Assembly: GCF_027942865.1 (NCBI RefSeq)
Contig: NC_134510.1
Span: 22,561,209 to 22,625,208, forward strand
Reading direction: 5' to 3'
Source of the DNA: Odontesthes bonariensis
Lineage: Eukaryota > Chordata > Actinopteri > Atheriniformes > Atherinopsidae
DNA length: 64,000 bases
Numbering within the stretch: position 1 is the stretch's first letter; each line of letters opens with the position of its first letter. A model generated the notes under the pieces. The model ran no database searches and was not told the DNA's origin. It was given only the letters and a program-made list of their open reading frames with translations. The position numbers and the translations under genes were made by a program. This document shows positions 1-64,000 of the stretch, piece by piece.

Positions 1-480
1 AACTGCTGTGTTGCACGGCATCCCAAATCTGAGATAAGAACGCATTTGAATGGAGAGGACACCAGCATGAGATTACACAAGCCATTATAAAATAAATTAA
101 AGGACATTGGGAAGAAAAAATATTTCGACTGGATGGGACAAATATTCAGTTGGTACACGGGGGTTATAAATGGGCAAAAATAACACGGCTTCAGTGGTTG
201 ATACAAGGTACAATGGCTTCAACCCATCAGTTTCTTTTAATGCAAGTTGTGACACTATCCGGATGCTTTGTCCGAACTTGAACAGACTGTTATTCAGCCA
301 TGTCTGGGTAAATGCACTGACTATATTACACGTATTTGGATGACCGAGTATTTGCTTTACCAAGTAATTGACATTTCAAGTTACCAGTGGATAAACTGCA
401 TACTGATTTATCCAACTGTAACAGACCTACTGCCTTGATGTCAGCCTAACCGTAACCATGTTTGTTAGATTATTGCACTG
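1..480. other. Upstream flank, no recognised gene
   Basis: Nothing here could be assigned. The minus strand is open for 88 codons over 97-363. The peptide has no motif I recognise, and no clear splice acceptor feeds it, so it may be chance or the edge of a neighbouring minus-strand gene. In human the gene head to head with BRD9 is TRIP13, but this peptide does not resemble TRIP13. Confidence 0.3.
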
Positions 481-1081
481 AAAGGTTGTGTGGGTTTATC
501 TGGTGTCCTGCGTGGCTCCTATAACTCACCTGAGAGATTTAACGTGGACCTCCACGTTTATGTTTTGTTTGTTTGTCACCTCCATTCTGTCACCCTCCAT
601 TCTTCTACAACTGAAGACACCAGAACATTCAGATATTTAACAACAGCGTTTGTCCGACACAGAGCTCAATTTAATATGTCCTGTATTTCACGACATTTAT
701 GTGTCGTGAAATGCGTTAGCTAACTAGCTAACCTATGCGCATTATCAATGTTCAAGTTAGCTTAATATATCAACAGTTTGCTACATTGACAAAAAGACAA
801 AACTCACCTTAGAGCATTTACGCTGTCAAAGTGACAACTTGCATCAACCAAAATCTTTGTAGCTACCAACTATTGACGGTGTGCTGTGTTGTCAGAAAGG
901 CGACAGTCAGTCGAATTCAGCGCGCTGATTTCTTTAACCGGAAACACAATATTAGCTGTTGGGTTCAACATCCGTACCTCTTGTTCTTGTTGCTAACGCT
1001 GTTAGCTCGTTTCAATCAGTTAGCGACAGGTACCAGTGTAACTGGAGTAAATATAAAAACTTCAACTGTAAAGACGAAGAC
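481..1081. promoter_or_regulatory. Probable two-way promoter upstream of brd9
   Basis: The stretch lies directly upstream of the brd9 start codon at 1082. It also contains a strong minus-strand splice donor: read on the minus strand, an exon ends in CTAAG at 808 and is followed by GTGAGTT (807-801). The short ATG frames in this minus-strand exon close before the donor, so it would be an untranslated first exon of a divergent gene. The repeated GCTAGCTAG-like words at 717-730 and 1175-1205 flank the region. Divergent transcription is an inference. In human BRD9 shares such a promoter with TRIP13. Confidence 0.45.
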
Positions 1082-1464
1082 ATGGGGAAAAAACACAAGA
1101 AACACAAACCGGAATGGATAACAGTTGGTGGTACCTGATTACATATTTTTCTGTTAGCTTTAGCTGCACCGTTTTTATTCCAGCTAGCTTTATGCTAGCT
1201 AGCTTGCTCAGTTTAGCTGGACAGCTCAGCTGGACGAGACCGCAAATTTTGAATTACTCTTTGTAAAACTCAACCATGATCTCCTAACACCGGGCTCTGC
1301 TCCGCTTTTCAGCTGCGGGTTGCAAAGGTTTCTGCTAAAAAAATAGATAAATAAATAAATAAGGGGAGACACAACAGTTGAAAAGGGACTTTAAATCATA
1401 TCCGTGAGAACTAAAACCATGAACGTTATTTTTTGTCATTGTCCGTTTTCTAAAGTTAAGGGTT

Positions 1465-1501
<37 letters not shown>

Positions 1502-4500
1502 GTATGTAATAGCAGAAAATATGATCATTGAATTTGTAGTTGAAATTCTGAACATTTGATTGAACATGTAAACATTAAACCCTGAACCATCACTGTGGTG
1601 TCTCCCTTTAATCTGTTAGTTACAGTGTTTTGCGGTGCTCGTACAGCATATTTAGTTAGTAAACTAGAGAGGTTACATCAGATTTTCACGTTTCGAGTTG
1701 ACTTTTTAATTTTCTTTAAACTGGATTTTAAAGAAACTTAAACACAGATCACATTACAACTGAGTCACACAATAGTTGAACATTGTCTACAGACATCAGT
1801 CCATCAACTTTTATTTTACATAATAGATATTCTGATGTGATATTTTGATGTTTAAAAAGGCAAGTTTGTAAAGTAAGACGTGTATTAAGAGCGGTTAAAG
1901 TGTTTTAATGTATGTCAACCACGAAAAGAACAGATGGAAGCAAAACAGAATCAAATTTAGATAGCTGAGGGAAGCTCTAGATTATTTTTCAAGTGTTTTT
2001 TTTTTCAGCTTGCAGGTGTCCCTTTAGTAGGAATTGATTTTAAAGTGATCAGAATTTAAAGGCATCAACGAAGAATAGAATAGATCAAATGCTGAGTTTG
2101 TCACACCTCGTAGAGCGCGAAGGACACCGGCCTTATTCGTACAGCTCAAAATGAATAAGTCTAATAAGTGCAGATGGATACTTCTCTACTTATGTCTCAG
2201 ATGTGAACATAATAGCCCCTCACTCGAAAATAACTTCGTCATTGCTTGCTTTGGTTGTAGACTTTGAGGACAAAGCTCTTGAGAAGCCCTTGAAGATCAA
2301 GCTCAAAGTTGGAGGAAGTGAGGTGACAGAGCTGTCGGGGTCAGGCCATGACTCCAGCTATTACGATGACCGGTCGGACCATGAGCGAGAGCGCCACAAA
2401 GACAAGAAGAAAAAGAAGAAGAAAAAGTCTGAAAAAGATAAAGACAAATATGTGGACGACGAGGAGAGAAGGCGACGGAAGGTTGGTACGCAGAAGTAAA
2501 GTGCTCCGTGTGATATGTGCGTTATTTTGTATTTTAATTTGAAAAATCACCTCACAGGAGGAAAAAAGGAAGAAGAGAGAACGAGAGCAGAATGAGGCAG
2601 AGGCAGCGGCCGCCACTGCAGCAAGTGCCAGCGGGCCTGTTGAACCATTCACACTGTCGAAAAGTCTAGCTATCGGATTAGAGGTGAGAAAACCTCGCCT
2701 GCGATTCTGAGCAATAAATTCCCAATCATCCCTTTGCTGAGTCATTGACATTCTGTGTCTATCTACCCAGCCAGAGGAGAAGAAGAAAAAGAAAGAGAGG
2801 TTTGAGATAGAGCCTGAAGTGGAGGAGTTTCACTCCTGTGTGAAGGTGGAAGTAGAACAGCAAGGAGACAGGCCGGTTAGATCCTGCCGCACACAACAAG
2901 GCAAGAGCGATGTCTATCAGCACAACATCAGATATATAGATTATTTTCTTATAAATGTGTGAGTAAATGGCTGGGATTTTTTTTTAATGTTTGCCCCATA
3001 CAGAGAATGAGTCCACTCCTCGTCAACAACTGCTGGAGCACTTTTTGAGGCAGCTGCAGAGGTAAGGAACACTGATTAATTCCAATTTCTACACTGTTCC
3101 TGAGGAGGTTGAAGTATATTGCAGTAAACACTTTAAAAGTCCAAAAGCATTAAAGAAAAAAGAAAAAACGATGGGTGGGAAAACTCCTTCCAAACACAAC
3201 TCTAACCCCACTGATGGACAATCTCTAGATAGACTGGGAGAATTCAACCCCCAAAACTGTGTGGGATGGATTGATGCTTGTCCCTGATGTTTTTGGAGGG
3301 AATCTTTCTTGTTCCAGCGTAAATGCCATCTAACACATTGAAACAAGAGGCTCGCTGTTGGCACATCAGTACGAAACGTGCAGAGTAGAAGCGAAGCATC
3401 TATGAGATACACATTTTTCTTTATCAAAATGCTCGTCTCGTGTACAGCGCCTTCCTTTGTCCAACCAACAGATCGATGAATTTATATAAACGCACACATT
3501 CCTCCGAAGGGAAATAACCCATTTGATCATGTCTTTCCTTTCGCCCCAGCAGGGCTATAAATAAAGCAAAATTTGCATTTGTTTGTGCTGGACAGTGTTC
3601 TAAACGTTGCTGCTTTGACGGTCACCGAACACGTGTTGCTGTTGAAGCAGCACAGTTGCAAGTTTTATTTTACCCCATTTTTTGAACAGATAGCGAGTCC
3701 TGTTGTGTCTGGGAAGTCAAAACAAAGGGTTATTTGCTTATTAACCTTAAAATGCAACATGTGGAATATGAATGAAGCTGCGTTGCAACGTTGTGTGGTT
3801 GATCAAAACGCAGCACGCTCACAAGATGGGAACAAAGTCTACACAAGTCTTAAAAACTGCTGCAGTGTTGGAAAAAGGGAAGGAAGAAAAAGCCATATGA
3901 TGGTGCATCGCTTGTCTTTTCAGGAAAGATCCCCATGGATTCTTTGCGTTTCCAGTAACGGACGCAATTGCTCCCGGCTATTCGTCAATCATCAAACATC
4001 CCATGGATTTCAGCACCATGAAGGACAAAATTAGAAACAACGACTACAACACAGTCACAGAATTCAAGGTGAGGATGCCTTTCAAAGCGTTACCATATTC
4101 CGAGCGAGAGTTGGGGATGGTGACTATTTGTTATCGGAAAGCGATCGAGTTTGATGGGACTGAACATTTTTTGGCCCTCAGGCAGACTTTAAACTGATGT
4201 GCGACAATGCAATGGTTTACAACCGACCGGAGACTGTCTACTACAAGGCTGCCAAGAAACTGCTTCATACAGGATTCAAGATGATGAGCAAGGTATGATG
4301 TCACCTAAACTAAAGACCAAACACATTTCTTATGATCCCTGTTGAATAGAATATCAAATATTTCTCATGCATTAGACAGGATTATTGTTTTTTTTTTGTC
4401 TTATAGTCTCATACTTCATTTGAACTCATTTAGCACTGTCCATTCCTTGGATCTAAACATCATTCATGTTTTATTCACTTTTATGACTTAAGTTGCATGG

Positions 4501-7500
4501 TCACGGCAATTAATTATATGCCCATATTTTCACCCGACCACAGAGAACTTGGAGGTATCTGACAGTATTAATATTCCCGCTCGCGCTGTGATGGCTGCAC
4601 ATGTAGAAACGAAATAGAAAGTTTTTCAAAGCAGCTTCAACCGACACGTACGTTTTTTTATGAAACATATCCAAACATAAATGTAAACTGGACATGCGTG
4701 CCATTTCATTCTGCTGATAGCCAATGTGCCGGCTTTTCATTTGGAAAGCCTCTACAAATATAAATCTGAGATTAATTTGCCGATTCGTACGGGTCAGATT
4801 GAATTTGTGAATCCGAATAGGATTTAAGTCAGAAACAAACAAACGGAGGGATGTCTCATGGTGACGTCGCGGCATACGCAGTGAATCATGAAAGATATTC
4901 ATAGAACGTTAACATTTTTAGCCACTTGATGCATCCAAATACTACTTATTTGGATTCAAAGTTAACACGGATTGACCGTCTTAAATGCGAGCTTAATTTG
5001 GCCAAACACCCTGCTGTACTGCACACTGTCCTGCCTCTCTGTCTTCTGTCACTTATGTCCCAATTCATTTGTTAACCATAGGCTGCCAGTTAAGGTGATG
5101 TTTTATTTGAATTGTTCGTCGATTCATTTCTTCCTCATCTGTGTCCAGGAGCGGCTTTTGGCTCTGAAGCGCAGCATGTCTTTCATGCAGGAGATGGACT
5201 ACACCCAGCAGGCTGCCATTTTGGGAGATGAAGACCTGGCAGCCGACCTCCCTCCTCCAGAGACCATCCCCGTCCCCATGGAATCTGCAAAAAAGTCCAG
5301 AAAGCAACCAGTCAAAGACATGAAGGAAGTCATCAGGTGTTGGTCGCTTGTGCTTAAAATAAATCTGATTCTTTTTGCGTACATGTGTAAGGAACGACAT
5401 AATGGTCTGAGAGGCCAGCAGGGCACGAGATGCTTTGTGAGTCTCGTTACACAACACCATGTCATTGTCATTTCTGTTGTCCCAGTTACCTGTTTGAGCC
5501 AGAGGGAAACGCCTGCAGCTTGACTGACAGCACGGCAGAGGAGCACGTTCTGGCACTGGTCGAACACTCTGCCGATGAAGCTCGGGACCGCATCAACCGA
5601 TATATGCCAAACTCCAAGGTCCCCCAGTGTTTCTTATCCGTTAATACAATTCCAAACGCACGCATTGTTCCCACGAACTACACCATCACCTGTTTAATTT
5701 CATGAATCGCCACAGTAATAGACGGGCATCCACAATCAGAAATGCGCGAGAGTGACGAGAAATCACTTTTCCATTGGGCTGTTTGAACAGGTGTGCGCTC
5801 GTTACACCTCTTATGAAGGAAGTTTGGACTGACCTAATGTTGTCGCCGCTCTGTGCTTTTTTCAGATGGGTTACTTGCGTAAAGAACCAGATGGCTCTCT
5901 TTTATATACTGTTGTAAATCAGCTTGATCCCGATGCAGAAGGTTTGCTATCATTGCACAACCTGTTCAGTTTGTTTACTCAACATTAGTATGATGCTAAT
6001 GTAAGAAACTTAAATTTGTTCATGTGTTGTTGTTTTTTCTTTGCAGAGGATGAGACGCATAAAGTGGACCTGAGTTCTCTCTCAAATAAGCTTTTGCCTG
6101 GATTAACAACGTTAGGCTTCAAAGATGACAGGAGACATAAAGGTAGGTCACCGTGTGCAGTTTTGTTGATTTGCTTCATTAATTAATAGCAATTACTAAA
6201 CTACGCACAGATCTTTGGCTTTTCACGAAAGTTGCTTTCTTTTGCTTTTTTTTTAGTGACTTTTCTAAGCAGTGCCTACAACACCCAGAGCCTTCAGAAG
6301 AATTCCATCTTTCCAGACTTGCAGTCTGATGAGATCGACATGCTGTATTCAGCCTACGGAGATGACACGGGGGTACAGTGTGCTCTGAGGTAGGGTGGGG
6401 GGTTTTGTCAAAGGTGGAACTAAAACAATGAAAAGTCTCAAGAGATTAAGTCTCTAGTTGAGGTCTGCTTATAATTTTTGCTCAACTTTTTTCTAACCGC
6501 TTAAGTATACAGGACTTTGTCAAGGGGTGTGGAAGTGTCTCTAAGCATTGGGTCGATGGGCTTCTGGACAAGATGACGGCAGGCGATCATTTAAAAGCTG
6601 TCAATCAGATTCGACAGGTACAGTATTGTTTTTGTTTTTTCTCATTGATGGTATGGTTTTGACATTGACTGAAACCGGGCTTGTTTGATGAGGCTCTGCT
6701 ATGTGAATGATTAGTTGTTGTTGTTTTTTTATGATGGATTTACATCTAAGAAAATGCGTGTTGCTAATCATACTAACTTTTCAGAAAAGAAACGTCATGC
6801 TGAAACCTGATGAAACCAAGTCCAGCATCTGTGACATGCAGGTACGCTGTCGTTCATCCAACACTTGTATTTAATGCTTAAGAAAGTAACAGTTTTCTTT
6901 GTTCCCACTGATTTGACTGTCGGATTTATGCTTGATATTTTTGCTCAGATGTCAGATGGCGCTGGCCTGGGAGAGAGCAGCTCAGTGCTGGACTTCATGT
7001 CAATGAAGAACTATCCTGATATGTCTCTGGATATTTCCATGCTCAACCCGTTAGGTGATTATCATCTAAGTCATAGCTTCATCAAGGGAGTAAGACGAGC
7101 AAGGTGGAGTCAGTGTGAACACAATCCGATCATGTTAATGCAGGACCGTGAGTAGAAGTAAGCATAAGCTTCCAGATATTAGGAGCTGTAAATAAAAAGT
7201 AAGACATCTTTCTCGGAAATGTTACAGTCAGTATAAACTGTACATAGTACGATAAGAAAACATAGTTGCACTATGGCTGGAAATTCATTAGAAGTGCATT
7301 TTGTTCCCTCTTTGTTTGTTCCATTTCCTTACGATGGTCTCACTTTTCCTCCATCCTCATCAGGGAAAACTGTTAAAAAAGAGCCGGGGAATGAGGACGC
7401 CCACCAGCATTTTGATGACGCGGACAAACTCCTGCAGGAGTTCCAGGAGGCTCAGGTGGACAGAGTTTGCTCCAGACCCTCATCCAACCTGTCCTCTCTT

Positions 7501-7751
7501 TCCAATGCCTCCGAAAGGGACCAGCACCACTTGGGTATCTAGAACAAGATCATTTCTTTGGTCGTTTTTGCTGAGTTAAAGATCACGTTTAGGGTGTAAT
7601 CAGTCACTCCACTGCCACGACGTAAGAGCCATGTTTTCTTGTGTCCACAGGGAGCCCGTCACACCTGGGTGTAGGGGACCAGTCTGAAATGGTTCACGAT
7701 CCCTACGAGTTCCTGCAGTCACCGGAGCCAGAGGGCACGACCAACAGCTGA
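1082..7751 (+). CDS. brd9: Bromodomain-containing protein 9 (17 coding exons, 669 aa)
   Basis: BRD9 is the acetyl-lysine reader of the nuclear ncBAF (GBAF) SWI/SNF complex. Exons: 1082-1127, 2261-2481, 2558-2683, 2771-2900, 3004-3061, 3924-4068, 4182-4292, 5149-5336, 5486-5618, 5866-5941, 6047-6142, 6257-6389, 6506-6617, 6785-6841, 6949-7054, 7364-7534, 7651-7751. They sum to 2010 nt in one frame. The start MGKKHKKHKPEW is the family's own N-terminus, followed by a lysine-rich tract. The bromodomain covers about residues 190-280 and includes HPMDFSTM and YNRPETVYY; Asn256 is the acetyl-lysine-binding asparagine. The ERLLALKRSMSF exon of the long human isoform is present. The C-terminus (SNLSSLSNASERDQHHLG, YEFLQSPEP) is almost unchanged from human, where the protein is 597 aa. 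The exon 1 donor is ambiguous by 3 nt (after 1127 or 1130). Intron 4 uses a GC donor at 2901. Confidence 0.95.
1467..1500. repeat. (TA)n microsatellite in brd9 intron 1
   Basis: A run of alternating T and A ending in TACATATGTATG. It lies in brd9 intron 1 (1128-2260), which otherwise shows no recognisable feature. Confidence 0.9.
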
Positions 7752-8639
7752 CCACACAAAGCTGTTCTGTTATGCTAGTGCTGACAACACCGAGTACTCA
7801 CAGCTGGACTGTTTAAACACTGTGGATACAACAAGAGCTGCAGATTTGTTTTAAAGACTGAAAATAAGTGTATTGAATTGTAATTGTATGGTTTTGTATT
7901 AGGGAAACTCTTTAATAAAAGAAAAAGCTTGTACCTGTGTTCATAAGTGTGTGTGGTTCATTTAGCAAACAGTAACCTTTGAACAATTCATCTGCCTTTT
8001 GTGGCTTGTGAACAGTCTGCTAGCAGTACACGTCCAAAAATAATTATTTTGCTATTTGCATCTCATTTCCAGTTAAAGGATGTAAGAAAGTTCAGCTGCT
8101 GTGTAAACACACTGCTGAGTCTGGAGATTTCTACAGAAGTTCTCTCTCACCTGCAAGCTCAAACTTAAAAATGTGGGCTTTCTTTCTTTAGGGTGTCTGA
8201 GTGTATGAAGGAAGTGAAAATATAGAATTATAAAAACAACACGGACTTGAATGCAGTTTGCATATTGTGAGAAAATACGTCTGAAAGTTAAAGATTAGGC
8301 TTTATATTTGAAAGCAGAAGTGTTATGTGGACATTTATCTGTAGTTCCCCCTTTCTCTTGCGGGAACAGAGCACTGGCTATTTTGGGGGTGGGGGTTATA
8401 TTCCCCCCAGACCCAAAAAGGAGAATAAAAGCCAATGATTGTGTGTTTCAAAAGGCAAGCTGCATACATTTGTTTATTCACTTTGTGACGGGCTTCAATA
8501 AAGAAGCTGGCTATCTTGAGAAGAGCTGCGTGCGCATGCGTAGTGGAGCAGTTACCATAACGCTGCTCAGACGTGCTGAGTGAGTTGATTCTTCAACTTC
8601 TGACTCACGTCCTTCAGTGACAAGGACATTGTCGCACTT
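7752..8639 (+). terminator. brd9 3' UTR with polyadenylation signal, then short intergenic gap
   Basis: An AATAAA hexamer at 7914-7919 lies about 160 nt after the brd9 stop codon and would give a short 3' UTR. From about 7940 to 8640 I see no gene. The small open frames there lack splice context. Confidence 0.7.
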
Positions 8640-8798
8640 TTAATTCTTTTTGATGCCGTATCTTTTTCATATTGTGGATATACTTATTTGAAGCACCTGT
8701 CCGGCTGAAAAAGCATCATGGGATATTATGCAGTGGGAATCTTCGTTTGCCGTGAAGAGAAGCTGCTTTTTAATTGTTGATGCGTTTCTCACGGAAAA
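8640..8798 (+). promoter_or_regulatory. zdhhc11: Candidate zdhhc11 promoter and untranslated first exon
   Basis: The zdhhc11 start codon at 11305 directly follows an acceptor-like tract ending in TCTCCAG, so an upstream untranslated exon is expected. A strong donor (GGAAAA then GTAAGT at 8799) ends a stretch just downstream of a CpG-bearing segment (8525-8620, GCGTGCGCATGCG). The link to zdhhc11 is inferred, and the start of transcription is not determined. Confidence 0.4.
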
Positions 8799-9312
8799 GT
8801 AAGTAATTGGTTGGTTGGTAATGGATAACAGCTTTTATAAAGACTGTTGTTTGCATGACTTCATCATTGATTTAGAGGGGGTTAGTTGAGTTTGTAGTTG
8901 GATGAAACATTATGTCCGCTTTAGTTGTTAAGCAAAACAGAGGCGACAAAAGCCCGCTGCCAGAAAAAAAACGTTACACTTTGCATATTTATTTTTGAAG
9001 AGGTTGATAGAAACATCGTAATTTCTTGACTTTAAAAAAGTCCTCACATTAGTACTGCACTGTTTTAGCTCGCACTTATCAGCAGAGTACTCACGTTGGA
9101 GCAAAGGCGCATCATGTGATTACAAAGACGTGGATGTTGAACTTTGTGTAACGTTTTCACTCTGGATCAGCTGTATATGTAGCTGGATCTGTAGGCTTTG
9201 TGTCAAAGTTGTGTTATTCAGATGCCGAGTGTTTCTGTCATTTCACTAAATGGAAAAGTCAGCGTCCACTGCTATTAACACTAAATACACACAGCTGCTA
9301 TTTCACCAAGTA

Positions 9313-10446
9313 AAATATAGCTGCAAGCAGCGATGTGGGGGGTCCTAGCAGAACGGCACAATAGGCAAGGCTTGGGCTTCTTAGTAAGGGGTCGTGAGTC
9401 CATGCATCAAGTTTGGCATTGATACAACAATGCATCGCAGAGATTTGGGCAAATGTCCCGTTTGCACGTCGGCGTAGAGTTTGATTGGCTGCCGCGGTTA
9501 AACGGAAGTGAAATTAAAAAAATCCACATGATAACTTATGTGCGGCTTGGTCCGAAGATTCTATGGGCCAAGTCCCGTGGAGATTGGACAATCTTAGTGG
9601 CCTTAAATGCTTTTTTAAGGTTTTTGATTAAATTCAAAATGGCGGATAATCCAACATGGCGCAGATGACGTCATGAGGTGCGTTGACCTCGGCTATATCC
9701 ATGGATTCCACCGGTACCTTATTTGTGAAATTTGGACTAAGGGGTCCAAAGATATGAGCAAAAATGCATTTTTGCTACTTATCGCGCCACCTATAGGCCA
9801 AACATCACCAAACGTCTTGGGCCTCTTACCGTAGTTGTCATGAGTCTGTGTTATAAGACTGACGTCATAAGATGATAAGGTTGCCAAGATATGGCCTCAC
9901 TTCCGGTTTGGCGGCATCAACCTCGAGTTTGATTGGCGTTTACGGAAAAACGGAAGCCTAATTAAAAATTCCACACGATAACTTTTGTGCGGCTTGGTCT
10001 TAAGAGTGTATGTGCCAAGTTTCGTGAAAATTGTACAAACTCTGTGACCTGAAATGCTTTTTTAAGCTTTTTGATTAAATTCAAAATGGCGGAAAATCTA
10101 GGCATACGCAAATTGACGTCATAGGGTGCGTTGGACTAGTCATGATCCAAGGATTCCAACGATGCCTCATTTGTAAAATTTGGACCATGTAGTCCAAAGT
10201 TATTAGGCTGAATGCACTTTGAACTTTGGCGTGTTGGTGGCGCTAGAGAGTAAGCTCTTGGGCCATGAAATTTCTTGAGTTTTAATTTGGCACTTGGCTG
10301 ATTGCGTGTGCCAAATTTCACAACTTTTTACCATAGCGTTCATGGGGCTGCCATAGACTTCAATTGCAGCGGAAACGGAAAAATAATAATAATAGGAAAA
10401 GCTACTAATCCAATGGGTTCCTGCAGCTTCGCTGCTAGGACCCCCA
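9313..10446. mobile_element. Unclassified MITE-like repeat with internal tandem duplication
   Basis: The two ends carry the same word inverted: GGGGGTCCTAGCAG at about 9338-9351 and its complement at about 10432-10445, beside AGCTGCAAGCAGCG-type sequence. Inside are two diverged copies of a segment of about 280 bp (9477-9756 and 9925-10204, period about 448 bp). Both contain GAGTTTGATTGG, GTGCGGCTTGGTC, GATTAAATTCAAAATGGCGG and a TGACGTCAT word. There is no coding capacity. It looks like a common fish non-autonomous repeat, but I cannot name its superfamily. It sits in the inferred zdhhc11 intron 1. Confidence 0.7.
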
Positions 10447-10518
10447 ATTACCACCATGTGGTTTGACAATAGCGCGTCTGGCCTTTTGTGATCTATTCAG
10501 TTTGATCAAATTATTCTA

Positions 10519-11152
10519 ATGTGTGGGTGTGTATACATAGCCTGGGCGAAAGCCGACTGTTGACTCCGTCAAACAGTCTGGAAAAACCCAAGAGGAATCC
10601 GTTTCCATGGAGGGTGGGACCTTACTCAGCAACTTAAATTCATTGGAGTTCCCTTAACCAATCATAATGTTTAGAAAGGACGTAGGTTATGCGCCGAGGT
10701 TCATGCTTACTCTCGCGAGGCTCTAGCTCGCGAATCACGCTTCCCACATCTGCTTTCATTATACCGGTACCATTTGATAAATCAAACTTTTCCCAAAGTT
10801 AGTTGGAAGGAGAGCTACGACATCCTTGCCACTAACAAAATTGACGAGGCATTCCTCTTGCTCTTGTTTTAATTGTGTAATGCTCCCCAGAGTTGAGACA
10901 ACTTCATGGATAGCTTCTAGCGTTCTTCCGTCGCCATGTTTATTTCCGCTGCGGTTGAACTACAATTATATGGACTACAATGGACTCCGCGCGTGAGTTC
11001 TGCGTCACCACTCGCAACTGTTTGCTGATTGGCAAAACACTGAGCGAACCGAGGTAGGGGGATTTGGCCAGACTATGTGCGGAGCCAAAATCTTTGGGCG
11101 GAAGTACGTAGGATGGCGTCGCCAGGCTAGTGTATACATACACCCACACATA
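10519..11152. mobile_element. Non-autonomous DNA transposon with imperfect terminal inverted repeats
   Basis: The left end (GTGTGGGTGTGTATACATAG then CCTGGGCGA) and the complement of the right end (TGTGTGGGTGTATGTATACA, CTAGCCTGGCGA) are imperfect inverted copies of about 30 bp. The core therefore runs from about 10541 to 11130. It has no coding capacity and its family is not assigned. It is the last repeat before the first zdhhc11 coding exon, 152 bp away. Confidence 0.6.
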
Positions 11153-11304
11153 TGTATGAGAGAGAGAGTATTGGTCCATGAGTGGGTGAACAGTCACTGT
11201 CACTATCTTCAGCTCATTTTCCTAACTCATTTCCCCGGCAAATGACCCGTCACTCTACTGGAATTGGACTTGTGTGTACCACAGCTTGTGCTTATACTCT
11301 CCAG

Positions 11305-14300
11305 ATGAACTGCTTCAGATGGAGGTTGAGGCGCACTGCTCCTGCACGTGGCGGCAGCAAGAATGAGCTGGTGCCTTCCAAGCCTCCAAGGATCAACGGA
11401 TGGTCGTGGCCCCCTCAAGCTCTCCAGGTGGTGGGGTGGCTCTTCTACACCTTCCTTGGCATAGCCAGCTTTGGCATCCATATCCCTCTCCTGCCTCAGC
11501 CATGGAACCATGTGGCCTATGCTGTATCCTTCACACACAGCAGAAAACTTGCTGTCAAAGTCACTGACTATCAAATGTGCTGCAGTGTTTTTTTTTTGTT
11601 TTTTTTTAAATCTAAATATGGAGCAAACATTAGTCTCTGCTATGGTTCTGTCTGATAGTGTTGGACAAGACAAGGATTTTGTTGTGTGGCCTGCTTGTAT
11701 AGGCTCCAGTCATACCAGACATGACTTTGTGTGCTTTATCTTGAGCTGGAACGGCATCATCAGTGGCCTTTTTGTTACACGTTGAATGCTTCTTGATGTT
11801 AACACACTAGTTCATTTTACCGAAGCTTCACTCAGCCATAAAACCCGTTGAAGTCCTCTGGCTTTATTTCTCACTCAAAGGATCCGCTTGTGTTGAAAAT
11901 CTGTGATTTCAGTTTCTTGACCTTGCGTGACTTAAACTTATCAAACACTGCAGTATGTTTTCATATTAATGCTCTTTTCCTTGACTGTCGTTGTGCACAG
12001 CTGACAGGCATATCGTTTATTGTACACTTTTTCACCCATATTGCTGCTGTGACTATAGATCCAGCAGATGCCAGTGTGAGGGCCAAAAAGAGCTATTCCA
12101 GTCCGATGCCTCTTTTTGACCGGACAAAGCAACCACATGTTATCCACGATTTACACTGTTATCTATGTGATGTCAAGGTGTATGTATCCCAAACAGTAGC
12201 CTCAAATGTTGTTTAACTTTTGATATTTTGAAAGTTTGATTGCTGCTAATGAATAAACAAAAATCTACACATGAATATGCCTGATAATAAGATTTTATCA
12301 CCAGTGCTTTCCGGCTTTCAATTATTGATTGACCAGCAAGAACCAATCGTGTTTTAGCAGGCTTTGCAAGCGTGCAGTGAAGAGGGCATCATAAAAGAAA
12401 TTAACTGGAGGCAAAATGCAGTGTCAACTTTTTGCCATTGACAATGATTTAGCTGTTATCAGCCATTTAACATGTATCTGTAGTCAAACAATGCAGACAC
12501 ACAAAACAGGAAGTCTCAGTCTGGTTGTCTGTTATCCAGGTATCCACGTATTTGTTTATCATACCGGAAGCCCTAAAACATTGGCTGTTGCCCCCAGACG
12601 TTAAATTGGCAAATGAGGGCCCAACGAATTCAGATTCAGTTGCAGCTAATCGGCTTGCTTTGGCCCTTCTTGTGCAAAGTTGCTGTTTTGGCAGACGTCT
12701 CATTCCTGTCCAGTGGGTTATCGCACAGATGGACAATGATGGTCTTTGCTTTGCTCTCGAGTTCAGAACTTGCAGTGTGTCCCACTTTGTGAAGCTTACA
12801 AAGTCTGTAGATCAGTGTAAGGACTTCTGTTGCCAGCTGCAGTCCAAGACCGTGGAACTAAAGAGTTTCAATACAGAGACGGACAGATACAAGGGTATCC
12901 TGCAGTTAAGGAAACACTAGAGGATGAGGATAACTAGTTAGTGGAAGCTGAACATTCAAGATACTCACTTATATTAATATATATATTAGACCTTATATCG
13001 AAATGTAATATTTGAATAATTAGAAAATAAGTTGCATAAAGTCTAATGATGTAACATCATTTTCTTGTAGCGGCCCCAATGTGAAACACTGTAGTGTTTG
13101 CAACAAGTGTGTGGAGAACTTTGATCACCATTGCAAATGGCTGAACACCTGTGTGGGTGGGAGAAACTACCGGTAAGATAACTTTTTCCGTGAACAAATG
13201 GTTTGTCTACTTGACTTGATGGCTGCTGTCCCAATGTAACATGGCATCAAAAAAATAAACATCAGGTTTTGTGTTACTTTCAGGTTCTTCTTTTTGGCGC
13301 TCGTCTCTGCTACCATAGGTGTTCTTTCGCTCAATGTTGTCATCTTGTACATATTTATTCAACATTACCTGGATCCACACAGCCTAAGAACTGCGCCACA
13401 GTTTGACGGTGAGTTACGCAGTCATGTAAAAAAAAAAAAAAAAAAACCTTCCTTCAATTCAAAAGCTTTACCTATCGTGACATAATTATTATTATTATTT
13501 TTTTTTACCAGGTCTTAGAAATACATTAATCCAGCCTCAGATTAAAAACAATACAAAGATGTTACAATGCAAATGCATTGTCGACTGAACAAAACCCACG
13601 TTAGAATATAGAAGCAGTGTGAGAAACAATGTATATTCTAAGTACCTACTTAGGAATTAAAAGGCTGAATAGCAGCCGGGTGCTGCTATTCAAATGTACT
13701 TGATTAACGAGTGTAATCTTCAGCAGGTGTGAGCACCTCAATAAAAGCAAATGGTTTGGCCTTTTGCTGGTCTGGAGCATTCAGGTGTGTGTTAACACAA
13801 TTGAAAGAAGGAAATACATCAGCAATGATAGTGCAGAAGCTCGTGTTGCTGCCCAGCCATCTGGGAAGGGTTATATGTGCATTTCCAAACAAATTTATTG
13901 TGTCCATCCTTCTGCAGTGAGAAAAATTATTTATTTACTTGATTATTTCAAGTGGTAAAACAATTAAGACAGCTTGTTAATCTTCCCAGGAGTGGACATC
14001 CAAGCATGTTAACCCCAAGGTCAGACTGTACAGACTACACAGGCCTCATTTATCATGTTAGGTGTTAAAGTTCTCAATAGTACAATTTGAAAAAAGACTG
14101 AACAAGTATGGCTTGTTTGGAAGGTGTACCGGGAGGATGTCCATGCCCTCTAAAAAAAAAAAAAAGAACATGGCAGCGCATTTTAAGTTTGTAAAGTTGC
14201 ATCTGAACAAACCACAAGTTTGTTGTGTGTACCAGTGTTAATTTGAAAGACCAAAGCTGAGATGTTTGGTCATGATACACAGCACCACGTTTAGTGAAAA

Positions 14301-15835
14301 CAAAACAGTATATCTGACACCTCATTACAACTTCCAAGCACCGTGGTGGAGGGCTGATTATTTGGCCTTGTTTTGCAGTCACAGGACCTGGACATCTTGT
14401 AGTCACTGAGTCCTTCATGAACTTCTCTGTAGACCAAAGTATTCTAGAGTCAAATGTGAGGCCATCTGTCCGACAAGCTGAATTTGAGAAATGCAACAGA
14501 ACAATGACCCCAAGTGCAAATTGACAAGAGTGGCTGAAAAAGAAAAGACCCAAGAGGTTGCAATGATTTAGTCAGAGCCCAGACCGCAACCTGATTGAAA
14601 TGCTGTGGTTATTAATGCAAAAAGAGGTTGATTCATGGTGTGTACTAAGTTTAAGTTTTACTGAATAAAAGGAAAGCTTTGATTTTGTTCTTCTTACTTT
14701 CATCATTCTAAGTTTTCTTTTTGTGTGCATTGTTCTTGTTTTGCTCTCTTTTTAAAGCTGCTCTGGGCAATACAACGTGGCTGATCTTTTTACCATTAGC
14801 TCCCATAAAGACAAGTTCAGCCGGTCTCCTTATATTGGCCTTCATCACGGTCATGCTGAGCACCATCTGCCTGCTGCTGCTCAGTCATCTGCTGGGCTTT
14901 CACCTTTACCTGCGTGAGTGACAATTTCATAGGATATTTTCCCCCTCCTTCAATTGTTAATCCTCACTGTTTCTTCTCATCATTGTTCTGCTTCTGCCTT
15001 TACAGTTTATAAAGGCACAAGCACATATGATTATGTAAAGAAAACGCGCCAAAAAGAAGCCAGAAATTGTGACATTGAAGCTGAAAATCCTCGTGATGCA
15101 AAAACCCAACGTGAGACTCCACAGGTGAGACCCACCTTCTGCCTCATACTGCCATTCATTTGTCGGGCCTTAATGTTTATGTTGGAAACTTTTTTTTTTT
15201 TCCCTTTAAAGAGGCAAGAAGGCTCAATTGATTGTGAGCCAGCATTATCACAGAGTTCAAGGTAATAGTTCTTACCTCTTTTTTTTATAGAATTATTAAA
15301 GCTTATTTTTGTAAAGAAATACACATAACGCCACTTTGGTTTTCCTGCAGTTCCTGCGAAATTGACAACAAAGTCCCATTCGCCTTCCGACTTTCGGAGT
15401 CCATATGTTCAGAGGTAACCGCGTCTGCTCATATCTGTCTTTCCAAAAAAAAAAAGAATTACATGAATCAGTTGTGTGATTATTGTATTAAGGATCTGTT
15501 TTTTTTGGTTTAGCTGGAGAACTTTAAGAAATCAGAAGAAAAGGACAATAGTTTCCATTACGGCACAAAAAATCCCACCGAAAGTGAAACGAGTAAGTAC
15601 CTGACTTTTGAGTCAACCACAAATGTGGTGAGTATTAGCAAAGAACATTAGTCGAAGTATTTTGTAAGAAAAACTTACGTCTTTTTGTGCTCTCTTTCTG
15701 AAAGGGGGAATGTCCCTGAGTGTCTTTAAAAGCTGTAAGCCTGAGGATGAGGGACCTCATAGTGCAAGTGTGAAGTCCGTTCCTGAGGCGCAAGACCCTC
15801 TGGGCAGCTCAGTTATGGCTCCAGACAATACTTGA
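11305..15835 (+). CDS. zdhhc11: DHHC palmitoyltransferase ZDHHC11 (10 coding exons, 407 aa)
   Basis: This is a membrane S-acyltransferase that would transfer palmitate to protein cysteines. Exons: 11305-11523, 12001-12179, 13071-13172, 13284-13408, 14758-14913, 15006-15124, 15212-15261, 15351-15414, 15514-15592, 15705-15835, total 1224 nt in one frame. Residues 26-36 ([11 protein letters not shown]) and the first hydrophobic segment match the ZDHHC11 N-terminus. [15 protein letters not shown] and [13 protein letters not shown] follow. The cysteine-rich zinc-binding domain contains KHCSVCNKC and the catalytic DHHC at residues 151-154 (FDHHCKW). Two further membrane spans are encoded by exons 4 and 5. 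The tail is polar and poorly conserved, as in the human protein (412 aa). It lies between brd9 and tppp as in human 5p15.33. The second exon donor was set after 12179 (GTATGT) because this keeps the zinc-domain frame. Confidence 0.92.
13660..14712 (+). mobile_element. Decayed Tc1-like transposon in zdhhc11 intron 4
   Basis: The sequence follows a widespread fish Tc1-like element from its 5' part (TGCTGGTCTGGAGCATTCAG at about 13768) through the helix-turn-helix region (CATCTGGGAAGGGTTATA at 13858) to the DDE region. There, words such as GTGGTGGAGGGCTGATTATT (14343) and GTATTCTAGAGTCAAATG (14439) are recognisable. The reading frame is broken by many changes. The element fills most of the 1349-bp intron (13409-14757) in the same direction as zdhhc11. 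Confidence 0.8.
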
Positions 15836-16739
15836 CTGTAATCGATGTCTGAAAAGTGGTGGATCAGGATATGCTGCTCACAGGAACATCTTACAGTCCT
15901 GGTCAGAGTTACTGGCATGCCTGAACTCAAATTAGCCTCAGAAATGAATGCAAATAGCTCCGTTTTGTATAATTATAGTAGAGTACTTTTATAAAATCTC
16001 AAGACAATTAAACACCATGTTTTTTGTGCACATTCATATTTAGTTGAAAAAAACCTTTGCAACAATGGCAGCCTTGAACTGTTTCTTGTAGCTGTCTCGA
16101 ATCTCCCTGTATCTGTCTGTCGTTTCAGCCTCTCAACTGCTGCAGATTATAGCCCTCAAAGGTTTATGAATGGGATTTATGTGACACCTCAGCACTAGAA
16201 CATTCTATCTTTTCCTTTTTTGGGTCTTTTGTTGTGATAGTGGATTTGTGTTTTGCTTGTTGTGCTGCTGAAAGACCACCAATAACCCAGTTATCTGATA
16301 ATACGGACACTTTAAGCTTTAGAATAGCTCAGTTATCTCTGGATTTCATCATTCCTTTTAAACATTTGTTCATTCCAGTTCCAAAGGCAGCAAACTCAGC
16401 TGTCCTTTGTTCATAAAACATTGCTAAAATCACCACTCCTGATTGCTCTGAACTTTACAATCTTTTCTACCACCATGTTCTTAAAGTGTCAGCATAACTA
16501 TGAAACTTCGCTATAACATTACAAAACGGTTTGAAAGACTTTTGACAGTTTCCAGACAGCCTTAAGAATTATAGTTTTCTCTAATTTGGATTCACTTGAA
16601 GGGTGTCAATTATTGTGAGTTTGTGAATAGATGTTATCTCTGTATGTACTACATTAAAGTGTGTTTTAATATCTTTGGACATTCAAAAACAATATTTAGA
16701 TTATACAAAAACATCAATCTACATTTATTTCTGACAATA
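15836..16739 (+). other. Downstream/3' UTR region of zdhhc11
   Basis: This follows the zdhhc11 stop codon. An ATTAAA at 16653-16658 is a candidate polyadenylation signal; no AATAAA was seen earlier. There is no coding evidence. Confidence 0.35.
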
Positions 16740-16939
16740 TTAGAAGTTCTAAACTTCTAATTCAGGGATGCTATTAATTCTGCCCGGCACTATATGAAGA
16801 CATGATTCATGAAAATGGAACACCATCATTTCCATATGGACAGAGGACGTCTTGGACCTGATGCCGGTTTGACACATCATCAAACTACAGTATAGACTGT
16901 ATATACAAGACTTTTTTTTTTCTTTCTTTTTTTTTAAGC

Positions 16940-17243
16940 CAAAGAGCATTTTGTATGTCGATAGAACACCTTTGGGATGAATTAGAGCGGAGACTGCGAG
17001 CCAGGGCTTCTCGTCCAACATCAGTGTCTGACCTCACAATCACGCTTCAGGAAGAATGGTCAAATATTCCCATAAACACACTCCTAAACCTTGTGGAAAG
17101 CTTGCCCAGAAGAGTTGAAGCTGTTATGACTGCAAAGGGTGAGCAGACATTTATATTAAACCCTTTGGATTAAGAATGGGATGTCACTTAAATTCATATG
17201 CGTGTAAAGGCAGATGAGCGAACACTTTTGGCGATATAGTGTA
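16940..17243 (+). mobile_element. 3' end of a Tc1/mariner transposon
   Basis: A 5'-truncated Tc1-like copy. The frame 16955-17173 encodes the transposase C-terminus (SIEHLWDELERRLRA, then NIPINTLLNLVESLPRR). It ends in a terminal repeat (GAGCGAACACTTTTGGCGATATAGTGTA), typical of a fish Tc1 family inserted at TA. A T-rich tract at 16911-16935 marks the truncated side. The catalytic region is absent. Confidence 0.85.
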
Positions 17244-17426
17244 TTTTAATTACATTTTTTTTCCTCTTCTTTTTTCTTTAGCAAGAACCCAATGAGGAGA
17301 AATACTTTGTTTTATTAAAAGCAATGGAGCTGACACTGGATTTGATAAAGTTTGTGAAATTAAGCTAACATATTTACTGAATTTGATAGTAAAGAATATA
17401 AATATGTCATGGTTGCTTTATTTGTA

Positions 17427-17429
<3 letters not shown>

Positions 17430-17473
<44 letters not shown>

Positions 17474-17476
17474 TAT
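17430..17476. repeat. (ATT)n microsatellite
   Basis: About 14 uninterrupted TTA/ATT units between zdhhc11 and tppp. Confidence 0.95.
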
Positions 17477-20039
17477 TTTGTCTACTTGATGACAGGGTCA
17501 CACACTTGACATTTTAAATCATACCACCTCCAGCCTCTACATGTGCCGAGAGTTTTTGTAGACTGTGATCTACTTCGCTTCTCTACGCCTTTCTCAGTGC
17601 TGTCACGGAAAAAAAGCAAAAATGAACTCTGCTATTTTAAACTCTCACAGTACGTGGCCACTGATGAGTGGAAGGTCAGCAGTGAAAGGAAACAGACTAA
17701 TAAAAAATTGGTAAAATAGGGATTTGTGCATGTTTCAGCTTGCAGGAATTATGAAGGAATTGATGCCATTTTAAACAGTCCAGCTCATTCTTCATTGCGC
17801 AATCAATTCAGATGTTCGAGTGGAACTACACGCACTGCACGACATTTCTTATCGCAAATGAGATCAGTTTGTGGTTACATGATTCCATAAGTGGTGCTTG
17901 CTGCTGAGCCAAATCTCATGAGGAAGACCTACAAAGCAAGAGGGGAAATTCCTCTCTGTTGGCTGGTCTCAGTCCATAATAAATCAACAGTAAGCTCTGC
18001 AATACTTTCATGCTTAAGATCACCAATGTGTTTTCTGGTGGTCCTGGATAGTGACCCTGTTAAAGGTTTTCATAATTAAGTGAGACGACAGGATACACAC
18101 TGAATTGTTACTGCTAGTTTTCTGTGATGTGCCACTCGCTGTCTTCAGTGATATTTTTTTTGTTACTCATTTTACAGACTGCTGAGATGTTTGCCACCTC
18201 TTATATTTGTATGATACAAACCAACTCTCTGTTGAATGTGTTCTGTTCCCCACAGAGGACAACTTTTCTTTTTCTTTTCAAAGCTTAATGTACATTTTAT
18301 TCAAGGCTCTGGGGATGGTCGAATCAAATATATTGTTTACCACTAGAGGGCTGTAGATGCTTAGTGATTTGTGTTTTTAAGTTACTATAGTGAACTGTAT
18401 GTTGCAGTTGATTTATATAAAATACTCTTAACAGTCGATCCAATTTTTGTCTTGTTTTCACAGTCACTTCCATCAGTTTAAGACAGAACAGACTGTAATG
18501 TGACCTACACTGTTACTACTGTTCATCTGCTCCTTCTTCAACTAAGATATTGTTGGCATAAATGCTGATCTTGTTTAGTCACATCATGCCATACATCACA
18601 TGTTGTACAAAAGGGGATATTAACTTTTAAACGAGTAAAGGATTCTTCACCTCTGACATTCTGACTTAACTCAGTATGAAACACGTACAGGTGTTGCTTA
18701 CGATTACATCTTTGTGTGGTAACAAAGACTAAAATGAAAGATGCAATACAGTATTCCTGCAGACATTTCTATCATTTGGTAGTGATAATTTGTTTGATGC
18801 ATTAATGCATTATATTTATATTGAAAATACATAGAGAGAGACAAGAAAAAAAGTATCCTTATTTTAAATATATACTATATATACTATGGTTAAATGGATT
18901 TAGTAACTAAAAGCCATATCGTTTTTATTTAGTACCTTTACTGAAAAGAAATCTAATATAATTCTTTTTACTGAGACTCTGAAACTGAAAAGAACCCACA
19001 TTTATTTTTCATATTATGATTTGTAATTTATTTTCTTACATACATCACAGCTCGCATGTGGTGTACTTCACTGAGAGATGACATATATGTTAGAAAGATA
19101 CAACTAAAGTTGAAAGTTAATTTTAAAAAAATCCTTCAGTTTTATAATAACTTTACATGAAAGAAGAAATATCAAATACTGCAGGCTTGAGTCTGATGAC
19201 AAAAGATAGAGAAAATGCAGCTCACCATGACTATGCATTTGTGTATCTGTGTTAATCTGAACCTCAGGATTTTACACCTACAGGACTCTTCCTCCTGTCT
19301 AATTAAAGTTGACTTGGACAAAATGTTACAGTTTAATAGCCATTAAACTGTAGATGTAGACATAGTTCCTAATAAGGTATTTGCGTCCTCTTTTTCAAAA
19401 AGTATGTGGTTTACGATCATTTCAGATATGCTGCCGAGCACCTGTTACAGCTCAATTTGACTGTAAGGTGCTGAAAAAGACTGTTTGATCAGTGTGTATG
19501 CTCCCTGTAGTCTACAATCAGCCACACAGTGGTGCAATGGAAGCAGTTTGAGCTAAACTATTTTGTCATCCAGTGATTACACTCTGTTCAGGCTGCTTTC
19601 ATCATGATCCCTATTTTGAATGAATGTTCGCCTATTGGAGTTGCACATCCAAGAGACTGCTGACACTTGGTCTGTTGAGCCATCAGCAAGACACCAGAGA
19701 TTACAGAATGTCCATCCATGTCCATCTATTGCTCTGATTGTGTAACACCATAATGCATGTGGTCTGAGAAAGAGGGAAATAATTGTACTGATTTAATTCA
19801 ACTCCTGGAAAAATTATTGAGGGTTAAATTGTAGTCCCTGAGGACGGTTCCTTGCGGCCACCCACAGTCCACCCCACCATCAGGACCTCAGGAAATCCTG
19901 AACCTGGACAAGAGGCCGACATCCGTTTGGACTTTTATAATTGCTTCTGTATGTGGCCAGTGCCCTATATCACGCATTTCCTTCCTCTAAGCCTCTTGAG
20001 GTTGTTAATTAATAAAGCTGTAAATTTCTCTCGGACAAA

Positions 20040-20359
20040 ACCATCCACGTCTTTTACATCCTCCATCTCCGCCTCCAGCACACAAACTGCCTGCTTGTCA
20101 GCGCTCCGCTCACCATTGTGGCACCATCACAGATTACAACAACAACAACCACACAAGAAGAAAACAGTGCGTCGTGCAGGGCACCAGCCAATCAGCATTC
20201 TGGTTTCTCTTCAGCATCTCTTAGGGATTGAGCCGTCGGGAAGCTACTTGAGCGCAGGCAGCGGGGAGGAAAGACACCTAAAAGCCCCTCACCGTGCAAT
20301 TAGGATTTTTGTCAAATCCACAAGGAGCCGAAGGATTACGTCACCAGGCGATTAAAACG
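20040..20359 (+). promoter_or_regulatory. tppp: Candidate tppp promoter / untranslated first exon
   Basis: The first tppp coding exon is preceded by an acceptor (TTTTCCACAG, exon from 25598), so an upstream untranslated exon must exist. This stretch is the most CpG-rich between the two genes (GCGTCGTGCAGGGC, GAGCCGTCGGG, GAGCCGAAGGATTACGTCACC). It ends at a possible donor GTACTG at 20360. The link is inferred only. Confidence 0.3.
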
Positions 20360-23300
20360 GTACTGGGCCTTATTATTTTACGAGAAGAATCGAAATGTTG
20401 CTTGTTTTGGCATGTGTCAGATCTGCATGGAAAATTCAGCTGATTCCCGGAGGTGCTGTTTGCATGGTTGTGCATGGCTGTTTTTGAACTGACTTTGCAA
20501 CATAGGGCGCCTTTTAAGCCGCGAGGACGTGCACGATTCTCTCACACCTGTGTTTTACACTGTGTTCTCCATTGGCATACATGCATTAAGGGCTGACAAT
20601 GACAGCCGTCTCACGTGGGCTCTGTGTGCATCTGGCATTTGCAAGTTTATGTAACACGTTTCGCTCAAGAAACGCGCTCAGGCACTCCGCATTCACTAGC
20701 AGCTGCAGCCATATTCAGTCATATAAACATGAGCTTTTTGTCCACTGTTTATCATTCTAATGCGAGTTCGGTGAATGTCAAAGAGTCCTCCTATAAACAT
20801 CTTTCACGTTAAAGAGGCTATTTTGTGAACAGTAGCCTTTAAAGACACATGTCTGTCTCATAAAAGGTAATGTGTTTTGTTTTTCTCTGAGTGGCTCTGC
20901 TGCCCTGTATTCCTGAGAAAAAGACACAGTCACTGAGTTTTTCCCAGATTTCACCATTCAAGGTTTCATTGCACCAGTCCAAGAGCCTGTGGGCTCTGTC
21001 ATTAACAATCAACCTGAGAGTGTAAATTATTCTATTTTGTTTGCCAATGCTCAAATTCCAGTCAGTTTAGCAGAACAAAAGGAATGCTCTTGGGGTAAAC
21101 TACCTGTTGTTGACCCATACTTTTTTGGAATACATATTCCAAAGGGAGGATATTACTTTCACGTCCTTGTAACGTACTGGAGTAGCTTCCATTATGTATT
21201 TCATTTCTCTGCTTATTCAGCTGAGACATTAGGTCGTATTTCCATGTCGACTCATTCCATTAAATGAGTTGTCTTGATTATTCAACACAAAACACTTAAA
21301 CTCTACTGTATTCAGAACTTATCTGCCACTGGTCCAACAGGCTTTTTGCATTTGTGTCATGTCAGAGGGACTTCTGCTGTCCCTGGCATCATGTAGTCCT
21401 CCCAAATGTGAGGTTGATAAGAATCCGTAGGATTTCTTATAGCCTACCTCTATTTGTCGGCATGCTGCTGCCAACAATAACTTCTGCAGCTTGTTTAAAA
21501 CATCTCTACAGCACTCTGCCTGCCAAGATGTTTGAGTCACAGAGCAGTTTGAATGGCTAAGTGGACAAGGACCGACAGAGGCGGCGTGGTGCTGACCTCA
21601 GAGCTGGGGCTCAACATACTGATGTCATGCTGTCTTGTGCTGTGTGGAAAATGAAGTCGGGGGACTGGGATCAAACCGGGAACTGGTCATGAGGTTGAAT
21701 AGATAGACCATGTATAATGATGAGACAGGTGTCATTGGGCGTTTTGTTGGAGGCCATAAATTAAGAACTTGTTGATGACTATTGTCAGCTGTAAAGGGAA
21801 CTGTGAAGTAGTTTCTCGTTATATAACCTCTATTTAATCGTTTTACTCTTGAGATGATGACAAGACAAAACACAGACAAGGTGTAAACTACGAAAAGCAC
21901 TGAGTTACTGGATTTAAACTGGGGACTCTGAGGCTAGTTAGTATGTAACGGGCCATGAAAGTGATGAGAATTTTGATTACAAGCTGCTTATTTGGCTGAT
22001 GCTGTTCAAAGGTATATGAACCATTCACTAGTAAGGAAAAGCTGGCAGACATTTACGGGACCAGTAAAAAGAGTGGACACACCTGACTGCTACTGTATAC
22101 CAGACAAGGATGAGTTTTGAGAAGATCGTGGGGGTCTCACTGACGTGTTGATGATGGTCTCAGTTTTTTAGATTTACGATTGACTGACATTCAGTCACAT
22201 TCCAGAGCAGCTGCCTGGAGAGGATCTCAGTTGATAGAAAGCAGATGGGATCTCCGCATGCCCACTAACCGTGATGGCATTATGGAGGAGTAGACTGTCC
22301 TCTCACTCAAACTCTCACACATCACACAGACGACAGATGACATCATTTCATGAGATAAACACCATCTGCCAAACTAACAATTAAACAGCAATTTCTTTTC
22401 CCGTTGCTATGCATTTCAGCTTGCCCGTTCTCTCCACCCCTTCAGAATGAGTAGGACGAGGCAGTCATGGCAGTCCACTGCCGCTATGAATAGATGCAGT
22501 TTAAAATGGGTCAATTTATGGTAAAGCACTCACGTGTGCATTGCATCGCTAGAAGGCAAGCGTATGTAAGCGTGCTGTCATCCAGTCATAGATTTGTCTC
22601 TGGGGATCTGCTCTTAACCAAATAGCTTCTCATTTGTATGTGGCAAAGTGGAGCAGAAAAAAAGCAGCGCGAGGCAAAACAATTCTGAAACGAGGGTTAT
22701 GTTGGTCTAATTTCCTTGTGTATCAGAGTAAAAATTGGGCCAAATGAAAGAGTATTGTCAGACGGCCACATTCACTTTAATCCCATCCCGAGTTCATACC
22801 ATGAGTACAGTACAAATGACCTCTCTTTTATGCGTTGATCATGATGTGGCTGGAGGAGGCTTGTTGTACTGAGGACTCAGGCACTTGAATCTACTGGCAA
22901 TGAATTGTAGGAGGAGGGAATGAAAAGATTCCTTTGTTTTTCATAGATTTAGCCGTTGTCAATGAAGCACAAAGGAAAACGCACAGCGAGGAGCTACTCT
23001 ATTGAAAGGACATGGATCCCCACTGAAAGTAAAGTCAGCAATGATGAAACCTCAGTAAATCTGCAACTTGAACTTGAAATTGTAGTCAAACTGCTTGATT
23101 GAACATGATGATTCAGAGGGAGCGTAAAATGGTTATACTTGTTTTAGTCCCACAACAGAACATTTGAAAGAGGATTCAACATATTAACACATTCTGCTCT
23201 TGGTGTCAGTATTTAAAATAATAACAGGTGGAAGGCCCTAGATGTGATTGAAGGGAACACAGAACGTATTTCCTCTGTTCTCCACCACAGTCACTGCCTC

Positions 23301-23579
23301 CCACTGATCTCAGGATTCTGAGTCACACATTTACTGCCCTCCATTATCTCGCTACCTTCGTGTCGACACACTCACCTGTATCCTACTTTTCCTTTCTCTT
23401 CACCACACGCCCTGCCTGCCGGATCGCCTTCAGTAGTGTTAAACATTACCTTTGCAACTTTGTTCCTATGTCTTCTAAACATATCTTGTCAAACTGGCTT
23501 ATTCTGTCTGATCCGGACTTTTAAGTAAAGAGCATTTTATCTTTATTGAATATTATAAGCCTGTCTGTTATAAGGGACA

Positions 23580-23650
23580 CAGACAGGAAATGAGTGGGGG
23601 ACAGAGAGAGAGGCATGATGTGCAACAAGAGTCTGGATGGCAGAGTCAAA
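23580..23650 (-). repeat. SINE tail fragment
   Basis: GACAGGAAATGAGTGGGGGA followed by CAGAGAGAGAGGCATGATG is the same tail seen in the fuller tRNA-derived SINE at 40180-40355, in the same orientation. Only the tail is recognisable here. Confidence 0.55.
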
Positions 23651-25664
23651 CAGTAAAACACTACAAAGGTGAAATTAAAAAAAAACATTTCAGAGGTTAA
23701 ACCATCCTCTTTTATTGTAAATTGTTGATTTTGCCCCTAATGTTTATGAATATTCAAGTTGTGGATGTTACTGAACTCCACTTAAAATAACTTTAGTTTT
23801 TCTTTTGGCAAGTCCTCACAGTTTAGCACAGTGGTTTTATATCAAGAGATTATATATGTTTTGATGATGGAAATTGCTTTCTGTACTCTCTCATAGTGAT
23901 TTGCCATATAGATTACAATATACTTCATTGCTATTACATTTAGGCTTTAGCCACCTCGATAACTCCATCACAATTGTCTTGGCACGAGTCCTCGATGACA
24001 TATGACAGAAACCCCTGCCATCAATAGTGGTACGCTGCGATGTCACCATGCGTGTATGTGTGAAGAAATGGGCATGGGTCACAGAGACGCCACTTGCATC
24101 GGACAATGGGTTCCCAGTGTTCATAGCAGTGAATGCCATTATTCATACACATTAATAATCTCTTCTTTTTTTTCTCTCAACGGATTGACATCCTCTTTAT
24201 AATGCCTTTATGCACTGTTAATCTTTTGTATGGGAAAACATGAACTTTTGTATTTAAGTGTCAACTGTACTTAGTGAGGTCACATTTGTGATTGCTGGCC
24301 ACAGGGTTGTGGAAACAAAACCCTTGGCTTTTGCCACTGGGGGTGAGTGAACACTTTATTGGCGACTTGAGGGAGCTGTTAAAACTTTGTTAGCTAGAAC
24401 GGATGGTTTAAACAACAGATCACACTTCTGTTTTCTTGTTTTGATCTCTTTTTTTTGTACAACTTTTGGCTAACTATTTTAGAGATTCTATCGGGTGTCA
24501 GTTGCTTTCTTTAAGGATGCTGAGCTGAGTATGGGAACAGCTGAAAGGTGAGCAGAGATCCATCAAATATTGTTTCATTATAGATATATATAACTACAAA
24601 TATACTGCAGGCAGATTTACATTATCTTCACAGAAACAAAAGAATGACTTACTGCCTTTTTTTTTTACTACCACTTAGTATGATTATTTGAAGCTGACTT
24701 GAGGAGGAGTGAGGCTGCTGCTGTTTATATATAGATGCAAATCAGGATGGGGTGTTTAGAGAGAAATCCCCCTGTGCTCAGACTGGATGAAGTCAACCAA
24801 AGCAAGATAGAGAAATCATGTCAGATACAAATACGAGACAATAAATCACACCTAACAAACCAGGATACCAGAATGTGTCGTTAGTGATTGTGTTACTGAT
24901 AAGAAGTGATTATAAAAGCTGCTTGTGTCTCATTCAGTAAATTCTGAAAGGTTTTTGCTGAACATCTCTCTGGATTAGGCATTGTGCCATTTTAAATTAT
25001 TTTTATTATGGAGCATGATTAAACTGTATTAGGCTTGTCACAATTATTCCATGACAGCCTGATTACATTAAACTATCATAAATGTCATATTTCCATCGCT
25101 ATGTCCATGTTGTTTTCCATTTTTTGCCCCTTCCTCTGCTATCCTTTAATAGCACCAACTGTTTATCTCAGGGCGTTAAAGCTTTCAGATTCAATCAGCT
25201 GCATTTTATATGAGCAACTCCGTACAGTAATGTATTGGATTTGACAATGTGCTTATCAGTGGGAAGATTTTATTTAAAGACTAATTAAACAGTACAGCCT
25301 AATAACAAGGTGGAGTCGATTTATCTGATGCCACTAATCTAAAAGTAATAATATAAAATCATTTGAAAGACATTTAAAGTGTTTATCAAAATTGTGTGAA
25401 TTTGTATCACCTAGAAGCACGCATTTGCAGCATTAGTCGTGAGAATGACCTGTGTAATATTGTGCTTTCGAAGTAAAGCTGTATTATCTCCTCTAATTTG
25501 ATTCTTATCTCTTCTATTCCCTTATTTGGCATTCGCATCTTTACAGACACGTGCTCTGCTCTCACATTACTCACCTCCATTCTTATCTTTTCCACAGCAC
25601 AAAGAGAAAACATAAGTCAGCTAATCCCAGCACTTCACAGAGGGAACCGAATTCCTGCTCAACC

Positions 25665-28600
25665 ATGGCAAACCAGAAGTAAGTTTTAGAAGTCATCTTC
25701 TTTTCGAGCCTCCAATTTACATTTTGTTTGCCCAAAAACACTTCTCCTCCTTTGTTTCTTTATATTTGTGCATATGAGTTCCACAGAAATCTACTGATAA
25801 TTTGCACCTCTGTGCCAGAAAACAGAAGACATCTGGCCATTTACAGAAATTGTGAGTGCAGCAGCACAGCTGAGCTTGCCTGCTCTATAGTTAGTTACCT
25901 TACAAAAAGAGGCTGCCAAAAGCAAATTAGCAAGTTGTGTCTTGACCTGAAGCCATAATTCAGGCTGTACATGTAAGTAATGCAGAAGGGGATTACATCA
26001 GACATATTTCTGTTAAAAATCTTCCTCTTCCTTTCTGGTATCCAGGTGTAGGCTGTGATTATGTTTTCTTTTAAATGACTTGATTCTGATCAAATCAGTG
26101 AGCTTTTTTCTGTCTGAATATTCAATGATCTGTTTTCAAAGAGTGGCTGTAGTGGGCTTTACATTATGTCACAGCAACTGAAAACTGCCATCAACACGTT
26201 GTACAGCACACAGATGGCCAGATGATGTTGTATTTTTTTTTTCTCTTGCAGAGACAGCATAGACGACTTTAAGGTTCAGACAGCCAAGCACCCCAACGTT
26301 AGCTCTGTCTCTTTACGGCCCCATAGTGACCAGTCTAAAGATCGAGCGTCCAAAAGGCTTTCCACTGATTCTAATGGAACCAGCGATGGAGGTGTGGGCT
26401 CGTCCACGCCGGTGGAGTTGACCGCTTTGGAGGAGTCGTTTCGACGCTTTGCCATTCACGGGGACACCCGCGCCACCGGAAAGGAGATGCACGGCAAGAA
26501 CTGGTCCAAACTCTGCAAAGACTGCGCCGTGATTGACGGCAAGAACATCACCCTCACTGACGTGGACATCGTCTTCAGCAAAGTCAAGTAAGAAAGGCAC
26601 CAACCTTATTGTGCACAAAGCAAACTGTGTCATATTAAATAAATAGAAAATTCTAGCATTCGGTTGTCTTTTCTTATCAGTTGTAGCCAGGATCTCATAA
26701 CAGTGCTCCTCTATTTGCTACATGGAGTTGCGTGCTCAAATGGCTACAGAAGTGTTGTACTAACGGTAGAATTGAGACCGCAGGAACAAACTATGAAGAT
26801 AAAGGCTTTTAAGGAAGTGAATGGGAAAGGCGGTTTCTCATTTGTTACTGTAGAGGTCAAAAAGTTAAATGAATCTTTTAGCACACAGTCAAATACAAGC
26901 GGCTCTTTGTTAACCAACAAAGCACACAGGCAGAGCGGTTTTCATGAGTAATTTTAAAACGTGCTCTACTTTTAAGTCTTAACTTGGTTCAGATGAGTCT
27001 TTCCTCAGGCTTCACTGACTCTGCACTGCTTGATTTTTGTAATGCACAGTTTAATAATAAGCTGTCACCTCCATGTTATGTGACCACCTGAGAAAAACGT
27101 TTCATCTGCATATGTGCACTAAGAGTCTGTAAACTATTCAGGTCATCACCCTGACAGATGGAGAGTACATAAAATGTGCACCTCTGAAAAAATGAGCATT
27201 TCAAAATGATTGCTACAATGTAAGTAAGATGCATGTAATTATACGCAGTAGGATAGAATAAAGCTGTTGTAAAAACGGACGGAGCTTTTACAATGTGGGC
27301 TTTTGTGATTTATCGCATGGTTATTTTGAAGATTTCATTCATGCACAGAGTTACTTAGAATTTTTTTTTAATCCTTGTTGAATGATTATTGTTGAATACG
27401 GATTATTCCGCATGACAGCACCAGAATGGCTGTATGGCTGAAAACCATTCATCATCATGTCTTACTGCAGGAGCAGAAAAGGTATAGGAAAAGTCAGCTT
27501 CGGATTTTTACATCGATTTAATAGATTTTCCATCCTCTGCTCGGTCATCAAAGGCCCAATTCCACAGAAATACCTGCCAATAACTATTTTTGCCTTAAAG
27601 TGATCCCTTTCAAATGCAGGAAAGTTGTTGTGTTGGAAAACGTGGAAATAAAAATACAGTATTTAGGATAATACCAGATGAAATTTCCCTGTTGATAACT
27701 TGCTTTGAGACAGTTATTTACTGTATTGCATATAGGTGTAGGGAACATTGCATTGTAGATATCTTCTTTCCACGAGTGTGATAGAAGACATGTTGTGGAG
27801 GCAAAAACGACCCAAAATCTCATTAAAGGAACACAGAAAGAAACACTCTGTTTTGCCTAAAGTGTAGTAATTCTGCCTGGGATCCATATATAATTCACCT
27901 TCCACCATAAAAAGAGAAATAAACAAAATCATCAGTTTGGGGTGGAAATCCATGGTTGAGTTGCCAATGAATGGACACGGACAACAGCCAGTGTGCTACA
28001 AACATGCTTACCTTAGTATGGCCACTCACAGTCTATTGATGTGAATTCAAAGGCTGCAGAGACCCAAACTACATAATTGACATTATATTTATAATTTCAA
28101 GCTTTCTTAACAGGCTACTTCTCCCGACTGTTCTTTCACTTGTTAAGCCAAAGAACTGCCTTTGCTTTTTGAGTCATCAGCAGAAACACCTTTCACTTGT
28201 TGGCATGGTGATCAGTGTTTATATTTCTGTTTAAATAAGAATTTAGAGACGACTTGTTTACATCCTGCTCTACCGGTGGGCAGGATTGAGAAATTTGCTA
28301 ACATAGTGTGATCCCTATAACGGCTTAAGGAAAAACAGCACATTCTCTGTCTTTTCATGCGTGCTCTTCGTGGTGGATCTGTGCAGTGTTGTGTACATTA
28401 AGTCATGGGGTGTGTAAAGCAGGTCCTGCAGACTCAATAAAGGGCCCCAGATAGTCCAGCAGGCATTTGCAACGAGGTCCACAGCTCTGGAGTATGTTGA
28501 AAGAAGATAGCACAGTAAAATCTGAGCAAAGCATGCGCTGTGTATACACTTCGGAGCCACCCACAGAATAAAAAGAGTTACAGTACTGGGGGAGGGGCTC

Positions 28601-31175
28601 CTTCTTCATGTAGTTTCTAACTCCGGGCATGACTGAGTAGGGGGAGGGCTGCCATGCCAGAGATGCACATCACCACTTTCCTTTTAATCAGTGTCAAAGC
28701 TTCTTGCTTGCACACGAAAAATTAAACATCTTAATGAGCACTGGCTAATCACAGCATGGCTGAATGAGTCGGTATTTATTCTGGGTCTGGAGATCTGTCT
28801 CTGCTGTGCTATCTGCCTGCTCGCAGCCAGAACAACACCACATAAGCTACGGATTTGGATTCATTAATTAGTGTCGACATATTGTTTCCCAGACTTTGGT
28901 GTATTCTACACTGGTGAGCATGATCATGTTTTTGCATGAAACCCACTCAGCTCCATGTGGATCATATACCACAGATGGTTCACTAACACGCTACTAAAGT
29001 AAGTTATACTCCCCCTCTAACCTTGGTCCTTTTCAAACCTATCACCACCCCCATAGCATCTGATTTGTCGCTCATTTCCTCAGCTAAACCTTTTGTAAGC
29101 TTCGGAGAACTGAGCATGTCATCTACAGACTAGACTCAGTTATCTTCCTTGGACAGAAGCAGCAGCCGAAAGTCGAGTTCCTCCTCTGACAATAGACAGC
29201 ATGGAACAGACGCAGAGGAATAGAGCTCTCAAATGTTCACCTCTGATGGATTGCCCAAACAAAACCGGTCACTGAACGAGTCAAATTGATAATAAACCCA
29301 AACATCTCATGTTTGCTGTAGCTCGTTGCTATGGCAGCAAGTTGCCTGGGGAGACTGTAGGCTTTATAGGCTGTTGTTTGAGGGATTTATCACCACAGCA
29401 ATGGCTGTTTGTGTTTGTGTTACTAAGCACTTTTAACATGGAAGTGAAACGGGCAAAAGGCCAGTTAAACAACTGGAGCACTCTGAAACAGAGGAGGACC
29501 GATGATGATCTGCGCTGTAGTAATTAAACTGCTTAAAACAGTTTGACTCGATTATTGACTATAACACCCTCAGAGGTACTTGGTTGAATTCTTCAAGTTT
29601 AAGTGACAACTAGAATCAAAGACACTGATGTTCTGGTGTTTATGTACTGAAAAACATCAGTCTTTCAAGACTGAAAGATGTGATCTAATCAGTGAAAATT
29701 CCTTCATTGTTCTTAGATTCTTATTGTATTTTAGACTTTTCCAAGAAGCCTACTGATAAAAACAAACTTTAAAACTGTGTTATTGTCTCTGGAGAAACAG
29801 TTAGACAGATATATCTTTTGAGGTTTTTAGGCTCTGAAGTGTGTCAAATCTTATCCCACACTAAAGGCTCCTTTCCCTCCTACATTTCAGGAAGAAATCC
29901 TCTCGCACCATCACATTTGATGAATTCAAGGCTGCACTTGGAGAGCTGGCCAGGAAGAAATATAAAGAGAAGACCGGGGACGAGGCCGAGGCCGAGGTCT
30001 TCCAGCTTATAGAAGGGAAGGCGCCAGTCATCGCAGGAGTCACAGTAAGATCTGAATCGTGTGATTCGCAAGATTCATGTCTCTATTATGGCCCTGTCAC
30101 ACTGTTGCGTATGAGAGAAGCGTATGAGTTGCGTATGAAAATTAATAATATAATTTTCATACGCACGAAAAGTCCTTGAAAATAAAGAATGACTAGCGTA
30201 TGAGTAGCATATGAACTGCGCATGCCCAGCGTACGTTTCAACGCGCCTATATCAGCAGCCTTTCCACATTGCTCCATTATTGCAGTAGACGACGCGCTAT
30301 CAACATCTCTCGAGACATTCATCTCGATCATGCCTCCCAAGAAGCAATCGTCGTTTGCCCGGGCCCCGGGCCGAGGAAAAGGCAAAAAAAACACAAGAAT
30401 CATTCTCACCCAAACCTGCTGAAATGCCTGATGCACCTGCGGCTGATGAGTTACATGCTTCTGAGCGATCAAGATCCCCAACTCCTCCTCCTGACCGCTC
30501 CCGTGAATCGTCGGTTGCCTGCCGCCTCCATCTCTGCCCGTCTGGCGGAGGTGGAGGCGGCAGACGGGCGGAGGTTATAAATACGCTAGCTGTACGGTAT
30601 ACCTTCATGGCAACATATGGCAATTTATGTCCAGCGTTCTCGACCTATCAGTAACGTACCTATATCGTACCTCTAGCGTATTCAGCGTATGCCTAGCGTA
30701 TGCTTAGCGTATTAACCATACGCACAAAAGTTTTGAGCATGTTCAAAAATTTATTTCTGCCTCAGCGAATGTCAACGTATGCCAGCGTGCTTGAAACGTA
30801 TACAACCTATGCCTAACGTTCCCCTGGCGTATGTCAGCGTATACCAGCGTATGAGTGATAATTTTCATACGCAACTCATATGTTTCTCTCATACGCAACA
30901 GTGTGACAGGGCCATTACCAGCGATCACAGTTACAACTCAAATGTTTTTGCAAACTTCCTGACAGAGAGCAGTGGCCTCACCAACAGTGAGTCGTCTGAC
31001 AGACACCACCAAGTTTACAGGATCGCACAAGGAGCGCTTTGATGAGACGGGCCGCGGAAAAGGGAAGGCCGGGCGAGTAGACATGGTTGACACTTCTGGA
31101 TATGTCTCCGGGTACAAACATCGAGGGACATATGAGAAAAAGGTGACCAAACCCACCGACGGTAGACCCATGTAA
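25665..31175 (+). CDS. tppp: Tubulin polymerization-promoting protein (4 coding exons, 237 aa)
   Basis: TPPP/p25-alpha binds and bundles microtubules, in mammals chiefly in oligodendrocytes. Exons: 25665-25678, 26252-26587, 29891-30044, 30966-31175, total 714 nt. The first exon encodes only MANQ plus two bases and has an upstream acceptor. The p25-alpha domain starts at about residue 60 ([36 protein letters not shown]) and continues through [14 protein letters not shown] and [12 protein letters not shown]. The conserved C-terminus [20 protein letters not shown] and [12 protein letters not shown] is intact. Human TPPP is 219 aa; the extra length lies in the N-terminal disordered part and the short tail TKPTDGRPM. 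The N-terminal extension makes this TPPP rather than TPPP2 or TPPP3. Intron 3 is almost entirely a MITE. Confidence 0.95.
30089..30914. mobile_element. PIF/Harbinger-like MITE in tppp intron 3 (826 bp)
   Basis: The ends are inverted copies of about 55 bp: TGGCCCTGTCACACTGTTGC then GTATGAGAGAA on the left, and its complement at 30883-30914, continuing inward with CGTATGAGTTGCGTATGAAA. Flanking TTA (30086-30088 and 30915-30917) fits a 3-bp target duplication of TWA type, as PIF/Harbinger elements make. The words GCGTAT/ATACGC recur more than a dozen times in both subterminal thirds. A G+C-rich core holds a small frame (30330-30422, [20 protein letters not shown]) that goes out of frame after an A tract and continues, in another frame, as a proline- and arginine-rich peptide. 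No transposase is present. Confidence 0.8.
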
Positions 31176-33190
31176 GGGCGAAGATGAGGAAATAAACATT
31201 TTCATCAACAGTTTCTATCAAAAGAATACTCTTAGAAAGCACAAAATAGGATTTCTTATATTTTCCCGCCCATGTATGTTGTGTGTGTGTGCGTGTGAGA
31301 GGGAGAGATGTTTTTAAGTTCCTCTCTTTGTGTGAGAACTGGAAAACTGTTTACATCTATTTTTACAAAGTCATCACCAGCTGGTACATTCCTATCTGAT
31401 AGCAAGTTACTGCCAAACACTGAAGAGAACAAATGAGAAAAACTGCTATGCCATGAATATTGAAACTCTGTTATGATAGGGCCTTATATTTATCGTGCAC
31501 AACGAACAACGCGCCAAGAAAAGCAGAGGTGGTTTGATGAATTAACAGCATTGCACTTTTTAATGGAGATGTTTCTACGACCATATTTAGCTGAAAAAAA
31601 AAAAAAAAAAAAGGGATTAGTTTATCAGTTCTAAGATGATTGGCACACATTTTTGATACAGACTTTATTGGTGGTTCTTTGTTTTGAAAACTTTCGTCCT
31701 CGATTTCATTCTTCATTATGGTTTGCTCTCTGCACTGGTCAGCTGTTGTCTTTAGAAAATGTACTGTTAAAGTTTTTTTAAATGATTCCAAGCCCACACG
31801 GTCATCGGTACGGAAGCCCTAAGACGCCAGTTAAAGCCAAAGGAAACTAATTTCCTGAACATGATCTAAATTGCCTTCTTTCCTTCATTTATGATTTGGA
31901 AAAGTAATTTTTTTAAACTTCCTTTTATTTATTTTTTTGGTAACCTCACAAAAAATAATAATTGTAATTTCCATTAAAAACACGAGTTGCTTGGGTCCAA
32001 TTGTCCCGTTTTCACTGGTGAAAAAAAATAAGAAACTTTCATCCTATTTTCTAACTTTCCTCTCAGGGCTTCCATACAGGCTCGTTGCAAGAAAATATGT
32101 GTCGGCTTGTGTTAAAATCTTTCCGTCGTGTATCGTTTTTATTACCCAGAAGACAACGAACAAAGTCCTCCTGTGCACATTTTTATTGTTCCTCCAGACC
32201 CTTTAGTATCCCGTTCTACACAATGCAAACCGCTTTAAAAGGATTTTGAGTAATTAATTAGTGAATTCAGACGAAAGACTAACCACAGTAGATTAATTCA
32301 GTTGTACAAGATTGTATTTTTAACATTTTACTGATTTTATTTCCTCATCAGATTTATACGCCGTAGTTCTAATATATTTGTGGTAAGATTGTGTATATAT
32401 TCTAAAAAGTTTAAGCCACATAGCATTAATTTAAGACTCTGGCTTCATGCTTTTAGTTTTTCTGTATTGCTGTACTTTGTGCATGTGATGTATACTGCAT
32501 TTGATTCAGAAGCATATAGGACAGCTTGTCCATCTTTCCGTAACTGCTGTGCCTGATGTGAGGACAGACTACTGGACAGATTTACAGTTTTCCTGCTAAC
32601 GAAAAAAAAAAAATACCATGTAACAAAATCGTGGGATTATATCACATCTTGTATTGCCTGAAATCAATATGTATCAACTTGTACATGTACAAAGTGAGGT
32701 ATCCTCTCATGCTCTTCCATTCGTTTGTACCTTTTCGTGTGTGGCACTGTCATCTACGGCCCAGATTTAACTGACAAAAGCAGGGTTTTAATGTTTACTT
32801 ACATGCGACACCAGATAAAAGGGAAATCTGCAAACAATATACTTTTGTAGAATATTTTTCCAAGGTGACAGTTCAACTGCGTTAAACACACTACCTGTTA
32901 TAGCCTCAGCTGATGAAGAATCGTGCATCAAGTTCAAAACTAGCAGCTCAGTGTTCGTTTCTGTCTGCTGCGGTAGCTAGAGTATGTTTTGTGTGCTTCA
33001 TGCCAAATACTGTGCACCTTTAATGTGGATGAACAATACTGTTGTTCTTTTTTTTTTTTTTTTTTTTAAATGTCTTAAATAACCCTTAATGTACTATTGT
33101 GCCCCAGTGCATGCAGTGGCTTCTTTTGTTCTTGTTCTCAAGACTTCTTAAAGTGTGTTCATGATTTATAGTGCATTATTGGAAATAAAA
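31176..33190 (+). terminator. tppp: tppp 3' UTR with polyadenylation signal
   Basis: A long A+T-rich stretch follows the tppp stop codon. AATAAA at 33184-33189 is the best signal for its end, giving a 3' UTR of about 2 kb. Long 3' UTRs are usual for TPPP. No open frame in it has coding character. Confidence 0.5.
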
Positions 33191-33940
33191 TTAAATAATC
33201 ATCCCAGAGCCTCTGCTGAGTAGGTGTCAAAAGTCAAACATGTCTTATATTCTTCTTTCAGGGGCACAGTGTAGCTTTAGCACCGACCGGTGACCTGTAA
33301 CATTCAGATAAAAGCAAAAAAAAGCTACATTCAGTTCTTGTGGCAAACAAATTCAAAGCTGGTTAGCCAAGTCTTGTATCGGGGGCTTGAAAGAGCAGAG
33401 TGTGTGCGAGCAGCTCCGCCAACCCCGAGGCTGACGTATAAATAAAGTCACAGTGCAGCTGCAGTCTCGGTGCGTTCATTTCACTGAAGTGTACAAAGCA
33501 GATGGAGACGCAACTGACCTAAAAAAAAAAAAAAAAAAAATGAAAAAAGAGAGACACAATGTTGCTAGAGATCCAGGAAACACACAATGACTTTCTCATT
33601 TTCCTCCCTAAAATCCTTTGTTAACATAACAACTCTGACACTCGCTCATACACAAAGTCTCCTGAATGAATTACTTTTCCCTGTTACTGTTTACATCAAG
33701 AAGACACTCCATGCATATTCTTTTAAAATAAGAAACACTTCATCAAAAAAAAAAAAAAAGGGCGCACAAAATGTAAGCAATATCATTAATTATTATCAAC
33801 ATTGTACACTGTAGTGATATAAATAAAGTTAAAAAAAATTAATTGAAAACCTCTACCACTGCTGGACCTTGTGCTAACTCGATGCTTGGCATAGTCTTGC
33901 TGTGAAATTGTCATCCCTGCGCGCATCACTTCACTCATAT
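33191..33940. other. Gap between the tppp and cep72 3' ends
   Basis: The two genes converge here. The stretch holds two A-rich runs (33520-33540 and 33745-33760) and no gene. The distal part must be the cep72 3' UTR, but I could not pick a clear minus-strand polyadenylation signal. Confidence 0.4.
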
Positions 33941-36900
33941 TTAGTCTTTATGTTCGCCGCTTTCCTTCAGCTCGGCTAGCAAGCGCTCGTTGGTGGCCAC
34001 CAGGGACCTGAAGCACATACACAACACACAAATCATGTAAACAACCAACATGCCGGCTGATTTAGATACAAGATTGCATCACTGTACCCACAGCGTGGGT
34101 GTGAATACGCAGCAGATCCAAGAGTGAGTACAGAGTCTGCAGTATTTTCTTGCCTGTGACTTTCTTGCAGCATATTTGAGAGTTCCTGGACCTTCTCAGC
34201 CTCTTGCACCTTCTTTCTCAGCCCCTCGATCTCTTTCTTCAGTTCCTCCACTTCTGTCTGAGCCTCTAAGGACGGCCAAATACAAAGGAGTATAGTTAGC
34301 GGTAAAACCATTCAGAGCAATAATGTTCACTTCTACACATCTCCCAAAGGCAAGTTCACCCACCTCTGATCTGACTAATGGGCGAGCTTTTCATCATAGA
34401 CTTGAGATATTGACGTTCTAACTTGATGAGCTGTTTCTGCAGAGCAACATTCTCTTCTAAGACGATCCTCAGCTGCTCATTTAGCTTGCCCTGTGTTAAA
34501 CACAGGGCAACAGTGATCAGAACTAGCATGCTCTCCTAAAGCTAAACTCTGCTCCCGAGCCTTGAGTGAACTTACTAATGCTTTGCGAGCTTCCTCTAGC
34601 TGAGCAGAGAGATTCTGAGTTTCGACTTTGTGTTCTTCCTCTCGTGCAATGGCTTGAAGGTTAAGAGCGTCAACATCCTGTCTTAAGGTCCTGACCTCGG
34701 CCTCCCGACTGGAAATATCGCTCTCCATCATAGAGAGGATCTGAACTGCCTGAGCTACAGCCAAAAATAGAAGAGATGAGAAGCTATTCATCATCTCAGT
34801 ATCTTGAAATCAGACACCACATTCCCCAAAACAAACCCCAACTCACACAGGAAGTTGTTGTTATGATGCAGAGACCTCTCTCCCCTCCAGTGTTTGTCCA
34901 CTAGGTTGAGGAGCATCTCCAGGGGTTTCCTATAACCACCCTGAGAAGGAGAGTCGGTGTAAGTTTATATGAGACAGAACCTTAAATAAGTTCCTGATTA
35001 AGAGTAAAATTTAGGACTGAATGAAGCACCAACCTTTTTTTTCTTTTCGCCCTGCGGCTGCAGGCAGGTGCCCCCTTCTGTCCTGTTGAAGCTTGAGTAG
35101 GTGAGTCTTGCCGGATGTAAGATGGGGTTAGAGGGATCAGACAGATTCAAACCAGGGCGTAGTGGACTGGGAGGCCGGATATTAATAAATGAAGAGCCAT
35201 GATGGTGACTTTGATCTGGAAAACATATTGTGAACACACTTACGTGCAATGAAGGTGAATTTTAGCATTTATGGATCAGCGTAAAGAATCCAAACAAGGA
35301 GCTTGTTAAACACAGGGATTCGATTCTCACCAGGATTTGGAGTAAAATGCCCCTTGGCTTCATGTCTGCTTTGTTTGGGGAGGTCCTTGTGCTTTTGTTT
35401 TCCAGTAACAGGTCTGTGTTTCTCTATATAAGGGCCAAACGACACTTTTGGTCTTTCAGCCACTTTAGATGAGGCAGAGCTGCTTGTATGAGGTGGTTCA
35501 TTAATTTGCCGCCCTTTGGACTCAGTGTTATCTGGAAAGTGATAGATAACACAAAAGAGAACTGATTATAACTGACCTTCCATAAACAGTGTTAAAAAAA
35601 TAAAAAGGACTTGGCTTCTGTCGCCCCCTAGTGGTATTCACTCACTTGGGCACAACACAGCCACATTTACGATTAAATCCATTTTAGGCACCAAACTGTA
35701 ATAAATAAATAAAACAATTTTTGATGACCAATTTTTTCAAATCTTTAATGCATTGTTGATGGATTGTGATTTTTACTGCAGAAGTAGAAAGAAAATTACC
35801 ACTGAAACAATTCTTGCTCCTGTAATATCAGCTGTATAATATTCATAATAGAATAAAACTCATAATATTATGAGCCGTGTCATCCCAACAAACCACTGAC
35901 ACACATATTTATAACTCTACATGTCTAATGGATTCCAGAGAAAAGTGTACACTTACCATTCTTAGCGTGGGGATACCTGAGGATGGATTTGGCAGATTCC
36001 TACAAATCAAAGCACTGCTGGTTCAGTAATGTAAATACGCTACAAATAACAGTGTCAGACATGGACAGAAATAAAGACTCGCCTGTTTTGGAGTTGAACT
36101 CCTCCATTCTGTATAATCTTCTGAATCTTTCTCCCTAGGTTCTGAAACAGATGTTGGAAATTTTGAAAGAAGTTCAGAGAGAAAGAGAAACTCAGCTGGT
36201 TTGGTTTTGATTTCAGAACCAACTTTTTGACTTTGACATCTTACCCGTTGCCTCCTTGTGATTAGTGTCAGAGATGGTTTCACTTTGACCTCCGTGATTT
36301 GTCGCAACAAAGTTTAACACAATATCCTGACTGTCAGTCGGGAGCGAAAGCCGCTTGGTCAAGCGGTCGACTAAAGCCAGCCTTCGATCACTGCTTCTGG
36401 CAACCACAAGCAAGACACGCAAAGATGCAACTCAAGGAAACAGCAGCAATGAGTCACATTTTACAGTTTTGTGCAATTTTTTTTTCTAGCAGGTTTCTAA
36501 AGAACTGTGTCTGGTTTTCAATATTTGAGATGTGCACACATTTGTCATTTTATAAATACCAACTCATGTGTGGAAAAGGGCACACACATCTGACCCCGGA
36601 GCTTCACTGGGTGCTTTCCATCAAACAGAATGAGCTGAACTCATGTAAGTTGGGGGTTTCATGTTCAGTGTACCTTTGATCTTCAGCCAGTTTCAGAGAG
36701 GAGGTCTTCTGCTCAGGAGGAAGGTCAGAGGAGAACTGCACTATGGCAGCTTTGCGCTCTGTGTCTCTGACTGAGCATCCATCTGAAAAGCAAAAAAAAA
36801 AAAAAAAAAAAAGAGCATTTGTTTAATCTAGAAATCTGACCGGAGATGTACATGTGATCACGGCTTTCAGATCTTACCTAGTTTTCGCAGGCTGGGCACG

Positions 36901-38375
36901 GCGTGCACCACATAAGGGCGGTAGTGTGGGAAGCTTTTGGTCAGAGGGTTGAGCCTGAGGTCGAGCTCTTTCAAAACTGGAAGCTCAAAGAGCACTTTCA
37001 CCTCTTCAAGTGAAGGTATGCAGTTATAGTAGAGGATCACCTTCTCCAACATTTTCAAGTGTCGCACCCCCTGGGAAGAAACCATTAGCACTTTAAGCTG
37101 GAGTCGAGCAGCATTTATCAAACAATCAGCACTGTTAGACACAGTTGAATCAAGCTATGGTTACAGCTCGACGGGCTCGTTTCACTAGACAACTGTCCTT
37201 TAGACACGAGCGGGACTCAAGCAACTGACTGAAGTATGTCTGGCATGGCGAAGCATGACATTCAGCCACTTCTTACTTTCTCTGTGGGAGATCATTGTAC
37301 ATGTAAGTATAGTGTAAGTATAGCTGAACTCACTAAACAGATGTCTTCAAGTTATTTGAATGGTGATTTTGTCAGAAGGCGCTACGTTATAAAATCATGC
37401 TTGCGTGTTTTTATAGCAAAAAGATGGAACACTGAGCCATGCACAGAGCACCTACGCCCATTTAAGTGTGTATCTGATTGTATACATGCAGGACTGATTT
37501 GATTATCTTGGTGCATTAGTCCAGTTTAGAGAAGGTGGATTCTTCTAATCTGGTGCCATGTAAACGTGCTTAATGCCACTGACAACTATAACTTAAGTGT
37601 GAAAAATGTATGTTGGTTGAGTGTGTGTTAGTGAGACAAAGGTTGTCATACACTGATATCGTGAACTGCAAAAGATTAAGATGGACCAGATCAGGTATGT
37701 GCTGACAAGACAACAACTTCTTTAAACGCCAAATAGCACAAGGGCCGCGATGTCAAAACAACTATGTATAAACTGATGCCAGAGACACGTTTCCATTCAA
37801 TGAAATGACACTGCGGCAAAACAAAACATGCACTGTATGAGGATGAAACAAACTCGAAATGAGGTGTTTGTTTTTTTGTTTTTTCAATACTTCACACAGG
37901 CACGTTTTAAACACGATATTCGGTGGAACAAACCTCCACAGAGACGAGCGCATTGTAGGAGAGATCCAGAGACTTCAGACGGACAAAGTTAGTCAAAGCG
38001 TTTCCCAAATGTCTTATCTTCTCCTCATACGTCCCCGGGAGGCTCAACGACCGGACGTCACCTGTTACAAAGGCATAAACTTGATTATTAGAAACAATGT
38101 GCTGTACTACTTGCCTCTGGTGCTGCGCTTTTCGAGCAGTGACAGTTGATGCTACGTCAGGTCTGGTTAGCTAACGCTGAGGCCTGAGAAAACCGAAATA
38201 GCTTTCTCTTATAGAAAACTAAACGTAGCCTCTTTATCCCTGAAGTTTGCTGATACTTACTCTAGTGCAACGTTGGTATTTCATGTGAGATAACCTTACC
38301 GAGACACGGATGTTTTAACTGTAATCTGTCACGTATCCATTGCTCTGTTAGTATTGTTAAACACTCCGCCGCCAT
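33941..38375 (-). CDS. cep72: Centrosomal protein 72 kDa (14 coding exons, 573 aa)
   Basis: CEP72 is a centriolar-satellite and centrosome protein needed for KIZ recruitment and spindle-pole integrity. Exons (high to low): 38375-38300, 38061-37934, 37070-36878, 36782-36674, 36396-36245, 36141-36083, 35999-35957, 35531-35331, 35215-35034, 34940-34847, 34754-34576, 34490-34364, 34265-34154, 34007-33941, total 1722 nt. The N-terminus holds leucine-rich repeats (SLSLPGTYEEKIRHLG, LKSLDLSYNALVSVE, VILYYNCIPSLEEV, LDLRLNPLTKSFPHYRPYVV), as in human CEP72. The middle is low-conservation and polar. The C-terminal third is coiled coil, and its end (VQELSNMLQESH, SLVATNERLLAEL) matches the human ending region. 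Human is 647 aa. Introns 6 and 13 use GC donors. It lies tail to tail with tppp, as in human. Confidence 0.92.
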
Positions 38376-38903
38376 ACTTTTCGAACTTGTGATGCCTTCA
38401 GGTAATCTTGAAAAAAAGCGAAACATCCACTTTGTTGGAGCACAAAAGGGTTACAGCATGAGCGGTAATGTAAATCCGAAAACGAAAATGTAGATCAACA
38501 GTAGCATTATAATTCCCCATAAAAAAATAAAAACGAAAATGCTATACATCCATCAATTTCTTTACTTCTATGTCCCCCTAAAAATTATAATACTGGAAAT
38601 GAGTTTTCTGCGAAAGTTGTAGAAAACACGAGTAACTTTGAACGCTTCTTCCGGAGTCTGCGCGTTGTCCACTTCGGGATGTGTCACGTGTGAAAACAAA
38701 CGTTCCCCTGTTCTTTCCTCAAGATTCTTGCTCTAAGCTCGGTTTTGTGACCTCTATATGTATCGGTGAACCACTCCCCGACAGATACAACCCAAATAAC
38801 TGACTGGATACACATTAACTTAAACATTCTCTGATACTTTAATGACAACGGTGTCGGTTGGGGTCGCAGATGTTTTCAGGCGTGTCACTTGTGTTCAGGA
38901 TCA
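38376..38903. promoter_or_regulatory. Two-way promoter between cep72 and the tmem276-like gene
   Basis: The start codons of two head-to-head genes are only 528 bp apart, so this interval must carry both promoters and both 5' UTRs. It contains CpG-bearing words (TCTGCGCGTTGTCC, CACTTCGGGATGTG) and a CACGTG E-box-like CACGTGTG at about 38686. No TATA box is obvious. Confidence 0.6.
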
Positions 38904-39883
38904 ATGGCGTCCTCTGTGACAGAGTGGTTCACATCTTGGTCTAACATCATTTTGTCTGCTACAGCGCTCTACTCTTCATATAAACTGTTTAAGGTGGGGT
39001 TGTTTTTCAAGCCTAAAAGAACAAATGTTGCGGTTTTTGTATCAAAATTGAGGGTCTGCTGCTTTTTTTCTCGACAGTGACAACAAAGTGAATATAGTTT
39101 GGTTTAAACAGGCAGCTTAAAATTACCAGTATGTTTTAACAAGACTTAATGATTATTGAAATGTGTTTTCTTTATTATTATCTTTCTCTGTTGGGAGTTT
39201 TGAAACTAAATAATTGATTTGCTATATGAACTGCGCATGCGCTCTTTATGGCTGACGTCTGAACTTAGTAATAAAAGTGTTGATCAGAGACATGCCTGTA
39301 TTAGACTTACTACTCTGTAATAAAGCTGCTTCCTCTGGATTCACCTCTCTTCCAGGACCACAGGGGCCCCTCAGTCGGCTTTTTCGTGCTTGGGCTCTCT
39401 GCAGCGCTTAACATCTTCCATCCCTCCAGCTCACACCTCACCTCCCTTCAGAGAGAAGCAGAGTGGGCTGGCGAGGTCCTGGCTCCGGCGCTGGTCTCCT
39501 TCGACTTCCTGTGGCTCAGTCAAGACCACAACACAGCTCGTATTCTCCTGTGTGGCTCCTGTCTGCTGCTCGGACTCAGGGACTGGCTCTCAGAGGACAC
39601 TCTCGCACTCATGACTCGCTGCCTGGGTTTGTCGTCTCTGTCCTGTTGTCTGACGGTGTGTCTGTTTGCCGGAAATGCTTTAGGGGTCTCGGGCGGTGTG
39701 GCCCTGAGCCTTCCGTTACTTCTGGCACAGAAGGCTGGAACTAACGCTTTTGCTCTGCTCGATTCTCCAGCTGCTACAGACGAACTGGTGAAGTGGCTTT
39801 TGGACGGGTCATTGACGATAGGCTGTTGGGCCTCGACGCAAGCTCTCAGCACGTTTCTGTTGGATGTGATCGATGCAACATGA
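38904..39883 (+). CDS. tmem276: Small multi-pass membrane protein, probably TMEM276 (2 exons, 206 aa)
   Basis: Exons 38904-38993 and 39356-39883 join in phase 0. The protein starts MASSVTEWFTSWSNIILSAT and has about six hydrophobic stretches (for example VGFFVLGLSAALNI, ILLCGSCLLLGLRDWL, LSSLSCCLTVCLFAGNALGV, GVALSLPLLLA), with almost no long loops. I see no catalytic motif. The name rests on size, topology and neighbourhood: in human, TMEM276 sits in the 8q24.3 cluster near KIFC2, the next gene here. An in-frame TTG start is possible at 38889, but the ATG is preferred. The function is unknown. Confidence 0.6.
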
Positions 39884-39960
39884 ACATTTAAATCTTTAAG
39901 GATCTGTATGGTTATGCAGGTTATCCATGTATTACTGACTATTAAAGGTAATCAAGTGAC
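39884..39960 (+). terminator. 3' end of the tmem276-like gene
   Basis: ATTAAA at 39941-39946, 58 nt after the stop codon, is a plausible polyadenylation signal and would give a very short 3' UTR. Confidence 0.5.
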
Positions 39961-40179
39961 AAGTGACATGAGTAAAATGAATGGGCCTTCGTGAATTAGT
40001 AAAGATATCACCCGAATTTAACTTCTCAAAGGCCACAGATTTGCCACTTTTCTTTTTATTTTGTGCTTGTGAATCGCATATTATGCTTGAGTGAGTTGAG
40101 CTTATAGGTGCAGTGATTGATTGAAATGTGCTAACGTGAATTAAAATGCAGTATATAAGACAAAGCAGAGTTTGTTAAA

Positions 40180-40355
40180 TTTTTTTTTTTTGGACGTTAA
40201 TGCCTTTAGGACAGGACAGTGAAGAGAGAGAGGGGGAATGACATGCAGCAAAGGGATGTCTGAAGCTGGACTCGAACCAGGACCAGCTGCAACCAAGACT
40301 GTATCCTCTGTACATGAGGCGCCTGCTCAACCCACTACGCCACCGACCACCCCGA
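40180..40355 (-). mobile_element. tRNA-derived SINE
   Basis: Read on the minus strand it begins GGGGTGGTCGGTGGCGTAGT, holding a polymerase III A box (TGGCGTAGTGGGTT). The B box GGTTCGAGTCC follows about 55 bp later. Next come the tail CATTCCCCCTCTCTCTCTTC and an A run, seen on the plus strand as 12 T at 40180-40191. This is the standard layout of a tRNA-related SINE. It is a common fish type. Confidence 0.85.
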
Positions 40356-40374
40356 ATTTGTACAATTCTAACAA

Positions 40375-41215
40375 GAGTGAAACTCGGTGTTTGGTGGAAG
40401 CACCTTTTTTTTTCTTCAACGCAGTCTGAACCCTCTGAGGCGAGGTTACTTCGAATGTCTCTAAGCAGTCTTCAGGAATAGTTCTCCAGGCTTCTTAAAG
40501 AACTTTCTGAAGCTCTTCTGTGGATGTTGGCTGCCTTTTGTTCTGTTCTCTGTCAAAATGATCCCACACTGCTTCAATAGTGTTGAGGTCCGGGCTCTGG
40601 GGAGGATTCAGCCCTCTTCCGTAAGACGTGTTGCCACTGATTTTCAGTCCGCTTCTTGTGTCATTTGGCACAGCTCAGCCTTTTCTCCCTGTTTCCCTTC
40701 CTCCATGACAGCCACCCTGTTATGGAGGCCTTTTCTGATGAGACTTCAGTGAACAGTAGATGGATGAACTGAAGGGTCAGATGCATCTCTCGGGTCCCGT
40801 GTCAGGTCTTCGCTGGATGTTTTCCTATTTCTTCAGTTTTCAGCGAGTTTTTTTTAGCTAATAGCTTTAGGAATCGCCTCGTTGGTGCAAAATACTATTC
40901 TAGTTTTGTTAAATTGTGTTATCTTTGGCATTTTTTCGTAGATGCAGCTAAAGAAATGGGAACAAATTTTTCATCGGTCGGTTTTAAGTGGCTTAGCAAA
41001 AAAAAAAAAAAGACTAAAATCACACGTTTCTCTGAAAAGTGTCAGGTAGACAGACTAGTCTTAAAATAAGTCAAAAAACATCTAATGTCCAAAGAAAGAC
41101 TTTGAAAGACCTTCAGAAATCCTGGAGAACTATTGATCAAGACCACTTTCAGATGTTACTAGGAAATCTGGCTTGTTGGAAGCAAAATGTAAAGAAATGA
41201 ACAGTGACAATGCAA
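40375..41215 (-). mobile_element. Rearranged Tc1-like transposon remnants
   Basis: On the minus strand 40600-40400 encodes a Tc1 transposase C-terminus (PQSPDLNTIEAVWDHFDREQ, then EAWRTIPEDCLETF) with an internal stop. Next to it, 40600-40830 matches more internal parts of the same kind of element (a helix-turn-helix-like region and DDE surroundings), with pieces missing. At 41065-41190 the words CATCTAATGTCCAAAGAAAG and CCTTCAGAAATCCTGGAGAA belong to the same element type in the opposite sense. I read it as one or two copies scrambled by deletions. Confidence 0.75.
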
Positions 41216-41294
41216 GACTTCTGCATATTTTTTTAAATTTCTTTTTGTGTGTGTATATACTAACTCGCCCACTTATTGCCCTTTTTTTTTAGCT

Positions 41295-41570
41295 CTGCTC
41301 CTTTACAAGAGACTTGGGAGCTTCAGGGTTTTCTCCAGGACTTCAGCTGTTCCTAGGACCTCACTTTTCTGGTGTCACATCTCTGATGTTGCTCCTGGGA
41401 TCAGTTTGAGCCACTCTCCCACTTTAGGGGTCACGGCCCCCCGAGTGCTCCGATATCTTTCCAACTTCCTCCTTCAGCTCTTGGTATTTTTCAAGCTTCG
41501 TGTGTGTCCTCCGTCTTGATGTTGCTGACAACTGGGACTGGTACATCTAACACGACTGCCTTCTTTAGTC
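41295..41570 (-). mobile_element. LINE fragment (C-terminus of the reverse transcriptase protein)
   Basis: On the minus strand pieces read KKAVVLDVPVPVVSNIKTED, then GALGG, LKWESGSN and KSWRKP-like stretches in shifting frames. These resemble the KKAVVIDVAIP...GALGAVTPKL...WL ending common in fish LINE ORF2 proteins. It is 5'-truncated and decayed. I cannot fix the clade. Confidence 0.55.
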
Positions 41571-42639
41571 GTTCATATTGGTTGTTGGCTGCCTTCTGTG
41601 CACACATTATGACACGGGGCTAAAAGGGAAAAATTAAGTCAAACAGACATGCTCGTTGTTTTACTAAACTTTTAAGAAACGAGAAAGTCATCTTGAGAGT
41701 GCATCCTACATCAAAGCGCATTGAGCTGGTTCACAGCTTCAGTAATGTTGCCTGGATCCTCTTTGCCCATCGTCCATCTCCCCTGCAAAGTATCTATGAT
41801 GTAGGAACAATAACGACAGCCAAGTTTTGGGCCACAAAAATTCAATTTTGTGTGTTTTCACTGGAATATGTCGTCACTGCAAAACCGAGACCTCGGCTGA
41901 ACTCCGTGTGATCTCTGCTAGGTTAAAGACGCAGGATTTAACTAAACAGATTCACAGCTGAAAGTCAACATTGACATTCCACATTACAACAAAAGCTTTT
42001 TTTGTGCTTACAAAGGGCCTCAATTAAATTAATTCCGTATTGCAATATTACTCTGGGGAAAATGGCATGTATTCTATTTTCGTTTGTAGTGATGTCAGCG
42101 GATGTTTCATCTACTTGTCGACACCTTGTACACGTCTCCCTGAAACATTTTTTTTAGTGCTGTGGATTCAGAAACCTTTTCCCCCTGCTTTGGAGTCTAG
42201 AAAATATTTGTTCCGCAACCTCAGCAGTATCAATGTCAGAATAACTGCAGTGGTCAGAGCTCTTGGCCCAGTTTTCTTTTACCCCATCATCACTGTTTGA
42301 TACTCATCAATGGCCTTTTTATGTGACTTTTCTGGTTTGTAGCAGCTCTTCTGAGTAATGAAATTACCTCAACGGTTAAACTCATTATCATTAAGATTAG
42401 ATTTTTTTCTTTATTTTTAGTGAATGCTGCAGGTTGTCCCTCAGGATTTCAGGGGTGTGAGCAGCAGCCTCAGCTGGTTTACTGCAGTACATGTGCAGGC
42501 GTCTGTGGTTCTGTGATGCTATTTGGGAAAGTTTGGCAAACTTCAACCCAGATGTTAACAGTGATGCTTTTTTTTTTTTTTTTTTTTTTTACATTTTTAG
42601 TATTTAAGTGGGCATGTGAGTTTTTTTTATCATTTCATG

Positions 42640-42692
<53 letters not shown>

Positions 42693-43059
42693 TTTGACTG
42701 TGTAAAAGTTTAAATCTTATCAGGTTATTTTATTGTTATTTGTTGCCAAAAATGCTAATATTTCCTATGAGGAACAATGTCAATATAATCTAAAACTTAA
42801 ATAAATTCAAACAAATACTAAACAAAATAAAAACATTTTATCTTACTTGTTTTCTCTGCATTGCATTCCTGAGATCTTTATAGTATTGTTCATCTGCTTA
42901 ATATCAAAATGTTTTGCTTTGCTTCAATTTCACATTTGAAGCACCCCAAACTTGGTATTCCTTGTCCACCTCTCCCTCTTTCCACTGGTACTAGCATTAG
43001 CCTCCTCACCTCCATCAGTCTGCATATCTGCCTGCATCTGTCACTTCACCACTGCAGCG
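41571..43059. other. Repeat-rich gap between tmem276-like gene and kifc2
   Basis: No gene seen. It contains a T run at 42569-42590 and a (TTTC)n microsatellite. The open frames here lack coding character. Confidence 0.5.
42641..42695. repeat. (TTTC)n microsatellite
   Basis: About 13 tandem TTTC units, uninterrupted. Confidence 0.95.
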
Positions 43060-43321
43060 GATCAGGAAACCGCACTGAGCATGCTCGCTGCAGATGCAGC
43101 CTGTAGATGGAGAAAAAGTGGAGAGGAGGAGGAGGAGTAGCAGAAAGGGGAGGAGAACGGATGAGAAGGTGCCACAAAGAAGCTGCGCACAGCACAGGGA
43201 TGCTGTTGCAGCTCAGAGAAAAGGGGATGCTTAGGAAGACTTGGGATGGAGCGTGACAGCGGAATACAAAGGGCTGGAATGAGACACTGTCATCACCAAA
43301 GAGGAGAAAACATTAGATGAG
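43060..43321 (+). promoter_or_regulatory. kifc2: Candidate kifc2 untranslated first exon
   Basis: The kifc2 start codon lies 20 nt inside an exon that begins after an acceptor (CATTGACAG, exon from 43552), so an upstream exon is required. A purine-rich, G+C-richer stretch ends at AGATGAG followed by GTAAAG (43322). It is the nearest plausible donor and lies 230 bp upstream. The transcription start is not fixed. Confidence 0.45.
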
Positions 43322-43571
43322 GTAAAGAAGAGAAGGAATTTAGTGTGATGGAATGGAGTGACCTAAAATAGAAAAGATGCTTAATCTCGGGGGATATCCG
43401 GCTGTATCAAGACAATTTTTTCTCATCACACATCCTTGATAACAAATGTATCTTTTTGGTAGAAGAGTATCAGGGAAAGAAGTATAATTTATAAGCTTTT
43501 CTCACCCATTTTAAAGGTGTGTGTGATCATGAGGTCATTTGTCATTGACAGGGCTCTTGGATGGCGTGAAG

Positions 43572-43836
43572 ATGTATGCCTTCTACTCCCTTTTAGTCTA
43601 CATCTTCTACACTGTCTTTAAGAAGGAGGAGGAGGAAGCCTTGGAGGGGGCAAGTGGAGCTTCCCCAGATGTATGTCTAGCCATATCATGTCAAGCCTCG
43701 GGGATCCTCTTTCCATTTTATTTATTTATTTTTCTTTGTCCTATAGGAAACATGCATGCAGTTATAGGTTTCCCATACTGTCTTTCATTGCATTGCATTT
43801 GTGCATATCTATGATTTGAATGTGTATTCTCCTTTA

Positions 43837-43874
<38 letters not shown>

Positions 43875-46800
43875 GTCTGACCCTTGTATATGATGGTGCT
43901 GTGCTCAGGAGCCTGGACCTGTTTCCATGGAAACAGGGAGCAAGAGGAGAGATGGCCACACCCCCAGAATGGGAAAAAAAGCTTGTGCTCGCTTTAGTGA
44001 ATCAAGTAAGTCAATAGAACAGGTGTATGACATCGGAATGATATATGTATCGTATAAATAGTTTCTAATGATTTATTGAATATTTGGCGCATACGGTTTT
44101 TTACTCTTTTGTTCATGTGATGTTATTCAGGCAGTAGCAGTGACAGTGATGAGCTGAGTGATGAAGATGAGGGTGATGCTTCAGACATCCCAGCATGCAC
44201 TCCTCTGGCTGCCTTTTTGACTTTCAAGCAAGAGGCTGAGAAGAGGAGAGCCTCCCAAGCTCATGTGGAAACAACAGGAAAGGTAACCAAAGTGGGTCAC
44301 CTCTGGCGCACTGCCCACCTGATGCAGCAGAGCAAAATAAATTTCAGCTCCCCAAATAGGCATTTGGCACTGATAATAAACTTTCTGCGTGTGCTTCTGT
44401 ACCACACAGTTGGCAGAGTCTCCCCTGGTGGCAGTGATGTCCCACTTGCTGAGTTTTCTGGAGCAGTACTCCCACTTCCAGCAGCTGCAGCAGCAAGCCG
44501 ACCAGTACCGGGTCCAGTTGAAGAGGCATCGCGTCCAGCACCGACGTCAGATGAAGGCCCTGCGGGCCTCCTATCGCCAGCATCTCCGGGACAAGAACAG
44601 CGTCATATGCAGTCTGGAGGAGGCCATCAGCCAGCAACAGAGCCCCAGCCCACTGAGTGAGGGTGAGCAGGAGGAGGAGGTGTGATAATGGGGGGAAGGG
44701 GGCAAAGGTGCAAGAGGGATGGGTTTCCATTCCCATGCTGTGTCTATAATGAAAAACAGAGAATTAAAGATCTTCCTCTGTATTCAAATGTAGATCAGAT
44801 GGTGTGAAAAGAAGCAGAATATTGCACATAGGACTAAATGTAGATTTATGATTGAAGGAAGATAAGTAAAGAAAGCCACTCTCTCATGCATGTTACAGTA
44901 GGTGAACTCCACAAGCTTACGTAATAAACATGAGAAAGGTTTGTGCTCTCACTCACAGTCGTGGAAGTCCAGAAATATTCCACCACTATCTAAAACCTGA
45001 GCTAAACGGGGGAGAATAATCTGTAGTGAAGGAGGAGTACAATGAACTATACATGAATATAAAGCTTGTTATAATTAATAAGTAACTGATGTGGTGTGTT
45101 TTTTCGATTATTTGTTTGTTTACCCAGTTTTAGTACTGGCACATACTGTTCCATCTTTTTGTAGACAGATTGAGTCATCAGCAGCAGAACAAACTGATTT
45201 GATTTATAGGGTGTTTGTGAGCTTTGCCATTAGTGATATCACAGAGACCAGACAGACCCTGTGCAGCTGCCGTAGACCTCAGAGCTTTAGATGTGTGTAT
45301 CTGTGGTGTTTCAGATTTAACCCAATAGCTCCTTCACCTCAGAGCAGAAGCCATCGACAGCACTGTAGCATCACTCACTGTTGGGCAGCCTGTTAACCCT
45401 CTAGACCCCAACAGAATTTTACAACAATGCTCCAGATTCCTGAGAATTCCGAAAGAAATGGGCAATTTGAGAAACATTTCAAATAACCAAGAATAACTTG
45501 AAAACTAATGACAAGTGTTCATTGCAAGTTTCTTTCTATTTAAAGATTGGAAATGGCTCTTTTAAATGATATGTGATCCATTAGGAATTATTCATTCATG
45601 TATTCATAGACGACCATTGAACTGTATCAAAAAGGATATTTTGAGACTGAACAAATATTCACTCCTCTTTTTAACTTGAAATGGATAGTTATAGTATTGT
45701 AGGCATATTTAAGTATTATTTTGCATAACATATCAACATATTGAGGTGTTTGTTTTTGATTCAAATTTGTTCAGTTAGCAACGCACGGCATATGATAGGC
45801 CTACAGAAGAAGAAGACATTTTGACTTGCGCCATCAGTCATTCAATCGCAGCGATGCGGACAAATGGACGGTCATATCGCGTAAGTAACCTGCTGATAAT
45901 AATGGGCCCAAGCCTGTATGACAGTCAAGTTTTTAACCGAAAAATGTCACGTTTATCTTGCTGTATCCACCGGTTGACCAATAAAAGTTTAAACAAATCT
46001 GATTTATCGTCAGACCCGTCGCTTTGCAGAAATGTTTGTATGCTAGTCGCCTACAACTGCAGCTGTTACTGGATTACCCAAAGCTATAACTGACGAAGTA
46101 TACATATAAATACCCGTACACTCATTCAGATATCGTATATAGGCACTAGAAGATGTGATAACAGTACAAAGACAGTAAACAAGTCATCTTTGAGTCATCA
46201 ATTGAGAGAAACAGCTAGCTAGCCCTCTCCATAGCACTGCCTGAAACGTGGTATACATCGTGGTTAGCACGAATAGCTAAACCTATGGTTTAGATTAGTG
46301 TATGTATTAAAAATGATTAGGGAAAGTGAGTTTATATTTGTCAATAACAAGTTTAATAATTTAAAAGATCAGAGTCAAAGCTTTTTTATTGTATACGTCA
46401 TATTTTTTATGTTATTCCTCAGATGAATTCTGAACAAAAGAGAAGTGCAGATACCGTATGTCCTAACAAGCAAGAAAATAAAACTTACAAAAAGGTGAGT
46501 TTCCCATATAATTCTACATGTTATAATATAATGTCAACTATTTAATTTAATTTAATTTTAGTTAACTTTTCAAGATGTTGAAAACCTATATATACAAATA
46601 TTTATACCTCCTCTCCCTCTGCTTCCAGATGCAAGACTCTACAGCATCCCATGAAACTCATAAAAACAGGATCCTGTTTTACACAATGGGACAACACAAG
46701 TGGAGCACCCAAACGATGTCTCCACACATCTCCCACTTTCAGCTCTTCCAGTCTTGCAACTGACACAGCCCCTTTTTCGTCCAGAAAAACGCACAAGGTC

Positions 46801-49800
46801 ATGCCCCGCCTTCAAGTTTCTTGTCACAAGTCTCTCCACTGTGCCAGATGCAAGACCCTTTGCCCCTCTCGTTTTGGAACTAAACCCATCACAAAGCTCA
46901 TGGATGAGCATCAACTTATAGGCCTTTAGTGACCAGGACTTCCTATTTTTGGGAAGTGGCTTCTGTTGGAGCACCCACACTGTATATGAATTTACAACGG
47001 CAATGTTCAACATGCCTCCTCTCCCTCTGCTTCCTCCTCTTCCTCTGCCTCCTCTCCCTCTGCTTCCTCTGCCTCCTTCTCTTCCTCTGCCTCCTCTCCC
47101 TCTGCTTCCTCTGCCTCCTTCTCTTCCTCTGCCTCCTCTCCCTCTGCTTCCTTCTCTTCCTCTGCCTCCTCTCCCTCTGCTTCCTTCTCTTCCTCTGCCT
47201 CCTCTCCCTCTGCTTCCTCCTCTCCCTCTGCTTCCTCTGCCTCCTCCTCTTCCTCTGCCTCCTCTCCCTCTGCTTCCTCCTCTTCCTCTGCCTCCTCTCC
47301 CTCTGCTTCCTCCTCTTCCTCTGCCTCCTCTCCCTCTGCTTCCTCCTCTCCCTCTGCTTCCTCTGCCTCCTCCTCTTCCTCTGCCTCCTCTCCCTCTGCT
47401 TCCTCCTCTTCCTCTGCCTCCTCTCCCTCTGCTTCCTCTGCCTCCTCCTCTCCCTCTGCCTCCTCTCCCTCTGCTTCCTCCTCTTCCTCTGCCTCCTCTC
47501 CCTCTGCTCCCTCCTCTCCCTCTGCTTCCTCCTCTCCCTCTGCTTCCTCCTCTTCCTCTGCCTCCTCTCCCTCTGCTTCCTCCTCTTCCTCTGCCTCCTC
47601 TCCCTCTGCCTCCTCTCCCTCTGCTTCCTCTGCCTCCTCTCCCTCTGCCTCCTCTCCCTCTGCTTCCTCTGCCTCCTCTCCCTCTGCCTCCTCTCCCTCT
47701 GCTTCCTCTGCCTCCTCTCCCTCTGCTTTCCAGGGAAAGGGCTCCGAAAGCAATGTTTTCCAACCATGTGAATGTGACATGGCTATTCTGAACGACTTCA
47801 GTAATAATAAAATGAGAGTAAAGCGAATGTAATGAAACTTGTTTTTATTGAAATTCAGTGTAATTTCCCCCCTCACCCCCTGCCATATACACACACGCCT
47901 ACATGTAATGTAAAGCGACCTTGGGTATCTTGAAAAGCGCTATATATTATATTATATATTATTATTATTATTATATATAATATATTATTATTATATATAA
48001 GTTATTATTGTTATTATTATTATTATTATAGACGATAGGCTATAATGCAGAGAAATAGGGGCAGCTATTTGGTAACCTTCCTCAGAGAAAAAAAGTTTGG
48101 GCCCACTTCAGAACTTCACTACAGTACCATGACAAGACTAACAAACAATTTTCCACAAAATGTATTAAGTATTTCAAATACGTTTGCACAATTACATTTA
48201 TAAGATCGAGTTGATCATAGTCTAACTCTGGCAACCTAAATGCTGGGGCTATCACTCGGTGGACGAATGATGGGGACAGGTCCGGTTTGAAATTCTCGCA
48301 TTATAATCAGGCACGACATCACTTGAAATGTTTGTTGATAGGCGCCTTACATAAACTGGGAAATATGTGTAGGCTACTTATACCAGGCAGGTAGTTAGAT
48401 TACCAGTAGCAAACAAGGAGTTAGACTTTAAAAAAAATCTACAGTTTCGTTTGACATTTCCTCTCCGGAGTTCAGCGTTTCGAGTTGCTCTTGCTAGCAC
48501 TGTCACTGGATTACATCGCTACAATAAGGAAGGACTTGGATTTGGAAATTATTACAACTATTACTACTATTTCGGGATCTTCAATGGTAACCAACAGATA
48601 AGGTAATGATCATCATCATCTTTGCTTTATTATCTCTTAGTTTAGGTGTAGTCTGTATGCTCTGTTGAAGGACACTGACCGGCAAGCTCGCAAATAACTA
48701 ACGATAAATCAGCTGGCGTTAGCATGGCTAATCAAAACGGCTGTAGGTGACAAGGTTGGCCACTTCGTCTCAAATTTAGGTTGTAAATATATCTAAATCA
48801 CATTTACAATTTACGTTAGTGTCACTGAAATCCGAGTCGGACAATTGCGAACCGGTGCAAATTGCCAACGTCTCAAGGTAAACATCCACAGTCTTTTCGG
48901 AGCTGTCATTTTCTTGAATTGAGTGGCTGAGGTAATCGAGTGATAATGAACGAAGCTGGTAGCTACAAAGTAATACTTGGCACACTGCGGCGGGAAATAT
49001 TAAACAAAGGAAGTATAATTGTAGCTCGTGAAGCTGGCCCAAACGCAGAACCTCCGTTCTCATATCAGTCTCAACTGCGGCCAAGAGAAATCCCTCAAAA
49101 ACATGACAATATCTCGAAATAATTTAATACAAACATATATATTTTAATACAACAATTTGTTCATTAAGCAGTTGTGAACTAGTGAAGTGTGTAGTTACAG
49201 TTCAGAAACATCATTTTCCCGTAGTAAGACGAGTATTTTCATGCCGGCCGGCGGTGGCCGCTATGGGAGAATAAAGAACGGCCGGCAACGGCCGCTATGG
49301 GGTCTAGAGGGTTAACAGGTGCCATGAAACCATAGGCAGATCTCTGAACGTATGATGACTGATGATTCCACAGGGATATATGTCAATATGTATGATCTCA
49401 TATATATATGATTACCCAGTTCAGGTCAATGACATTTCCATATGGGAGATCATTTGAGCAGAGGATCTCTGCTTAAATGTTGCATGACAGCATGACTCAC
49501 ATTAGTTGCTGGGTAAGGATACAAGAGCGTGTGAGGAGAGTCTTCAGTATGTGGGTAACGACTCTGTGACTCTCTGATATGAATAAAACATAGTCTGTTA
49601 GTGCTGTTTTATGTGTAGCAAATGCACTTACAAGGTCTGGCACATGCTGGCCAGCACGTGTAAACGTGTTGGACTGAAAATAGCCTGAGGTCCTTGTCCC
49701 AGTGTTACTAAGCTGTTTGGGTTGTTTGTTAGCTGCAACGCAAAAATGAAGAACTGAGTGATACTTAGCTTCATGAACATGCAGCGTGTTCGTCACTTTT

Positions 49801-52800
49801 CTACTTGGCTGTGATGAATGGTTTATGCAACATTTTTATTTTCTTGCATTGCTGATGTCTGAAAATTTTCAGTGCTATTTCAGTGTTTTCCGCAGAGGGA
49901 TGATGCATAGCTGCCTCCTCTCCATTTTTTCCAACCTTTCTGGCATCACCACCTCTACCCGCAGCACTGTGACACCGCAAACCTGACACGCTGTGTTGAT
50001 AAATTTAGTCCTGCAATGAATATCAAAGGTGACAGAGCCTGGTAAATCATTGAGGGGGAGGAAAATGTTGTTTATTGTCAAAAATGGAGGTTTTAGAAGG
50101 TTGTTCCAACTTGTACATGTGAATCAGGGTTTTTGCATGTGATGGGCTGCAGTAATCCTATTGAGGTCTTTAAATGCAGGAGCAATAATGTTAACCTAAC
50201 TGCACAATGCAGTGACTACATGGTTTATGTAAGAGCTTGACAGTATGTGCATATCTAATCATCAATAATATTACCCTCACAAGTGTTCTGTGGAAAATGC
50301 TCTTAAATGAAAGGGTTACATATGGGTCATGAACTATGATTGCCCGATTATGAACGTGGTTGCAGACATGGCTGAATATGTTTGAGGTATTGTCATAACA
50401 GTATCCACATGGTTAGAAAAGAGGTTATTTTTATATTTATATTTATATTTATTTTTGTTGTCCCCCAGGTGAGTCTAGCAGTGATGGAGGGGCACAAGCT
50501 GGGGTTCACAGGCTGGTTGAGTCTCTGTATGGCCTGCAGGGCGAGAGGAGTAAACTGAGAGGAGAACTCCGTCTGCTGCACTCGCAGCTGGAGCAGAAAG
50601 AAAGAGACAGACACTCACGTATACAAGCCTTTCAACTGCAGGTAGACCACTGCTTTTTAGTTTATCTATACTGTAACGGACAGACACATTTACGATACAA
50701 GTAAATCTTTAAGAAAAAGTACATTATGGTTCTCACATGTTATGTTAGTACATAAATGCAAATGTTGAAAAACTGCTGTGACTCTGTGTGGTCCATCCAA
50801 CACTGCCATTTTGGCTAAAGCTCTCTTTTAAAAAAGATAATGTATCTTTATTTAAAAAAACGTTACAAAGACAAGATTTAAATCTGACAATTTCACATAA
50901 ATCTGCAGATAATTGTAGGCGGGAGCCTTACAAAGATTTCAGCCAGATGTTTAACTGCTCCAATTTCTCACAGATTGATGAGCTGAAGAGCTGCATAGAA
51001 GAGCGTGAAGAGGAGCTGTCAAGGCTGAAGACAGCCACTGTGAGTCATGCAAGCTATTGATTTCACCATTTGTCAAGTGTTTTCCTGCCACCAGTTAAGC
51101 TGCCACACGACTAAATTAAAAATAGAGCTGTAAATGCCAAGAAGCGCTCATCTCGCCATATACAACACCTTAAATATAATGTGATGGTGAAACACGTGTT
51201 ATTGTTTTCACTTTTTGTCTTAATGTCTTGCTTTAGCTCAGCCTTATGCTTAATTTCCTCAGGGGGCCACAGACTCAGAGAAACGAGTGCTGTGTTTGTC
51301 AGCGGAGAACGAGAGCCTGAAGCAGAACCTGAGCGTTACACAAGGCCTCCTGCAGCAGCTCTCAGCCATCCCGTCGCAGTCCAGCACCATGCTCATCAAG
51401 GTGAGAGGCATCAGCACAGCTCACTGGTGTACCATTCCGCCAAACATCAGAGTATACCTGTAATTTACTTTTATTTGACATGGTAGGAGAATGAGACTCT
51501 CCGTAGCAGAGTGCAGCAGCTGGAGAGCTCCCTTCAACAGCGTGCTGAGCAGCTTTCACAGCTGGAGCGAAAGAGTGAACAAAGTGAGTGGAGGAGAGGA
51601 GAGGAGCTGAGGAAACGCGAGGACAGAGTGAGGGAACTGCAGCTGGAGCTGGATAGAGAGAGAGGCAAGGAGCCAGTTGTTAAGGTAAATCACCTATATT
51701 TTCATGTACTGTGTAGAATTGTGTTTCGGGCATATTGACCATTTCTTTTTGTGCTTTCAACAAAGAAACTCTAATTAGATTTTGATCTGTTGTCTGCTAG
51801 TATGTCACCCAGACTGTGCAGGTGGAATCACCTGCCACAATAAAGCATTTGACGAAAGCCAGACAGAGGAACGAGGTGTTGTCTGAGAGGCTGTCCAATC
51901 AGAATGAGCGGTGCAAACATCTGGAGGAACAGATCAGGAAGTCGGATGAACACAGCTGTAATCTGCAGCACAAGGTAATAAAAGGAGGCAACGAGACTCA
52001 TTTTAGCGCAAAGTCTTATCTTTCAATGTGCTTTCAAGTACACATACATATGAACTACTAATTACAGTTGTATGATATGTGAACTGTGTTTTTAAATGTT
52101 TGTTTTTTGTTTGTCTGGAAACACTGCAAAACCCAGGCTACAGAAATGTTTACATAAATGAAACATAATCTGGGCTTTTGTAGGCAAGGCTAAATATCCA
52201 TCAGGACAAACATTTATGTGGGCCGCCAGCCACCAACAATCAAAAATATGGAGACAATCTCCTGATGCTCCTACTTATTGGGAATAAAAATAGATAGAAC
52301 TGTCAAGTGGAGATGGGTAAACAAGGCCCACTCTCTTCAGAGAACAAATAGTCAAAGGAGAGAAAATGAAAAGCAAAAGGAAGATGTTTCCACCTGGGGT
52401 ACCAGAAATTCTAACTCAGATTCAGTTTAATTGACAGATTAACTAATTACAGAGCTGAACCTGCTCAAGCTCACAGACTGACAAACACCTTTTACAGATT
52501 GCAGCATATGAGCGAGAAATCAGCAAACTGAGAGAGGAACTGTTGAAGGAGATCAGCCACTTGGAGGAGAGGAAGGAGGAGGCGGTAAAGGCTGCTGCCA
52601 GCTGCTCAGCCGAACACTTCCAGAACCTGCAGGACCAATTCTTCAGTGAGTCGACGAGTTACTGAACCTCCAGGGGAGGAAACCAAGACATTTAACAGAA
52701 TTAGAGTGTGTTTCTTCATGTTTTTCTTCTCTTTGTCAGCCTTGCAGAAGCGCCTGACAGCACTTCCACCGACTTTACGCTCCATGAAGACAGACTACAC

Positions 52801-55701
52801 CAGTCTGAGGAGCCAGGTTCGAAATTTCTCAGAGTTTTATGGAGCAGCTATCAATGAAGCAAAAAAACAGGTATGTGGTCGTACAAGTGCTGAAACTTGG
52901 ATTTGATTGAAAGAGACACTGGACCAACCTCATTTCTGCTGCATTTTGCCTTTTGAAGATTTCAGCAGCTATCAGTGAGATGTCAGAAGCCAACAAAGAT
53001 CTTCTGGAGAAATACAGGAAGGAGGTGGCACTACGCAGGAAGTATCATGAGCAGCTGGTGGAGCTTAAAGGTATTAAGACTGAAAACAATAAAGTGTTCT
53101 GCAGAAAGGGAAATCTGCCACTGACTGAGCCCTCTGACTGTCTTTTTAAGGTAACATTCGAGTGTTGTGCCGTGTGAAGCCCGTGCTGAAAGAGGACCAA
53201 CATGAGGAGGGCCAGTCTGTGGTTGTGACCACAGACCCCAACAACGAGTCCTCCCTGAATGTGCTGAGTAAAGGAAAGGGGCGCATCTTTGAGCTGGACA
53301 AGGTCTTCCACCCACAGGCCACGCAGGAAGAGGTAGCGAAAAGGAAAAGTGCATAAAATATGTTATTATGACAAGACCTGTAACCCTTCGTCTAACCTTT
53401 GATTTGGTGTGGGCAGGTCTTTCAGGAGATTGAACCTCTTGTAACATCCTGCATTGATGGCTACCATGTCTGCATATTTGCATATGGACAGACAGGCTCT
53501 GGAAAGACATATACTATGGAGGTACGCTACTGTCTACTTCTGTCAAGTATACTATATTAATGGAGACTGATCAACAGCACAAGAATACACTTGGCCCCCT
53601 GTCCAAATGTATTTAATTCCTTTTCACTGCTTCTCAGATATTATCAAAAGTCAAGATGTCAAGATGAAACTTTTTAAAAAAAGGCTTCAAAATAAGATCC
53701 TTGAGGCCACTCAGCCTTCCTCATCACAGAGGTTTCAAAAGCGGTTTTACTAATTTTAGCAACATTTAGCGACATTTGTATTGTTTACCTTTCACGCTTA
53801 CTATTTAATTTTTTTCAGAATATTCATAAACACGAGGGGCATTTAGAGAACAGTTTTAAGTTTTCCAGAAAACCCTCATGTTTCAGAAGGCTGTTTTGTA
53901 CATGGTCTGAATGGGTTAAAACCCTGTCATGATACAGGGGGTATTGATAGACTGCATACAGTCTATAATGACAGCAGCTCGTAGACCAAGCAATGGCAGC
54001 TCATTTTGTTGCTGATACATTTACGCACAGTTATTTATGCCATACAAAGAGTATTCACTCCTTTTGACATTTGATGCATGATACTGCCACCACCGTGCTT
54101 CATTATTGGGATGGTGTTCATGCGTGGATGCTAGGTGTTAGGCTTCTGCCACACTTGTTTTCTTTGATGGCCAAAAAGTTCAGTTTTAGTCTCATCTGTC
54201 TCGTGTGCCTTCTAACTCACGTGTAAGTTGCTTTGGATAACAGCACTTGATAAATGAAAATAACACAATGCAAAGGTGCGTGAAGCAAGGTGCAAACAAA
54301 TATTTCCCAGTGTCAAAATGTAGAGTGTGTGACATTATTAACCTCTAACCTGAACATTCAGTGGGAAAAAAAAACAAAAAACATTAAATATCAATATATA
54401 CCAATTCAGTTAGCAAAAGTCTAGTGTTCTCTGATCTGTTTTTGAATGTTGTTTTTACAGTAAAGTATGCCTGAGGTGGGCGTTGACAGGGTTTGACCTG
54501 GTAACCTCAAAAACCTTTTATTTCCAGGGCAGTGTGGAAAACCCAGGAATTAACCAGCGAGCTCTGAAACATCTCTTCAGTGAGATTGAGGAGAGGAAGG
54601 ACATGTGGTCTTACGCCGTCACAGTCAGCTCTGTGGAGATCTATAATGAGGTGCTGAGGTACAGTTTGCTGCTTCTTGCTTTTGGCACCATTTTACCCCA
54701 ATAGGACCTAATTTACTGCTTTTAGATGGTGGTAGCCCTGTTGTGGTTTTCAGAGACCTGCTGAGTAAGGATGGAGAGAAACTGGACATAAAGATCAACC
54801 CAGATGGAACAGGGCAGCTGCATGTTCCAGGACTCAGGGTTATAGAAGTTAAGAGCTTTCAGCACATCAAGAAGGTACCGGATGTTTGCCTCCTGTCCGA
54901 ATGACCTTTCACTATTATGGAATAAGAATAGAACATCATACTGATGCTGATTTTGTTTTTGTGTGTGTTTATGAAGATTTTAGCCACAGCCCGAAGGAAC
55001 AGGATCACCTTTGGAACTCAGATGAACCAGCACAGCTCGCGCTCTCACGCTCTGCTGTGTATCACCGTTCAGGGCACTGACCTCGCCAGTGGCTCCAAAA
55101 CAACAGGTTGGTCCTGCAAGGCTAGAAACGTGTCATTCATATTTCTCCCCAAAGCTATCAATAGGAAATGTTGACAGCAAGAGAGGAGGAGTGTTTAAAT
55201 GGTTGTGATCATGACTGCATCATTTCACTCTTACATCTTCAGGAAAATTGAACCTGGTGGACCTGGCAGGCTCAGAAAGGGTCTGGAAGTCTGGAGCGGA
55301 GGGGGAGAGGCTGAAAGAGGCCCAGAACATCAACCGCTCCTTGCTGGCACTGGGAGACGTCATTCAGGCTCTTCGGGCTCGGCACACTCACATCCCCTTC
55401 AGGAACTCCCGCCTCACGTACCTATTACAAGACTCCCTAGGTAAAGGCAGCAAGACTGCCATGGTGGTGCAGGTAAGATTCCTCCTCCAGCCCTATTTAG
55501 CACTACTACTACTACACCACAGTAAATCCCAATCCTTATACTGAGCCTAATTTCATTCCATTTGTTCCAATAAAGGTGTCTGCACTGGAAAGTAATGTGG
55601 GAGAGACATTATGCTCTCTGACGTTTGCACAGCGGGTGTGCAAGGTGGAACTGGGTCCTGCAGCCAGGAAGATTGAATCTGGTGGATCACAGTGTGACTG
55701 A
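43572..55701 (+). CDS. kifc2: Kinesin family member C2, C-terminal motor (19 coding exons, 921 aa)
   Basis: KIFC2 is a minus-end-directed-type kinesin with its motor at the C-terminus; in mammals it is neuronal. Exons: 43572-43670, 43909-44005, 44131-44282, 44410-44662, 50469-50641, 50974-51039, 51263-51400, 51487-51684, 51801-51974, 52498-52645, 52740-52870, 52959-53070, 53151-53332, 53417-53521, 54528-54658, 54754-54874, 54977-55106, 55243-55472, 55576-55701 (2766 nt). The N-terminus [18 protein letters not shown] is the unusual hydrophobic start of KIFC2. A long coiled coil includes [20 protein letters not shown]. The neck and motor begin at [14 protein letters not shown] (about 578). The P-loop GQTGSGKT is at 665-672, switch I SSRSH at 780-784 and switch II DLAGSE at 810-815, so ATPase residues are intact. 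Intron 4 (5806 bp) carries a piggyBac element. Confidence 0.93.
43841..43870. repeat. (GT)n microsatellite in kifc2 intron 1
   Basis: About 15 GT units just before the second coding exon of kifc2. Confidence 0.95.
46639..47011 (-). pseudogene. piggyBac transposase C-terminal remnant
   Basis: The minus-strand frame reads [17 protein letters not shown], then [18 protein letters not shown]. It ends in a cysteine-rich zinc-binding domain ([29 protein letters not shown]) and a stop. Family members end the same way (CxxC ... VPLC ... CF..YH). Upstream the same frame runs straight into the minisatellite instead of the DDD catalytic core. A minus-strand frame at 49084-48776, with an acidic SDSDFSD patch near the right end, could be a relic of the N-terminus, but that is weak. 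Confidence 0.75.
47012..47729. repeat. C+T-rich minisatellite inside the piggyBac element
   Basis: About 0.7 kb of tandem variants of CCTCTCCCTCTGCTTCC and CCTCTTCCTCTGCCTCC, arranged in units of 24, 27 or 33 bp, all multiples of three. Because no unit contains a stop in any frame, long artificial open frames (274-374 codons) cross it on both strands. A single copy of the same word lies outside the array at 46608-46626. It is a strand-asymmetric polypyrimidine tract. Confidence 0.92.
47941..48031. repeat. TTA/TATA-rich microsatellite in the piggyBac element
   Basis: Compound repeat of TATAT and ATT units, 90 bp, uninterrupted A+T except for two G. Confidence 0.9.
53990..54215 (-). mobile_element. 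Tc1-like transposon fragment in kifc2 intron 14
   Basis: Words such as ACTGCCACCACCGTGCTTCA (54084) and TTTGATGGCCAAAAAGTTCA (54163), followed by TTTTAGTCTCATCTG, are the minus-strand DDE region of a common fish Tc1-like element. Only a short, diverged part remains, and no ends were found. Confidence 0.55.
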
Positions 55702-55800
55702 TGGCCTTGAATCACCAGGGAGTCAAGAAATGAATCAGATTATCATCCACCCTACCAGCCAATTGTAACACTAAAGTATAATAAATATAGGCAACAATCC
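55702..55800 (+). terminator. kifc2: kifc2 3' UTR and polyadenylation signal
   Basis: AATAAA at 55780-55785, about 79 nt after the stop codon, would give a short 3' UTR. Confidence 0.65.
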
Positions 55801-57830
55801 TGATCAAGGGCTAAATCTGCATTTGAGGTCAATTACAGATCCTCTTCGCCGTGTTCTGCTTCTGTTAGGCGATGACAGTTTACCATTAGATAATCTGCAT
55901 GCAGGAGTATTTATTCTTCCACTCCGAGAGCCACCACATCCTCTGACTCCCAACAATGTAAGACTCGAGGCTCCTTTGACCCACTGCCTCTCATGTTGAT
56001 TTTGATTATAAAAATCAAGGACATGTCACCATCCTCAGTGACCGTCACGGTGCTCAGAGCTGGTCAAACATGAGCAGCAGGCTTCCACAGGCACACTATC
56101 AGCCCTTCAGTTTATGCAGTATTACTCATCCTGCTATAAATGTTTGTAGTTTGTGAGCTTCATTGCCAGTGTGTTATATATTTGAAGGTCGTCGTCGTGT
56201 GTAGGAGTAGCAAAAGTGTGGGCTGCTTATCATGTAACATCCATGTCAGATATTTATGTAGTTTTTTGTGATTTTCAAAAAGAGCAGCAACTGAATGCTC
56301 AGTATCTCTTTAGAGCTCAGATCATTTGCCTTTTGAGAAAAGAGGGAAACTGTTGTTGGAGAGCAGGATGCCTTGCGTGTAATGAAAAGTGCAATAATCT
56401 CCTTCTGAAGGAGACAGTTTGGGCCTATGTGGAGAGAAGATGCACTTTATCATGGAAGAGCATTTCAGTTCAACGCTTGCAATAGATATCACTTGTGAAT
56501 GTCACACCAAATACAGCTTACTGTTCATATTCGTTCTTCAATTGATCACCCATTGAATCAAAACTAGCTTTTGATTCAAATGTAGCAAGACATTGATGTT
56601 GCAGTAACTGTCATTGAGTGCTTAGGGGGTCACTAAATGATAGAAAGTGAATCTTCAGGTAATTTTCCGAATAAATATGTATTAAAAATGGATGATTTTG
56701 CCTCATTGGGTGCTCAGTGACAAAACTCATGACATCCATGGTTCAAATCCAGCAGATGACAACCTGCTTTTGATGCATACATTCATTAAAATAAAATGTT
56801 GATTAATTAGTTATAAAGTATCCATCAAAAACCTGCTCATTCATTATACTCAGATAGTCAGCTGACCTCATTTTCCAGGTTAATTACATCGTTTAACCTG
56901 AACCTGACCAACAGAAGCAGCCGCAAATCATAGCACAGCCCCCACAGACTTTAACGGTAGGCACAAGTAATACGTTTTTCTTATCCTGATGTATCCATCA
57001 TTCTGCACGAAGGTAAATCTGGATTCACACCACATAACATGTTCATATTGCTACAGAGTAAAATATTTAAGCTTCCAACAAACTGAATTTTTTTTTTCAA
57101 TTAGCCTCACTGATAGGTAGTCTTAAGGCTATGCAGCTGTGCAGTTTCAATACCTTGAGTTCTCTTGGTATCTTGCAGGTGGAATTTTACCTTTAATTTC
57201 TACAGCTGATTTTTTTCATTTAGATTTAACTTTTTTTTTTAAGGGATCTTCAATAAGGATCCTCCTACATTCTCCTCAGACTACATTTCATCCTTAAAAA
57301 TGATGGTTTACCACTTTCCTTCTAAGTTAGAAGTTAGAGTTAAATAACTTGGCACCAAAACTTGTTGCAACATGTCAATCACTGCAGTACGTTTCCAATG
57401 GGAGGGTCTTATGTATTTGTTTAGTCAAGTGGTGACTTTTTTTTTTGTCCAGGCAGAGTATTATATCAATAAATATATCAAAAAAGAGGATTTTAGAAAT
57501 ATTTCTCACCTTATGTTCATATAAATAATTCAAATAAATAGAAATAACCAGGCAAAAATGTACATTATTTACTTCAAATCTTAAAAAATATAACAAAGAT
57601 TTTTTACTGGTTGTAATGGCAATTAACCACATATACAGACTGTACTATTACATGGGAAATAATACTTTACTTATATGAAGCCCTGACAGGAAACATTTAC
57701 TCCCTGCGTGATGAAACCAGCTGCCTCTACATGCACAGCACACACACACATACATACACAGGACAGTGTAGTCCCAGTAAACCGAGGCCATCCCTGTTTT
57801 GTCTCCTTTGTTCCCCGTAACATCTTGTAT
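55801..57830. other. Gap between convergent kifc2 and ccdc12
   Basis: No coding exon was recognised. The distal 150-200 bp before 57831 should be the ccdc12 3' UTR, including a CA-rich run at 57735-57760. A GGTTCAAATCC word at 56739-56749 resembles a polymerase III B box, but no A box or fold supports a tRNA. Confidence 0.45.
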
Positions 57831-60800
57831 TCAATCTGAGTCTCCCTCGTCAACTCCTCCTGCTCCCACAGCTTCAGCCAACTCCTCTTCGTTGCCTCGG
57901 AGACGATCTCCTGGATGGACAAACATAAAACAAACCACAAAGTCAGTGTGATCACGAGCTTGATTTTTGTGTCAGAAGTCTGACCCATATTTTATTTACA
58001 GAGTTTCCACAACTAAAGAGTGTAACAGCAAGGTTTTCTTATTGGTTATATATGACTCACAGTTGGTGTACCCTGCAGACAGGGAGCAGAGTCACTTAAA
58101 ATTGCAAATATAGTCTATTCTCATGCATAAAATAGCAGCTGGATTTCAACAAGAAAGATGTGACTATTGTTTGTTACCATGAACACTATTTGATTTGATC
58201 CAATAATTACAGCATGTTGCTTTCTTAAAAACATGCTTTTTGTGCTTTAAGTGCTTTTTAAATAAAGGCAAACACTATCTGCTAAAAACAAGGGAAAACT
58301 CCCATCACAGTTTAATGTGGACTGTACTCCCCTGTGAGCTTCCACCTATTTTTAGACCGTGGATCATCCATCAGAAGAGGAATCTCACCACTGATGTTAT
58401 CGGATGGAAACAAACCGCCTAACTCTGGGAGCCCCAAAGCAATTAGCCTAATAATTCCCGCCCAGCTCGGGCACGATTACCTCAGCGCTGTCATGAACAT
58501 GCTGTGATAAAGATCAAACACACGGAGTGGGAAATACTAACGGATGAGCTCAGCGATGGCTCTCTGTGTTCTCCTCTCCAGCTTCTCCAGTTTCTTTGCC
58601 ACATCACGCTTCAGATCCCTGAATTCAGAATCACAACGCAAAGAGGAAATTCAGTAGCCATCTTCGTGCAATATACAGCCTGGAAAATTATTTTAGAAAA
58701 GGTCTTACCAGTCTGGTTTTCTTGGAGCAAGGTTGGCCAAATCCTGTGGAAAGTTAACGGTTGAATGAGACGAGCAAAGACGCTCCAATAATGAAAATAA
58801 AAATCAGGCAAAAGGGGAATGCTCACCACTTCTTCAATTATTGGCTCTGGATTGGCTGCTTCCAACTGATCTTTTACTTTATCTTCCACTGCAAACGAAG
58901 AATATGGTCATAGATAGCCCAGCAGGAGTCTGAGAGTAATACTTATCATGGAGAGCTGACCAGTGATGACCTTGTTGGAGGCAGCTCAGATAAAAACTAC
59001 TTTATCTATTTCCCTGTAGGGGAATCAGTTGTTAAGCCTTTTTGACAACTTAGCTGATGATGTGACAGACAGCGTCAGCAGGTGAAATCGCTTGACAGAC
59101 AACATGGACAGAAAACTCAGGATTACATCATCTGTTAGTAACCACAACATCCCTCCTTTAACGTTACCTCTCTGTCTGCAGTGTCTGTCTGCCTATCGCG
59201 ACTGAAAGCCATCTAAAGAAGCATTAGGAGTTGTTCCTGCAGCCTCGTCTCTGTGAAATAAATAATGCCTTCCAGATATTCCTGCTGTATCCTCCTGAGG
59301 GCTCCAAGTTTGTCCATTTTATCTGACTTCTACCACGACCAAGGGAAGAAATTATTTAAAGTTCCTCTTCCTTTCTCTCCATTTTGTTCCCGCTATGCAT
59401 CTTAGACACTTAGACACTCTCATTTACTCATCTCGATTTGGGGTCTTATTCTATTACTTGGACTTTGGGAAGCTCAGTCAGCTGCTCCCACAAGCAAAAA
59501 AAAAAACTTTCCCACTGACATAGTTATTCAGCGTGCAATCAGCACGCGAGTCAAAAAAATAAAAAGTGCCATATTTACCAGCACATACAGTATCATTCCA
59601 GCAGCCCAGCATGCTAACCAGTGTAGAAAAATGCTTTAAAAAAAAAAAACCTTTTTCAGGAAAAAGCATGTTAGAAAATCTCAAGAAGAAACAAAGATAC
59701 ATTTTGCAGCTAAAATGCAGCTACAGTTTAATTATAACTGGACTTCAACAGAACGTCACAGACTAAATTTTCTTGGTTAATGTAAAAACATTAAAAAGCT
59801 TGTTTCTAAGCAAAGAGTTCTCACCTGATGCAGGTTTAGCTTTGGGCACCTGCCTCTCCTTGAGGGCAACATCCTCTGGAGTGTAGTTCCTCAGTTTCAG
59901 CTCTCTAGGGACAAAAATACATACCAATTTAAATGTACTTTTGTTTGTATGTACAACATCTCCACACTCTTAATATAGTCCAGTAGGTGGCAGTGTAGGC
60001 AAATATATTTCCCTATAGATTAAAGAGCATAAAGGACTATCTGAAATCCCTTCACAGCTGCACATCCAATGTCAAAAGGAGGCTGGGTATAATGTCCCCT
60101 TTTATTCCCGTGAACACGTCTGATTAACATGTTCCACCTGCTCCTGGGCAAAGACTTGCGTGGAGCAGCAAACAGCTGAGGAATTCTTCCTCTACTGTTG
60201 AATTATGCCGTCTTTCATCGCATCCCAACACAGAGGAAATTCTTGGCGAGTTTAGCTGACATCTCTGCAGATCATACTGAGGGTCCAAAGGCAGAGGTAA
60301 ACTATTTTCAGTACAAGCACGGACCAAAACACTTCTAAGCCCTTCTGACCTTTACATGAATTTGTGGTAAAGCTCAAGAAAGGTAAGCTCTCGATAGATC
60401 CACAACACTCCAGCTGCCAGACAAACAGAACAATGCCTTGTATGGATGGGTATGGGCAGAAAAACTAGTCAGGATCTGCTGCTGGCAGGCTGAGGACCAC
60501 TCTTGGCTTCACAAGTGTTCTGTACTCTGCATATCAGACACTTGAGAGGCTGATTCAGCTGAGAAATATTCCTTTTTGTCCATTTTTTAAACTTTCACGC
60601 CAGTTTTAAAAGTAAAAAACAGCAAATGTCATGAGCAATCAAAATATGACTAACTGAGTATAATCAAACTGGAATAACCTATTCAAACAAGCAGGAAGAT
60701 ACATTTTCCTCATGTGACAAGGCGACTACAAACCGTTCTTTAGCAGACCAAGTACAGTTCGGAGAGACGAGCATTGCCACTTTAGCTAGGAACCGTAGCA

Positions 60801-63057
60801 TGTCGTCTACCTTCTCTTTCCCAACATTTGCAGTCATCTCTACAATTGACTCTTGATTTAAAGGCATAAACACGTCGCAAACCATATTGCAGCAAGCAAG
60901 GGTGTGTTTAGCAAATTATTAAACAACACGATGCAATTTCATGAGTAGAAAATCTGATGCAAGTGCGGTTGATGAGGAATAACCAAAGAACAGACAAAAA
61001 CAGATGGTTTCGATTTTAACTGCCGTTTCTGGTCTATTTAATGGTTCTACAGTCATTAGATTATGAGGTGTGTAGGGGGAAGAACTAAATGTCAAAAGGT
61101 CACGAAGGTATGTCATCGAAGGAGCATGAACATGACAGAAAATGTATATCAAGGCATTTAACTTTGAGCTTGCACAGGGAGATTTGAACCTTTTAGTCTG
61201 AGACAGACAGTCAGGAGGTCACAGACCTCATCAGGAATCATTCTCTGAGGACCATTAATATTCACACTAAATTTTGCACCATCTCACTCAGTAAATGTTA
61301 AGATATTTCCCCCAAGATTAAAAGACAGACAAGCACAAAGACACTGAAAAAATCATTTTAAGTGTCACAACTAGCAGAAGAAAAGACAGGGAAACAGGCT
61401 TTGGGTAAATGTTCTGCCTTCATGGATTTATGTTCTTAGCTATCTCTTAGTTTAATGCTTCCAAGCCTTTGAAGTGTATTTATTACACATTTCCACCTCA
61501 AGCACACTGTGGCATCAAAGTGAGCCTAGGACAGAAACAGAGCACCGACCCAAGTGTGGCCTGCCCTAAATGTTTAGAGTGAACTGTGAGGAGGAGGAAA
61601 GTGTTCAATATGTTTACAATATCAAGCCATCTGCCCCTTCGCCAGTGTAAAAATAAACTTTTTATTAGCACATGACATTGCAAGCACATTGCATGTAATA
61701 GCAATCCTTCTGTGAATAATGAAAGTCATTTCATCTTATTTGCCATTTTAAACAACTTGGGATGAACTTACCTTTCACCGTGAACCAAAAACAAAAGAAA
61801 TCTTTAAGACATCTAACATGATGCAGGAGAAAAATCTGTTTTAGAACCCCCCCTCAACCGGAGTGGTTACTGGTGTGCAATGGTAATCCATATCAAATTT
61901 CGTTGCGAAAAGTTGCTTCTGTCGTGTTTTATTTGACATTTTGTACTGGATGTTTGTTGATATTACTCCACCAACGCGAAGAAAATAGTGCGAGCATGAA
62001 CGAGCTGCCAAATAAAACACGACAGAAGCAACTTTTCGCAACGAAATTTGATATGGATTACCATTGCACACCAGTAACCACTCCGGTGAGTTGATGATTT
62101 TGAAAACGGACGTTTATTGTGCTTTTACGGACCTTTTAGGACATGCACATGACTTGCCATTCTGAAGCAGGTTGAGATGAATCAAAATTAGGCAAATACC
62201 GGAGACAGCAGTAAACATCAAAAAAGCGGTGAGGGGGGTTCTAAAACATTGCAGACAACTCAGAAAAGAGGCTTAATGTTGAAAATACCGCAGTTCCCCT
62301 TTAAACTTTCATTCATTTGACAAGAATAACCTCAGGACAAATGTTTCGACTGCTTTTTTTTTTTTTTTTTCCTTTCATGCCTTAGGTTGGCAATTTGATC
62401 TCCTATGAAACTTTAATGCTGATCGCAGGATACATTACACTCCCACCCTGTTGCAGACCAGAAAACCCAGACCGCATTCAACAATCTCTTTACGCACAAA
62501 TCTCAAAGTTGGGTTCTTAACCCTAAGGCTATTTTCACCCTCATGGAGGGAGCTCTGTCCTGTCGTACTGGAGGAAATACAGCAACACTCCCTCAGGTGC
62601 AGTCAGAGCAAAGTCATTAAATATAAACAATGGAAAAAATGTCCTGTAGGACAGGAAAGATGACTGCTCCCTCCTACCAACTAACGTAAAGTTGAGCAAG
62701 CTGTGGGATATTTGAGCAGCTAATAGCACCGGGCTGTGGTCCAGCCCAGTGTAAACACTGTGCCTCACAACCTGCTCCGAGATACACTCTGGTGTGAAGA
62801 TAAAGGGCAGATAAATGATCTGATGATGCACTTCCTGATTAGATTCAGTTCAGTTTGTGGAACTGAAAAAGGGCTTCAGCCAAAACGAGGAGCAATAGTG
62901 AGCAAACACTGAAGAAAGCATGACAAATATGAAAAACATTTGAGAAAAGAACAAATAACATGCATTTAGTAAAGTGGACCAACCTGTGCTTCTCTTCAGT
63001 GGTCTCCTCAAGCACAGCTTTTTTGTTCTCTGGCTCCCCATCTTCCTGCTCTCTGCC
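57831..63057 (-). CDS. ccdc12: Coiled-coil domain-containing protein 12, 5' end outside window
   Basis: CCDC12 is a small nuclear spliceosome-associated protein of the cwf18 family. Visible exons (high to low): 63057-62984, 59904-59825, 58888-58827, 58743-58709, 58618-58542, 57910-57831, 408 nt including the stop codon (135 aa). They encode GREQEDGEPENKKAVLEE, then RELKLRNYTPEDVALKERQ, VEDKVKDQLEAANPEPIIEE, DLANLAPRKPDWDLKRDVAK and RTQRAIAELIRDRLRGNEEE, and end in GGVDEGDSD. The order and content match human CCDC12 (about 166 aa). Only the first 25-35 residues (the MATT...LKALREKT part) are missing, and that exon is expected beyond 64000. The last exon is read in the frame ending DSD; another frame stays open longer but is wrong. 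Introns are large and hold a hairpin MITE. Confidence 0.92.
61838..62247. mobile_element. Hairpin MITE in ccdc12 intron (410 bp)
   Basis: Outer ends are inverted: GTTTTAGAACCCCCCC then TCA at 61838-61856, and the complement TGAGGGGGGTTCTAAAAC at 62230-62247. Inside, a 77-bp segment (61858-61934, starting CCGGAGTGGTTACTGGTGTG) recurs as a perfect or near-perfect inverted copy at 62010-62086, across a 75-bp spacer. There is no coding capacity. The family is not assigned. Confidence 0.8.
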
Positions 63058-63187
63058 CTGTGAGAATATAACCACACAGTCTTTAAGACTTTTTGTCATT
63101 TATCTGACAGTATTCTCACAGTTCAAACAGCAAGAATTAACACAGTGTTCTGCCTTAAAGTGATAGTTCGGAGTAGATTCACCCTAG

Positions 63188-64000
63188 GGTCATTTGAACC
63201 GTGACATCCAGCCAAGTAGCCCACCCGAAGTTTTTTCGATATTGGCTGAACATCAGCTGAGTTACTGAGTTATCCCGAATAGCTTTGTACAAGCGCTAAT
63301 GGACCCTGGCAGTATCTCCAAAATTACCACACTAAAATCACATGCCATGACACCAAACTTCTACTGTAGTACAAATATGGTCTGTACTCACAAAACGATG
63401 CATTTGGAAGTTGTACATAGTCCAGGAGTTTATTACTATCAACACAAGCCTGATAGCTTCTCTGCTGCTAAAGCTGCGTCGACGTCACTTCCTTGATCTG
63501 GGAGCTTCAATGTAAGATGAGGGTTGATCTACTACTGTAGACAACAAAGCAAGGCTGCTCAATTTCTCCATTGATAAAATAAATTCACAACTCTACAACA
63601 TAAAAATTCATAAAAAATCATGTAGAACATAGCATATACTTTGTTGTCTACAGTAGTAGATCAACCCTCATCTTACTTTGAAGCTCCCAGATCAAGGAAG
63701 TGACGTTGACGCAGCTTTAGCAGCAGAGAAGCTATCAGGCTTGTGTTGATAATAATAAACTTCTGGACTATGAACAAACTTCCAAATGCATCGTTTTGTG
63801 AGCACAGACCATATTTGTACTACTGTAGAAGTTTGGTGTCATGGCATGTGATTTTAGTGTGGTAATTTTGGAGATACTGCCAGATCCATTAACCCTTGTA
63901 CTAAGCTATTCGGGATAACTCAGTAACTCAGCTGATGTTCAGCCAAGATCAAAAAAACTTCGGGTGGGCTACTTGGCTGGATATCACGGTTCAAATGACC
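63188..64000. repeat. Long inverted repeat (hairpin element), truncated by the window end
   Basis: Two arms of 362 bp each (63188-63549 and 63639-64000) are inverted copies with only scattered substitutions, around an 89-bp A+T-rich spacer. Arm lengths agree exactly, so net insertions and deletions are absent over the visible part. The left arm probably begins a little earlier (TTAAAGTGATAGTTCGGAGT at about 63156), so the right arm must continue past 64000. This looks like a foldback-type MITE upstream of ccdc12 exon 2. No protein is encoded. Confidence 0.85.

What the first reader, a model, noticed from the sequence alone, without database searches (positions are those of the whole stretch)
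45393..49315. Complete-ended piggyBac copy whose transposase region has been overrun by a minisatellite
The 14-bp terminal repeats and both TTAA duplications are perfect, which suggests a fairly recent insertion. Yet the coding part is reduced to the zinc-binding C-terminus, which runs into 0.7 kb of tandem polypyrimidine units. Either a non-autonomous derivative with an internal array was mobilised, or the array grew after insertion. It accounts for 3919 of 5806 bp of kifc2 intron 4.
Basis: partly seen in the sequence, partly recalled or inferred. Interest (0 to 1): 0.7.

Follow-up and report, generated by a model that had tools for sequence, protein, structure and literature searches.

The report
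Jumping gene's own arginine-glycine repeat, overgrown
A mobile DNA element in an intron of a kinesin gene has lost its enzyme core and start codon, and what looked like an invading satellite array is a roughly fourfold overgrown copy of an arginine-glycine repeat that intact relatives carry inside the enzyme that moves them.

Summary
In detail: a piggyBac copy with perfect 14-bp inverted repeats and TTAA on both sides fills 3919 of 5806 bp of an intron of a KIFC2/KIFC3-class kinesin gene. It keeps only the transposase C-terminus, beside a 716-bp polypyrimidine array. The interpretation changes: the array did not overrun the transposase, it is part of it. Four relatives elsewhere in the genome have open 586-597-aa transposases with all three catalytic aspartates and, before the core, an arginine-glycine (RGG) tract encoded by the same 33-bp unit. 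They are identical in protein outside the tract but differ in its length (50, 55, 55, 61 aa). Over eight relatives it is 9-61 aa; the window copy has 237 aa with 34 RGG. A second family (59% aa identity) also has an acidic, then RG-rich N-terminus. In the window copy the catalytic domain, acidic N-terminus and start codon are deleted up to both edges of the array. Each deletion junction was found once in the 945-Mb genome, so no spread of this form is seen. Most likely it is a private derivative made by faulty synthesis through the RGG-coding repeat, young (about 0.4-0.6% private change). Whether the array grew before or after insertion is unsettled.

The parts
45393..45396 (.). TTAA target duplication, left
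45397..45410 (+). 14-bp terminal inverted repeat, left (CCCTCTAGACCCCA)
46639..47016 (-). Transposase C-terminal remnant (125 codons from GMLNIA to the end, plus stop; cysteine-rich region), 96% identical to intact relatives; two codons missing between cysteines of the zinc-binding part
47013..47016 (-). Deletion junction 1: array joined in frame to codon GGC of GMLNIA; GGCA could come from either side (by eye); about 1.1 kb of catalytic domain missing here; one match in genome
47013..47728 (-). Expanded RGG-coding array (coding strand is minus; 34 RGG in the fused frame)
47726..47732 (-). Deletion junction 2: array joined to the 5' untranslated sequence; acidic N-terminus, ATG and the pyrimidine-rich TTTTAG before it missing; one match in genome
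46639..47844 (-). 401-codon stop-free frame through array and C-terminus; no ATG before the array. That the array is open is trivial because its coding strand has no T
47732..49297 (-). 5' non-coding part of the element (with the end repeat 98.3% identical to L013, 1535 of 1562 aligned bases)
49298..49311 (-). 14-bp terminal inverted repeat, right
49312..49315 (.). TTAA target duplication, right
44663..50468 (+). Host intron (5806 bp) of a KIFC2/KIFC3-class kinesin gene; element lies antisense to the gene

Best explanation
This is an internally deleted, non-autonomous copy of a recently active piggyBac family. Its autonomous members encode a transposase whose N-terminus is an acidic stretch followed by an RGG tract. 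The RGG tract is encoded by a 33-bp minisatellite whose length differs between copies. In this copy the C-terminal side of the array is joined to the C-terminal coding part, so the catalytic domain is gone; the other side is joined to the 5' untranslated sequence, so the acidic N-terminus and ATG are gone; and the repeat is about four times longer. Interrupted gap repair through the repeat after excision of a full-length parent is the single cause I think most likely. Shown: origin of the array, both deletions, the expansion, single matches of both junctions, intact ends, open relatives. Inferred: gap repair as the cause (about 0.4), one event rather than several, mobility in trans. The confidence below is for the shown part read as one account: own RGG repeat, expanded, in an internally deleted copy.
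For: Four relatives carry open 591, 586, 591 and 597-aa frames; the three tested score 302.6-302.7 bits to DDE_Tnp_1_7; L009 aligns to piggyBat and piggyBac with aspartates at the places published as catalytic. Their RGG tract is in frame with a 33-bp period, 146-179 bp in the three copies run. 447 of 716 window-array bases lie in exact 33-mers of the L009 array, against mean 0.4 and maximum 38 in 200 codon shuffles and 0 for the reversed array. Outside the array the copy is 1.3-1.7% from the four. The C-terminal coding piece has 10 matches in the genome, 10 of 10 candidates scored, all looked at: only the window has this structure. Each junction pattern, up to 2 mismatches, has 1 match and 0 for its reversed control. 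Another copy (L061) lost the catalytic domain on its own, from about 40 bp beyond its RGG tract.
Against: Gap repair leaves no certain mark; junction 1 shares 4 bases and junction 2 hardly any (by eye), which fits several end-joining or slippage routes. The deletions and the expansion may be separate events. 269 of 716 array bases are not in exact 33-mers of the L009 array, so the array has diverged or came from a somewhat different parent. The widespread short forms (24 of 40 copies looked at) have breakpoints elsewhere, not at the array.
Confidence: 0.85

Rival explanations
1. The deletion and array were already there when the element moved into the intron (a derivative with an internal array was mobilised).
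For: Ends and TTAA are perfect, so the copy could have arrived in this form. Short derivatives of the family did spread: 24 of the 40 best 5'-end hits share one deletion. Cut-and-paste movement leaves no donor, so a single copy does not speak against one move.
Against: No second copy: each junction has one match in the genome, so no spread lineage; the widespread short forms lack the array.
Confidence: 0.35
2. A full-length copy inserted first, then lost its core and expanded its array in place in the intron.
For: Single matches of both junctions; an exact 126-bp tandem duplication inside the array fits some late growth.
Against: Nothing dates the deletions relative to insertion; only about 0.4-0.6% private change has accumulated (three-taxon arithmetic), which leaves little time.
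Confidence: 0.45
3. A minisatellite from outside arose in or invaded the transposase gene.
For: The array is a typical tandem repeat with 0 T on one strand.
Against: The same kind of tract is in frame at the same place in 8 other copies of the family, 9-61 aa, and an RG-rich tract sits at the corresponding place in a second family.
Confidence: 0.03
4. The copy encodes a working RGG plus zinc-binding protein that represses the family, like truncated repressor forms of other DNA transposons (recalled).
For: Junction 1 keeps the frame.
Against: No ATG before the array, the sequence just before the original ATG lost, two codons missing between cysteines; keeping the frame has a one-in-three chance and the array cannot hold a stop codon.
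Confidence: 0.03

Closest known systems
piggyBac and piggyBat transposases (solved chains 6x67_C, 9c0f_C)
   Same: Core with three aspartates; C-terminal part aligns to piggyBat; TTAA targets.
   Different: N-termini of the superfamily are described as non-conserved and predicted disordered (PMC11707139, passages); here that region carries a repeat-encoded RGG tract of 9-61 aa. The passages on piggyBat hold no RGG (0 occurrences in that paper).
Pokey (piggyBac superfamily, Daphnia)
   Same: piggyBac-type element whose copies differ in length mostly through an internal repeat (PMC3849761, passages).
   Different: Pokey's repeats are about 200 bp, come from the rDNA spacer and lie in the 5' non-coding region; here the repeat is 33 bp and codes for part of the transposase.
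Internal-deletion derivatives and MITEs of cut-and-paste transposons
   Same: Ends kept, transposase core lost; in this family 24 of 40 copies looked at share one such deletion.
   Different: That common short form drops the repeat; this copy keeps and expands it and has no sibling.
MITE with a minisatellite in Porphyromonas gingivalis (PMC4596501, search listing only)
   Same: A minisatellite inside a non-autonomous element.
   Different: Bacterial; whether its repeat comes from a transposase gene was not read.
RG/RGG-repeat proteins (Nucleolin and GAR1 homologs, PMC9633708, search listing only)
   Same: RG/RGG repeats.
   Different: The listing describes nucleolar and P-granule proteins; RNA binding and localisation were not tested here.

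Membership tests
piggyBac superfamily (element) | TTAA target duplication | tested here: met
   Both sides of the window copy; TTAA at both ends of 11 of 12 further copies whose two ends were printed, the twelfth (L027) has TTAT at one end
piggyBac superfamily (element) | Short terminal inverted repeats starting with a motif such as CCCTC | tested here: met
   14 of 14 bp in the window; 13 of 14 in the four open relatives. CCCTC is among four conserved start motifs in PMC10813416 (passages)
piggyBac superfamily (autonomous relatives) | DDE_Tnp_1_7 core with D-D-D and GGVDxxD | tested here: met
piggyBac superfamily (the window copy as an autonomous member) | Catalytic core present | tested here: not met
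   All three aspartates lie in the deleted part; it is a non-autonomous derivative
piggyBac superfamily (autonomous relatives) | C-terminal cysteine-rich domain | tested here: inconclusive
   zf-Tnp_2 found but under its cut-off; aligns to piggyBat up to its residue 574
RGG-box protein (autonomous relatives) | Clustered RGG/RG repeats in the reading frame | tested here: met
   7-9 RGG in 50-61 aa of the four open copies
RGG-box protein (autonomous relatives) | RNA or G-quadruplex binding, condensate or nucleolar targeting | not testable with these tools
   needs protein experiments
Spread non-autonomous lineage (MITE-like) | Several copies sharing the same internal junctions | tested here: not met
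   1 match for each junction, up to 2 mismatches

The most novel reading that the evidence does not exclude
A clade of fish piggyBac transposases uses a minisatellite-encoded RGG tract as a length-tunable module (RNA or G-quadruplex binding, nuclear condensates or autoinhibition), so that slippage in the DNA keeps producing transposase variants of different activity, and the same repeat is a weak point at which copies lose their core and become non-autonomous. The window copy would be the extreme product of that built-in instability.
Probability: 0.2. Interest if true: 0.75.

Novelty: new variant of a known kind. Interest (0 to 1): 0.5.

Why it matters
N-termini of piggyBac transposases are described as disordered and non-conserved, and predicted phosphorylation there restrains activity (PMC11707139, passages). 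A family in which four otherwise identical transposases differ only in the length of an RGG tract is a natural length series for testing what such a tract does. It also shows how a coding repeat of a transposase can look like an invading satellite once the rest of the gene is gone.

Tried and rejected
Minisatellite from outside: rejected, because the repeat is coding in relatives. Spread array-bearing lineage: not supported. The 401-codon open frame as a sign of coding: rejected, because the array's coding strand has no T. Rfam at gathering threshold: 0 matches in the window. Relatives of the transposase in viral contigs: 3 pattern matches, none confirmed. Structure prediction never ran. The empty intron in related fish could not be compared. 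In the distance table the L010 row of the left part is inflated by an insertion and was not used.

Papers: eight searches, seen as listings: 7 of 7 listed; 15 of 336; 20 of 25; 5 of 6; 0 papers; 10 of 15; 2 of 2; 12 of 57. Passages seen of PMC3849761, PMC2533014, PMC10813416 and PMC11707139; abstract and section list of PMC2872659, which proved not to bear on the array. In the listings no title or abstract start names an RGG tract in a piggyBac transposase; unlisted hits and most subscription journals were not seen.

Full report
What is there. The window holds a piggyBac element at 45393-49315, with TTAA on both sides and perfect 14-bp inverted repeats. It lies antisense in a 5806-bp intron, 44663-50468, of a C-terminal-type kinesin gene. 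Of four exon pieces downstream, three pass Pfam's kinesin cut-off and the fourth passes that of the related Microtub_bd model. The closest solved chain to one of them is KIFC3. Inside the element, on the minus strand, are 125 codons of transposase C-terminus and a 716-bp array, 47013-47728.

Relatives in the same genome. The genome held for this window has 945 Mb in 187 contigs. The left 208 bp have 40 matches including the window itself, at 98-100% identity (40 scored of 86 candidates, so a lower bound). The other 39 were fetched, 20 as 8-9 kb and 19 as about 1.9 kb pieces, two of these extended (sorted). Twenty-four of the 40 share one internal deletion that removes the whole transposase with its array; five of these with two clean ends are 1.7-1.9 kb long. 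Five of 40 show a second deletion type (in L026 only one side was seen). Three of 40 are other short or unclear forms (L028, L033, L034). Seven of 40 carry transposase sequence (L009-L013, L044, L046), and one is the window copy. The right 206 bp match about 40 places including the window (40 of 97 candidates scored).

The array is part of the transposase. Four copies on contigs C22, C12, C3 and C2 (L009, L011, L012, L013) are 4678-4705 bp long with open frames of 591, 586, 591 and 597 aa. L009 aligns to piggyBat (E 1.1e-49) and piggyBac (4.4e-39) over the core, with aspartates at the places published as D268, D346 and D447. The first 33 residues are acidic (net charge -14 in L009), followed by an RGG tract (net +21 in L009), then the core. 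The tract is encoded by a 33-bp repeat. The four proteins are identical in the 33 residues before and the 503 after the tract, but the tract is 55, 50, 55 and 61 aa long. Their DNA differs by 0.06-0.36% in the left 1.67 kb, which includes the C-terminal coding part, and by 0-0.23% in the right 1.29 kb. A fifth copy, L044/L048, is open over 567 aa with a 30-aa tract. Three copies with damaged genes have tracts of 26 (L046/L049), 9 (L060) and 20 aa (L061); in L010 the part that would hold the tract is missing. The window copy has 237 aa with 34 RGG in the fused frame.

Is the resemblance of the arrays more than composition? 447 of 716 bases of the window array lie in exact 33-mers of the L009 array; 200 codon-shuffled arrays gave mean 0.4 and maximum 38, and the reversed array gave 0. 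With 24-mers it is 648 against mean 9.0 and maximum 89. The 269 bases not covered by 33-mers show that the array has variants of its own. It also holds an exact 126-bp tandem duplication.

What was lost. On the C-terminal side the array runs into GGC-ATG of GMLNIA, residue 471 of L013; GGCA could come from either side and the frame is kept (the shared bases read by eye). About 1.1 kb of catalytic coding sequence is missing there. On the other side the array joins the 5' untranslated sequence; the acidic N-terminus, the ATG and the pyrimidine-rich TTTTAG just before it are gone. That this TTTTAG is a splice acceptor is my inference. Two codons are also missing between cysteines of the zinc-binding part. 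So the copy makes no working transposase. The long open frame through the array means nothing by itself, because the array's coding strand has no T and so no stop codon in any of its three frames.

How many like it. The C-terminal coding piece has 10 matches in the genome, 10 of 10 candidates scored: the window, the four open copies, L010, L044, L046, and two seen only there, C26 (L060) and C19 (L061). None but the window has these junctions, and patterns over junction 1 and junction 2 with up to 2 mismatches each matched once, with 0 matches to the reversed control. L061 shows a separate loss of the catalytic domain, from about 40 bp beyond its RGG tract into the C-terminal coding part. Against a general rule, the common short forms have their breakpoints elsewhere.

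Age. The window copy differs from the four by 1.3-1.7% outside the array. The older copy L046/L049 is nearer to the window copy (3.0% left, 2.0% right) than to the four (3.5-3.8% left, 2.5-2.9% right), so part of the difference lies on the branch of the four. Three-taxon arithmetic, with L046/L049 or L044/L048 as the third, gives about 0.4-0.6% private change for the window copy. No clock rate was applied.

A second family. Three loci match the core DNA at 68-69%. The one with an open frame of 596 codons (L064) is 59% identical in protein to L009 over 584 aligned positions, and it too has an acidic stretch followed by an RG-rich tract (37 aa, 9 RG, 2 RGG). L063 shows the same; in the listed frames of L062 that end is absent. 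So the acidic-then-RG layout is older than this family. At DNA level the tract of L064 is only a weak repeat of period 6 or 18. The genome has 116 places matching the Pfam model (116 scored of 1328 candidates); whether the other families have an RG tract could not be read.

How it probably works. The autonomous copies move by cut and paste (established for the superfamily). Their gene carries a purine-rich repeat whose length differs even between near-identical copies. When a copy is excised and the gap is refilled from the sister strand, synthesis through the repeat can slip, stop or jump. In this copy that would have produced a fourfold longer repeat and lost DNA on both sides of it. This chain is inference; the anatomy is shown. 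Whether it happened before or after the element reached this intron is open: one copy fits both. The ends and more than 1 kb of sub-terminal sequence on each side are kept, so transposase from the relatives could still move it (inference, not tested).

What the tract does is open. piggyBac N-termini are described as predicted disordered and non-conserved, with predicted phosphorylation sites that hold activity down (PMC11707139, passages). No title or abstract start listed names an RGG tract in a piggyBac transposase, and one search found no paper; these listings are partial. A repeat that changes the length of a piggyBac element is known from Pokey, but there it is non-coding (PMC3849761, passages).

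Noticed in passing
L009 3-1018 and 5706-8945; L011 1-3116 and 7787-9001: Two of the four open copies sit inside tandem satellites, one with unit GTTAAAGA (a TTAA in its consensus unit) and one with a 166-bp unit.
   Followed up: no
genome G000: The genome holds at least 116 matches to the piggyBac transposase model, many with long open frames, so several families may be recently active.
   Followed up: partly
L063, L064: A second piggyBac family (L064 59% identical in protein to L009) has the same acidic then RG-rich N-terminus.
   Followed up: partly
L061 (G000:C19:8312400-8316000): Another copy lost its catalytic domain separately, from about 40 bp beyond its RGG tract.
   Followed up: partly
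terminal repeats of L009, L011, L012, L013: The four open copies have one mismatch between their 14-bp end repeats, whereas the disabled window copy is perfect.
   Followed up: no
RGG tracts are longer (50-61 aa) in the four near-identical copies than in the four more diverged ones (9-30 aa); growth in the active line or shrinkage in old copies are both possible.
   Followed up: no
window 42641-42693: A perfect run of TCTT, 13 copies, upstream of the intron.
   Followed up: no
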